From assembly GCA_030611765.1 (NCBI GenBank), contig JAUWPE010000004.1:1-46475 (forward strand): a stretch of DNA of 46,475 nucleotides. The letters are read 5' to 3'. The position numbers and the translations under genes were made by a program. The stretch is from Candidatus Cloacimonadota bacterium. Lineage in GTDB: Bacteria > Cloacimonadota > Cloacimonadia > JGIOTU-2. Positions 1 through 46,475 of the stretch are shown in pieces; position 1 is the stretch's first letter; each line of letters starts with the position of its first letter. The notes under the pieces are model-generated. The model was not told the DNA's origin and did no database searches. It was given only the letters and a program-made list of their open reading frames with translations.

Positions 1-112
1 AACGAGGAGTCGAGAATTGCTTTTTCGTCTGTTCTGAACTCGAGGACTTCGTCTCTCAAGTCCAGTCCAATCATCATTTCGGCGAGAGACTCGCCGACTC
101 CAAATCACCAAA
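1..112. repeat. modular intergenic repeat (family B), first copy
   Basis: This non-coding stretch lies just downstream of the C10 protease stop. It contains AACGAGGAGTCGAGAATT, then TTCTGAACTC, GGACTT/AAGTCC arms, and a perfect hairpin CGGCGAG-aga-CTCGCCG (80-96) followed by ACTCC. The same modules recur in the same order at 3263-3421, and single modules recur at 2660-2692 and 43068-43265. It has no coding capacity. The hairpin could stabilise or end the protease transcript, but no T-run follows it. Confidence 0.7.
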
Positions 113-2620
113 TTATTTCAAAAGCAGCATTTTGTTTGATGCAATTTCTTTCTCGCCCATCATTAATTTATAAAAATAAATCCCGCTTCCAACAGACTGA
201 TCATTATCATCTTTGCCATCCCATTGAATTGAGGATTGAATATTGCCTGCCCCGTAAGGAGCTTGCGACTGTTCGGGGAATATTGAATATTTTCGGATTT
301 TTTGTCCTTTGATATTATAAATCACAAGCTTTGCTTTCTTTGTCCGCCAGCTGGCGGAGTGAATATTAAAAGAAATCGTGGTTGAGGTAGTGAATGGATT
401 GGGATAATTCTGCAAGATGAATTCATTAGAAATTTGTGACGGTATATCCACACCTGTTGTTGAAAATAATGTCATCTCAATAAGCCAGTTCCTGTCCAAC
501 TGCGGATTTACTGACAAACACACCCAGCCAGATGGACATATCCAGGCACCCTTGTTTGGTTCCATAGGTCCTTCATCCATCCACCCAACTTTGCCATTTA
601 AAGTATAAATCTCATACCCAATCCAGTATTCAGTGCCAGACTCTATTTCGACAGGTTCAGTAAGGAAATGCTCTACCCATGTATCAGCAGGAAAAACTCC
701 CATAGGTGCTTCATATACTAATTCTCCTGGTGGATTATCCAGAGAACCACCTTCATAGATTTTTATCGTAATATCACAACTATCTGAAGATGTGGGAGCG
801 AAAAACGATACCTTGCCAATTATATCTCCAACATTATCTCCGAGTTCCTCGTCGGTAAATCTAACAGCAATTTGCAAAGTATATTCATACGGCAGCTCAA
901 GTAAAATAGATGGCTCACTGCAATATTTCAACACGGTTGAATTGTAGTAATTAGCCAGTTCAAAGTCAACTACCATATTAGTACTATCAATATCTACTTC
1001 CTTTGTTTGAAAATATATCCGATTAAGACTTGCTGTTGCCGTGTAATGTCCTGGCATAACATCTAAGATTTCATATTCTCCATTTAAACTATCAACTACT
1101 GCAGAGTAATTGTAATCGCCAATAAAATTTATGATTGTGCCAGTTGGGTCAGCGCCACCTTCCACAGAAACCACACCTGTAACACTTTCATAATTAAACA
1201 AATTAAAGTTAACTACCGTATGAGCAGAATCAATATAAACTTCTTTTGTTTGATAATACAATCTGCCCAAAAGTGCACTTGCAGTATAATATCCTGGAAA
1301 TACTGTTTGCATCTCATAAAAACCATTTGAATCTTCAACAGTAGTTGAATAATTATAATCTCCTTCAAAAATGATGTTAGTTCCAATTGGATTTACTCCA
1401 TTAGCGTATACAGTTCCATATACAGTTAACGGTCTATCTCCACCTTCAATATTAAGGACAGCGCCACCAACAATACAATATCCTACTGGCATACCTTGGG
1501 GTAAGGAATACCATGCATTAACGATATTAGGACCTCCCGGATTACTTGAGCCCCAGCCAAAATTAAGATGGTAAAAATCATCTGTATTGTATCCATCACT
1601 GACAATTGCATGTCCATTGTTCCAGCCAGAAGTATAGATACACAGTTCTGCCGGTCTTGCATTCATCATATCAGTACATAATGAATCGTAGAAACCCCAC
1701 TCATACTCATACATCAAAATAGCCGAATCAAAACCAAATTTATTTATGAAAGCCTCTGGATCAGGCCAAGCACCTGACCCAGATGAACTATAATCCATTT
1801 CCACAGAAACGCCACAGGCAAAAGAAAGAGTGGCTTTATCATCATTAGTTAATGTTATATTATTTTCATAGTGATAACGCAAAGTATCTAAATATACATT
1901 TAACTCTGGAAAAGATGGAAAGTCTCTTTCTTCGTGGTCATCATCAATTTGAATACCTTGAGACCATGTAGTATAATCGTCCGTATCAGAGAAAGACGCA
2001 TTACCAATATATTCATGAAAGTTTACAATCTGAACCATTGCCGTAGCTGTGCAACCCACAACGGAACGCTGACCACTATTATCTAATGGGCAAAACATAT
2101 TATAAGGATAACCTTGTGCCCATGTAGTTTCAATCCAACCACTTGTGGAAGTACTACCTGGTTCAGGCCACTGTTGGAAATCTTTGGTTTTTAGTTCTCC
2201 AATATTTTCAGAAATATAATTATTCCAAAGCATATTATTGGTGTCTATCTTCTCAGAAGTGAATTGTGGCTTTGCTTCTAATCTGAATTCCATATCTTTT
2301 TTTATCATATAATAGAGGAGATTTTCCTCGTCGCGTATCAGATTATTTCTAAATGAATATGCAATAATTGGTGTAATATCGGTGTCCGAAGAAAGAGCAA
2401 TAAACCCTTTGGGCTGGAGGTCTGCGATAAAACACAGTTTTGTCTGATTATTTTCGTCTTCAATAATAGAAATTTCTGCGATTGAATATTCAATCGATTT
2501 GTTTTTATAAGCAAGTTGCGTTTTTACAGCCTGTTCAACATCATCGGCTGTGACTGGATTTGCTGATAAATAAATCGGAAAGAGTAATAAAAACAGAAAT
2601 ATGTAATATATCTTTTTCAT
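113..2620 (-). CDS. secreted C10 family (streptopain-like) cysteine protease with FlgD-like C-terminal domain
   Basis: Predicted exported cysteine protease of 835 residues. The start at 2620 (MKKIYYIF...) is preferred over the track start at 2662 because it opens a clear signal peptide and has GAGGA about seven bases upstream. After a propeptide-like N-terminus come the catalytic Cys in VVGCTATAMVQI (about residue 190) and His in GHAIVSDGY (about 337). The 147-residue spacing matches streptopain, and an HLNFGWG motif follows the His. Next are two tandem carboxypeptidase-regulatory-like repeats (G-V..G..P.GT.I.F.GDYNYS), a beta-rich region, and a FlgD-like sorting-type domain (NYPNPF ... GIYFYKL ... 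MLLLK). The role is probably extracellular proteolysis, with the last domain used for type IX-like secretion or anchoring (inferred). A 16-nt palindrome lies inside the FlgD domain. The gene stands alone between family B repeats. Confidence 0.9.
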   Translation of the reverse strand: MKKIYYIFLFLLLFPIYLSANPVTADDVEQAVKTQLAYKNKSIEYSIAEISIIEDENNQTKLCFIADLQPKGFIALSSDTDITPIIAYSFRNNLIRDEENLLYYMIKKDMEFRLEAKPQFTSEKIDTNNMLWNNYISENIGELKTKDFQQWPEPGSTSTSGWIETTWAQGYPYNMFCPLDNSGQRSVVGCTATAMVQIVNFHEYIGNASFSDTDDYTTWSQGIQIDDDHEERDFPSFPELNVYLDTLRYHYENNITLTNDDKATLSFACGVSVEMDYSSSGSGAWPDPEAFINKFGFDSAILMYEYEWGFYDSLCTDMMNARPAELCIYTSGWNNGHAIVSDGYNTDDFYHLNFGWGSSNPGGPNIVNAWYSLPQGMPVGYCIVGGAVLNIEGGDRPLTVYGTVYANGVNPIGTNIIFEGDYNYSTTVEDSNGFYEMQTVFPGYYTASALLGRLYYQTKEVYIDSAHTVVNFNLFNYESVTGVVSVEGGADPTGTIINFIGDYNYSAVVDSLNGEYEILDVMPGHYTATASLNRIYFQTKEVDIDSTNMVVDFELANYYNSTVLKYCSEPSILLELPYEYTLQIAVRFTDEELGDNVGDIIGKVSFFAPTSSDSCDITIKIYEGGSLDNPPGELVYEAPMGVFPADTWVEHFLTEPVEIESGTEYWIGYEIYTLNGKVGWMDEGPMEPNKGAWICPSGWVCLSVNPQLDRNWLIEMTLFSTTGVDIPSQISNEFILQNYPNPFTTSTTISFNIHSASWRTKKAKLVIYNIKGQKIRKYSIFPEQSQAPYGAGNIQSSIQWDGKDDNDQSVGSGIYFYKLMMGEKEIASNKMLLLK
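343..358. repeat. perfect 16-nt palindrome TCCGCCAGCTGGCGGA inside the C10 protease gene
   Basis: TCCGCCAGCTGGCGGA is self-complementary over all 16 bases. Here it is read as ..H-S-A-S-W-R-T.. near residue 755, at the strand where a FlgD-like domain normally continues directly. The identical 16-mer occurs at 5372-5387 inside deoB in another reading frame. Confidence 0.85.
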
Positions 2621-2659
2621 TGTTTTTTCCTCATTTGGAGTAGTCCAGATACATTGGGG

Positions 2660-2692
2660 CATAATACGGCGAGAGACTCACCGACTCCAAAT
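2660..2692. repeat. family B hairpin module
   Basis: CGGCGAG-aga-CTCACCG followed by ACTCC is a one-mismatch copy of the hairpin at 80-96. It lies upstream of the chosen C10 protease start, in its 5' region, so it could also affect the leader of that mRNA. Confidence 0.65.
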
Positions 2693-2761
2693 ATCTTCAC
2701 ACGATAAGGTTGTTCTGACAGTCCAACCGAATACAAATAATATGCTGCCATATTTCATTCG

Positions 2762-3088
2762 TCATACTAAGATACCTTCTTCAAATATATTACGAAACAA
2801 GGCATATTCCTTTGCAAGCAATTCGTTTTTCTCTAAAAAGAACAAATTGATGACACAGTTATTTTCTAAACTGATCTTTGCCCGCATTTTACTACAGCGT
2901 TCTCTTTCTTGGTATCTACTGGCAAGACCATCAAGGACAACTGCAATATCAATATCAGAATCCTCATTTGCTTCATTCCTTGCACAAGAACCAAAAAGAT
3001 AAACTAATTTTAGATTAGAACCATAGATGTTTTTCAAATTATCCTGTATTTTTTTTGCAAGAACTAATGCTTCTTTTCTATTTATCAT
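2762..3088 (-). CDS. minimal nucleotidyltransferase (MNT/MntA-like), no HEPN partner seen
   Basis: A 108-residue protein of the DNA polymerase beta-like nucleotidyltransferase fold. The track ORF starts at 3343, but its first 85 residues read through repeat DNA. The start at 3088 (MINRKEAL) gives a normal MNT length. The signature is visible as FGSCARNEANEDSDIDIAVV, i.e. GS-x10-DxD, whose Asp residues bind metal. A helix and a short strand with the family ending RNIFEEG follow. Such proteins often act as antitoxins that AMPylate a HEPN toxin, but no HEPN gene is visible on either side, only repeats, so the partner may have been lost or the protein acts alone. Family assignment is firm and the biological role is unknown. 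Confidence 0.75.
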   Translation of the reverse strand: MINRKEALVLAKKIQDNLKNIYGSNLKLVYLFGSCARNEANEDSDIDIAVVLDGLASRYQERERCSKMRAKISLENNCVINLFFLEKNELLAKEYALFRNIFEEGILV

Positions 3089-3130
3089 AATATTTATCTT
3101 TTCAAATGGAATATATACTGTCAACTTATT

Positions 3131-3421
3131 TTTATGCAAGTGCCTCATAGACTGGACTTCACGCGCCGGCTGGCTGAGGACAAGCTTCCACGGGAATGAC
3201 ATCCTGTTTGGTTTTTTGGAGTAGCCGAGTCTCTCGGCTTTATTATTTTCGACTCCTAAGTGAAACGAGGAGTCGAGAATTACTATTTTTCGGCTGTTCT
3301 GAACTCTTCCCGAAAGCATTCGGGATGGATCAAGACCAACCATAATTTCGGCGAGGGACTCGCCGACTCCAAATCACCGGTTGTTCTGAACTCGAGGACT
3401 TCGTCTCTCAAGTCAAGTCCA
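3131..3421. repeat. mosaic of family B repeat modules
   Basis: This 340-nt gap between the MNT gene and the lipoprotein is almost entirely repeat. It holds, in order: an inverted copy of the 43-kb module (GACTGGACTTCACGCGCCG, 3152-3170); an inverted hairpin AGCCGAG-tct-CTCGGCT (3223-3239); TCGACTCC/GGAGTCGA arms (3249-3276); TTCTGAACTC; a TCCCGAA-agca-TTCGGGA palindrome (3308-3325); CGGCGAG-gga-CTCGCCG; and TTCTGAACTCGAGGACTT again. Compared with 1-112, the internal module after TTCTGAACTC has been replaced by the TCCCGA palindrome. Confidence 0.7.
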
Positions 3422-3428
3422 AACAATA

Positions 3429-4349
3429 CTAATTATCCTCTACCCGAAACACGGTAATATCTTCTGAAATACCTGTATTTCCAAATGAGTTTGTTGCACG
3501 GAGATAGAAAGTATTTGTCTGATCGTAAATATCTATGTACTGATGAAAATCTCCAAATTCATCGACTTCTACCGTCTGCTCTTCGCCGTTCATATTCAGG
3601 ATCGCATAAGTACCAAGAAAGTCATTTACATATCCTGAAAGGAAAAACTCATCATCATTGATAATATCTCCATCCAGAGGATTAATGATATTAAAAACAG
3701 GAGTGGGATAGGAAGGTAATTCGAGATAATAATACATCGTTGTATCAGCAGAAAGATAGAGCTCTTTCCATATCTCATTATAGCCCTTCAAATATATACC
3801 AACTATGTAATTCCCTACAGATAAATTATCCATAGTATAAGGTGTGGTATAATCAAGTTTGATGCCATTCAGATAGAGACTTGCGCCCGAAGGATTTGTA
3901 TCCACATCTATTGAATAGCTGCTGCCAAATTCCTGCTGATTACCATAGACTTTCCACTCATCATTATACTTTTTGAAATAGACCAGGTCGGTAAATACTC
4001 CATCCAGAGGTACTGAATATTCCACTCCGTTATAATCTATCGTAAAGGAAACAAAGGCGTGATCGCTATTGATCTGAATTGCGGCATAGGACAAAATCTC
4101 GACTGAAGCGCCAAGCCGGTCATACCAAATTGATCGCTCTTCAAAAAAATCTATTCCATCGTTCAAGAAATCTGCGCTGAAATACTCCATGATCCCATCG
4201 ACATCGAACATGTTGAACTCATTAAAAATACTTAGAAATACCTGTTTTATCTTCTCGAGATTTTCATCATTATCTCCATTTTCAGTATATTCGAAAATAC
4301 AGGAAGTTAAAACCAAAAGTGCGATCAGTATAAAAAAATATTTTCTCAT
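3429..4349 (-). CDS. lipoprotein with NTF2-like, PEGA and Ig-like domains
   Basis: Predicted lipoprotein of 306 residues with signal peptide and lipobox LTSC (Cys at about residue 17). The start is supported by AGAGGT seven to eight bases upstream. Residues about 30-140 resemble an NTF2/SnoaL-like fold (an EEIK.VF..F...FN pattern, then a strand-rich half ending YFKKYNDEWKVYG). Residues about 147-200 are a PEGA domain (SIDVDTNPSGASLYLNG ... YLKGY). The remainder is an Ig-like beta domain of the surface-protein type. It is probably exposed at the outer membrane or in the periplasm. No enzymatic motif is seen. It is monocistronic between a repeat mosaic and deoB, which ends about 100 nt upstream of its start. 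Confidence 0.75.
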   Translation of the reverse strand: MRKYFFILIALLVLTSCIFEYTENGDNDENLEKIKQVFLSIFNEFNMFDVDGIMEYFSADFLNDGIDFFEERSIWYDRLGASVEILSYAAIQINSDHAFVSFTIDYNGVEYSVPLDGVFTDLVYFKKYNDEWKVYGNQQEFGSSYSIDVDTNPSGASLYLNGIKLDYTTPYTMDNLSVGNYIVGIYLKGYNEIWKELYLSADTTMYYYLELPSYPTPVFNIINPLDGDIINDDEFFLSGYVNDFLGTYAILNMNGEEQTVEVDEFGDFHQYIDIYDQTNTFYLRATNSFGNTGISEDITVFRVEDN

Positions 4350-4450
4350 TTTTTATACCTCTTATTTATATTCTCATGCTTTATAATTCTTATCACTTTT
4401 GTGAAAATACCGAAAGCTTCTTTTTATGATCATCTTATGAATAACCCTTC

Positions 4451-5695
4451 TTAAATTTTCTCGGTGTTCTCTGTGCTCTCTGTGGTGTTATCATATTGCT
4501 TTCTGTCTATCTGTACTTCATTCCAGAAACTGGTTCCTTTTCCTGTACCTTGCATCCGGAATATATCAGCAATTGTGGCACCGATGTCTGCAAAAGACTT
4601 TCGGACACCAATATCGACTCCGCCTTTGATGCCCTTTCCATATACTAAAATCGGTATATATTCACGGGAGTGGTCAGTGCTTTTTGTTGTCGGATCGCAG
4701 CCGTGATCAGCCGTTAGGATAACGATGTCATTTTCTGTCACTTTTTCAATTAATTCAGGAAGCCAGAGATCGAATTCTTCTAATCCTTTTGCAAATGCTT
4801 TGTAATTATTCCGATGTCCCCAAAGGGTATCGAAGTCAGGCAGATTTGCAAAAACAAGTCCCCTATCTGCTTTCTCGCAATAGGAAAGGATCATATCCAT
4901 CGCTTCCGGATTGTGAGGTGTATGAATGGATTCAGTAATTCCCTGAAAGTTAAAAAGGTCTTCGATCTTTCCTACTCCAATAACAGGAATGCCCTGATTT
5001 TTCAGAAGATCCATAATCGTTTGTGACGGAGGATTTACTGAAAAATCTTTTCGGACTCCAGTGCGTTTGAATTCTCCATTCTTATCACCGACAAAAGGTC
5101 TGGCAATAACCCTTCCTACCCGGTGTTTGCCGACCAAAATTTCATTTCGTGCAATCTTACACATCTTATATAACTTCGCCAATGGATAAATCTTTTCATG
5201 AGTTGCGATTTGAAATACGCTGTCTGCAGATGTGTAAACAATCGGGAAATGGGTTTTAAGATGCTCTTCCCCAAGCTCGTTGATGATCTCTGTTCCGGAT
5301 GCTGCCGTGTTTCCAAGCACTCCTTTGCAGCCCGTTTTCTCAATGAAACTATCAATTATTTCTTTAGGAAATCCGCCAGCTGGCGGATAAGTGGGAAATG
5401 GTTGCTCGTTGATAAGTCCCATGATCTCCCAATGGCCAGTAGTGCTGTCTTTGCCTGCAGAGATCTCAATAGCTTTTCCGAAATTGCCGATAGGTTTTTT
5501 CTCGTCAGGAACACCTTCAATAGGGATGATATTCCCTAAACCCAATTTCTGAAGGTTCGGCAGATGAAGTCCATGAACTTTTTCTGCAGTATTTGATAAT
5601 GTATTGCTTCCTTCATCGTGGTATTGTGCTGCATCAGGTAGTGCGCCTACACCAACCCCATCAAGAATGATGAGGAAAACTCGGTGAATTCTCAT
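4451..5695 (-). CDS. deoB: phosphopentomutase
   Basis: Interconverts ribose/deoxyribose 1-phosphate and 5-phosphate in nucleoside salvage; a cytoplasmic Mn-dependent alkaline-phosphatase superfamily enzyme. It has 414 residues. N-terminal metal motif LIILDGVGVGALPDAA, the phosphorylatable Thr region DSTTGHWEI, and C-terminal metal motif TADHGCDPTTKSTDHSREY are all present. It is the last gene of miaA-ppi-deoB, and its ATG overlaps the preceding stop by 4 nt. Two oddities: the 16-nt palindrome at 5372-5387 adds a PPAGG stretch where relatives run PTYP directly into GFP; and the last dozen residues (TTESTENTEKI) are encoded by a CACAGAG-type low-complexity repeat, so the C-terminus appears extended by repeat DNA. 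Catalytic residues are intact. Confidence 0.95.
   Translation of the reverse strand: MRIHRVFLIILDGVGVGALPDAAQYHDEGSNTLSNTAEKVHGLHLPNLQKLGLGNIIPIEGVPDEKKPIGNFGKAIEISAGKDSTTGHWEIMGLINEQPFPTYPPAGGFPKEIIDSFIEKTGCKGVLGNTAASGTEIINELGEEHLKTHFPIVYTSADSVFQIATHEKIYPLAKLYKMCKIARNEILVGKHRVGRVIARPFVGDKNGEFKRTGVRKDFSVNPPSQTIMDLLKNQGIPVIGVGKIEDLFNFQGITESIHTPHNPEAMDMILSYCEKADRGLVFANLPDFDTLWGHRNNYKAFAKGLEEFDLWLPELIEKVTENDIVILTADHGCDPTTKSTDHSREYIPILVYGKGIKGGVDIGVRKSFADIGATIADIFRMQGTGKGTSFWNEVQIDRKQYDNTTESTENTEKI
5372..5387. repeat. perfect 16-nt palindrome TCCGCCAGCTGGCGGA inside deoB
   Basis: Identical to the palindrome at 343-358 but read in a different frame (Y-P-P-A-G-G-F). It adds residues to a loop of DeoB between the DSTTGHWEI segment and the GFPKEI helix. 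Confidence 0.85.
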
Positions 5696-6546
5696 AGATC
5701 GCCGAAAAATATTTCTATTTTTGCTTTGTTTCTGAGCTTCCTGATAAATTGTAATAATTCAAGTTCTCCAGCGATCTTTTCAAGCTGTTTTTTTAGTGAA
5801 CCCTTGATTTCATCATAGGATGGAATTCGCTGTTCTTCTTTCTCAATTAATTTCACAAAATGAAAGCCGAAATCCGTTGGAATGGGACCCGCAATTTGGT
5901 CTTTCTTCAGAGAGAAGATCACATTCTCCAGCTCTTCAACCAGGTCGCCGCGAGTGATGAAACCGAGATCGCCGTTCTTTTTTGCACTTGGGCATTCGGA
6001 GTAATTATTGGCAACATCGCAGAAATCTTCATTCTCATATAATTTTTTACTTACTTCTTCCAATTTTGAAAAAGCTTCTGGGTCACGATTGCTGATCAAA
6101 ATATGACAAATACGGGCGCGTTCCGGATACTGAAGCTGCTCTTTATGGCTTTCATAGTATTCATGGATCCATTCAGGTTCGATATCAACAGAATCCAGAA
6201 ATTGGCTTTTAATATATTCCTTGATTCGAAGCCCGTTCCCGATATTTTCCAATAATTTATCAACTGAAATATTAGATTCTGCAAGGTCTTTGATGAAATC
6301 TTCGTGAGATTCGTACTGGCTCTGGATCTCCTGGAACTGGAAATGGACTGAGCTTTCATCTATGTGAATGTTGCACTTGTTTGATTCTTCCATAAGCAGA
6401 CATGCATCGATCAGATTGTTTATGGCTGTTTCTTTCAGCTGTTTTGATGGCTTCTCAACATGATGCTCTTTGAGAAGCTGAAACAATTCCGCCTTGTAAT
6501 CTGCATGAAAGATTTTGTAATTATTAACTATAGCAACATGCTTCAT
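5692..6546 (-). CDS. parvulin-type (PpiC/SurA-like) peptidyl-prolyl isomerase without signal peptide
   Basis: A 284-residue prolyl isomerase. An N-terminal SurA-N-like helical chaperone segment (about 1-130) precedes a PpiC rotamase domain (about 140-235): ARICHILIS, the acidic loop, FCDVANNYSECPSAKKNGDLGFITRGDLVEELE.VIFSL, then GPIPTDFGFHFVKLIEKEEQ. A helical tail follows. Unlike SurA/PrsA it begins MKHVAIVNNYKI with no hydrophobic signal sequence, so it is predicted cytoplasmic or exported by another route. It overlaps miaA by 23 nt and deoB by 4 nt, which argues for one mRNA. The family call is secure. The client and cellular location are open. Confidence 0.85.
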   Translation of the reverse strand: MKHVAIVNNYKIFHADYKAELFQLLKEHHVEKPSKQLKETAINNLIDACLLMEESNKCNIHIDESSVHFQFQEIQSQYESHEDFIKDLAESNISVDKLLENIGNGLRIKEYIKSQFLDSVDIEPEWIHEYYESHKEQLQYPERARICHILISNRDPEAFSKLEEVSKKLYENEDFCDVANNYSECPSAKKNGDLGFITRGDLVEELENVIFSLKKDQIAGPIPTDFGFHFVKLIEKEEQRIPSYDEIKGSLKKQLEKIAGELELLQFIRKLRNKAKIEIFFGDL

Positions 6547-7483
6547 TGTGTCCCAGAAACTCCATGATTTGATTTTTTATATCAAATAAAGTAAGCTGGG
6601 GAGGAGAGATTGTCAAATGTATTTCTTGTTTATTGAACCATGTGAGCTGTCTTTTGGCATAATTTCTCATGTACTGTTTTATGAGTTCGACGGTTGTATG
6701 CCAGTCATGAATGCCATCAATATGATCAAATAATTCTTTATAGCCAAGTGAATTCATGCCAGGATCATTTCTCGTAAATCCCATTTCAAGCAAATGTTTG
6801 AATTCATCGAATAGGCCATCCCTTATCATCTTATCAACACGGGTATTTATTTTTTCATATAATACTGAACGTTCATCGTTAAGAAAAATTGTGAAATGAT
6901 GATATCGCTTTTCAAGTGCATCTTTTTGCCAATAGGATGAAATTGGCGATCCTGTTACTCGATAAACTTCGAGGGCTCTGGCAATGCGGTTGCCATCATG
7001 CGGATTGATCTTTTTTGCAGCAATAGGATCAACTTCATTCAGCATGTGATGAAGAGTCTGAGCTCCTTTTTCTTCAACTTCTTTCTTTAGTTCATTTCTT
7101 ATAGCAGCAGGAATTGGAGGGATCTTGCACAATCCATATAATAAAGATTTAATATAAAATCCGGTTCCTCCAACCACGAAAGGAATATGGTTATTTTTTT
7201 TTATTTTTGAAACTGCCGAATCAGCTCTTTTCACAAATTCTCCTGCAGTAAATTTTTGATCAGGTGTAATAATATCGATTAGATGATGCGGAACACGAGC
7301 TAATTCTTCAGGAGTCGGTTTTGCAGTGCCAATATTCATATATTTATATATCTGACGCGAATCAGCAGAAATGATTTCAGCAGAGAGATCTTTAGCAAGT
7401 TGTAAAGCAAGTGAAGTTTTCCCCACTCCTGTTGGACCGCAAATGACGATCAGTTTTGGTTGGTTAGCTTTATTTGATTTCAT
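6524..7483 (-). CDS. miaA: tRNA dimethylallyltransferase
   Basis: Adds the dimethylallyl group from DMAPP to N6 of A37 in tRNAs reading UNN codons. It has 319 residues, normal length. The P-loop [13 protein letters not shown] lies near residue 15, followed by SADSRQIYKYMNIGTAKP, PHHLIDIITPDQKFTAGEF and GGTGFYIKSLLYG (substrate binding), then the insertion domain and the C-terminal QLTWFNKQ. It is first in the operon with the PPIase and deoB. Its 5' side borders directly on the REP array at 7503. Confidence 0.96.
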   Translation of the reverse strand: MKSNKANQPKLIVICGPTGVGKTSLALQLAKDLSAEIISADSRQIYKYMNIGTAKPTPEELARVPHHLIDIITPDQKFTAGEFVKRADSAVSKIKKNNHIPFVVGGTGFYIKSLLYGLCKIPPIPAAIRNELKKEVEEKGAQTLHHMLNEVDPIAAKKINPHDGNRIARALEVYRVTGSPISSYWQKDALEKRYHHFTIFLNDERSVLYEKINTRVDKMIRDGLFDEFKHLLEMGFTRNDPGMNSLGYKELFDHIDGIHDWHTTVELIKQYMRNYAKRQLTWFNKQEIHLTISPPQLTLFDIKNQIMEFLGHNEACCYS

Positions 7484-7502
7484 CAGAAATACTATTCAAT
7501 GT

Positions 7503-8073
7503 GTTCCCAAACGGGGGTTTGGGAACAAGACTTCTTATGGGTTTGGGAACAAGTACATTTTTGGTGGTTTGGGAATAAGAGCATTTTTGGTGGTTTGGTT
7601 AACAAGTACATTTTTTGTTTTTGGGGAGGTTAATAGCTCTCTCGTTCCAAAGACCATATAATTTCTCGCTCCAAAGACCATATAATTTCTCGTCCCAAAC
7701 CCGATGTCGGCTCCTCGTTCCCAAACCCGATGTCGGCTCCTCTTTCCCAAACCCGATGTCAGCTCCTCGTTCCCAAACCCCTGTTTGGGAACAAATACAT
7801 TTTTGGTGGTTTGGTTAACAAGTACATTTTTTGTTTTTGGGGAGGTTAATAGCTCTCTCGTTCCCAAGATTAGTAACTTTCTCGTTCCCAAACCCGATGT
7901 CAGCTCCTCGTTCCCAAACCCCTGTTTGGGAACAAATACATTTTTGGTGGTTTGGGAATAAGAGCATTTTTTGTTTTTTGGGGGATTAATAGCTATCTCG
8001 TTCCAAAGACCATATAATTTCTCGTTCCCAAACCAGATGTCGGCTCCTCGTTCCCAAACCCCTGTTTGGGAAC
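7503..8073. repeat. REP/BIME-type array of GTTCCCAAAC palindromes and half-units
   Basis: This gap of about 600 nt is wholly repetitive. Four perfect palindromes GTTCCCAAAC-n4-GTTTGGGAAC lie at 7503-7526, 7769-7792, 7910-7933 and 8050-8073; the last three are spaced 141 and 140 nt. Between them are 24-26 nt units, each with a CTCGTTCC(CAAA) half-site plus a 10-14 nt linker (e.g. CGATGTCGGCT, GACCATATAATTT). Units switch strand around each palindrome (GGTTTGGGAA-type units on one side, TTCCCAAACC-type on the other). All ORFs the track lists here on both strands are by-products of the repeat. The array directly follows the RAYT gene. Confidence 0.9.
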
Positions 8074-8086
8074 GCTATTATCTATA

Positions 8087-8626
8087 CTATAACTCAAGTT
8101 CATCAATCTTAAAAGGATTATTTTTTCCAGCAAAATTTCGTGCGCTGGAATAATACCAGTCCTCTGGTTCGGCAACAAATCCTCTCTTTACCGGATTGAA
8201 ATGAATGTAATCAATCTTCTGGCGTAACATATTCGTGGAACAAATCAATTTGGGGTAACTCCCCTCCTGCCAGAATTGATAAGTCGAATTTCTTTTATAT
8301 GACTTCTTTAGCATTTTCAATGAATCCAAAATATCATTTTTTTTATCTTCCTCCAGTAATAAAATTATCTCTTTGGCTGTATAACCTTTTATATTCTGAA
8401 TAATTATTTCAATATCCGTTGGATGTGATGCGATCATGTGGAGATGATGATCCATTATTACATAATAAAATATTTTCAAACCCTTTTCATTTCTATAAAA
8501 ATTGAAATTTTCGATGATTATATCACAATATCTTGGATCTGTAAAAAACTTTATTTTTCCTACAACAATCCATGTAATAAAATATAAGTGATCTTGAACC
8601 TCAGAAAATTTATATCTACTTCTCAT
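8087..8626 (-). CDS. REP-associated tyrosine transposase (Y1 HUH, RAYT)
   Basis: A 179-residue single-strand transposase/endonuclease of the IS200-like REP-associated group (TnpA_REP). The HUH metal motif is MDHHLHMIAS. The C-terminal family signature KIDYIHFNPVKRGFV...W.YSSARNF follows, with an upstream YQFWQEGSY-like segment. The family nicks and mobilises REP palindromes. Here the gene is bracketed by palindromes beginning about 13 nt from each end (8050-8073 and about 8638-8662), and the array extends beyond its 3' side, so gene and repeats form one unit. It has no IS-type left or right ends of its own. It is probably a domesticated or slow transposase that propagates the REP family (family knowledge plus inference). 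Confidence 0.92.
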   Translation of the reverse strand: MRSRYKFSEVQDHLYFITWIVVGKIKFFTDPRYCDIIIENFNFYRNEKGLKIFYYVIMDHHLHMIASHPTDIEIIIQNIKGYTAKEIILLLEEDKKNDILDSLKMLKKSYKRNSTYQFWQEGSYPKLICSTNMLRQKIDYIHFNPVKRGFVAEPEDWYYSSARNFAGKNNPFKIDELEL

Positions 8627-8637
8627 GATTTGCTTGT

Positions 8638-8662
8638 GTTCCCAAGCAGGGGCTTGGGAATG
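8638..8662. repeat. REP palindrome on the 5' side of the RAYT gene
   Basis: GTTCCCAAGC-n4-GCTTGGGAAT, one mismatch in the arms. It lies about 13 nt upstream of the transposase start and 37 nt past the purH stop. It completes the bracket around the RAYT gene and is placed to act as a hairpin terminator for purH. Coordinates are good to about one base. Confidence 0.85.
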
Positions 8663-8697
8663 ATATCCAACAACTTTCTATTTATCGTCATCATAAA

Positions 8698-10230
8698 TCA
8701 ATGTCTGAAATGTCTCATTCCTGTAAAGATCATAGTAATTTTATGCTCATTGCATGCCCGGATAACTTCTTCATCACGAACCGACCCACCCGGTTGAATT
8801 ACTGCAGTGATACCCTTTTTGGCAATCATATCAATAGTATCCCGAAAAGGAAAGAAAGCATCGGAGCCAAGTGCACAATCCTGCACACTCAATCCGAATT
8901 TCTGTGCTTTTGATAGTGCAATTTCCGTGGAATCTATTCTGCTTGGTTGCCCCATTCCGAGTCCGATCGTTCTATCCTCCCTGCATATTGCTATGGCATT
9001 TGACTTAAGATGATTCACTGTTTTCCATGCAAAACGCAATTTTTTCCATTCTGTTTCAGAAGGTTTCCGCTCCGTAACAATTTGCCAGTTTTCTTCAATG
9101 TCACAAGAACTATCTTCCTGCTGAAGGAGGATACCTTTCATGCATGACCGGACATTATAAGTTCCGATAAATGTCTCAAGTGCATCTAAATTAAAAATAA
9201 CGAGCCGTCTGTTTTTCTTTTTCTTCAGTATTTCAAGCACATCATCTGGAAAATCCGGTGCGATAATTATTTCTGTAAATATCTTGTTAATCTCAAGTGC
9301 TGCATCCATATCCAAAGATTGGTTTGAGACGACAATGCCGCCAAAGGGAGATTGGGTATCAGTTGCAAAAGCTTTCTCATATGCTTCTTTCAAATTCTCT
9401 GCTGAACCGATCCCGCAGGGATTGCAGTGTTTAAAAATTGCGATCGTCGGTTTATCTTTGAAATCAAGGATAGTCTTCAGAGCAGCATCAATATCCTGAA
9501 AATTATTAAATGAAAGCGCCTTCCCGTGAAGCTGATGTATAACCGGATTATCATCATAATATCCTGCTTTTTGATGAGGATTCTCCCCATAACGAAGGGT
9601 TTGAGAAAGCGGTAAAGAGAGAGAAAATTGTGAGGGCAAATCTTCTTCACATATTTTGGAGAAGTAGTTAGAAATATATGCATCATATTCTGCTGTATGC
9701 TGGAATGCCTTCCGAGCTAAATTTTTCCTGAATTCATGAGATACTTCACCATTTTCCTTCAATTCATCAAGTACTTTTGGATAATCACATTTATCTACGA
9801 TGATAGTAATGCTGTTAAAATTCTTTGCAGCAGCCCGAACCATTGTCGGACCGCCAATATCTATCTGCTCGATCGCTTCAGCTTCTGTTACATCAGGAGT
9901 AGCAATGGTTTTTCTAAAAGGATAGAGATTCACAACTACGAGATCGATCGGCTTAATTTTCTGTTGTTCAAGCGCTTCCAAATGTTCAGGATTATTTTTA
10001 TCAGCAAGTATTCCTCCATGAATAGCCGGATGAAGGGTTTTAACTCTTCCATTCATGATCTCGGGGAATCCGGTAATATCTGAAACTTTTGTAACTGGAA
10101 TTCCATTTTCTTGAAGGTGTTTGAAAGTTCCTCCCGTTGAAATGATCTCAAAATCCAATGCAACGATTTCTTGTGCAAAATCTATAATGCCTGATTTATC
10201 TGAAACACTTATGAGTGCTCTTTTTTTCAT
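8698..10230 (-). CDS. purH: bifunctional AICAR transformylase / IMP cyclohydrolase
   Basis: Catalyses the last two steps of de novo IMP synthesis. It has 510 residues, normal length. The N-terminal MGS-like cyclohydrolase domain (about 1-130) shows ISVSDKSGI, ISTGGT and MNGRVKTLHPAIHGG. The C-terminal transformylase domain shows LRYGENPHQKA, the catalytic IAIFKHCNPCG, QSPFGGIVV, GMGQPSRIDS, SDAFFPF and the terminal TGMRHFRH. The preceding ORF6N gene ends at the base next to its ATG, so the two may share a transcript. purN is separate, about 17 kb away, so purine genes are not clustered here. Confidence 0.97.
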   Translation of the reverse strand: MKKRALISVSDKSGIIDFAQEIVALDFEIISTGGTFKHLQENGIPVTKVSDITGFPEIMNGRVKTLHPAIHGGILADKNNPEHLEALEQQKIKPIDLVVVNLYPFRKTIATPDVTEAEAIEQIDIGGPTMVRAAAKNFNSITIIVDKCDYPKVLDELKENGEVSHEFRKNLARKAFQHTAEYDAYISNYFSKICEEDLPSQFSLSLPLSQTLRYGENPHQKAGYYDDNPVIHQLHGKALSFNNFQDIDAALKTILDFKDKPTIAIFKHCNPCGIGSAENLKEAYEKAFATDTQSPFGGIVVSNQSLDMDAALEINKIFTEIIIAPDFPDDVLEILKKKKNRRLVIFNLDALETFIGTYNVRSCMKGILLQQEDSSCDIEENWQIVTERKPSETEWKKLRFAWKTVNHLKSNAIAICREDRTIGLGMGQPSRIDSTEIALSKAQKFGLSVQDCALGSDAFFPFRDTIDMIAKKGITAVIQPGGSVRDEEVIRACNEHKITMIFTGMRHFRH

Positions 10231-10761
10231 CTATTTATCCTTTATAATATTCCCGGTTTGTTTAAATCCGACTTCTTTCCTTGCTGGCTCAGGTTGCTCC
10301 ATAAGTTTCTTTAAAACCTGAAAAACAACTTGAAACTGCTTATCATATTTCTTTTCTATTTCTTGAAATTTTCGGTTAAGTTCCTCATTGGTTTGAAGTA
10401 ATTTTCTAAGTTTTACAAATGCCCTCATTATTGCTATATTCACTTTTATAGCCCGTTCACTATTAAGCACAGATGAAAGCATTGCGATCCCCTGTTCTGT
10501 GAAAGCGAATGGTTGATTCCTTCGTCCCCCCCAACTTGATATCACATTTTGTGATTTCAAATTCTCCCATTCTCCGGCTGTAAGTTGAAACATAAAATCA
10601 TCAGGAAATCGTTCAATATTTCTTTTAACAGCTTGATTTAATACCCTTGTTTCAACTACATAAAGCTCCGCAAGATCGCTATCCAGCATCACTTTGCTTG
10701 AACGAATAAAAATAATTTTATTCATTAATGTTTCTGAAGGCACAAGCGAATTATTTTTCAT
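10231..10761 (-). CDS. ORF6N domain protein
   Basis: A 176-residue protein with an N-terminal ORF6N domain (residues about 10-95): [43 protein letters not shown], and [15 protein letters not shown] coiled-coil-like helix (about 120-160) follows. ORF6N proteins resemble phage KilA-N/anti-repressor-type DNA-binding proteins and are scattered in bacterial genomes as mobile-element cargo. Their exact function is unknown. The stop codon is contiguous with the purH start (no spacer), which suggests translational coupling or a recent insertion. It is followed upstream by the FlgD lipoprotein gene with a 42-nt gap. Confidence 0.85.
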
Positions 10762-10803
10762 ATCTCTCTATTACAGGATTTTTAAATAGTGCATGATTTC
10801 AGA

Positions 10804-11589
10804 TCACTCAAATGTTAATGTAACATTAATATCATGCCCTGACTCAATCAATACACTATCAATGTGAACAGGTGAATAATCCTGATGAAAAGCCCAGATA
10901 TCGACATATGGAGTGACCGTAAAATCACCTACAAGACAACCCTCTTCATCATATTGATCTCCAACATAATTAAGTGGTAAAACCTGTGTGAATATTGTGA
11001 AACGACCTGCATCGCTTGTTGTACTCAAAGGTGTTATATTATCATAAGTAAAATCGTTGTAATCCTTGAAAACAAAAAGTGTGTCGCAAAAAAGTTCATC
11101 TTTGGCATATAACATTACTTTGTAAGCACCATTTTGAAAATTGTTGTTATCGTTATTTTTTCCGTTCCAGACAACCTGACCATGTCCTGCCTGGCAAGAT
11201 TGATTAGCGAGAATAGTTTTAACTTCATTATAAAAATTATCTTCAATCCATACAGATATCGTGCATGGAGAACCTAATTGGAATATAATATTTGTTGAAT
11301 TGGTAAATGGATTAGGATAATTTCCCAGAATACTAGTGGGAGGAATTGGTGGGTCAGGATCAACCGAGTCTCTAACGGTAAAGTTATTTTTCAAAAATCC
11401 ATTTTTACTCCCGATAGGATAGTCACAATCAATATTAAAATTCACCAAAATCTTGGCATCAGCTACCGGATTGCCGGAAGGATCATGCACTGTACCATTT
11501 ATTTTAGACGCAATCCCGGGGGATGTAGCTTTTTCACATCCAACAATAAAAACAAATAAAATCATGCAAAATATTATTATCTTTCTCAT
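10804..11589 (-). CDS. lipoprotein with a FlgD-like domain nested in a carboxypeptidase-regulatory-like domain
   Basis: Predicted lipoprotein of 261 residues. The ATG at 11589 (MRKIIIFC) with AGGAAAG upstream is preferred over a TTG at 11607. The lipobox is FIVGC. The sequence INGTVHDPSGNPVADAKILVNF opens a carboxypeptidase-regulatory-like strand set. A FlgD-like block (GNYPNPFTNSTNIIFQL ... VVWNGKNNDN...NGAYKVMLYAKD) follows, and then the continuation TTSDAGRFTI...LPLNYVGDQYD typical of the first domain. The FlgD unit therefore seems inserted inside it. The C-terminus lacks the usual K-ending tail, which suits a lipid-anchored surface protein. It lies directly downstream of the class V aminotransferase (ATG 15 nt after that stop). 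Confidence 0.75.
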   Translation of the reverse strand: MRKIIIFCMILFVFIVGCEKATSPGIASKINGTVHDPSGNPVADAKILVNFNIDCDYPIGSKNGFLKNNFTVRDSVDPDPPIPPTSILGNYPNPFTNSTNIIFQLGSPCTISVWIEDNFYNEVKTILANQSCQAGHGQVVWNGKNNDNNNFQNGAYKVMLYAKDELFCDTLFVFKDYNDFTYDNITPLSTTSDAGRFTIFTQVLPLNYVGDQYDEEGCLVGDFTVTPYVDIWAFHQDYSPVHIDSVLIESGHDINVTLTFE

Positions 11590-11603
11590 CGCTTTCCTTT
11601 CAT

Positions 11604-13361
11604 TCAATTTTTCCTTGCATTAACCACATAAAAGAACGCCCCTTTTTCTATGTCCTCATCCCATTTAATATACTCGGGTTCTTTGTAATCTGTAAATAAT
11701 TCTTTCACAATCTGTTTCGCATCTTCAATATGTTTTTTATAAAGATTATTAGATTCTTTGCGGTTTGAGTCCTGTTCAAATTCGATATTTATAATCCTAT
11801 CAAAATTAAGATCAAGCTGAATTTCCGAATCCATAGCATCAACATGCGACCATTCACCTGATGTTATATCAAATTTATATAATGACAGGAAGAGATGTCC
11901 ATATTCAGAGATAAGTTTGATCGCTTCAATGATATAGCTGAATTCTTCATATGAGAGTGAATAGTGCACATTCAATCGTACCCATCCGGGCTTCATGCCT
12001 TCAAGATTTATTATCCCCGTAAAACAGCGATACATTTTTGAAGCGATATCGTCAAAATGCAGGAGTCTGTGTCCATAGGGTCCGGCGCAGGAGCACCCAG
12101 CCCTTGTTTGAATACCAAAAAGATCATTGAGGAGCTTTGTCACGAATTTGGGGTGAAGAATTCTATCATTATGTTTGATATTGAACGCAATGATGCCGAT
12201 CTTGCTCTCTTGATCTTTAGGTCCGTAAATGATCATTCGTTCATCATCTTTAAAAGCATTTAAAAACTCAGTTACGTAAAAATCTTCGATTGCTTCAATT
12301 GTATCGACACCTATTCTATTCTTAAGCTGAAGAACCATTGATGACTTGATCGCCTGCATAATGCCCGGAGTGCCGGGTTTTTCCCGCGTTTCAATATCAT
12401 CTACATAGCATTCTTTATCAAAACTGACAAATTTAACCGTGCCACCTGCAGCAATAGTCGGCGGAAGATCGCTTCGATAGATATTTTCATTTATAATAAG
12501 AATTCCAGAAGAACCAGGACCACCGAGAAATTTATGGGGTGAGAAAAAGATTGCATCAAAATAACTCTTTTCATCTCGGTTCATATCAATTTCAATATAG
12601 GGAGCGCAGGCAGCAAAATCGAAACACGCAATAGCATTGTTTTCATGCAAGATTTTTGCAACTTCATAAACCGGAGTTTTTATTCCTGTCACATTTGATG
12701 CTGCAGAGAATGATCCGATCTTTTGTCTTTTATTGTATTTTGGATCAGACACCTCTTTTTCAAGTGCTTTCAGATTAAGCACTTCGTTCTCATTAAGAGG
12801 AATTTCTATAACCTCGCACAGAGTTTGGCGCCACATTATCTCATTAGAATGGTGCTCATAGGGACCAACAAAAACAATTGGTTTATTCTTTTCTATGAAA
12901 TCCAACAATTTTTTATGACATTCTGCATGAGATTCTTTATTTATCTCAATGCAACTATCGAGAAATTTGTTCACTCTTTCTTGCGTAGTCGGAGACCAGT
13001 ACACACCAAGGATCTGTTGCAAGCGAGTGATCCCACCTGTTGTACCGGTTCCTGTAAAAATGATCTTTCCCTTTTCACCGGCATTGACCAAATCCTTTAT
13101 ATGTGCTTCGGCTTCATTTAAAAGCCGGGTCATTGTTTTTCCTGTGAAATCATCTTCTGTGTGCGTATTTGCATAGAACTGGAGAATATACTGAAGATAG
13201 TTCTCGATAAAATCCACTGCTCGACCGCTTGCTGTATAATCTGCATACACGAGCGGTTTTGTTCCAAAAGGTGTTTCAAAAGGCATATTCCTGCCGATGA
13301 TGCTCTTCCTGAGCCAATTCAATTTGTTGATTTTTGTTAATTCATTAATTTTCATAATCAT
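11604..13361 (-). CDS. class V aminotransferase / cysteine desulfurase-like PLP enzyme
   Basis: A 585-residue fold-type I PLP enzyme, longer than SufS/NifS (about 400). Motifs: VYADYTASGRAVDF near residue 38, ANTHTEDDFTG at 64, IIFTGTGTTGGI at 100 (phosphate-binding loop), CFDFAACAPYIEID at 247 with the PLP-interacting Asp, and FFSPHKFLGGPGSSG at 272 with the PLP Lys at about 277. TRAGCSCAGPYGH near 400 sits where desulfurases carry the active-site Cys loop. The last 150 residues are an extra domain I do not recognise. The sulfur donor and acceptor are unknown. The start overlaps the SIR2-like gene end by 17 nt (operon). An alternative ATG lies two codons later. It may be a general desulfurase-like enzyme or a partner of the SIR2 protein. 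Confidence 0.8.
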   Translation of the reverse strand: MIMKINELTKINKLNWLRKSIIGRNMPFETPFGTKPLVYADYTASGRAVDFIENYLQYILQFYANTHTEDDFTGKTMTRLLNEAEAHIKDLVNAGEKGKIIFTGTGTTGGITRLQQILGVYWSPTTQERVNKFLDSCIEINKESHAECHKKLLDFIEKNKPIVFVGPYEHHSNEIMWRQTLCEVIEIPLNENEVLNLKALEKEVSDPKYNKRQKIGSFSAASNVTGIKTPVYEVAKILHENNAIACFDFAACAPYIEIDMNRDEKSYFDAIFFSPHKFLGGPGSSGILIINENIYRSDLPPTIAAGGTVKFVSFDKECYVDDIETREKPGTPGIMQAIKSSMVLQLKNRIGVDTIEAIEDFYVTEFLNAFKDDERMIIYGPKDQESKIGIIAFNIKHNDRILHPKFVTKLLNDLFGIQTRAGCSCAGPYGHRLLHFDDIASKMYRCFTGIINLEGMKPGWVRLNVHYSLSYEEFSYIIEAIKLISEYGHLFLSLYKFDITSGEWSHVDAMDSEIQLDLNFDRIINIEFEQDSNRKESNNLYKKHIEDAKQIVKELFTDYKEPEYIKWDEDIEKGAFFYVVNARKN

Positions 13362-14535
13362 CTATCTCAAGAGTATTAATTGCCTTAATCAGTCTATCTG
13401 ATTCTTCTTCTCTAAATTTAAAATTTATAAACTCAAAATTGTTTTTTACCCATTCTTTAATTTTTTTATTTTCATCAGTAATATTATCGTTTTTTAGATT
13501 AAATACTCTTGCTATTCTCTTCTTAATCTCCATTGCATCAGGATTAATAATATAAATCTCAGTATTTTTATTAATAAATGAAAAGATAAAATTCGATACA
13601 GTATCAGCTAATGGCAAACTATATCCAATAAAATATATTTTGCTTGCATTTTTTACTGCCTTAACTGCACGTTTCACTAAATTAATTTCAATAGATTTAT
13701 TAAAAAGTTTAATAAACGTTGGTGTTATTATAGCTGGATTATGTAAATGCCATTTTCTTTGCATTTTATATAAATCATCAATTTCTATTTTGAGATTCTC
13801 AAAATAAGATATATTGCTTTTAACATCGGCTAACATAATACTAATATCACTATTATAATTTGAATATTTCCAATTAACTGATCCATGGAGTTTGATGAAT
13901 TTGACTTGCGTTTTGGGATAATTTTTATTTATTATCTTTTCAAATTTTAATATTTCACCAAAGCCATAACCATCAACAGGATTCCATAACTTCCTCAACC
14001 ATAGCCCTTGTTCAACTAATAAATCATAATTATAAGTAATAATTGAGTCATTTTCTTGAACTAATTCTAAAGATTTTAATAAATATTCTTTGTTATATTT
14101 TACATTTTGTGGTAGAAACAGTTCAGAGAGATAATGAATAATAAAATCTCTAGCTTTTTCTAAGTCGGATTTTTGAAGCCCCTGTATAAATGGAATAAAG
14201 CAATGCTGTAAATCTACGTCTTCTCCTTGTGGACTATAAGGTGCTAAAAGATTTAATTCTATTATCGTAAGAATATATTCTATATTTATCGGGCGCTCTT
14301 CAAACGGTTGTACTTCTGCGTTCGACATTTTTTCTAATATTCTTAATTTATCATTTATCTGATCTGCTAAATAGTTCATTAACTTTTTAAAAGCAGTGTA
14401 TTTCTTTTCAAACCTTGTAGTGACAGGCTTTTTTTTATGCAGAGAATATATTTCCTTAATTAAATCCTCAGCTAAAGGGAGATTAGCGACATCCTTTGAA
14501 TAGCCTGCACCAAAAACAAACAATCTATTTTTCAT
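13345..14535 (-). CDS. SIR2-like NADase-type protein (defence candidate)
   Basis: A 396-residue SIR2-like domain protein. Motifs: nucleotide-binding FGAGYSKD (residues 8-15), SIITYNYDLLVE (164-175) with the catalytic-type Asn in TYNYD, KLHGSVNW (215-222) with the catalytic-type His, and YFIGYSLPLAD (301-311). This is the set seen in SIR2-like effectors that hydrolyse NAD+ in Thoeris, DSR and related antiphage systems. There is no zinc module of protein deacetylases and no recognisable second domain, signal peptide or TM segment. The gene is lower in GC than its neighbours. It overlaps the class V aminotransferase downstream. A frameshifted duplicate of codons about 298-342 lies 80-220 nt upstream. 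Fold call is good; the defence role is inferred. Confidence 0.8.
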   Translation of the reverse strand: MKNRLFVFGAGYSKDVANLPLAEDLIKEIYSLHKKKPVTTRFEKKYTAFKKLMNYLADQINDKLRILEKMSNAEVQPFEERPINIEYILTIIELNLLAPYSPQGEDVDLQHCFIPFIQGLQKSDLEKARDFIIHYLSELFLPQNVKYNKEYLLKSLELVQENDSIITYNYDLLVEQGLWLRKLWNPVDGYGFGEILKFEKIINKNYPKTQVKFIKLHGSVNWKYSNYNSDISIMLADVKSNISYFENLKIEIDDLYKMQRKWHLHNPAIITPTFIKLFNKSIEINLVKRAVKAVKNASKIYFIGYSLPLADTVSNFIFSFINKNTEIYIINPDAMEIKKRIARVFNLKNDNITDENKKIKEWVKNNFEFINFKFREEESDRLIKAINTLEIDDYEN

Positions 14536-14616
14536 TATTTTTATATTTTTATTTTGTTAAGGATCTTGAGTGTATTGATTTGTTATGGTTTTGTGGATAT
14601 CCAGATCCTGGTATTT

Positions 14617-14754
14617 TTGCCATTCTCTTTTTAATCTCCATTGCATTAGGATTAATAATATAAATCTTAGATTTTTTTTAATAAAAAAAGATAAAATTCG
14701 ATACTGTATCAGATAATGGCAAACTATATCCAATAAAATATATTTTGCTTGCGT
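14617..14754 (-). pseudogene. fragment of a second SIR2-like gene copy
   Basis: About 138 nt closely match 13508-13645, which encodes residues about 298-342 of the intact SIR2-like protein (the IGYSLPLAD...NPDAMEIKKR segment). Most bases are identical, for example the run through TTAGGATTAATAATATAAATC. A 2-nt deletion in a T-run shifts the frame after NFIF, and similarity stops abruptly at both ends. The track ORF 14557..14805 reads this fragment in the wrong frame and is not a gene. The fragment is a remnant of a duplicated or second, related SIR2 locus. Confidence 0.8.
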
Positions 14755-14784
14755 AAGTATTTTTTTATCTTGCATAAACAATCT

Positions 14785-14956
14785 CATATACTGCTTAAAA
14801 TACAAAATAATATTTCTTGCTTAATTAGGCAAGGAATATCTCGAATTTCTTGACATAGTATTTATAGGAAACATTTATCTTAAATAAGATTAAATATGTA
14901 TCAAGGATGTTTATTAATGGTTATTATTTATTATAGTCGGCCCATATACTGCTTAA
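14785..14956 (+). repeat. 14-nt direct repeat CATATACTGCTTAA
   Basis: CATATACTGCTTAA occurs at 14785-14798 and 14943-14956 in the gap between the SIR2 fragment and the cassette array. The second copy is part of an inverted repeat TATACTGC/GCAGTATA (14945-14973). It may be a duplication left by insertion or an end of a degenerate recombination site. No coding potential is seen in this gap. Confidence 0.5.
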
Positions 14957-14986
14957 TGCAATGTCGCAGTATAATATATGTTAGAC
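14945..14986 (+). other. putative left boundary of cassette array (attC/attI-like end with GTTAGAC)
   Basis: The inverted repeat TATACTGC-n13-GCAGTATA is followed by GTTAGAC at 14980-14986, a perfect match to the attC right-core consensus GTTRRRY, just before the first plus-strand cassette gene. I cannot find a matching RYYYAAC left core upstream, so this may be a degraded attC or an attI-like site. No integron integrase gene is in the window. Confidence 0.4.
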
Positions 14987-15059
14987 AAATAGAACAAATA
15001 TATTCATGCTAATGAAATCATATTCTAACAAATTATTATTTAAATTGAGGTCTTATAAA

Positions 15060-15581
15060 ATGAGAAATATAATACTTTTAATTTTAGTCCTACTTGTCTT
15101 TGATTGTACTAAAAATGGAGAACAGAATCAAGATATGGCAAAAAAGGATAACGAGATTATAGAAATGGGAGAATATTCAGGGCCAAAAGATACTCCCCGA
15201 AAGTTTGAAAAAAGTAATATTGAGAAATTAATTGCCCCACACATTAAAAAGGCAAAACAAACTTTGCCAGAGGCGAAAAAGAAGTTTTTAGAAGGTTTAC
15301 CCTATGGGTACAGTTTTTTCGTTACTGTAAATTTGAGAAGCAATTCTGGTGACAAAGAAAATGCATTTATTAAAGTCGAACTGTGGGACAATAACAAAAT
15401 CACCGGAATATTATCAACAAAATTGCAATTGGTCAAAGAATATCAATTTGGACAAAGGTTAATTGTATCAGAAGATAAGGTTCTAGATTGGACTATAACT
15501 TCCCCTAACGGTGAGGAGGAAGGAAACTTTATGGGGAAATTCCTTGATTCATACTATAAACAAAATGATCGGCAAAAATGA
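15060..15581 (+). CDS. cassette 1: lipoprotein with DUF2314-like domain
   Basis: A 173-residue protein. The ATG at 15060 (MRNIILLILVLL) with TGAGGT upstream is preferred over the track start at 15006. The hydrophobic N-terminus ends ..VFDCTKNG, a non-standard lipobox. After a charged linker, residues about 85-165 resemble DUF2314/YegJ (YSFFVTVNLRS...ENAFIKVELWDNNKITGIL...VLDWTITSPNG...GNFMGKFLDSYY). Function is unknown. It is the first of four genes on the plus strand among minus-strand neighbours and is followed 21 nt after its stop by a well-formed attC-like site, so it is probably an integron cassette gene. Such cassettes often encode small uncharacterised exported proteins. Confidence 0.7.
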   Translation: MRNIILLILVLLVFDCTKNGEQNQDMAKKDNEIIEMGEYSGPKDTPRKFEKSNIEKLIAPHIKKAKQTLPEAKKKFLEGLPYGYSFFVTVNLRSNSGDKENAFIKVELWDNNKITGILSTKLQLVKEYQFGQRLIVSEDKVLDWTITSPNGEEEGNFMGKFLDSYYKQNDRQK

Positions 15582-15602
15582 TATTGTTAAATGAATTTTG
15601 CT

Positions 15603-15672
15603 ATCTAACAAAGCGCTACACCTGACAAAAAATAGCTGCGCGATTTTTTATAGGTGATTATAGTCGTTATGT
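15603..15672 (+). other. attC-like recombination site A
   Basis: This 70-nt imperfect palindrome immediately follows cassette gene 1. The left core is ATCTAAC (RYYYAAC), continuing as AACAAAGCGCT as in many known attC sites. The right core is GTTATGT. The inner stem has CACCT/AGGTG and AAAAAAT/ATTTTTT around an AGCTGCGCG loop. It has the size, polarity and position (after the stop, before the next gene) expected of an attC. Confidence 0.75.
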
Positions 15673-15719
15673 TTTAAATAAAAAACCATAGAAGAAAAAT
15701 AATTTAAGGAGAAATAAAA

Positions 15720-15824
15720 ATGGGAGACAAAGGAAAAAAAGATAAGGGTAAAAAGGAAAGTCAAAAAAAAGCTAAACTTTCACTTAAGGAAAAACGTAAG
15801 CAGAAAAAAGAGAAAAATCAATAA
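15720..15824 (+). CDS. cassette 2: 34-residue Lys-rich small protein
   Basis: A short ORF missing from the ORF track: MGDKGKKDKGKKESQKKAKL.... Fourteen of 34 residues are Lys and there is no hydrophobic segment. A strong AAGGAG lies 9 nt before the ATG, which makes translation likely. It is probably nucleic-acid- or ribosome-associated because of its charge, but no function can be assigned. It lies between attC-like sites A and B, so it forms its own gene cassette. Confidence 0.6.
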   Translation: MGDKGKKDKGKKESQKKAKLSLKEKRKQKKEKNQ

Positions 15825-15916
15825 GGATTAAGAAGCATCACCGTGAAATGTGGCGGATCGGAAGAACTGTCCGCATTCTCGGATACCTATTTTTTATCAA
15901 TATATTGCTTTCAGCA

Positions 15917-15974
15917 ATGTAACGTCAAGGTGAGTGGGGCTAAGCCCTTTTGCCGGTAATGCTCATCGTTATAT
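15917..15974 (+). other. attC-like recombination site B
   Basis: The outer arms AGCAATGTAAC and GTTATATCGCT are complementary at 9 of 11 positions. The inner part holds GGTGAG/CTCATC and a GGGCT-a-AGCCC hairpin. The length is 58 nt. The left core ATGTAAC deviates from RYYYAAC at one base. It sits between cassette 2 and the helicase gene. Confidence 0.6.
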
Positions 15975-16084
15975 CGCTTAAATAAAAAATATTTTGGGCG
16001 GAGTTAATCTGTTCAGTAAAAAGAAAAATTTAGACAATAGTATTTATAAAGCTATTTTAATATAAAGGAATAAATTATAAAATT

Positions 16085-17356
16085 ATGCAATTTAAAGATC
16101 TAAAAATTATTGAGCCAATCTTAAAAGCTCTAAAAGAAGTAAATTATACAGAGCCAACATCAATACAGGAAAAAGCGATTCCGCTCATTCTAAAAAGAAA
16201 TGATGTATTAGGTAGTGCTCAAACCGGGACAGGTAAAACAGCGGCTTTTGCCATTCCCATTCTGCAGCACCTCTTTCACGACCGTCAGCAGAATGACAAC
16301 CCGCGCAAAATTAAGTCGCTCATCATCACTCCTACCCGCGAATTGGCGATTCAAATTGGTATCAGTTTTGCGGTTTATGGAAAATTCACAGGAATCAAAA
16401 ACACTGTTGTTTTCGGTGGTGTGAAGCAGGGTGCACAAACGGATGCCCGTCGCAAAGGTGTCGATGTTCTCGTGGCTACGCCTGGAAGACTTCTGGATTT
16501 GATAGATCAGGGTTTCATCAGCTTGAATGCTATCGAATATTTTGTATTGGACGAAACTGACAGGATGCTCGACATGGGTTTCATCAACGACATTCGAAAG
16601 ATCATCGCCAAATTACCAGCAAAACGTCAGTCTTTGTTTTTTTCAGCGACAATGCCGGAAAGCATTGTAAAACTTTCGAGGAAAATTTTGATAAATCCAA
16701 CGAAAGTCGACGTAAGTCCGATTTCATCTACTGCTGAAACTATCCGGCAATATCTGTATTATACCAACAGAATAAACAAGAAAGATTTGCTGCTTCATAT
16801 ACTTAAGGATCAAAATATCGATCAGGTATTGTTATTTTCCAGGACAAAACACGGGGCTGACAAAATAGCTCGTAACCTGAAAAAACATAAGATCAAATCG
16901 GCAGCTATACATGGTGATAAAGCCCAAAATAACCGGCAAAAAGTCCTGGCGCAATTTAAAGCCGGAGAAACCAGGGTGTTGGTGGCAACGGATATTGCAG
17001 CCAGGGTGATCGACATAGACAAACTAAAATATGTCATCAATTATGATATACCGAATGTAGCCGAAACATACGTCCACAGGATAGGTAGATCCGGTAGAGC
17101 AGGGGAAGAAGGAAATGCTATATCCCTTTGCGAACCTGAAGAAAATGCTTATATCAGAGACATTGAAAAATTGATAAACCTGAAAATAAAACGTGTTAAA
17201 GAAAACCCTTTTCCGCAAACAGATAAGCCGATGACAGAAAAGGAAAAAAAGGAATGGGAAAAAGAGAAACAGCGAAGAAAACAAGAATTCTTTGCTGCAA
17301 AAAACAGCAAACAAAATAGAACAAATTTATCAAAGTTTTCCAAGAAAAATAAATAG
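16085..17356 (+). CDS. cassette 3: DEAD-box-family RNA helicase (RhlE-like) with altered motifs
   Basis: A 423-residue helicase of the RhlE group. The Q motif is FKDLKIIEPILKAL..., motif I is SAQTGTGKTAA (residues about 44-54), and PTREL, TPGR, SAT (motif III) and YVHRIGRSGRAG (motif VI) are intact. A basic tail follows. Two conserved positions are changed: motif II reads DETD rather than DEAD, and motif V reads TDIAARVIDI where nearly all relatives have ARG(I/L)DI. Asp and Glu of motif II remain, so ATP hydrolysis may survive, but the lost Gly in motif V may weaken RNA coupling. It is one of the larger genes to lie between attC-like sites and is on the plus strand like the other cassettes. 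Upstream RBS is weak (AAAGGAA at 16066). Confidence 0.9.
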   Translation: MQFKDLKIIEPILKALKEVNYTEPTSIQEKAIPLILKRNDVLGSAQTGTGKTAAFAIPILQHLFHDRQQNDNPRKIKSLIITPTRELAIQIGISFAVYGKFTGIKNTVVFGGVKQGAQTDARRKGVDVLVATPGRLLDLIDQGFISLNAIEYFVLDETDRMLDMGFINDIRKIIAKLPAKRQSLFFSATMPESIVKLSRKILINPTKVDVSPISSTAETIRQYLYYTNRINKKDLLLHILKDQNIDQVLLFSRTKHGADKIARNLKKHKIKSAAIHGDKAQNNRQKVLAQFKAGETRVLVATDIAARVIDIDKLKYVINYDIPNVAETYVHRIGRSGRAGEEGNAISLCEPEENAYIRDIEKLINLKIKRVKENPFPQTDKPMTEKEKKEWEKEKQRRKQEFFAAKNSKQNRTNLSKFSKKNK

Positions 17357-17401
17357 GACTTATGATGGGTAGTACCGGTTCGAAAATGAGTACAATTAAT
17401 A

Positions 17402-17512
17402 AACAAAAACGCGTGCGGGTCACCTGTAGTATAGTTAATCCGGGCACGCTTATTAGCAATTTAAAGTTTACTGGCCTATTTGTTTTTGTCATGCTATCGC
17501 CAGCGTTATGTT
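17402..17512 (+). other. attC-like recombination site C
   Basis: The outer arms AACAAAAACGC and GCGTTATGTT pair over about ten bases with one bulge. The inner hairpin is GCGTGCGG/CCGGGCACGC with a bulge. The right core is GTTATGT, identical to site A. The left core is not canonical. It lies between the helicase stop and the flavoprotein start. Confidence 0.5.
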
Positions 17513-17525
17513 ATGAGGTATTAAG

Positions 17526-18740
17526 GTGCAAATTGCAATAGTTGGAGGTGGAGCGGCCGGTTTCTTTTCGGCAATTACAGCAAAAGAAAATTATCCTGAT
17601 GCCAAAGTTGTCATTTTTGAAAAATCAAAAAAACTCTTGGCAAAGGTTAAAATATCGGGTGGAGGAAGGTGTAATATTACCAACGTTTGCACATCCATAA
17701 AAGAACTATCCGAAGCTTATCCCAGAGGAGAAAAAGCGTTGAAAAAAGCGTTTCGAATCTTTAATACCACACATGCTATGCAGTGGTTTGAGTCCAGGGG
17801 CGTTCCCCTGGTAATTCAGGATGACAATTGTGTTTTTCCTGCATCTCAAAATTCACAAAGTATAATTGATTGTTTTTTAAAACAAACGAAAAAATTAAGA
17901 ATTGAAATTGAAGTTGGGAGAGGAATAAAAGCCATTAAACAGATCGGCGACAAGTTGGAATTGGAATTTATTGAAGGGGATGTTCCATTGAGAACTTTTG
18001 ACAAAGTAATTGTTGCAACAGGCGGCTCTCCGAAAAGAAAGGGGTTGGAATGGCTTGAAAAATTAAATCACAAGATCGAAGATCCTGTTCCTTCATTATT
18101 CACATTCAATATGCCTGCTGAATCGGTTACCGAGTTGATGGGAGTCACGGTAGAAAAAACTTTAGTGAGCATACAAGGAACAAAGCTTAGATACGAAGGT
18201 CCCCTGCTAATTACTCATTGGGGAATGAGCGGTCCGGCGATCTTGAAATTATCGGCTTTTGGAGCGAGATTATTGAGTGAAAAAAGTTATGAATTTAAGA
18301 TTCAGGTGAATTGGGTTAATGTGATTAATAATGATGCTGTTATGGATAAGTTGAAAAGCATTGTTAATGAGCATTCAAATAAAATTTTGTCAAACATAAG
18401 ACCATATTTTTTGCCTGAAAGATTATGGCGTTATTTGCTTGATAAAAGTGATTTTTCAGCAATGAAAACATGGGGGGAGCTCGGAAAGAAGGGGATGAAT
18501 AAATTGGTGAATGTGTTAACCAATGATGTTTATTTTGTGAAAGGGAAAACATCATTTAAAGAAGAGTTTGTTACTTGTGGTGGTGTTAGTCTGGAAAGTA
18601 TCGATTTTAAAACTATGCAAAGCAAGGTGTGCAAAAACCTATATTTTGCAGGCGAAATAATGGACATTGACGGAATTACCGGAGGTTATAATTTTCAAGC
18701 CGCCTGGACAACAGCATTTATAGCAGGTAAACTGAATTAA
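17526..18740 (+). CDS. cassette 4: HI0933-family FAD-dependent oxidoreductase
   Basis: A 404-residue flavoprotein of the HI0933/YhiN family (NAD(P)/FAD-dependent oxidoreductase of unknown substrate). The start is GTG, with GAGGT 8 to 10 nt upstream. An N-terminal Rossmann motif IAIVGGGAAGFFSAI (residues 3-17) is followed by ISGGGRCNITN (about 47), VIVATGGSPKRKG (second FAD contact), LITHWGMSGPAIL, and the C-terminal NLYFAGEIMDIDGITGGYNFQAAWTTA. All family motifs are intact. It is the last gene of the plus-strand block and ends 43 nt before a possible fourth attC-like site. Confidence 0.88.
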   Translation: MQIAIVGGGAAGFFSAITAKENYPDAKVVIFEKSKKLLAKVKISGGGRCNITNVCTSIKELSEAYPRGEKALKKAFRIFNTTHAMQWFESRGVPLVIQDDNCVFPASQNSQSIIDCFLKQTKKLRIEIEVGRGIKAIKQIGDKLELEFIEGDVPLRTFDKVIVATGGSPKRKGLEWLEKLNHKIEDPVPSLFTFNMPAESVTELMGVTVEKTLVSIQGTKLRYEGPLLITHWGMSGPAILKLSAFGARLLSEKSYEFKIQVNWVNVINNDAVMDKLKSIVNEHSNKILSNIRPYFLPERLWRYLLDKSDFSAMKTWGELGKKGMNKLVNVLTNDVYFVKGKTSFKEEFVTCGGVSLESIDFKTMQSKVCKNLYFAGEIMDIDGITGGYNFQAAWTTAFIAGKLN

Positions 18741-18783
18741 CTTAATTTGGATAAGCCAAAACCAGAAATTTTCAACGAACAAA

Positions 18784-18913
18784 ATCTAACAATAAAAAGT
18801 TCATTGTTGTGAGTGTTTGTGAGTTGCTTTAAAATTTTCCGCCAAAAATTACATCCAATTTATTGATAAGATACTAATACTTAAGGATCAATTGCCCCAA
18901 TTGACCGTTATTT
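18784..18913 (+). other. possible attC-like site D (right boundary of array)
   Basis: The left core ATCTAAC (as in site A) and right core GTTATTT are 130 nt apart, with AGTTCATTG near the left and CAATTGACC near the right pairing with one extra base. This fits a long attC, but the region is rich in other hairpins (TCAATTG-ccc-CAATTGA at 18888-18904), so chance is possible. Confidence 0.35.
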
Positions 18914-19310
18914 GAGACAATCTATCACTTCTGAAATCTCAAATCGGTGTTCTTCAATCTTCAATCAAAATTATTGTAATGAGAAAGGTTGCTTCAGCAT
19001 AGTTGCCTTCATGGAGTGGTCCATGACGACTCAGTAATTATTAAAGGAGCAAACTAGTGATAAGTCAATAGTTAAATGACGTAAATTGAATTTTAACAAA
19101 GTTTGAAACCTCATCCCCCGGTGAAATATTCAGCAAGCTGATTTCACGGGGTAAACTAACCTTCTCCTATCTGAGTAGAAGGCAATATAAGGAATGTCAA
19201 AATTCAATTACCACTTCCAATCGAAGCTTGACATGACACTGGTAATTGTAACTCAACATTCCGACCTGTTAAGGTGGAGCGAAACGTAGACTAATGTTGA
19301 GTACACAAGA
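18914..19310. other. hairpin-rich non-coding region
   Basis: No ORF is supported. Successive inverted repeats are CATGGA/TCCATG (19010-19025), CCCCGGTGAAAT/ATTTCACGGGG (19116-19151), CCTTCT/AGAAGG (19160-19182), CAATTACC/GGTAATTG (19205-19248) and ACTCAACATT/AATGTTGAGT (19251-19302). The gap lies between convergent genes, so it is probably a mosaic of repeat elements or terminators rather than promoter DNA. Confidence 0.6.
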
Positions 19311-19398
19311 TTTGAATCTTGCGTTACAGTACTAAAGAACCAATTTTTTTATAATTTTTTTGTTATAGTTCTTCGGTGTATTGAATTGTTTTATCCTC

Positions 19399-19553
19399 GT
19401 TCCTAAACCCCTGTTGGGGAACGATCTTTATTTATATCTACTTTGCGTTCCCAAAGAAGGAACAGTTAAATTTGCCCGCCCTGTGTAATTGCTTTGCACC
19501 ACTTCGTGGATTACACAGGGCAAGCATTTAACGTCCTAAAGCTTTGGGAACGA
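19399..19553. repeat. REP copy plus nested long palindrome
   Basis: An imperfect REP palindrome (GTTCCTAAAC..GTTGGGGAAC, 19399-19422) is followed by a structure of about 107 nt: outer arms TTCCCAAAG/CTTTGGGAAC, next GTTAAATTTGC/GCATTTAAC, a perfect 12-bp stem GCCCTGTGTAAT/ATTACACAGGGC (19478-19521), and CCAC-ttc-GTGG at the tip. It sits 10 nt past the stop of the VCBS/ASPIC gene and could serve as its 3' hairpin. Confidence 0.75.
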
Positions 19554-19563
19554 GAGATTGTAA

Positions 19564-22083
19564 TTATTTGGAATAACGAATCGTAACTGTCTGATTTATT
19601 TTCTGTTCTTGTAGCTTTTGCTCAGTGCCATCAAGAAAGGATACTTTTACAGACACATTCTCATTTGACGGAAATCCAAAATACTGTGTCATGCTATGCT
19701 GATTTGTCGTTCCCTTTCCACCCTCGATCTCTCGGATCTGCTTCATGTCATTTTGAATTACTTCTATGCGGGTTCCGATAAGAGGAGTCGTGCCGTTTTT
19801 ATCAACAACTTTCACCTTAAGCCAATTATCCGGAGTACTCTCATTTCTAAACAGATGAATTCCCTCACTGCTGCATACGAGCAGATCAATATCTCCATCA
19901 TTGTCATAATCCGAGAATGCGGCTCCCCATGAGTTGAAGGTGCGCACTCCAGCGAGATACGTTATATCCGTAAAAGTCTTATCTCTATTATTGAGATAGA
20001 GATAACTCCTCCTATTTGGATAGATAGAGGTGATGAATAGATCGAGATAACCATCGCCGTTCACATCACCCCAGGATGGATCGCTGTGGCATTCATCATA
20101 AGTAATTCCTGCAGATTCTCTAATATCGTAGAATTTATTTTTTTTCATATCATTCACAAAGAGCTGTATCATATCGGAAAATTTAATATATCTTGGGTGA
20201 GCAAGATTTGCACAGATCAAGTCCATATCTCCATCGTTATCAAAATCACCCCACTCACTGCCAATTGTATGACCATACCAGCCATTGTCGTATTTTCCTT
20301 CAACGCCAACTTTTTCAGCCACATTTTCAAATTCCCTACCCTTCAAGTTTTTCCAAAGAAAATTCTTATCCAACCGATAGTTTGAAACAAATATATCAAG
20401 AAATCCATCATTATTATAATCTCCCCAGTTCACCCCTCTTCCTGCCTGGTCTTCTTCATAAGGAGGGATGATATTGTAGGAAAACGTAACATTGGTAAAA
20501 GTTCCGTTCCTATTATTCAAGAAAAGGAAGTCCGGTTCTTTGTCATATTCTCCCCCATGCTCATAGTTAGCAATATACAGATCGGGATAAAGGTCGCCAT
20601 TTACGTCGCCCCATCCGGCACCTTCAGTTTGGAGCGTATCAGAGATTGGAGAGAGTGATGTAATATCTTCAAACGTGCCATCCCCTTTATTTTTCCATAA
20701 TCTATCCTCTCTCTCATGCGAGGATGAAGTAGAAAAAATATCGAGAAACCCGTCCCGATCAATATCAGCCCAGAGACCTCCGTTTGTTCTGCTTTCAGAA
20801 ATACCTGCATTCTTACTTACATCAGTAAAAGTCCCATCAGTATTATTTCTCAGCAGCACATTTCCATTTAAAAGGATATCATCAAAACCGTCATTATTAT
20901 AATCGCCCCAGGCAATACGGCTATTCTTATAGGAATCTAAACCGGCTTGTTCGGTTACATCTGTAAAAAGAGGTCCATTGTATTTTGCCCACACGTTCAC
21001 GAACTGACGAAATGCCTTACCACCATCAGACAGGTCATCATATAATTCATACAACAGGGAATCAGCTTGGGCAGTCCACTTGTTACGTTCATCACCCATA
21101 ATAACTGCTTGTAACAAATGATCAAAAGCCGCTGCATCCTGCTCGGTAGTCATCTCGATCTTTCCCATAAGATAAAAATGCTGCGCCAACAACTGGTCTT
21201 CTGGGATTTCGTTCAAAACTTTTAGGGCTTCATCATATTTGTTCTGCTCAAAAATAAGCTCTGCAAGAGTAAATCGATATGTCGCCAACTGCTCAATGCG
21301 GGATTTGTCGCCATAGAAATAATAACTATTTTCCCATTCAGCATTATTAAGCGAATCGATCATTACTTTCATTTTATCTTCATATTCAGATAGCTTCTGC
21401 TTCTTATCCAAATAATAGCGAGCTACAGTATTGAGCATTTTGGGATTATTTGAGTATCTCAGCTCAACAGCTATCAAGGTTGAATCCATTTTTTTTTCAA
21501 CTTCTAAGTTGTCATACGAGTAGAGCAAATACCGCCATGCGAGAGGAGTCCATTTATTATCAGGATATATTATAAGGAATTCTTCCAATTCCTTGGCACG
21601 AGCAGAGTCATCTCTCATGACCGCATAGTCAAAGACCTGCTCCTGTGCATTATCGGTTGTAACTGAACAGTTTGGATAATTTTGGATCAAGGTATCGAGT
21701 ATTGAAACTGCTGAAGAGTCTTCAAGAGTTTTCATAAACAGATATTTAACTTGCATTGAAAGACTATCCTGTAACAAGTTTTTATCAATATAAGCCAGAT
21801 ATTTTTCTTTATCTTTTGTTATGTCATCAGGAAATATATCAGCAACATTATAGAAGAAAAATAATTTCTCATACCCTATCATGCGAGAGGGATTATTCTG
21901 AATATATTTATCTATACTTTTCTTTGCATTATTAAATTGATGAGTACGAATCAATTCATCAATACTATTAAGATCTTTATGAAGTGCCGCTTCTCTAAAT
22001 TGAGGGTCTTCAGTTTTGTGGAAAAAAACACTTGAACAACCAAGAAATAGAAGTATTGCACCAATCAGAAAAATATTTTTCAT
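19564..22083 (-). CDS. lipoprotein with TPR-like N-terminus, VCBS/FG-GAP propeller and ASPIC/UnbV tail
   Basis: An 839-residue predicted lipoprotein. The start at 22083 (MKNIFLIGAILLFLGCSS, lipobox FLGC) is 5 nt after the upstream stop, so translation is coupled; the track start at 22155 lies inside the preceding gene. Residues about 30-370 are helical with TPR-like pairs. Residues about 380-740 hold roughly seven VCBS/FG-GAP repeats with Ca-binding GDYNNDGFDD/DxDGDxD loops, a predicted beta-propeller. The final 90 residues are an ASPIC/UnbV domain (LIGTRIEVIQ...REIEGGKGTTNQHS...F.FG). The role is probably a surface-exposed binding protein. It closes the purN-mtaB-mla-barrel gene run. Confidence 0.85.
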   Translation of the reverse strand: MKNIFLIGAILLFLGCSSVFFHKTEDPQFREAALHKDLNSIDELIRTHQFNNAKKSIDKYIQNNPSRMIGYEKLFFFYNVADIFPDDITKDKEKYLAYIDKNLLQDSLSMQVKYLFMKTLEDSSAVSILDTLIQNYPNCSVTTDNAQEQVFDYAVMRDDSARAKELEEFLIIYPDNKWTPLAWRYLLYSYDNLEVEKKMDSTLIAVELRYSNNPKMLNTVARYYLDKKQKLSEYEDKMKVMIDSLNNAEWENSYYFYGDKSRIEQLATYRFTLAELIFEQNKYDEALKVLNEIPEDQLLAQHFYLMGKIEMTTEQDAAAFDHLLQAVIMGDERNKWTAQADSLLYELYDDLSDGGKAFRQFVNVWAKYNGPLFTDVTEQAGLDSYKNSRIAWGDYNNDGFDDILLNGNVLLRNNTDGTFTDVSKNAGISESRTNGGLWADIDRDGFLDIFSTSSSHEREDRLWKNKGDGTFEDITSLSPISDTLQTEGAGWGDVNGDLYPDLYIANYEHGGEYDKEPDFLFLNNRNGTFTNVTFSYNIIPPYEEDQAGRGVNWGDYNNDGFLDIFVSNYRLDKNFLWKNLKGREFENVAEKVGVEGKYDNGWYGHTIGSEWGDFDNDGDMDLICANLAHPRYIKFSDMIQLFVNDMKKNKFYDIRESAGITYDECHSDPSWGDVNGDGYLDLFITSIYPNRRSYLYLNNRDKTFTDITYLAGVRTFNSWGAAFSDYDNDGDIDLLVCSSEGIHLFRNESTPDNWLKVKVVDKNGTTPLIGTRIEVIQNDMKQIREIEGGKGTTNQHSMTQYFGFPSNENVSVKVSFLDGTEQKLQEQKINQTVTIRYSK

Positions 22084-22088
22084 GAGTT

Positions 22089-25049
22089 CTAAAATTCTGC
22101 ATTGAGGGAGAAATAAAACGAAGGTTCTGACTCGAATCCTTTTGTACTTTTCCATGCCCAGTCAAACTTTAGAATAAAGTAACCAAGGTTCATTCGTGTG
22201 CCGATTCCATATCCAATCTTTATAGGATTATCATGAGTGTTTTTAAACTCATCGTAATTATTCCACACCTTTCCTACATCTGCAAAGATCGCACCTCTTA
22301 TGCTTCTCACCCAGATCGGTAACGGAAAGCCAATTTTGAGTTCTTCAATAAAAGGATATCGGAACTCTACACTGCCGATCGCAATGTTGTTTCCAAGATA
22401 TTCGTTATCCAGATAACCGCGAAGATTATAATATCCTCCCATTATGAAATCCTGCTTATCCAGACCGGTACTGAAGCCCAAATTCAGCATTCCTGCAAGC
22501 TGGTAATTACGACTGAAGGCGATATATTTTCGGAAGTCGCCATAGATATTCAAATAGTCATTATTTGACCCAAAACTTTTCTGAACACCTGCCTGTAATC
22601 TCGATCCTTTTATTGGTCCTGTAATTCCCCACAATGCAGTATCGTGAGTGTAAAACAGTGAAGGAGCATAAACCCAGGCATCTCTTGTGTATTTATCCTC
22701 GATGTGCCATTCGTTGTTGTACCAACTATACCATTCAATTTTGTTGTAGAACAGACTATTATAGAGATCGAAGCGATTGAATTTATCAAGCGGGTAGCTG
22801 ACGAGCGTACTCACACCGGTGCTTCTATCCTTCTTCATGCCGTCATAAATAAATCCATGATCGCCGATCCAGTAATTGAAATAGTAGTAGTCATCGACAA
22901 GATTAAAAATGCCGGCGCCATAATCAATGCGTTTCTTGATATAGTAATAGTTCAGAATGATATTGCTTTCAGATAATGATTTATTTACATCTGACATAAT
23001 ATCAATATGATGATCCCCGAGAATGTCGCTTAGGGCGACATATATCTGGGCTGAAACACCATAACCAGTTGAATAAGCAAGACCTCCAAACAAAAAATCG
23101 GGAGTGAATTTGAGTTTGTAATCCTCAACTTCGGGCTCTTTATCCTCCTTATAATCCGGTTTGTTTTCCAGCGTATCTTTCATAAAGAAATAATCGCTGT
23201 CAAAACGCGATTTCTTTGTGATCAGTTTTTCTCTAAGACGATAGAACCTTTTAAATTCCGTTAAATGAAACACTTCATCAAAAGGATTTTCATTAACAGT
23301 CTGGGGTTCTTGATAGGCAATGTAATTGAGACTGTCGAGGGGATTGCTGTATAGATAAAGATCCCAACCCATTTTATAAAAACTTGAAAAGACCATCTCG
23401 GTATTATCTTCACTCACACATGGCGAGAAAGTACCGCTGAATATATTTGTCAATTGGGCAATGGCTTTTTCCTGAAAATCATAAACAAAGATATTAGAAA
23501 CACTGTCTCTATAGGCGCTATAAACAATATTCTGCTGATCTTTCGTCCAGATTGGATACTGGTGATCATAGGATGCATTTGTGATTGCAACAATCGTATC
23601 GGTCATCAGATCATAGGTGAAAATATTATAGTACAGATTTGAAAAAATGAGATGCTCATCCTCCTGCTGAAATGGTTCTTTTATAAATCTTTGGGATGAG
23701 AACACTATCTGTTTTCCGTCCGGTGACCAGCGTGGATAGCGGTCATCAAAACAGTCATCTGTCAATCGGGATACAGTCTTCGTTTTCAAGTCATAAATAT
23801 ATAGATCACTTTGTGCATCTTTAAGACCTACTAAGATTATTTTTCTGCCGTCAGGAGATACATCTATCTCAAAAATGCTGTTAAAATCAAGTGTGAACCT
23901 TTCAAGTTCTTTCCCATCTTTAACTCTCGCTATGACAATATCATCGCCTTTTGATGTTTTGGCGACAAAGGCAAAGCGCTCTCCATCAGAAAAATAGGAA
24001 AGTGAAGTTTTCAGAAAATGAAATCCTTCATATTTATTAGTATATCCACTTGTGATTATTTTCTTTGGTTTATACAATCCGAGGGTAGAGCGTTTGTATA
24101 TTCCGAGAGTGTAATCCTTATTTGAATAATAGAGAATTTGCGTTCCATCCGGTGAAAAGACAGGATCCCAATTTGCATTTGATTCCTTGGGATTATGTTT
24201 TGTAACCTGCTGATATTTGCTGTCTGGAAGTACATTTTTGTCTATGATGCTGCTGTACTTTTTGTATAAATAGTAACTCCACTGATCCTCAAGACTCTTC
24301 ATACTAAAGCCGAAAGTGCGATTGGCTGCCTCATCCACGCTTTTATATATTCTGAAATTATAGAGCAGTTCAATTATACTGTTAGAACCGAACATTTCTT
24401 CCAGAAAGAGCAAAAATGACTCACCTTCACGATAAGCATAATATCCGCCTACATATTCCAACGGAATGAGCTTATCATTTACAATAAGATCACGCAAATA
24501 CATCTCATTGCTTATAGAACCGTGTTCCGACGACCACTCCGGCAATCCTTCAGAGAACCAGAAAGGAAGCGAATAAAAGAGTCCGCTTGTAAAATTTGAA
24601 AAGCTCCCACCCTGCATAGTAAAATACATAAAAACATGACAGAGTTCGTGTACGACTGTAGTCTCAAATAGTTTATAATCTCCATCAAAGGGAACCACAA
24701 CACGATTCTTAATAAATTCAGTAAAACCGCCAACGCCTTCTTCAATTATTTGAAATAATATGTTCGTCTCTTCAAATTCATTATGAGAATTGTAGATGAG
24801 CACAGGAATTTTCTGTGGAAGAGATTGTTCGAACATTTCTTGAAATCTGTAATAGGCATTCTCAACGATCACTGTGGTGATCTGCCCTACAATATCGAGT
24901 CCGGTTTGATAGTATATATCGAAGTGTGTTGTCTTCATAACCGACCATTGCATGTCCGGAAGATTTGTCTTATTCTTTCCAAAATAAGTTGCATGTAAGG
25001 AGCTTGCAATTATCAGCATGACGATCAGTAAAAAAATGATTTTTTTCAT
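22089..25049 (-). CDS. gluzincin protease - TolB-like propeller - Omp85-type barrel fusion
   Basis: A 986-residue outer-membrane protein with a signal peptide (1-20, ..IIASSLHA). Residues 35-270 form a peptidase MA-like gluzincin: HELCH at 134-138 and WFSEGLPEW with the third ligand Glu at about 167. Residues about 280-600 hold PD40/TolB-like propeller blades (FSPDGTQILYYSN, VSPDGRKIILV, WSPDGKQIVFSS). From about 655 an Omp85/BamA-TamA surface-antigen barrel follows, with YYNLRGY and a final strand ending in aromatic F. Known proteins share parts of this architecture. Here all three sit in one chain within an operon carrying MCE and ABC genes, which suggests envelope maintenance (inference). 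Confidence 0.85.
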   Translation of the reverse strand: MKKIIFLLIVMLIIASSLHATYFGKNKTNLPDMQWSVMKTTHFDIYYQTGLDIVGQITTVIVENAYYRFQEMFEQSLPQKIPVLIYNSHNEFEETNILFQIIEEGVGGFTEFIKNRVVVPFDGDYKLFETTVVHELCHVFMYFTMQGGSFSNFTSGLFYSLPFWFSEGLPEWSSEHGSISNEMYLRDLIVNDKLIPLEYVGGYYAYREGESFLLFLEEMFGSNSIIELLYNFRIYKSVDEAANRTFGFSMKSLEDQWSYYLYKKYSSIIDKNVLPDSKYQQVTKHNPKESNANWDPVFSPDGTQILYYSNKDYTLGIYKRSTLGLYKPKKIITSGYTNKYEGFHFLKTSLSYFSDGERFAFVAKTSKGDDIVIARVKDGKELERFTLDFNSIFEIDVSPDGRKIILVGLKDAQSDLYIYDLKTKTVSRLTDDCFDDRYPRWSPDGKQIVFSSQRFIKEPFQQEDEHLIFSNLYYNIFTYDLMTDTIVAITNASYDHQYPIWTKDQQNIVYSAYRDSVSNIFVYDFQEKAIAQLTNIFSGTFSPCVSEDNTEMVFSSFYKMGWDLYLYSNPLDSLNYIAYQEPQTVNENPFDEVFHLTEFKRFYRLREKLITKKSRFDSDYFFMKDTLENKPDYKEDKEPEVEDYKLKFTPDFLFGGLAYSTGYGVSAQIYVALSDILGDHHIDIMSDVNKSLSESNIILNYYYIKKRIDYGAGIFNLVDDYYYFNYWIGDHGFIYDGMKKDRSTGVSTLVSYPLDKFNRFDLYNSLFYNKIEWYSWYNNEWHIEDKYTRDAWVYAPSLFYTHDTALWGITGPIKGSRLQAGVQKSFGSNNDYLNIYGDFRKYIAFSRNYQLAGMLNLGFSTGLDKQDFIMGGYYNLRGYLDNEYLGNNIAIGSVEFRYPFIEELKIGFPLPIWVRSIRGAIFADVGKVWNNYDEFKNTHDNPIKIGYGIGTRMNLGYFILKFDWAWKSTKGFESEPSFYFSLNAEF

Positions 25050-25062
25050 AGTAAATCCTTAA

Positions 25063-25929
25063 TTAAAAGAGACGGAAATAATACTTGGGATTTTCTCTGA
25101 TATCTGTCAACAGAGAATCAAAGTGTACGATTGTCGCATTAATTTTCTGATAAAGAGAATCATTTGCTGTGAAACGTCCAAGATTGTTATCTTCATTTTC
25201 AAGCTTATTAATAAGCCCCTGCATCTGAGCCAGCATGCTATCAATTTCGGATACTTTATCATCAGCAAAGGTAATGATCCTATCCACCTTCTCATCATTT
25301 TTGCTGATTAGGATATCAAGGTTGGTCACTATACTATTGATACGCTCAAAATCTATAGTAATATCTCTGTTCTTCTCACAAATGTGATTCATATTTAGCA
25401 GCAGTGCATTCAGATTTTGGATCACATCTTTGATGGTTCTAATCTGACCTTTGTCATCGATGAGTTCCTCCAGAGTACCGGAAAGGGCATTGATATTTTT
25501 AATAGTAACACCAATTTGAGATATAGTCTCATTAAATCCTGCATTATAATAACCTTGAATGATTTGCGAAGTATCGAGTGTTTCTGAGGAACTTCCAGGG
25601 TCAATTGAGATTTCCCTTTCCCCCATCATACCGCGTTCCGAGATCACAATGCGAGCATCTTTTTTCAGAGTAATTTCCCTGTTTACAAGAAGTACAGCTT
25701 TTACTCCGTTCTGTTCGAGAGCGATAACTGCTACTTTGCCGGCTCGAACTCCGTGTACAAAAACAGTATTCCCCACATCCAAACCACCAATTTGTGGAAA
25801 TTGCACTGTGATTTCAGCCATATCAGCTTTTTGCTTACTGCCTGTAATCACTAACTTGCCAAAGACTACGACTAGTACCGCAAGTATGATTATTATTCCT
25901 ACGGTTAGTTCACTTTTTTTTGTTTTCAT
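25063..25929 (-). CDS. MCE/MlaD-family substrate-binding protein
   Basis: A 288-residue protein anchored by one N-terminal TM helix (VGIIIILAVLVVVFGKLVI). An MCE domain follows at about 35-115 (ITVQFPQIGGLDVGNTVFVHGVRAGKVAVIAL...RGMMGEREISIDPG). The C-terminal 150 residues are helical/coiled coil, as in MlaD-type needle or ring proteins. It acts in ABC-driven lipid transfer between membranes. It lies 10 nt downstream of the ATPase gene. A partner permease (MlaE) is not in this operon. Confidence 0.88.
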   Translation of the reverse strand: MKTKKSELTVGIIIILAVLVVVFGKLVITGSKQKADMAEITVQFPQIGGLDVGNTVFVHGVRAGKVAVIALEQNGVKAVLLVNREITLKKDARIVISERGMMGEREISIDPGSSSETLDTSQIIQGYYNAGFNETISQIGVTIKNINALSGTLEELIDDKGQIRTIKDVIQNLNALLLNMNHICEKNRDITIDFERINSIVTNLDILISKNDEKVDRIITFADDKVSEIDSMLAQMQGLINKLENEDNNLGRFTANDSLYQKINATIVHFDSLLTDIRENPKYYFRLF

Positions 25930-25939
25930 AATTTTTTAC

Positions 25940-26659
25940 TCATCTTGAAATAAATTTCTTTATATACGAATTTTCCACTTTGCCGAGATCTTCGACCGAT
26001 CCCTGAAAAATCATACTTCCATCTTTCATTAATGCTACCTTGTCAGCTATCTTGAATACGATACTGATATCATGAGATACGATCAAAGAAGTGGTATGAT
26101 ATACCTTTTTGAAAGTGGAGAACAGTTCAACAATATTGTTCGCTATTATCGGATCAAGACCCGTTGTGGGTTCATCGTAGAGAATATATTCGGGATTTAG
26201 TATCATTGCCCGGGCAAGACTCACTCTTTTCTGCATCCCGAAACTAAGTTCTGCAGGCATCTTTTTCTCCTGACCGGACATACCGACCATTGCGAGCTTT
26301 TCTTCAACCTGCTCCTTGATTTCCTTTTCAGGAAGATCGTGCTGTTCACTAAGAGGAAGCGCCACATTGTCATATACACTGAGCCAGTCAAAGAGTGCTG
26401 AGTTTTGGAAAACCATGGTCATTTTCCGTCTGAACTCATTCCAGCCCTTCCACGAAAGCGTATCGATCCTTTCACCATCACAAAAAATTTCACCTGCATC
26501 GGGCTTAAAAAATCCAATAATGTGCTTGAGCAGAACTGTTTTTCCACAGCCACTTTCGCCGATCACTACTGTAGTTTTATTCTTTTCGATCGTAAGGTCG
26601 ATCCCATTTAAAATGACTGTGCCGTCCAGAGTCTTCTTCAATCCCTTGATCTCAATCAT
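25940..26659 (-). CDS. ABC transporter ATPase, MlaF-like
   Basis: A 239-residue ABC ATPase for an MCE-type lipid transporter. Walker A is GESGCGKTVLLKHIIG, the signature is ELSFGMQKRVSLARAM (the FGMQKR variant is typical of Mla/Ttg2A ATPases), Walker B is YILYDEPTTGLDP, and the H-loop is LIVSHD. It overlaps mtaB by 8 nt upstream and is followed by the MlaD-like gene. A MlaE-type permease that would normally precede it is absent; mtaB is in that place. Confidence 0.9.
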   Translation of the reverse strand: MIEIKGLKKTLDGTVILNGIDLTIEKNKTTVVIGESGCGKTVLLKHIIGFFKPDAGEIFCDGERIDTLSWKGWNEFRRKMTMVFQNSALFDWLSVYDNVALPLSEQHDLPEKEIKEQVEEKLAMVGMSGQEKKMPAELSFGMQKRVSLARAMILNPEYILYDEPTTGLDPIIANNIVELFSTFKKVYHTTSLIVSHDISIVFKIADKVALMKDGSMIFQGSVEDLGKVENSYIKKFISR

Positions 26660-27938
26660 GGCTGAATTCTTCTACGATCAATCCTTCATTATCAGTTTTT
26701 AATTCCCTTGAAACAACCGTTTTCAACATTCCATTTTCAGCAGTGTTATTATCATCTTTGAGAAAAATTCTTACATAATGGTCGGAAACTGAAGTCCAAT
26801 ATTCTTTTTCTTTTGTTTCCAAAACTGCTTTCAATGGAACCTTCTTTTCAATCAAATATTTTGAATATTCATTTTTTTTAGTGTGCCCTAATTTTAGCAA
26901 GCTTTGCATTCTTTTTTTGCTGACTGTTCCGTTCAAATCCCATTTCATTTCTGATGCTTTTGTGAACTTTCTGGGTGAATATCTGAACACATGCAGATAG
27001 CTAATAGGAAGATCTTCAATAAAATCATATGTTTTACGGAACTCCTCATCAGTTTCACCCGGAAATCCGACTATCACATCACATCCGATCGCAGCATCAG
27101 GGAGCGCTGTTTTGATGTTTTCAATGATCTTCATGAAATCCGTTGTGGAATATGTCCTGTTCATTTTTGCAAGTACAATATCAGAACCGCTTTGAAGTGG
27201 AATATGAAAATGGGGACATATTTTTTCTTGAGATGCGAGGAACGGGATCAAATCATCATCAAAAAACATCGGCTCAATTGAACTCAGGCGGATCTGCTGA
27301 ATATCAGTTCTCACGATTTCCTTTAGCAAATACAATAAATTGTAATTTTCAAGATCAAAACCATAAAGCCCAAGATTGATGCCTGTTAAAATTATTTCCT
27401 TAACCCCTTTAGCTGCAAGGGTATTTACCTGCTCGATAACAGATCGAATCGGACGGCTTATTGGTTTTCCCCGAACATAAGGAAGAATGCAATAAGCACA
27501 GAAAAAATTACAGCCATCCTGAACCTTCACAGGAACTCTTGTATGCAAGTAATATGAATCTGTAGAAAGTTCTAAAAAAATTTGCGGGTTATCTTCCACT
27601 AATTCTTCAATATGACAAAAAATTTCATGCTTTTGATCATTTGGAAAAAGGGATAATTGTTTGCGATTTTTTTCAAAGAAAGAACTTCCCTTATTTACAT
27701 AACAACCGGCTACCACGACCTTTCCGCCAGGAGAAATACTTTTTAAAGCCCTTCGAATTGCATATCGGGATTTATATTCAGCTCTGTTTGTCACACAGCA
27801 GGTGTTTATGATGACAATATCAGGTTTATCATTTAGATTGCAAAGAACATACCCATGTTTCACAAATTGATTGAGTATTGCTTCGGACTCAAATTGGTTC
27901 GTTTTGCATCCGAGAGTAGTTATGGAAATCTTTTTCAC
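26652..27938 (-). CDS. mtaB: tRNA t6A37 methylthiotransferase
   Basis: A radical-SAM enzyme that converts t6A37 to ms2t6A37 in ANN-decoding tRNAs. It has 428 residues. The UPF0004 domain has cluster Cys in TTLGCKTNQFES, NTCCVTNRA and VAGCYV. The radical-SAM motif is DGCNFFCAYCILPYVRG (CxxxCxxC). A C-terminal TRAM-like part follows. The LGCKTNQ and CCVTN forms point to MtaB rather than MiaB/RimO. It lies 13 nt after purN and overlaps the MlaF-like gene, so a modification enzyme sits inside an envelope operon. Confidence 0.9.
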   Translation of the reverse strand: MKKISITTLGCKTNQFESEAILNQFVKHGYVLCNLNDKPDIVIINTCCVTNRAEYKSRYAIRRALKSISPGGKVVVAGCYVNKGSSFFEKNRKQLSLFPNDQKHEIFCHIEELVEDNPQIFLELSTDSYYLHTRVPVKVQDGCNFFCAYCILPYVRGKPISRPIRSVIEQVNTLAAKGVKEIILTGINLGLYGFDLENYNLLYLLKEIVRTDIQQIRLSSIEPMFFDDDLIPFLASQEKICPHFHIPLQSGSDIVLAKMNRTYSTTDFMKIIENIKTALPDAAIGCDVIVGFPGETDEEFRKTYDFIEDLPISYLHVFRYSPRKFTKASEMKWDLNGTVSKKRMQSLLKLGHTKKNEYSKYLIEKKVPLKAVLETKEKEYWTSVSDHYVRIFLKDDNNTAENGMLKTVVSRELKTDNEGLIVEEFSHD

Positions 27939-27951
27939 TCAGATTTTGTAC

Positions 27952-28551
27952 TTATTTATGTAATTTCAGGTATTCGTGAGCTAATTTTTCAATCACTTCG
28001 GGGTAAAGCTGATGCTCGATCTTGAGCACTTCTCCTGCAATCTCTTCAGCAGATGTGCAATGACCAATTGGAATCTTCTGCTGTGCAATGACCTCCCCTT
28101 CATCATAACGCTCGTTAACATAATGAACTGATGCGCCGGAAAATTTCTCTTTCATTTTAAAGACTTTTTCATGCACTCTCATGCCGAACATACTTTTACC
28201 CCCAAATTTTGGAAGCAGGGCTGGATGGATGTTGATGATATCTCCCGAATATTTCTGCAGGAAATCTTCGGACAGTTTTCTCATAAATCCGGCAAGAACA
28301 ACAAGATGCACATTATTCTTGTTGAGAAGAGCGAGGAGTTCTTGCTCAAAGGTATTTTTATCATCGAGAAGTATGTATCGAACTCCGAATTTCTCCGCTC
28401 GTTGTGTGATAGGAGCATCTGCACGAGTTATGATAAGGAATTTTGTTTCGATCGGCACATTACGTTCTTGCAGATGTGTCATGATCGCTTCGAAGTTCGA
28501 ACCCCTGCTTTTACCCGAGGTGAGAAATGCAATATTGAAGGATCTCTGCAT
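27952..28551 (-). CDS. purN: phosphoribosylglycinamide formyltransferase
   Basis: Transfers formyl from 10-formyl-THF to GAR in purine synthesis. It has 199 residues. LTSGKSRGSNFEAI is the phosphate-binding N-terminus (one residue longer than the usual SGxGSN). The catalytic Asn/His lie in INIHPALLPKFGG, and the catalytic Asp in GASVHYVNERYDEGEVIAQ. It is the first gene of the six-gene minus-strand run. TTAGGA lies upstream of the ATG. Confidence 0.93.
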   Translation of the reverse strand: MQRSFNIAFLTSGKSRGSNFEAIMTHLQERNVPIETKFLIITRADAPITQRAEKFGVRYILLDDKNTFEQELLALLNKNNVHLVVLAGFMRKLSEDFLQKYSGDIINIHPALLPKFGGKSMFGMRVHEKVFKMKEKFSGASVHYVNERYDEGEVIAQQKIPIGHCTSAEEIAGEVLKIEHQLYPEVIEKLAHEYLKLHK

Positions 28552-28887
28552 AATTATCCTAAGTCAGATAAACCGGAAAAAATACAACCACGAATTAACA
28601 CGAAAACACACAAATGAAAAAGATAAGCAGAAAAATTATCTATATGAATCCTCTCTAATAAAGAGGTTACAGGGACTGATTGAAATATTTTACCAAAAAA
28701 CATAGAACTAACTTACTAATTTTTTTCTTTGACGAGTAAAGAAAAATGGCAATCATAGATTGGGATAATGTTCATATATCTATTGTTATCAACAAAATAT
28801 TCTTCATTGTTTCTTTGCATTTCTGTCTTTGTGTCTTTGCGAGAAATTTTTCACGACAACTTGATGGTAGGTTTCATTTTTAAGTGC
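28552..28887. other. intergenic region with two dispersed low-complexity motifs
   Basis: No ORF is supported. CCACGAATTAACACGAAAAC (about 28590) and GTCTTTGTGTCTTTGCGAGA (about 28831) are low-complexity words of a kind I recall from gaps in many uncultured bacteria. The region separates the isomerase gene (28888, ending here) from purN and should hold the purN promoter, which I could not pick out confidently. Confidence 0.4.
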
Positions 28888-29976
28888 CTAAATAGATTTT
28901 TTTAGCATATCGATGAAATTTATCTCGCTTGGATTTACACGATTCAGAATTGCCAGATAATAGCTTATCATATCGCATAAAAGAATCGTTGAGAAGATTT
29001 TTCCCATAAGGGTTTTTCCGTCTGTGAAGATCTCAAGATATTCTATCTCTTCGTACGATGGATTTGCATCTTTTTTCTCTTCTTCAGATAGTCGAATAAT
29101 ATCTTTAAAAATCTGTACGCGTTTGAGATATTTCTTTCTCTCTTCAAAATCACTGATAAAGATTGGAATGAGCGAATGGATGTAACCGGTTTCCCAGCCC
29201 TCGATCTCATTGTGGTTCATTTCCGAGAAGGTGTTGCAGAATGCATGAGTTTTTGCATTCTCATTGATCTGGCATTTGAACCTATAGGCAAGGGGAAATA
29301 ATTTTGGATTGCTGCTGTAAATAACTGGGATTTTTTTATAGATCTTCTGTGCCAATCCTTTTGCAAGATTTTTGGATTCTTCCACATCACAGTTGATAAA
29401 CTTAAGCTTATTATTCAAGTTCAGGAGAGTGAGTTTTGCATTTATGTTCTGGTTCTCGATAAGCTCTAATTCTTCGAATATTTTGACAATCGAGAAAAAC
29501 AAATGCCCTATCGCAGCGCGCGGTTGGAATCCCGGTGGTATCATTTTGATGAGGTATCCTTCCTCTGCGCCATAGTGTTTCAATATTCCACCAGATGTGA
29601 CCATTGCTATCTGGGCACCTGCTTCTTTCAGTATTTCAAAGCAGGATACAGTTTCAGTAGTATTTCCTGAATAACTGCATACAATACCAAGGGTTGTTTC
29701 ATCAAGAAACGGAGGAATATTATAGTCCTTAAATACATGTATATTTAGGGTATTTCCGAATAGAGTTTTTGCAATATCTCCCGCGATGGCAGAGCCCCCC
29801 ATTCCGCAGATATACACCTTAGAAATATTCTTATAGAATCGTGCAATATCGCTTTTTTCCTGATTAAAATAGCTTTCTTCAATCTGCTGTGGAAGAGATA
29901 TGATCTGTTTATACATATGCTCAGTATCAAATCGATTGAAATTTCCAGTATAATCTAAACTAATTAATGAAGACAT
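28888..29976 (-). CDS. bifunctional phosphoglucose/phosphomannose isomerase (SIS domain)
   Basis: A 362-residue sugar isomerase of the archaeal/thermophile-type PGI/PMI family, which interconverts Glc6P or Man6P with Fru6P. SIS domain 1 shows YICGMGGSAIAGDIA and CSYSGNTTETV (phosphate binding), then GFQPRAAIGH. The C-terminal half has AFCNTFSEMNHNEIEGW with the catalytic-type Glu and His. It ends IDMLKKSI, as in the family. It is monocistronic, flanked by repeat-rich gaps. Confidence 0.88.
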   Translation of the reverse strand: MSSLISLDYTGNFNRFDTEHMYKQIISLPQQIEESYFNQEKSDIARFYKNISKVYICGMGGSAIAGDIAKTLFGNTLNIHVFKDYNIPPFLDETTLGIVCSYSGNTTETVSCFEILKEAGAQIAMVTSGGILKHYGAEEGYLIKMIPPGFQPRAAIGHLFFSIVKIFEELELIENQNINAKLTLLNLNNKLKFINCDVEESKNLAKGLAQKIYKKIPVIYSSNPKLFPLAYRFKCQINENAKTHAFCNTFSEMNHNEIEGWETGYIHSLIPIFISDFEERKKYLKRVQIFKDIIRLSEEEKKDANPSYEEIEYLEIFTDGKTLMGKIFSTILLCDMISYYLAILNRVNPSEINFIDMLKKSI

Positions 29977-30121
29977 TACTCTCCTTTCTTCATAAAAGTA
30001 TGAAATTTTTTATTTTTTAATTAACTGAAGTTTCGCTTGAGTGTAAATTACTTAATAAAATCATATTTAACCTTTTATAATATATTCTTCTAAAGACTTA
30101 GTAAGATTTACAATAATTTCT

Positions 30122-30137
30122 TCCCGACAAGTCGGGA
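30122..30137. repeat. palindrome TCCCGAC-aa-GTCGGGA
   Basis: 7-bp perfect arms with a 2-nt loop. It belongs to the TCCCGA..TCGGGA class also present at 3308, 30589, 37067 and 37139. Confidence 0.75.
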
Positions 30138-30204
30138 CTAATAACAAATAAAATGTCAAAGTATTTTTTTCTTCATCTTCTTTATTTTTTCGATTGCCCC
30201 ACTT

Positions 30205-30264
30205 TGCCGTCTCATTCCCAATCCCCACTTTGCAGTCTCATTCCCAATCCCCAGATTGGGAATG
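30205..30264. repeat. REP array copy (ATTCCCAAT type)
   Basis: Two tandem 26-nt units (CTCATTCCCAATCCCCAC plus linker) end in a palindrome CATTCCCAAT-n6-ATTGGGAATG (30239-30264). It is the same design as the 7.5-kb array, with its own linker (TTTGC(C/A)GT). Confidence 0.8.
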
Positions 30265-30393
30265 TCATCATCTTTTGATAAATCTCTAATACATTAATTT
30301 TGAGAAAGTTAGAATGTAGTTTCATAGGAGAATAGTGCTGATCAGCTATCTTCATAAATCTAAAATCGCTAATCATCATTCATCAATTGTTGC

Positions 30394-30490
30394 GTTCCCA
30401 AACAGGGGTTTAGGAACGAGAAGACTGAAAGGTTTAGGAACGAGAAGACTGAAAGTTTTTGGAACGAGAAGACTGAAAGGTTTGGGAATG
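30394..30490. repeat. REP array copy with three 24-nt units
   Basis: The palindrome GTTCCCAAAC-n4-GTTTAGGAAC (30394-30417) is followed by three tandem units GAGAAGACTGAAAG + GTTTAGGAAC-like half-site. The linker is identical in all three units and differs from other loci. Confidence 0.85.
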
Positions 30491-30588
30491 CATATTATCA
30501 TTTTTAACGAAATCACCAATCTCTTCATTTTATTTTTTTCGCTTGCACCGTTGAATCTCTTTTAATTTATCATTTGAAATTTCATTAG

Positions 30589-30604
30589 TCCCGATATATC
30601 GGGA
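30589..30604. repeat. perfect palindrome TCCCGATATATCGGGA
   Basis: 16-nt perfect palindrome of the TCCCGA..TCGGGA class in non-coding DNA downstream of gpsA. Confidence 0.8.
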
Positions 30605-30689
30605 GTAATTAGAAATTCAAATATTACAGGACGTAAATGGTTTAAAATAATCATATAATATTTTATGCGAAACATGAGTTCATGAATTA

Positions 30690-31691
30690 TTAGAACTCAT
30701 CCTCGCTTCTTGGCGAACGGGTCATAAGTGTGATAACTCCTTCTTGCGGTGAAAAGCCTTCGAATAAAATTTGATATATATGGTCAGTGATCGGCATGTC
30801 CACGTTCATTTTATGTGATAATTGATATGCCGATCTTGTAGTATTCACACCTTCAGCTATCATTTTCATAGAAGAGAGAATTTCTTCTAATGAAAGTCCT
30901 TTGGCAAGCTGATTTCCCACGTAACGGTTTCTGCTATGCAAACTGTCACAGGTGACAATTAGGTCTCCAATGCCGGAAATGCCTGAAAAGGTATGAGGAT
31001 TAGCTCCGCAGGCAACGCCAAGACGGGTAATTTCCCTTAAACCCCTTGTGATGAGTGCAGCTTTTGCATTATCTCCCATACCCATTCCATCAGAAATGCC
31101 TGCACCGATTGCAATAACATTTTTCAACGAACCACCAAGCTCAACTCCGATAATATCTGTACTCGTGTAAACGCGGAAATAATTTGTCATGAATAGGTGT
31201 TGAATCATATTTGCATAATCTTCATTGGTAGAAGCTGCGACAATTGTTGAAGGCATCTTTTTACTCACTTCTTCAGAATGAGTTGGTCCGGATAAAATGA
31301 CAATTTTCTCAAACGGAATACCTGCTTCATCATGAATAACTTCGGACATCCGCAGCATAGTTTCATTTTCAATACCCTTTGCGACATTCACAATTTTTTT
31401 ATCATGAAGTTCATCTTTGACCTGACCGACAATGTGCCTTACCACATGAGAGGGGACTGCAAGCACGATTATATCTGACTGCTCAGATGCATAAGAAAGA
31501 TCGTTTGTAACTTTGAGATTGTTCGGGAATTTGCACCCTTGCAGGAAAAAAAGGTTTTCTCTTTTTTTCTGCATCTCTTCGGCACGTTCTTTTATCCATT
31601 CCCATCCAATAACAGGATAACCTTTCTCTGCTAAAAGAATTGCAAGGGTTGTACCCCAACTCCCCATCCCAATGACCGAAATATTTTCCAT
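30690..31691 (-). CDS. gpsA: glycerol-3-phosphate dehydrogenase [NAD(P)+]
   Basis: Reduces DHAP to sn-glycerol 3-phosphate for phospholipid synthesis. It has 333 residues. The Rossmann motif is VIGMGSWGTTLA (6-17), then IIVLAVPSHVVR, VNVAKGIE, LSGPTHSEEV, and the catalytic region ELGGSLKNVIAIGAGISDGMGMGDNAKAALITRGL. All are normal. AAGG lies upstream of the ATG. It is transcribed divergently from clpB. An 8-bp inverted repeat ATGAGTTC/GAACTCAT (30674-30700) overlaps the stop but lacks a T-run. Confidence 0.95.
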   Translation of the reverse strand: MENISVIGMGSWGTTLAILLAEKGYPVIGWEWIKERAEEMQKKRENLFFLQGCKFPNNLKVTNDLSYASEQSDIIVLAVPSHVVRHIVGQVKDELHDKKIVNVAKGIENETMLRMSEVIHDEAGIPFEKIVILSGPTHSEEVSKKMPSTIVAASTNEDYANMIQHLFMTNYFRVYTSTDIIGVELGGSLKNVIAIGAGISDGMGMGDNAKAALITRGLREITRLGVACGANPHTFSGISGIGDLIVTCDSLHSRNRYVGNQLAKGLSLEEILSSMKMIAEGVNTTRSAYQLSHKMNVDMPITDHIYQILFEGFSPQEGVITLMTRSPRSEDEF

Positions 31692-31758
31692 AATAAACCT
31701 TAAAAAATTAATAACACTATTACTTTTATCATCAAAATTATTACAAGTTTTTTAGAAA

Positions 31759-31785
31759 TTGGCACTCTGTTAATTTAAGTGCCAA
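31759..31785 (+). promoter_or_regulatory. CIRCE-like HrcA operator
   Basis: TTGGCACTC-N9-AAGTGCCAA against the consensus TTAGCACTC-N9-GAGTGCTAA. The arms pair with one mismatch and the spacer is exactly nine bases. It lies 6 nt upstream of the -35 box of the clpB-groEL unit, so heat-shock control by HrcA is expected. The HrcA gene is not in the window. Confidence 0.85.
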
Positions 31786-31791
31786 AATTAT

Positions 31792-31819
31792 TTGACATTG
31801 TGTTGAGCACATCTATATT
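31792..31819 (+). promoter_or_regulatory. sigma70-type promoter of clpB-groEL
   Basis: TTGACA (31792-31797), 16-nt spacer, TATATT (31814-31819), about 32 nt before the clpB ATG. It lies directly downstream of the CIRCE-like element, which places the track start at 31779 upstream of the promoter and argues against it. Confidence 0.7.
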
Positions 31820-31850
31820 TTTTATTAAAATTGGAAAATTGAATAATAAT

Positions 31851-34451
31851 ATGAATTTTAATAAATTTACTTTAAAAACACAAGAAGCAATTCAATCAGC
31901 ACTACAGCTCGCAGAGCAGTTTGGTCATCAAGAGATCACACCAGCTCATGTGATGGCTGTGCTGATGAAGCAGCCCGAAGGAATTATTCCTTCGATATTA
32001 AATAAATTAGAGGTCAATAAAGGCCAGTTCTACAATGCAATTGAAAAAATATTGCAGAACAAACCATCAGTTTCCGGCAGTACTCAGCAACCATATTTCT
32101 CAGCAGAACTGAATAAAATATTTACCACTGCTCAAAAGGAAGCTGACAGATTGAATGACGATTACCTCAGCACAGAGCATATATTTCTCGCAATGTTGAG
32201 AGATAAAAATGAGTTGAGCGACCTGTTCAAACAATTCGGCATCACAGAAAAAGATGTTATGCAGATCCTCAAAGATATTCGTGGAAATCAGCGAATTACA
32301 GACCAGAATCCTGAAGCAAAATACCAGGCATTGGAGAAATATTCCCGAAATATTACAGACCTGGCACGCAAGGGTAAGCTCGATCCTGTTATCGGTCGTG
32401 ATGACGAGATAAGATCAGTTATGCAAATACTTTCCAGACGAAGAAAGAATAATCCGGTGCTTATCGGCGAAGCTGGTGTGGGGAAAACTGCTATTGTGGA
32501 AGGTCTTGCAAGACGTGTAGTTGAAAATGATGTCCCGGAAAATCTGAAAGGAAAAGATGTTGTTGAACTTGATATGGGCGCTTTGATTGCAGGAGCTAAA
32601 TTTCGTGGTGAGTTTGAAGATAGATTGAAAGCTGTTCTCAAAGAAGTCGAATCAGCTCAGGGTCAGGTCATACTTTTTATTGATGAGCTTCATACAGTGG
32701 TCGGAGCAGGAGCAGCAGAGGGTGCGATCGATGCATCAAATATGCTCAAACCGGCTCTCGCTCGTGGAGAACTTCATTGTATCGGTGCAACGACTATTAA
32801 TGAATACAGAAAATATATCGAAAAGGATGCTGCACTGGAGCGCCGTTTCCAGCCGATCATGGTGTATGAACCGGATACAAATGATACGATATCCATCCTT
32901 CGAGGTATCAAAGAAAAGTATGAGATCCATCACGGTGTGAGGATAAAAAATTCTGCTATCATCGCTGCTGCAACGCTTTCTGAAAGATATATCACAAATA
33001 GATTTCTGCCTGATAAGGCAATAGACCTTATTGATGAAGCATGCGCACATATACGCATGCAAATTGACAGTCTTCCCACTGAACTTGATGAGATCGAGCG
33101 AAAGATCCGCCAGCTTGAAATAGAAAAACATTCTCTCAGAAAAGAAAAGGATGAAAAGTCAGTCGCTCGAAAAGAAGAGATTGAAACCAGATTGAAAGAG
33201 CTGCAGGAAAAAGCAAATCATATCCGCACACACTGGACTCGTGAAAAGGAACTCATAAGTGCGATTAGCGAGATCAAAGAGAGAATTGACCAGACAAAGA
33301 CCGAGATGGAAAGAGCAGAGAGAAATGCGGATCTGACAAAAGCATCAGAATTGAAATATGGAACACTTAGCAAACTCAATGAAGAGCTTCAAAAGAAAAA
33401 TGGGGAATTAGAAGACCTTCAGAAAGATCAGAAAATCCTCAAAGAAGAGATCGATGAAAATGACATTGCAGAGATAGTATCCAAATGGACGCATATCCCG
33501 ATTTCTAAAATGCTGGAAAGCGAAGCTGCACGTCTTGTTGATATGGAAAAAGATCTTCACAATCGCGTTGTTGGGCAGGATGAAGCCATTGTAGCAATCT
33601 CAAATGCGATTCGACGAAACCGCGCAGGCATCAGTCCGGAAGGTCGTCCTATTGGAACCTTTATGTTTCTCGGACCTACAGGTGTGGGTAAAACAGAGCT
33701 TGCGAAAACCCTTTCAAAAATTTTATTCGATACGGAAAAAGCAATGATACGGCTCGACATGTCAGAATATATGGAAAGACATACTGTTTCCAAGCTTGTG
33801 GGTGCTCCTCCCGGATATGTGGGCTACGAAGAAGGCGGACAGCTTACTGAAGCAGTTCGAAGACGCCCGTACTGTGTCATTCTTTTTGATGAGATCGAAA
33901 AAGCGCATCCTGATGTATTCAATATTTTATTGCAGATCATGGAAGATGGACGGCTCACTGATGGTCAGGGACGCACAGTTGATTTCACAAATACTGTGAT
34001 AATAATGACATCCAATATTGCATCACAAGAGATCTTTGCTTCTGATTCGAAAGGTGAAATTTCTCAAGCTGTTATAATGAAAGCACTGCAATCCCACTTC
34101 AGACCGGAATTCCTCAACCGATTGGATGAGATAATCATTTTCCACAAACTTTCTCATGAAGACATGAAAGAGATAATGGATATACAGCTTGATGACCTGA
34201 AGAAAAGAATGGCTTCAAGGGGATTTGAAATAGACTTTTCTGCAAAAGCAAAAGAATTAATTCTTCAACATGGTTACGATCCTCAATATGGTGCGCGACC
34301 TCTCAAACGAGTTATTCAAAAAGAAATTGAAAATAAAGTTGCCTTAGAGCTCCTAAAAGATTATAATATTGAAGAGGGTACAACCTCCGAAAAGCATAAA
34401 AAGCTTTTTATTGACATGAAAGATAGTGAAATTGCCATAAAGCGAAAATAA
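31851..34451 (+). CDS. clpB: ATP-dependent disaggregase ClpB
   Basis: An 866-residue Hsp100 disaggregase that works with DnaK. The start at 31851 ([18 protein letters not shown]) fits the family and lies after the promoter; the track's 24 extra residues include the operator and promoter. The N-domain is about 1-150. NBD1 has Walker [14 protein letters not shown] (about 206) and [17 protein letters not shown]. The coiled-coil M domain is about 400-530. NBD2 has Walker [15 protein letters not shown] (about 608), Walker [12 protein letters not shown], and the C-terminal [13 protein letters not shown]. It is followed by groEL after 35 nt, and both are under the CIRCE-like operator. Confidence 0.97.
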
Positions 34452-34465
34452 AATAAAAATAATGA

Positions 34466-36127
<1,662 letters not shown>

Positions 36128-36129
36128 GA

Positions 36130-36190
36130 AGCTAAGAAGGCAAAAGTCAAAAGGCAAAAGTCAAAAGTAAGAAGTAAAAAGTATAAAGTG
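36130..36190. repeat. low-complexity AAAGTCAAAAGG repeat
   Basis: Tandem degenerate repeats of GGCAAAAGTCAAAA and AGTAAGAAGTAAAAAGT lie between the groEL stop and its terminator. Non-coding. Confidence 0.6.
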
Positions 36191-36197
36191 AAAAATT

Positions 36198-36241
36198 AAA
36201 GCGGTGTCCATGCTCGAAAGCTTGTGGACACCGCTTTTTAT
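36198..36241 (+). terminator. rho-independent terminator of clpB-groEL
   Basis: The 13-bp perfect stem AAAGCGGTGTCCA/TGGACACCGCTTT (36198-36210, 36225-36237) has a loop that can extend by GCT/AGC and is followed by TTTTTATT. A strong bidirectional-looking hairpin. Confidence 0.93.
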
Positions 36242-36297
36242 TATCTTTTGCTCTAATCTACTTTGTGCTTGGCCAAAAGAGATTGTAAATTTATAAA

Positions 36298-36324
36298 TTG
36301 ACAAATAATTTAAAATATTAAAAT
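36298..36324 (+). promoter_or_regulatory. possible promoter of the vapBC-type pair
   Basis: TTGACA at 36298-36303 and TAAAAT at 36319-36324 (15-nt spacer, short), about 25 nt before the antitoxin ATG. AT-rich AAATTTA words around it could be an autoregulatory operator. Confidence 0.35.
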
Positions 36325-36348
36325 TTAATGATTTAGAGGAAAAAAATC

Positions 36349-36576
36349 ATGAAAGCAACAGTTACGAATAAAGGTGTGGTCATTCCAAAAAATCTATTAG
36401 AAGGAATTAAGGAAGTTGAAATCCAAAGGGAAAAAGACAGAATTATAATTATTCCAATATCAAAAGATAATCTTATTTTACAATTAGGAAAAGATATTAT
36501 TAAAAAAATTGCAGGTATAGTTGAACATGGTCATCTGGCTGAAGATATTGAAGAGGAATTGTATGGAAAAGTATAA
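36349..36576 (+). CDS. AbrB/VapB-type antitoxin
   Basis: A 75-residue protein with an N-terminal SpoVT-AbrB swapped-hairpin DNA-binding domain (MKATVTNKGVVIPKNLLEGIKEVEI...IIIIP) and a C-terminal helical tail (LAEDIEEELYG) that would clasp the toxin. AGAGGA lies 8 nt upstream of the ATG. It overlaps the PIN toxin gene by 14 nt. It likely represses its own promoter, as is usual for this class. No close named family can be assigned from sequence alone. Confidence 0.8.
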   Translation: MKATVTNKGVVIPKNLLEGIKEVEIQREKDRIIIIPISKDNLILQLGKDIIKKIAGIVEHGHLAEDIEEELYGKV

Positions 36577-37015
36577 TCATTTTCTATTTGTTGACACATG
36601 GGGTTGGTTAACTTTATTTGATAAAAAAGAAAAGTATCATAATCAAGTAAGAAAGACTATTGAGAATTTAGCCGACAAAGGCTATCAGCTGGTAACAACT
36701 GATTTTGTCCTTGATGAAACAAATACAATTCTTTTTCGGAGATTGCAATTTGATTTAGCACAAAAAGCCTTTAAGGAAATGTACAAATTAGTAGAAAAAG
36801 GATATATCAAAGTTATATGGATAGACAAAAATATTTTTAATAGAACAATCAAAATACGATATAAATACAAGGATAAACCAGAGATTTCTTTTACAGATTT
36901 AACATCATTTATTGTTATGGAATTGTTGGATATTCAAAATGTAATAACTCAAGATAAACATTTTTTAATAGTTGGTATGGGATTTCAAACTTTACCAAAA
37001 ATAAATAATAAATAA
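36563..37015 (+). CDS. PIN-domain toxin (VapC-type)
   Basis: A 150-residue PIN nuclease. The start at 36563 (MEKYNHFLFVDTWGW) is preferred over the track start at 36521, which lies deep inside the antitoxin gene. Acidic catalytic residues: FVDT (first Asp), FVLDETNT (Asp/Glu), SFTDLTSFIVM (Asp), and VITQDKHF (final Asp). Members cleave tRNA or rRNA and stop translation. It is coupled to the upstream antitoxin by overlap. All four acidic positions are present, so it should be active. Confidence 0.85.
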   Translation: MEKYNHFLFVDTWGWLTLFDKKEKYHNQVRKTIENLADKGYQLVTTDFVLDETNTILFRRLQFDLAQKAFKEMYKLVEKGYIKVIWIDKNIFNRTIKIRYKYKDKPEISFTDLTSFIVMELLDIQNVITQDKHFLIVGMGFQTLPKINNK

Positions 37016-37066
37016 GATGATTATAAATAGCGAAAAACGAGGTGAAAGATGTTGAGCAAAGCGAAA

Positions 37067-37156
37067 TCCCGATTATTATCGGGGAAACAAAAAGAAGAAG
37101 TAAAAAAGAAAGGAGACAAAATGTTGAATGAAATGAAATCCCGAATACTTTCGGGG
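37067..37156. repeat. two TCCCGA..TCGGGG palindromes in a duplicated N-terminal segment
   Basis: TCCCGAT-tatt-ATCGGGG (37067-37084) and TCCCGAA-tact-TTCGGGG (37139-37156) each sit in a segment ATGTTGA..GAAATCCCGA...TCGGGGAAACAAAAA. The segment is a 72-nt tandem duplication with diverged palindromes. The second copy is translated as KSRILSGK just before the signal-peptide core. Confidence 0.8.
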
Positions 37157-40129
37157 AAACAAAAAAATCTAATTATCATCCTTGTGGTCTTCATTTTAGC
37201 AAGTTTATCTTTTTCAAATGTTATAGCTGATATGCAATATTTTGAAAATGCTAAACTTGGTGAGAAAGACCACACATGGACAATCGTTGGTATAATCACT
37301 CCAGTTGGAATTTCTCTTGGTCATCTTTATGGATTGGATTATCACGATGGTTATCTATGGGTAGGTGATGATTCTGGTGGGCTAATTTATCAGGTGGACC
37401 CAGCAGATGGCTCAGTTATATCCTCATTTCAGGGTGCACCAGAATCAAATCATGGCTTAGCCTGGGATGGCACTTACTTTTGGGTAGCTGGAGATTATCA
37501 GGCTGATGGAAATATTTATAAGATGACCCAAGATGGAACTGTTATAGCTACAATTCCCAATCCGGGGGGAGATTATAGTGGGGGTTTAACATGGCATGAC
37601 AATCATCTCTGGGTAAGTGTTTATTATCCTAATACTCAGCCGAATATTTATGAAATTGACCCCTCTGATGGTTCAATCGTTGATTCTATGAGTACAGTAG
37701 GCATTCAGCCGCAAGGACTTGTTTTTCAGGATGATAACACCATTTGGAACAGTATGGATGACAATGATGATGACCCAGAAAGATGCACGGCTTATAATCC
37801 AGCAACAGGCGATACGATTTGGTCTTTCCCTGTTCCTACGACCAAACCACGAGGGCTTGCCTGGGATGGTACATATCTTTACTTAGTTGCAAAACAAGCT
37901 GAAGCAGGTTGGGACCAGGTTATCTATAAAATTCTACTTGATGGTGGCGGAACACCTGAAATTTCGGTCCCAATTACTACTCATAATTATGGAACCATAA
38001 CAGTTGGCGAATCTGCAACATGGAATGCCACGGCACAAAATATTGGAACAGCAGATTTAGTGATTGATAGTGTGTATTTCACTGGATACAATATTTGTGT
38101 TACTTGTCCTCTTGAATTTCCAATAACTATCAATCCTGGAAATCAAGAAGAAATACCATTTATTTATACACCGATAAATCCTGAACCTTTAAACGCAATT
38201 GCAACAATTCAATCTAATGACCCCTTACACCCAGAAGTAGATATTACTTTAACAGGAAATGCAGTAAATCCCGGACCTGATATTTATGTGCCTGTAACAA
38301 GTCACGATTATGGTTTAGTTAGAATCAATGCAATAACTCGCTGGTTTATGGAAATCCAAAATATTGGCGATGAAACATTAGTAATTGATAGTATTTACTG
38401 TGATGATACTCACTTTATTGTGGATTATGATGTAAGTTTTCCAATAAATATCGGCGTTCTTGATACCATTCAAATTGGCGTCTGGTTTAATCCTGAAGAA
38501 GCTATTTTATATGAAGGAACATTATTTATAGAAAGCAATGACCCTGATAACAATCCATTTGAAGTTACTTTAGAAGGAACCGGCGATGATTCACAATATG
38601 AAATTGGAGAAACTTTATGGCAATATCAAATTACAACGAGCTCGTATGATAATAGTCCCAAAGCTATTGCTCCCATACAGGATATCAATGCTGATAATAT
38701 TAGTGATGTTATAATCTGTTCAGAAGATAATTATGTTCGTTGTTTTAATGGTAATTCTTCCGGTACTGCTGATGTTCTTTGGGATTTTGAAGTTTACGCA
38801 GGCAATGTCTTTTCTTATAGAGGTTTGGATATTATTGAAGATATCAATGGAGATGGTTATCAGGATGTGATTGTTGGAACTACCGGTGGTGACCGCAGTA
38901 TCAGAGCGATTTCAGGAAAAGATGGCACAAGTATCTGGATTCACGACACACACGAATATGGTAGTGGTGGCTGGGTTTACCAGGTAAATTGCAGATTTGA
39001 CTATAATGGTGATGGATATACTGATGTTTTGGCTGCAACAGGTGATGATGCAAGCGATACTGGACCCAAAAGAGTATATTGTCTTGATGGTTTAACCGGA
39101 TTATCCATTTGGGAACGCTTTATAGGTGGGCCCGTATTCTCTGTAATAGGTATTGAAGATTGCACAGGTGATGGACAACCAGATGTATTAGCAGGTGCTT
39201 CTGATGAAGGTGAAACCACAGGTTATGCTTATGCTATTAATGGAGCAACAGGTAATATAATTTGGACATATACTACAACTGGCACATCTGTTTGGGCATT
39301 AGAACAGTTAAATGATATCAATGAAGATGGAATTAAAGATGTGATTATCGGTGATTTCTCCGGGCATTTTTATTACCTTGATTCCACAAATGGAGCAGAA
39401 CTTCATACCGGTAGTATCGGTGCAGCATTCATACTTCAATTAATTAAATTAGATGATGTAAATGGAGATGGCTATTCTGATATTGCTGTTGCCCATAGCA
39501 GTAGCAGTACAGTACAGGTAATTGATGGATATTCCGGAACTTTTGTCTGGTCACATTCTGTTGCCGATCAGCCATGGAATGCTTCCAGAATTGCTGATGT
39601 CAGCGGAGATGGAATTAATGATCTAATAGTTGGAACTCTTTACTCAAATAATTATGCTTATTTCCTTAATGGGGTAGATGGCTCAGAATTGGAGTCAATA
39701 TATGTTGGAACTCCTGTTGATGCAATTGCAGCAATCCCGGATATTGATGGAAATGGTTCAATGGAAATGGTTGTTGGCGATAGAAATGGCTGGGTATATT
39801 GCTATTCTGGTGGCTTTGATGCAATCGTTGGTGTTGATGATGAACCAAATATCTCTAATTCGATCCTTACTCAAAATTTCCCCAATCCCTTCTCACAAAG
39901 TACTACAATTCAATTTTCAAAACCTGCAGGATGTACTGCACATACGATCATCAAGGTATATAATATCATCGGGCAGCTTGTTAATGAAACTGTTCTTGAT
40001 CCGATGCAGAATTCCTTTACCTGGGATGGAACCGATTTGCAGGGTAATAGTGTAAGTTCAGGAATATACTTCTATAAAGTACAGAGCGGATCCTACAATG
40101 TGACAAGCAAGATGATCTACATGAAATAA
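37121..40129 (+). CDS. secreted propeller / anchor-D protein with FlgD-like C-terminal domain
   Basis: A 1002-residue exported protein. The start at 37121 is chosen because AAAGGAG lies 5 to 6 nt upstream; the earlier ATG at 37049 also has a GAGGTG, so a longer form is possible. The n-region carries a palindrome-encoded SRILSGK before the hydrophobic core (IIILVVFILASLSFSNVIA). Residues about 50-290 are a beta-propeller (YHDGYLWVGDDSGG repeats). Two choice-of-anchor-D/ASH-like domains follow at about 300-500 (HNYGTITVGESATWNATAQN; HDYGLVRINA). Then FG-GAP/PQQ-like repeats with DxNxDG loops (about 515-900) and a FlgD-like domain (NFPNPF...GIYFYKVQSG...MIYMK). No catalytic motif is seen; it is probably a surface adhesin or sugar-binding protein. 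A terminator follows. Confidence 0.85.
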   Translation: MLNEMKSRILSGKQKNLIIILVVFILASLSFSNVIADMQYFENAKLGEKDHTWTIVGIITPVGISLGHLYGLDYHDGYLWVGDDSGGLIYQVDPADGSVISSFQGAPESNHGLAWDGTYFWVAGDYQADGNIYKMTQDGTVIATIPNPGGDYSGGLTWHDNHLWVSVYYPNTQPNIYEIDPSDGSIVDSMSTVGIQPQGLVFQDDNTIWNSMDDNDDDPERCTAYNPATGDTIWSFPVPTTKPRGLAWDGTYLYLVAKQAEAGWDQVIYKILLDGGGTPEISVPITTHNYGTITVGESATWNATAQNIGTADLVIDSVYFTGYNICVTCPLEFPITINPGNQEEIPFIYTPINPEPLNAIATIQSNDPLHPEVDITLTGNAVNPGPDIYVPVTSHDYGLVRINAITRWFMEIQNIGDETLVIDSIYCDDTHFIVDYDVSFPINIGVLDTIQIGVWFNPEEAILYEGTLFIESNDPDNNPFEVTLEGTGDDSQYEIGETLWQYQITTSSYDNSPKAIAPIQDINADNISDVIICSEDNYVRCFNGNSSGTADVLWDFEVYAGNVFSYRGLDIIEDINGDGYQDVIVGTTGGDRSIRAISGKDGTSIWIHDTHEYGSGGWVYQVNCRFDYNGDGYTDVLAATGDDASDTGPKRVYCLDGLTGLSIWERFIGGPVFSVIGIEDCTGDGQPDVLAGASDEGETTGYAYAINGATGNIIWTYTTTGTSVWALEQLNDINEDGIKDVIIGDFSGHFYYLDSTNGAELHTGSIGAAFILQLIKLDDVNGDGYSDIAVAHSSSSTVQVIDGYSGTFVWSHSVADQPWNASRIADVSGDGINDLIVGTLYSNNYAYFLNGVDGSELESIYVGTPVDAIAAIPDIDGNGSMEMVVGDRNGWVYCYSGGFDAIVGVDDEPNISNSILTQNFPNPFSQSTTIQFSKPAGCTAHTIIKVYNIIGQLVNETVLDPMQNSFTWDGTDLQGNSVSSGIYFYKVQSGSYNVTSKMIYMK

Positions 40130-40147
40130 AAAAAATTCGATAAACCT

Positions 40148-40180
40148 AAAAAGCCACGCGATGAGCGTGGCTTTTTTTTA
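40148..40180 (+). terminator. rho-independent terminator
   Basis: The perfect 12-bp stem AAAAAGCCACGC-gatga-GCGTGGCTTTTT is followed by more T, 18 nt past the stop of the FlgD-tailed propeller gene. Confidence 0.95.
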
Positions 40181-40374
40181 TTGTGGTCAAAATTTGTTAT
40201 CTCGTAGGAACTTCGTAGATCAGATATTCTTCTAAAATTTATCAAATAATCTATATATTACATTCACATCATTTGTAAGATTATTGTTAGTTCCGCATGT
40301 GCTTTCTTATAAAACTTTACAAGTAGATACTGAAGAAAAAATTTTATAATAAATTAACAGGGAGATTGAATAAA

Positions 40375-42984
40375 ATGAAAAAACAAGTGATCTTCACCTT
40401 TGTTTTGGTGATATTCTTAGGTATTTATTCTTTTGTATTTGGCAGCAATATTCTTTGTAAAACCCTCTCCAATGGCATGCAGATCGCTGTAAAAGAGAAT
40501 TATAATAATAATTCAATAGGTTTCTATTGTTTTGTGAAAACCGGCTCAGTTAATGAGGGAGAATATCTCGGAGCAGGTATTTCTCATTATCTGGAACATG
40601 TAGTTGCAGGTGGGTCAACCACCTACCGTACTGAAGCTGAATATGAAGCAATGGCAAAGGAAATGGGTGCGATTGTCAATGCATACACGACCAATAGTGC
40701 TACTGCTTTTCATATTACTGTTGATAAGCAATATGCAGATCAGGCATTGGAAATATTATCCCAGCAGATGCATGCCTGTGCCATTGACTCAGTAGAAGTA
40801 GCACGCGAAAAGCAGGTCATCCTCAAGGAGATCGTGATGCGCTCAACTCCGCCGCGGTCTAAAGTATATCAAAGAAATAATGAGCTTGTTTTTCCTACTT
40901 CAAATATGAAGTACCCGGTCATTGGATATACAGAATTATTTAAAACAATTACCAGAGAAGAACTCGCAGATTATTATCATAAACGATATGTTCCGAATAA
41001 TATGATCTTCGTCGTTGCCGGTGATTTTGATGCTGAAGAAATGCTTGCAAAGGTAGAAGAAACCTTTAATAGTCTTGAAATGGGACAACTGAATCCAGTA
41101 TATCTTCCACCTCAGAATATACGAAGTGGGACTATCGAATATATGGAGGAGTTCCAGATACAACAACCTACTGTGATCATTACAAAGATACTTCCTGCTG
41201 CAGATTTTGAACAGTATCCCAAATTGATAGCAGCACTCGATATTCTTTTTGGGAAAAGACAATCTCCAATTAAATACAAACTGGTGGAAGAGCTTCAATT
41301 GGTGAACTACATATATGCGCAGGCGAATGTCTCAATGCAGATGCCCGAGGGAACGATCACTATTGGTTTTGAAGCAAAAGATCCTTCAAAGGTGAAAGAA
41401 ATCGTCTCTATCATTGATGAGGAAATCGAATGGTACAGCCAGGTTGGAGTCGAAGATACAGATATTAAAAATCTCATTACAAAATTTAAAGCATATCTGC
41501 TTTTAAGTACTCCGGGAGTTGATATGGATTGTAATAATATCGGATGGAATCTTATGATGTTCGGTGTGCCGGATTCTGATGAGCTTTTTATAAACGCTTT
41601 TGAGCAGATCACTGCGAAAGATGTTATGAACAGCATCAAAAAATATCTCGTTCCAAAAAACCGTGTTATTTTCTATGCACTGCCTGAAGGTGCTAAAGAG
41701 ATGCTTGAGCAGAAAGATGAGCTTGTGGCAGAAAAAATACAGCCGCAAAAAGTTCAACTTTCAGATAACCTCACTCTCATTTATAAAAGGAATACTGAAA
41801 AACCGATCATAAGCGGAGTTTTATATCTTCCTATAAGTGATGATTATGAAACTGTGGAAACTGTTGGCACTATTTCCTTTATGACAAATCTTATACTCAA
41901 AGGTTCAAAAAAGTTCAACTCTCTTGACCTTACAGAATGGAAAGAGGACCACGCAATCGATCTGGATATTTCAACAAACAATGATGGTACATATTTGAGT
42001 TTCAAATGTCTGAAAGACGATTTTCCCAAACTTCGGGATATCATTATTGATGCGTTTAACATTCCAACCTTTCCCGAACATGAGATCATGCTCGCAAAAG
42101 AGAGAGCAAACGCAAATTACCAACGGTCATTGAGCAACGCTTATTCTATTCATAATGAATTCCGTAGCGAAAAACTCTATCAGGGGCAGCCGGCTGGTGT
42201 TTCAGATCTGAAAGAACTCGAGATCATTCAGGCGCTCGATCAGCAAGATTTACAGAACATTCATAAAAAATATATAAAGGCATCAAAGGTGATCGTAACC
42301 TTTTTTGGCGATATTACTCTTAATGAAGCAGAAGCGTATGCAAAAACCTTCTATAAAAACATTCCTCACGGAGAGATCGCAGGTACAGAATCTCATCTAA
42401 TCGTTCCGAATATTGAAGAAACATTTGTACAGGAGTATGCCTTTGAGCCAGTGAATATTGACCTCAACTGTATCGCTCCTCCATGTGATAAAGAGAGTAT
42501 TGATCACTTGACGATGAATGTTATTATTGCGATTTTGAATGGTTCTCGTGGCAGAATTCATAAAGCAATCCGTGGTCAAAATGATCTTGCGTACTATGGA
42601 TACGCACAGTATTCCAACGGGGATGATTACGGATTCTTCCGTCTTACAAGCCAGACCTCTGTTGATAAAAAAGTTGAATTGATCGCTGTGCTGCAAAACC
42701 AGATCGATAAACTTAAAAATGAGCCTGTAACTTCTGAGGAAATCCAATCCTCAATTGATGATTATTGTCAAATGGTCATTACGAGTATCGATGATAATCG
42801 GCTGCCCTATTATATGACACATTATGAAGCAATCGGGCTTGGCTATGATTATCTCGAAAACATGAAATCATATTTCGACAAAATAACTCCTGAAGATATA
42901 CAACGGGTCGCAAATAAGTATTTTACGAAGGTCGCTGTCTTTATCTCCGAACCAAATGCAGAAGTTGAGCTTATGGTGCAATAA
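40375..42984 (+). CDS. M16 family (insulinase-type) zinc protease
   Basis: An 869-residue periplasmic or secreted peptidase. The ATG at 40375 (MKKQVIFTF) has AGGGAG upstream and opens a signal peptide; the track start is a TTG three codons earlier. The inverted zinc motif HYLEH (about 71-75) is followed by the third ligand Glu (in VILKEI, about 152), giving the spacing of pitrilysin-type enzymes. Four M16 domains are expected: an active N-terminal pair (about 30-450) and a second pair (about 460-869) without HxxEH, with R-Y-like substrate-binding parts (YYGYAQYSNGDDYGFF). It acts on peptides or exported proteins. It is monocistronic between terminator and repeat region. Confidence 0.9.
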   Translation: MKKQVIFTFVLVIFLGIYSFVFGSNILCKTLSNGMQIAVKENYNNNSIGFYCFVKTGSVNEGEYLGAGISHYLEHVVAGGSTTYRTEAEYEAMAKEMGAIVNAYTTNSATAFHITVDKQYADQALEILSQQMHACAIDSVEVAREKQVILKEIVMRSTPPRSKVYQRNNELVFPTSNMKYPVIGYTELFKTITREELADYYHKRYVPNNMIFVVAGDFDAEEMLAKVEETFNSLEMGQLNPVYLPPQNIRSGTIEYMEEFQIQQPTVIITKILPAADFEQYPKLIAALDILFGKRQSPIKYKLVEELQLVNYIYAQANVSMQMPEGTITIGFEAKDPSKVKEIVSIIDEEIEWYSQVGVEDTDIKNLITKFKAYLLLSTPGVDMDCNNIGWNLMMFGVPDSDELFINAFEQITAKDVMNSIKKYLVPKNRVIFYALPEGAKEMLEQKDELVAEKIQPQKVQLSDNLTLIYKRNTEKPIISGVLYLPISDDYETVETVGTISFMTNLILKGSKKFNSLDLTEWKEDHAIDLDISTNNDGTYLSFKCLKDDFPKLRDIIIDAFNIPTFPEHEIMLAKERANANYQRSLSNAYSIHNEFRSEKLYQGQPAGVSDLKELEIIQALDQQDLQNIHKKYIKASKVIVTFFGDITLNEAEAYAKTFYKNIPHGEIAGTESHLIVPNIEETFVQEYAFEPVNIDLNCIAPPCDKESIDHLTMNVIIAILNGSRGRIHKAIRGQNDLAYYGYAQYSNGDDYGFFRLTSQTSVDKKVELIAVLQNQIDKLKNEPVTSEEIQSSIDDYCQMVITSIDDNRLPYYMTHYEAIGLGYDYLENMKSYFDKITPEDIQRVANKYFTKVAVFISEPNAEVELMVQ

Positions 42985-43067
42985 TATGTTCGAGTTATGC
43001 TATAGTAATTAATTTTTAATAAAATAAATCATAAGCGGACAAGCAAGGACACGAAAAGATCAGCAAT

Positions 43068-43265
43068 GCATTCTGAACTCCAATCTGTCAAGACTCGAGC
43101 TCAGGGGAGCGTAGCGAAACTGGACTTGAGACGACAACTGTCAGCATTCTGAACTCCGCCCACCTTCGGCGTGTGAAGTCCAGTCTGCTGAGACTGGAGT
43201 TGAGACGAAAAAGCTTGACGCATTCTGAACTCCGCCCACCTTCGGCGTGTGAAGTCCAGTCTGCT
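43068..43265. repeat. family B repeats, 46-nt unit twice plus a variant
   Basis: GCATTCTGAACTCCGCCCAC... (46 nt, ending AGTCCAGTCTGCT) occurs at 43144-43189 and 43220-43265, and a variant begins at 43068. Internal stems are CGCC/GGCG and CCAGTC-tgctga-GACTGG. The CGTGTGAAGTCCAGTC part recurs inverted at about 3152-3170, and TTCTGAACTC recurs at 1-112 and 3263-3421. The 83-residue minus ORF here is not a gene. Confidence 0.8.
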
Positions 43266-43328
43266 TTAAGGCTGGGATTAAACAATGGCGCATAAAAGTG
43301 AAACGCCGTTCTAAGAAAGAGGAATCCT

Positions 43329-43394
43329 ATGAATAACACCTTTTATAAAACCAAAAGGTTTCACCAAAGGGTTCTATACAGATGGTTCAGGTAA
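43329..43394 (+). CDS. possible 21-residue leader ORF upstream of the histidine kinase
   Basis: MNNTFYKTKRFHQRVLYRWF-R, with AGAGGA about 5 to 6 nt upstream of the ATG, ends 33 nt before the kinase start. AAACC-aaaa-GGTTT and GGTTCA/TGAACC hairpins overlap it. It is basic and aromatic with no known family. It might be a regulatory leader or chance. Weak evidence only. Confidence 0.2.
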   Translation: MNNTFYKTKRFHQRVLYRWFR

Positions 43395-43427
43395 CATACA
43401 TGAACCAGCCAAATGCAAGGAGAATAG

Positions 43428-44666
43428 ATGAAAAATGAAGATAAGACAAAAGAAAAACTTATAAAAGAATTAGTAGAATTACATAGGCGCATTACTGAAT
43501 TGGAAAAATTAGAAAGTCATCGCAAGAAAGCAGAGATGGAAAACGAAGAACGCCGCCTTTATCTGGAAGCAGTGCTGGCTGATGCTCCTGATGCCATAAT
43601 TACTATGGATGCCCAGCATAAGATAATTATGTGTAATCAGGTAGCTGAGAAACTTTTCGGATATTCAAAAAAAGAGACGATAGGTAAGAATATTGATGAC
43701 CTGGTTACAGGTGCTGATAAATTTGAGGAAGCAAAACTTTATAGCAAACAGGTATTAGCTGGAGAAAATATACCAACCATAGAGACCGTCCGATATCGGA
43801 AGGATGGTACCCCTGTGGATGTAGTGATGGCTGGTTCACCAATATTAATAGGAAATGAATTAGTTGGAGCAGTGGCAGTTTATACTGACATTACCAAACG
43901 GAAGCAAATGGAAGTAGAAATTAAAAAGTATTCACGGGAACTTGAACACAAGATAGAAGAGTTGAGGAAAGTTAATGATGAGTTATCCCAATACACTTAT
44001 GCGGTCTCACACGACCTTCGTGCTCCTCTACGCGCACTAAACAACTATTGCCGGTTCCTTCAAGAGGATTGTAGTAATAGTTTAGATGACATTGGACAGG
44101 AATATATCCAGGGTATTGCAGAAAATGTATGGCATATGGAGGAATTGGTAACAGACCTTCTGGAATACTCTATAATAGGAAGAACCAGGACAAAGATAAC
44201 CAATGTAAATGTTGGCAAGCTCTTGGCTCGCCTTGTCTCCCAGTTGCACCCAGATGAAAATGTTGAGATAACTCTTCCAAAAGAAGATATTATAATTCAA
44301 GCCAAGGAAATCCAGATGGAACAAATATTTTCCAACCTACTATCAAATGCCTTTAAATTTAACAAATCTGATAATCCGCATATTATTGTAGGATACAAGG
44401 AAACCAATAACACCTGGGAATTCTCTATTAAAGATAATGGAATTGGTATTTCGCCTAAATATTTTGATAAGATATTTGGTATCTTTCAACGATTGCATAC
44501 TCAAGAAGAATATGAGGGTACAGGCATTGGACTGGCAATTGTTAAAAAGGCTGTTGACCAACATAGCGGCACCATTTGGGTAGAATCAACGTCAGGTAAA
44601 GGTAGTATCTTTACATTTACTTTGCCGAAAATAAAGGCAGAACAATTAGACCAAAAAACTGGGTAA
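43428..44666 (+). CDS. PAS-domain sensor histidine kinase (bacteriophytochrome-type HisKA)
   Basis: A 412-residue soluble kinase with no TM segment. An N-terminal coiled coil (1-45) is followed by a PAS domain (about 46-160; APDAIITMD...NQVAEKLFGYS...GENIPTIETVRYRKDG...AVYTDITKRKQ). HisKA has SHDLRAPLRALNNY with phospho-His at about 195. HATPase_c has NLLSNAFKFN, DNGIGISPKYFDKIFGIFQRLH and GTGIGLAIVKK. The HisKA form is that of phytochrome-like kinases that pair with Rcp1-type regulators, and such a regulator follows at once. AAGGAG lies upstream of the ATG. The signal sensed is unknown. Confidence 0.92.
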   Translation: MKNEDKTKEKLIKELVELHRRITELEKLESHRKKAEMENEERRLYLEAVLADAPDAIITMDAQHKIIMCNQVAEKLFGYSKKETIGKNIDDLVTGADKFEEAKLYSKQVLAGENIPTIETVRYRKDGTPVDVVMAGSPILIGNELVGAVAVYTDITKRKQMEVEIKKYSRELEHKIEELRKVNDELSQYTYAVSHDLRAPLRALNNYCRFLQEDCSNSLDDIGQEYIQGIAENVWHMEELVTDLLEYSIIGRTRTKITNVNVGKLLARLVSQLHPDENVEITLPKEDIIIQAKEIQMEQIFSNLLSNAFKFNKSDNPHIIVGYKETNNTWEFSIKDNGIGISPKYFDKIFGIFQRLHTQEEYEGTGIGLAIVKKAVDQHSGTIWVESTSGKGSIFTFTLPKIKAEQLDQKTG

Positions 44667-44698
44667 TGACAGAGACCAAATATAGGTGGTATAGTAAA

Positions 44699-45139
44699 AT
44701 GAGTAATATATTGCAAGATTTCCCTATTCTCCTTGTTGAAGACAATAAGCACGATGTTGTTTTTGTTAAACGGGCTTGGAGGCTTCATAAAATTACAAAC
44801 TCTCTTTTCGTAGTCCCTCATGGTGAGGAATGTCTCAAATTTCTCCGCCATCAAGGTAAATACTCTGATTCTGAAAAATTTCCAAGACCAGGCATCATAC
44901 TAATGGATATACGAATGCCAGTAATGGATGGTGTTGAATGCCTCGGTATTCTCAAAAAAGATCCACAACTTAAGTCAATTCCAGTGATTATGCTTACAAC
45001 CTCAAAAGAAGAAATTGACCGCATCAAAAGCTATCAACTTGGCTGCAATACCTTTATCCAAAAACCTGTGGATTTTGAAAATTTCTCAAACGCCATTCGT
45101 GAGATTCAAATATACTGGACAATGTCTGAATTGCCATAA
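44699..45139 (+). CDS. Rcp1-type single-domain response regulator
   Basis: A 146-residue receiver domain without output domain. The start at 44699 (MSNILQDFPILLVEDN) is preferred because AGGTGG precedes it by 9 nt. An in-frame ATG at 44666 overlaps the kinase stop (TAATG) and is the track start, so both may be used. Acidic pocket VEDNKHD, phospho-Asp in ILMDIRMPVMDG, Thr/Ser in MLTTS, and Lys in FIQKPVDF are all present. The family relays phosphate from phytochrome-like kinases, and the gene is coupled to one. Confidence 0.9.
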   Translation: MSNILQDFPILLVEDNKHDVVFVKRAWRLHKITNSLFVVPHGEECLKFLRHQGKYSDSEKFPRPGIILMDIRMPVMDGVECLGILKKDPQLKSIPVIMLTTSKEEIDRIKSYQLGCNTFIQKPVDFENFSNAIREIQIYWTMSELP

Positions 45140-45248
45140 AAGATTGATTATAAAAGATAACCGAAAATGAAATGTGTCAACTATATTTAGAACTTGGCAG
45201 ATGTGTTATTTTCATATGAAATAATAAAAAATATAGGAGAATAAAATT

Positions 45249-46475
45249 GTGAAAAAAAAATTAAAAATCCTTATTGTTGAAGATATCAAATATGATTATA
45301 TTGCTATGAATAGAGCATTGGACAAGAGCGAGCTTGACTGCAAAAAACTTTGGGTAAAGCAAAGCAAAGATGCAATTCAACTTCTTCGCTCAGGCTCAAT
45401 TGATATAGTTCTAATTGATTACAAACTTCCGGACGAAAATGGTCTTGAGCTCTTTAAAAAAATAAAAAAGAATAAACTATATGTCCCTGTTATTTTTGTG
45501 GCAGCCTCAGGTAACGAATCTATCGCTGCTGAGGCAATTAAATTAGGCGCACAGGATTATATAGTAAAAGACCCTTTGGGTAGATACCTTGAAATAATCC
45601 CTGATATAATAAAAAAAGCACTGAATCAGTGGAAAATAGAGCAGGAACAAAAAATATCTGCTGAAAAATTAAAAAGAAGCGAAGAACGATTCCGTGCTAT
45701 TTTTGAAACAGCTCAAGACTCAATCTTCATAAAAGATAAAAGTCTAAAATACACTCAGGTTAATCCAGCAATGGAGAAACTTTTCGGACTCCCTGCCTCA
45801 AGGTTAATTGAAATGACGGATGATGACCTTTTCGGCAAGGAAGCAGGAGCATACATCAGAGAGACGGACTACCGAGTTCTTAGTGGGGAAATTATTGAGG
45901 ATGAACACACCAAACCAGTAAAAGGAGTTATGAAAACATTTCATGTTGTTAAGATTCCAATGCACGATAATACAGGTAGAATCATAGGGCTCTACGGTAT
46001 TGCCAGAGATATCACTGAGCGAAAGCAAGCAGAGCAAACCCAATCGGTTTTATATCATATTGCAGATGCAATAAATACCACTAAAAATCTTGATGAACTT
46101 TTCAAAATAATTCATAAACAACTTGGTACAATTATAGATACAACAAATTTTTATGTAGCTCTATATGATGAAAAGAGCAATATAATAACTGCACCCTATT
46201 ATGTTGACCAACTGAAAAAAAATATTCCACAACCACAACAATTAAGAAATGGATTAACAGCGTATGTAATTCGTAATGCAAAACCTCTTTATTTAACTGT
46301 CAAAAAACGAGAGCAATTGATGCGAGAGGGTAAAATTGCTCATGCTGATTGGAAAAGTAAAATTTGGCTCGGTGTTCCTCTTAAGATTGGAAGTGAAATT
46401 ATTGGTGCTTTGGCTGTACAAAGTTATACCGATGCTTCTCTCTATACTGAAAAAGATATGGAGATATTAGAATTT
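45249..46475 (+). CDS. REC-PAS-GAF sensor/regulator, truncated by the window edge
   Basis: An open frame of 409 codons running off the window, missing from the ORF track because it has no stop here. It starts with GTG, with TAGGAG 10 nt upstream. Receiver domain about 1-125 (ILIVEDIKYDYIAM, phospho-Asp in IVLIDYKLPDENG, AASGNES, DYIVKDPLGRY). PAS about 145-260 (FRAIFETAQDSIFIKD...VNPAMEKLFGLP...GIARDITERKQAE). GAF about 265-409 (ADAINTTKNLDELFKIIHKQL...IWLGVPLKIGSEIIGALAVQSY). A histidine kinase or other output domain probably follows outside the window. It forms a signalling cluster with the preceding kinase and regulator, although a 109-nt gap separates it. Confidence 0.9.
   Translation, partial: MKKKLKILIVEDIKYDYIAMNRALDKSELDCKKLWVKQSKDAIQLLRSGSIDIVLIDYKLPDENGLELFKKIKKNKLYVPVIFVAASGNESIAAEAIKLGAQDYIVKDPLGRYLEIIPDIIKKALNQWKIEQEQKISAEKLKRSEERFRAIFETAQDSIFIKDKSLKYTQVNPAMEKLFGLPASRLIEMTDDDLFGKEAGAYIRETDYRVLSGEIIEDEHTKPVKGVMKTFHVVKIPMHDNTGRIIGLYGIARDITERKQAEQTQSVLYHIADAINTTKNLDELFKIIHKQLGTIIDTTNFYVALYDEKSNIITAPYYVDQLKKNIPQPQQLRNGLTAYVIRNAKPLYLTVKKREQLMREGKIAHADWKSKIWLGVPLKIGSEIIGALAVQSYTDASLYTEKDMEILEF

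Follow-up and report, generated by a model that had tools for sequence, protein, structure and literature searches.

The array at positions 7503-8073 of the window (the whole 46,475-nt stretch of Candidatus Cloacimonadota DNA analysed here) is a new variant of the BIME/REPIN cluster, in which REP palindromes belonging to an adjacent REP-associated tyrosine transposase (RAYT) gene are linked by tandem ladders of half-REPs. It is neither an oddity nor an assembly artefact, since related bacteria have ladders of the same design built on other palindrome families. Already known are RAYTs, REPs and BIMEs, as well as REPIN clusters next to RAYT genes; judging from the literature covered, the tandem half-REP ladders are apparently new.

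Organization of the array

A 24-nt palindrome, GTTCCCAAAC-N4-GTTTGGGAAC, was found four times in the window (0.00 expected from shuffled sequence); these copies are P1 to P4 in Table 1. The half-site TTCCCAAACC, with at most one mismatch, occurs 28 times against 3.28 expected, a count reached in none of 100 shuffles; the majority of these half-sites lie in the array and some in a second element further along the window. A half-unit consists of the CTC foot, the 5' arm and the loop CCC, followed by a linker of 8-11 nt in the place of the partner arm. Between P1 and P4 the half-unit period is 24-27 nt, and TRF reported periods of 26, 24, 26 and 140 among the repeats of the window.

Table 1. Coordinates of the features of the RAYT-associated array and of the second element ('>' and '<' give the polarity of REPs and half-REPs)
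Feature	Positions	Strand	Remarks
REP palindrome P1	7503-7526	+	Outer boundary, '>' polarity; tag AAG 7527-7529; polarity set by loop GGGG and right-hand tag
Three '>' half-REP units	7539-7553, 7565-7579, 7591-7606 (span 7539-7606)	+	
Five '<' half-REP units	7641-7655, 7665-7679, 7689-7702, 7714-7728, 7740-7754	-	CTC foot
REP palindrome P2	7769-7792	-	'<' polarity; CTC foot 7766-7768; also starts the next '>' ladder
Module B, 141 nt	7769-7909		'>' half-unit 7808-7822; '<' half-units 7857-7869, 7881-7895
REP palindrome P3	7910-7933	-	CTC foot 7907-7909
Module C, 140 nt	7910-8049		'>' half-unit 7949-7962; '<' half-units 7997-8011, 8021-8035
REP palindrome P4	8050-8073	-	Outer boundary, 3' REP of RAYT gene; CTC foot 8047-8049
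RAYT gene	8087-8626	-	179 aa; HUH H61/H63, W119, catalytic Tyr Y140, N144
5' REP of RAYT gene	8638-8661	+	Single copy, decayed tag (TGA), inverted relative to P4
Second, separate element	30197-30488		<half <half-REP, ~130 nt, REP> half> half> half>; periods 26, 24

The mapped units bear out the claim of an earlier note on this DNA that half-units flip strand around the palindromes: '>' half-units (GGTTTGGGAACAAG) lead away from P1, P2 and P3, '<' half-units (CTCGTTCCCAAACC) lead up to P2, P3 and P4, and the switch lies midway between palindromes (at about 7617-7640, 7833-7857 and 7975-7997). The palindrome spacings of 141 and 140 nt given in that note are right, but the first one, of 266 nt, had been left out. 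Each element reads REP> half> half> ... <half <half <REP, and the array holds three of them, sharing palindromes. When aligned, module A (266 nt) corresponds to B or C (140 nt) plus two '>' units (50 nt), one '<' unit (~24 nt) and a further two '<' units (52 nt); the modules thus differ by whole half-units. The last '>' unit of the first ladder carries a 1-base insertion (GGTTTGGTTAACAAG).

The alternation of REP orientation in repeated modules is that of a BIME, and inverted R> ... <R doublets, alike at several sites and present at several loci, can be folded into one hairpin as in REPINs. In single-stranded form a REP> ... <REP element can fold into one long hairpin. Folded as DNA, both strands of the array beat their shuffles by far (z = -8.25 and -8.43), as inverted repeats must. 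One linker, CGATGTCGGCT, had been described as a small palindrome in itself, which it is not: there is only a 4-bp inverted repeat, CCGA-TG-TCGG, around CGATGTCGGCT, and linker copies reading CGATGTCAGCT break it.

No Rfam family matched within the window, and no similar DNA was found in the plasmid collection. A CRISPR was rejected (there is no constant repeat with variable spacers, and the linkers repeat too); a coding role is unsupported, the open reading frames across the array being mechanical.

The RAYT and its REPs

The array lies between miaA (6524-7483, minus strand) and an open reading frame that is followed by purH. This reading frame encodes a RAYT, a transposase-like enzyme for single-strand DNA whose kind is known to act on REP palindromes. 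It scored 104.3 bits against the NCBIfam model REP_Tyr_transpos (cut-off 80) and 22.9 bits against Pfam Y1_Tnp (cut-off 23), and it carries an HUH motif together with one catalytic tyrosine, the marks of the Y1 transposase fold. Its sole sequence match among solved structures is the E. coli RAYT-REP complex (PDB 4er8), which is also the best fold match (E = 2.6e-9) of the predicted model (pLDDT 92). The five residues listed in Table 1 are invariant across 21 relatives; Y140 and N144 align with Y115 and N119 of the E. coli protein, as counted on the sequence alignment to 4er8. P4 and the 5' REP flank the gene with inverted polarity, and the same holds in most relatives examined. The source genome (2.23 Mb in 189 contigs) has about ten RAYT paralogues. 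An IS200/IS605 insertion sequence was considered and rejected, as these paralogues are at most 51% identical and sister species keep the orthologue at miaA-purH.

The 24-nt palindromes are the REPs of the adjacent RAYT. REPs stand on both sides of RAYTs with tags outward, the palindrome stem family tracks the RAYT tree (TTCCCAARC in clade A, TTACCAAKY in B, TTCCAAAAC/TTACAAAAC in C and TGTCAxGGA in D), and each of the source-genome paralogues examined has its own palindromes. REP polarity is 5'-CTC-stem...stem-GC-3'. Stems differ between families, yet the CTC foot, which reads GAG on the opposite strand, is kept, with a conservation of 98-100% for type A (n = 50) and 93-100% for type B. This foot stands where canonical (GTAG) REPs have a GT[AG]G head, and because of that difference the biochemistry of the E. 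coli system applies by analogy only.

Genome-wide palindrome and ladder counts were obtained by pattern searches. The type-A palindrome was found in 15 of the 41 Cloacimonadota genomes searched and in none with the reversed-pattern control. The source genome has 16 copies, an undercount because it is a MAG with broken arrays; Stenotrophomonas has 37-427. The cognate REP is plentiful in the source genome, and its numbers go with the presence of the RAYT: counts are higher in genomes with a clade-A RAYT (rank test within the family, P = 0.002, uncorrected for kinship between species that are not independent). Counter to this tie, some genomes without a clade-A RAYT (G012 and G015 among them) have 9-10 palindromes. 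In a separate RAYT clade (L004, L052, L053, L067 and L069) the genes are flanked by GTGTCATGGA / GTCAGGGA palindromes and no half-REP ladders are evident.

Half-REP ladders in other genomes and at the sister loci

Tandem half-REPs with a foot gave 86 matches in 10 of the 41 genomes and none in the control, and ladders also occur with the type-B stem. The grammar REP> (33-36) half> (24-28) half> ... <half <half <REP (spacings in nt) is found at many loci, in both families and in several genera. Contig C161 of the source genome has it with the half-site GCTTGGTAAAGAG beside a RAYT only 51% identical to the one described here, and ladders also lie far from any RAYT gene. Three Bacteroidota relatives (36-37% identity) have full repeats only and no ladder. 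A third kind of half-unit ladder, CTCATTCCAAGGCTCCAGCC with a period of about 26, accompanies a 40% identical RAYT (G029:C141, L051, 1223-1409 and 2114-2630).

Half-units retain foot, arm and loop GGG, and conservation falls inside the hairpin loop. The period is 23-27 nt in 43 of 46 linker forms (18-30 was searchable, and the forms are not all independent). Linkers are near-identical within an array and unrelated between arrays. The period comes near the 27 nt of foot plus REP, which would suit half-units that are whole REPs with a decayed second arm, the array then being a plain head-to-tail REP tandem. That reading is highly improbable and was rejected, as the linkers resemble the missing arm no more than shuffled linkers do (P = 0.97) and decay would not be expected to leave near-identical linkers within arrays.

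The same site was compared among representatives of sister species, which goes some way to the comparison of unit number and order that the earlier note had proposed. At miaA-purH of G006 and G005 the RAYT orthologues are 79% and 77% identical (miaA, 90% and 81%), and 'Ca. Cloacimonas sp. 4484_140' (G007) has a 78% RAYT. The arrays of G006 and G005 differ in composition and lie on both sides of the RAYT; in the window a single REP stands 5' of the gene. Unit number and order differ between species, and units have been gained and lost. In 4484_140 both ends of the RAYT are broken; the 3' break, at codon 120, leads directly into a half-REP unit. The RAYT remnant of L075 (MVCT01000054.1, 1246-1524) and L049 consists of codons 28-120 only, its 3' break being joined directly to a half-REP unit; this is array-linked gene decay.

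These comparisons also bear on whether the array is a collapsed or chimeric short-read repeat, the reading that the earlier note had named as fatal to its own. Assemblers do fail on such arrays: eight other contigs of the source MAG end inside or beside one, so that copy number elsewhere is underestimated, and one relative's array contains Ns. Against this, three sister genomes, assembled separately, have an array at the same site with collinear flanking genes, and the grammar recurs at many loci and in many genomes. The architecture is therefore real, and an artefact can be set aside as most improbable; the unit number of the window copy is given as assembled.

Known systems and the origin of the ladder

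In the defining arrangement (Nunvar et al. 2010, PMC2817692) a rayt gene stands between inverted REPs, and one third of RAYTs adjoin a BIME of head-to-tail modules. The present locus resembles these units in the RAYT between inverted REPs, in the co-variation of REP and RAYT and in a REP count that tracks RAYT presence; it differs in the CTC foot in place of GT(A/G)G, in the half-REPs reiterated between REPs and in its host phylum, the Cloacimonadota. As in REPINs (Bertels and Rainey 2011, PMC3116915), an inverted REP pair gives one hairpin and tandem clusters lie beside RAYT genes, but here the arms have one to five extra half-REPs (24-28 nt period) and adjacent elements share palindromes. 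The GTAG/CGTC REP superfamilies (Di Nocera et al. 2013, PMC3733652) are likewise tagged palindromes forming inverted dimers, with tags other than the CTC (GAG on the other strand) found here.

Another similar class is TnpA-REP subclass 2.6 (Quentin et al. 2018, PMC6006769), mostly from Bacteroidetes, whose atypical flanking repeats lack GT[AG]G. Points of resemblance are a length of about 179 aa, H-hydrophobic-H, WQ, YIHxNP, atypical flanking repeats and copies of these elsewhere in the genome. The motifs HHLH/NHLH, WQ and YIHFNP and the 179 aa agree with the published table of that subclass, and on this comparison of motifs and length we call the RAYT subclass-2.6-like. The main text of Quentin et al. 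describes no half-repeat ladder. Finally, the E. coli rayT REPtron also has REPs of both orientations and modules of about 100 nt beside rayT, but there every GTAG foot and arm has a partner arm, and half-REPs are absent. In the literature covered, which takes in part of the key RAYT papers, no description of half-REP ladders or of REPs in Cloacimonadota was found. The reiterated half-REPs make the array more elaborate than a plain REP/BIME, as the earlier note had proposed. Its overall interpretation is partly supported; it had missed the RAYT, the polarity of REPs with a CTC foot, the family-wide grammar and the differences of modules by whole half-units.

We consider it probable, with reservations, that the locus is a REPtron, that is, a RAYT with its cognate REPs, the downstream REP having grown into a BIME/REPIN cluster through RAYT-driven gain and loss of units. 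The RAYT would bind foot and hairpin on single-stranded (lagging-strand) DNA, cut near the foot and rejoin the strands. Several identical copies of foot and arm could pair with one partner arm, and cutting and joining in different registers would lead to gain or loss of whole 24-27 nt units; whole modules (140 nt) could duplicate by the same route or by ordinary slippage. That the RAYT makes the ladder by such a reaction, where it would cut and that it is active at its present locus we infer from the E. coli RAYT and the IS200/IS605 paradigm. Expansion by a mechanism acting on folded single strands, an idea of the earlier note, is plausible because the array adjoins a RAYT, an E. coli relative of which has been solved in complex with a REP hairpin.

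The rival to this is slippage after a founder event: the RAYT would have made the REPs, and the ladder would be a minisatellite, started by a chance duplication and extended without the enzyme, through replication slippage or through template switching at hairpins, which are known to stall polymerase. Linkers homogeneous within an array and different between arrays would be expected of such a process, and so would modules differing by whole units. Chance founders, though, should vary in length and boundaries; instead many founders with unrelated linkers would nearly always have yielded 23-27 nt with a half of foot, arm and loop. Moreover, both REP families have acquired ladders, and these point outward from the side of the foot. 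We regard an origin wholly by slippage as possible but doubtful. The likeliest driver of the ladder is a RAYT working on single strands. A period that stays constant while linkers are arbitrary, and a break that falls within the loop, speak for a measured event at the founding; expansion after that founding may well be slippage.

A more specific reaction may be proposed tentatively, although we think it unlikely: a RAYT of the subclass-2.6 kind might join strands at REP hairpin loops after a cut made roughly 8-11 nt outside the CTC foot. If so, ligation to another REP's loop would leave half-REPs whose period is fixed at 24-27 nt and whose linkers are arbitrary, ladders and REP-loop insertions would have a single cause, and a single-strand transposase would have a measured ruler. 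The REP-loop insertions fit loops as joining sites weakly, since other elements are known to insert into such loops. For the way in which RAYTs build REPs and BIMEs, half-REPs may be a record of the product, in a break in the loop, a fixed period and arbitrary linkers, in several arrays beside RAYTs with different REP sequences, and this record offers a concrete cut-and-join model that is testable in vitro. The findings add Cloacimonadota to the range of REP/RAYT systems with a CTC foot, and they carry a warning that half-REP arrays break short-read assemblies.

Several further repeats were observed. A REP at 19445-19554 (plus strand) has a palindromic insertion of ~80 nt in its hairpin loop, and 4-nt REP loops with insertions of about 30-85 nt, often palindromic and thus forming nested REP-like elements, were also seen at L005:698, L015:779, L002:2054, L018:1413, L106:667 and L154:1415. 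The core (130-150 nt) of the second element in Table 1 recurs on contigs C75, C113, C150 and C181 of the source genome, at C75 in a tandem of ~350 nt. Two tandem 76-nt units (90% alike) with inverted ACTGGACTT / AAGTCCAGT ends lie at 43119-43265 and are perhaps another REP-like element.
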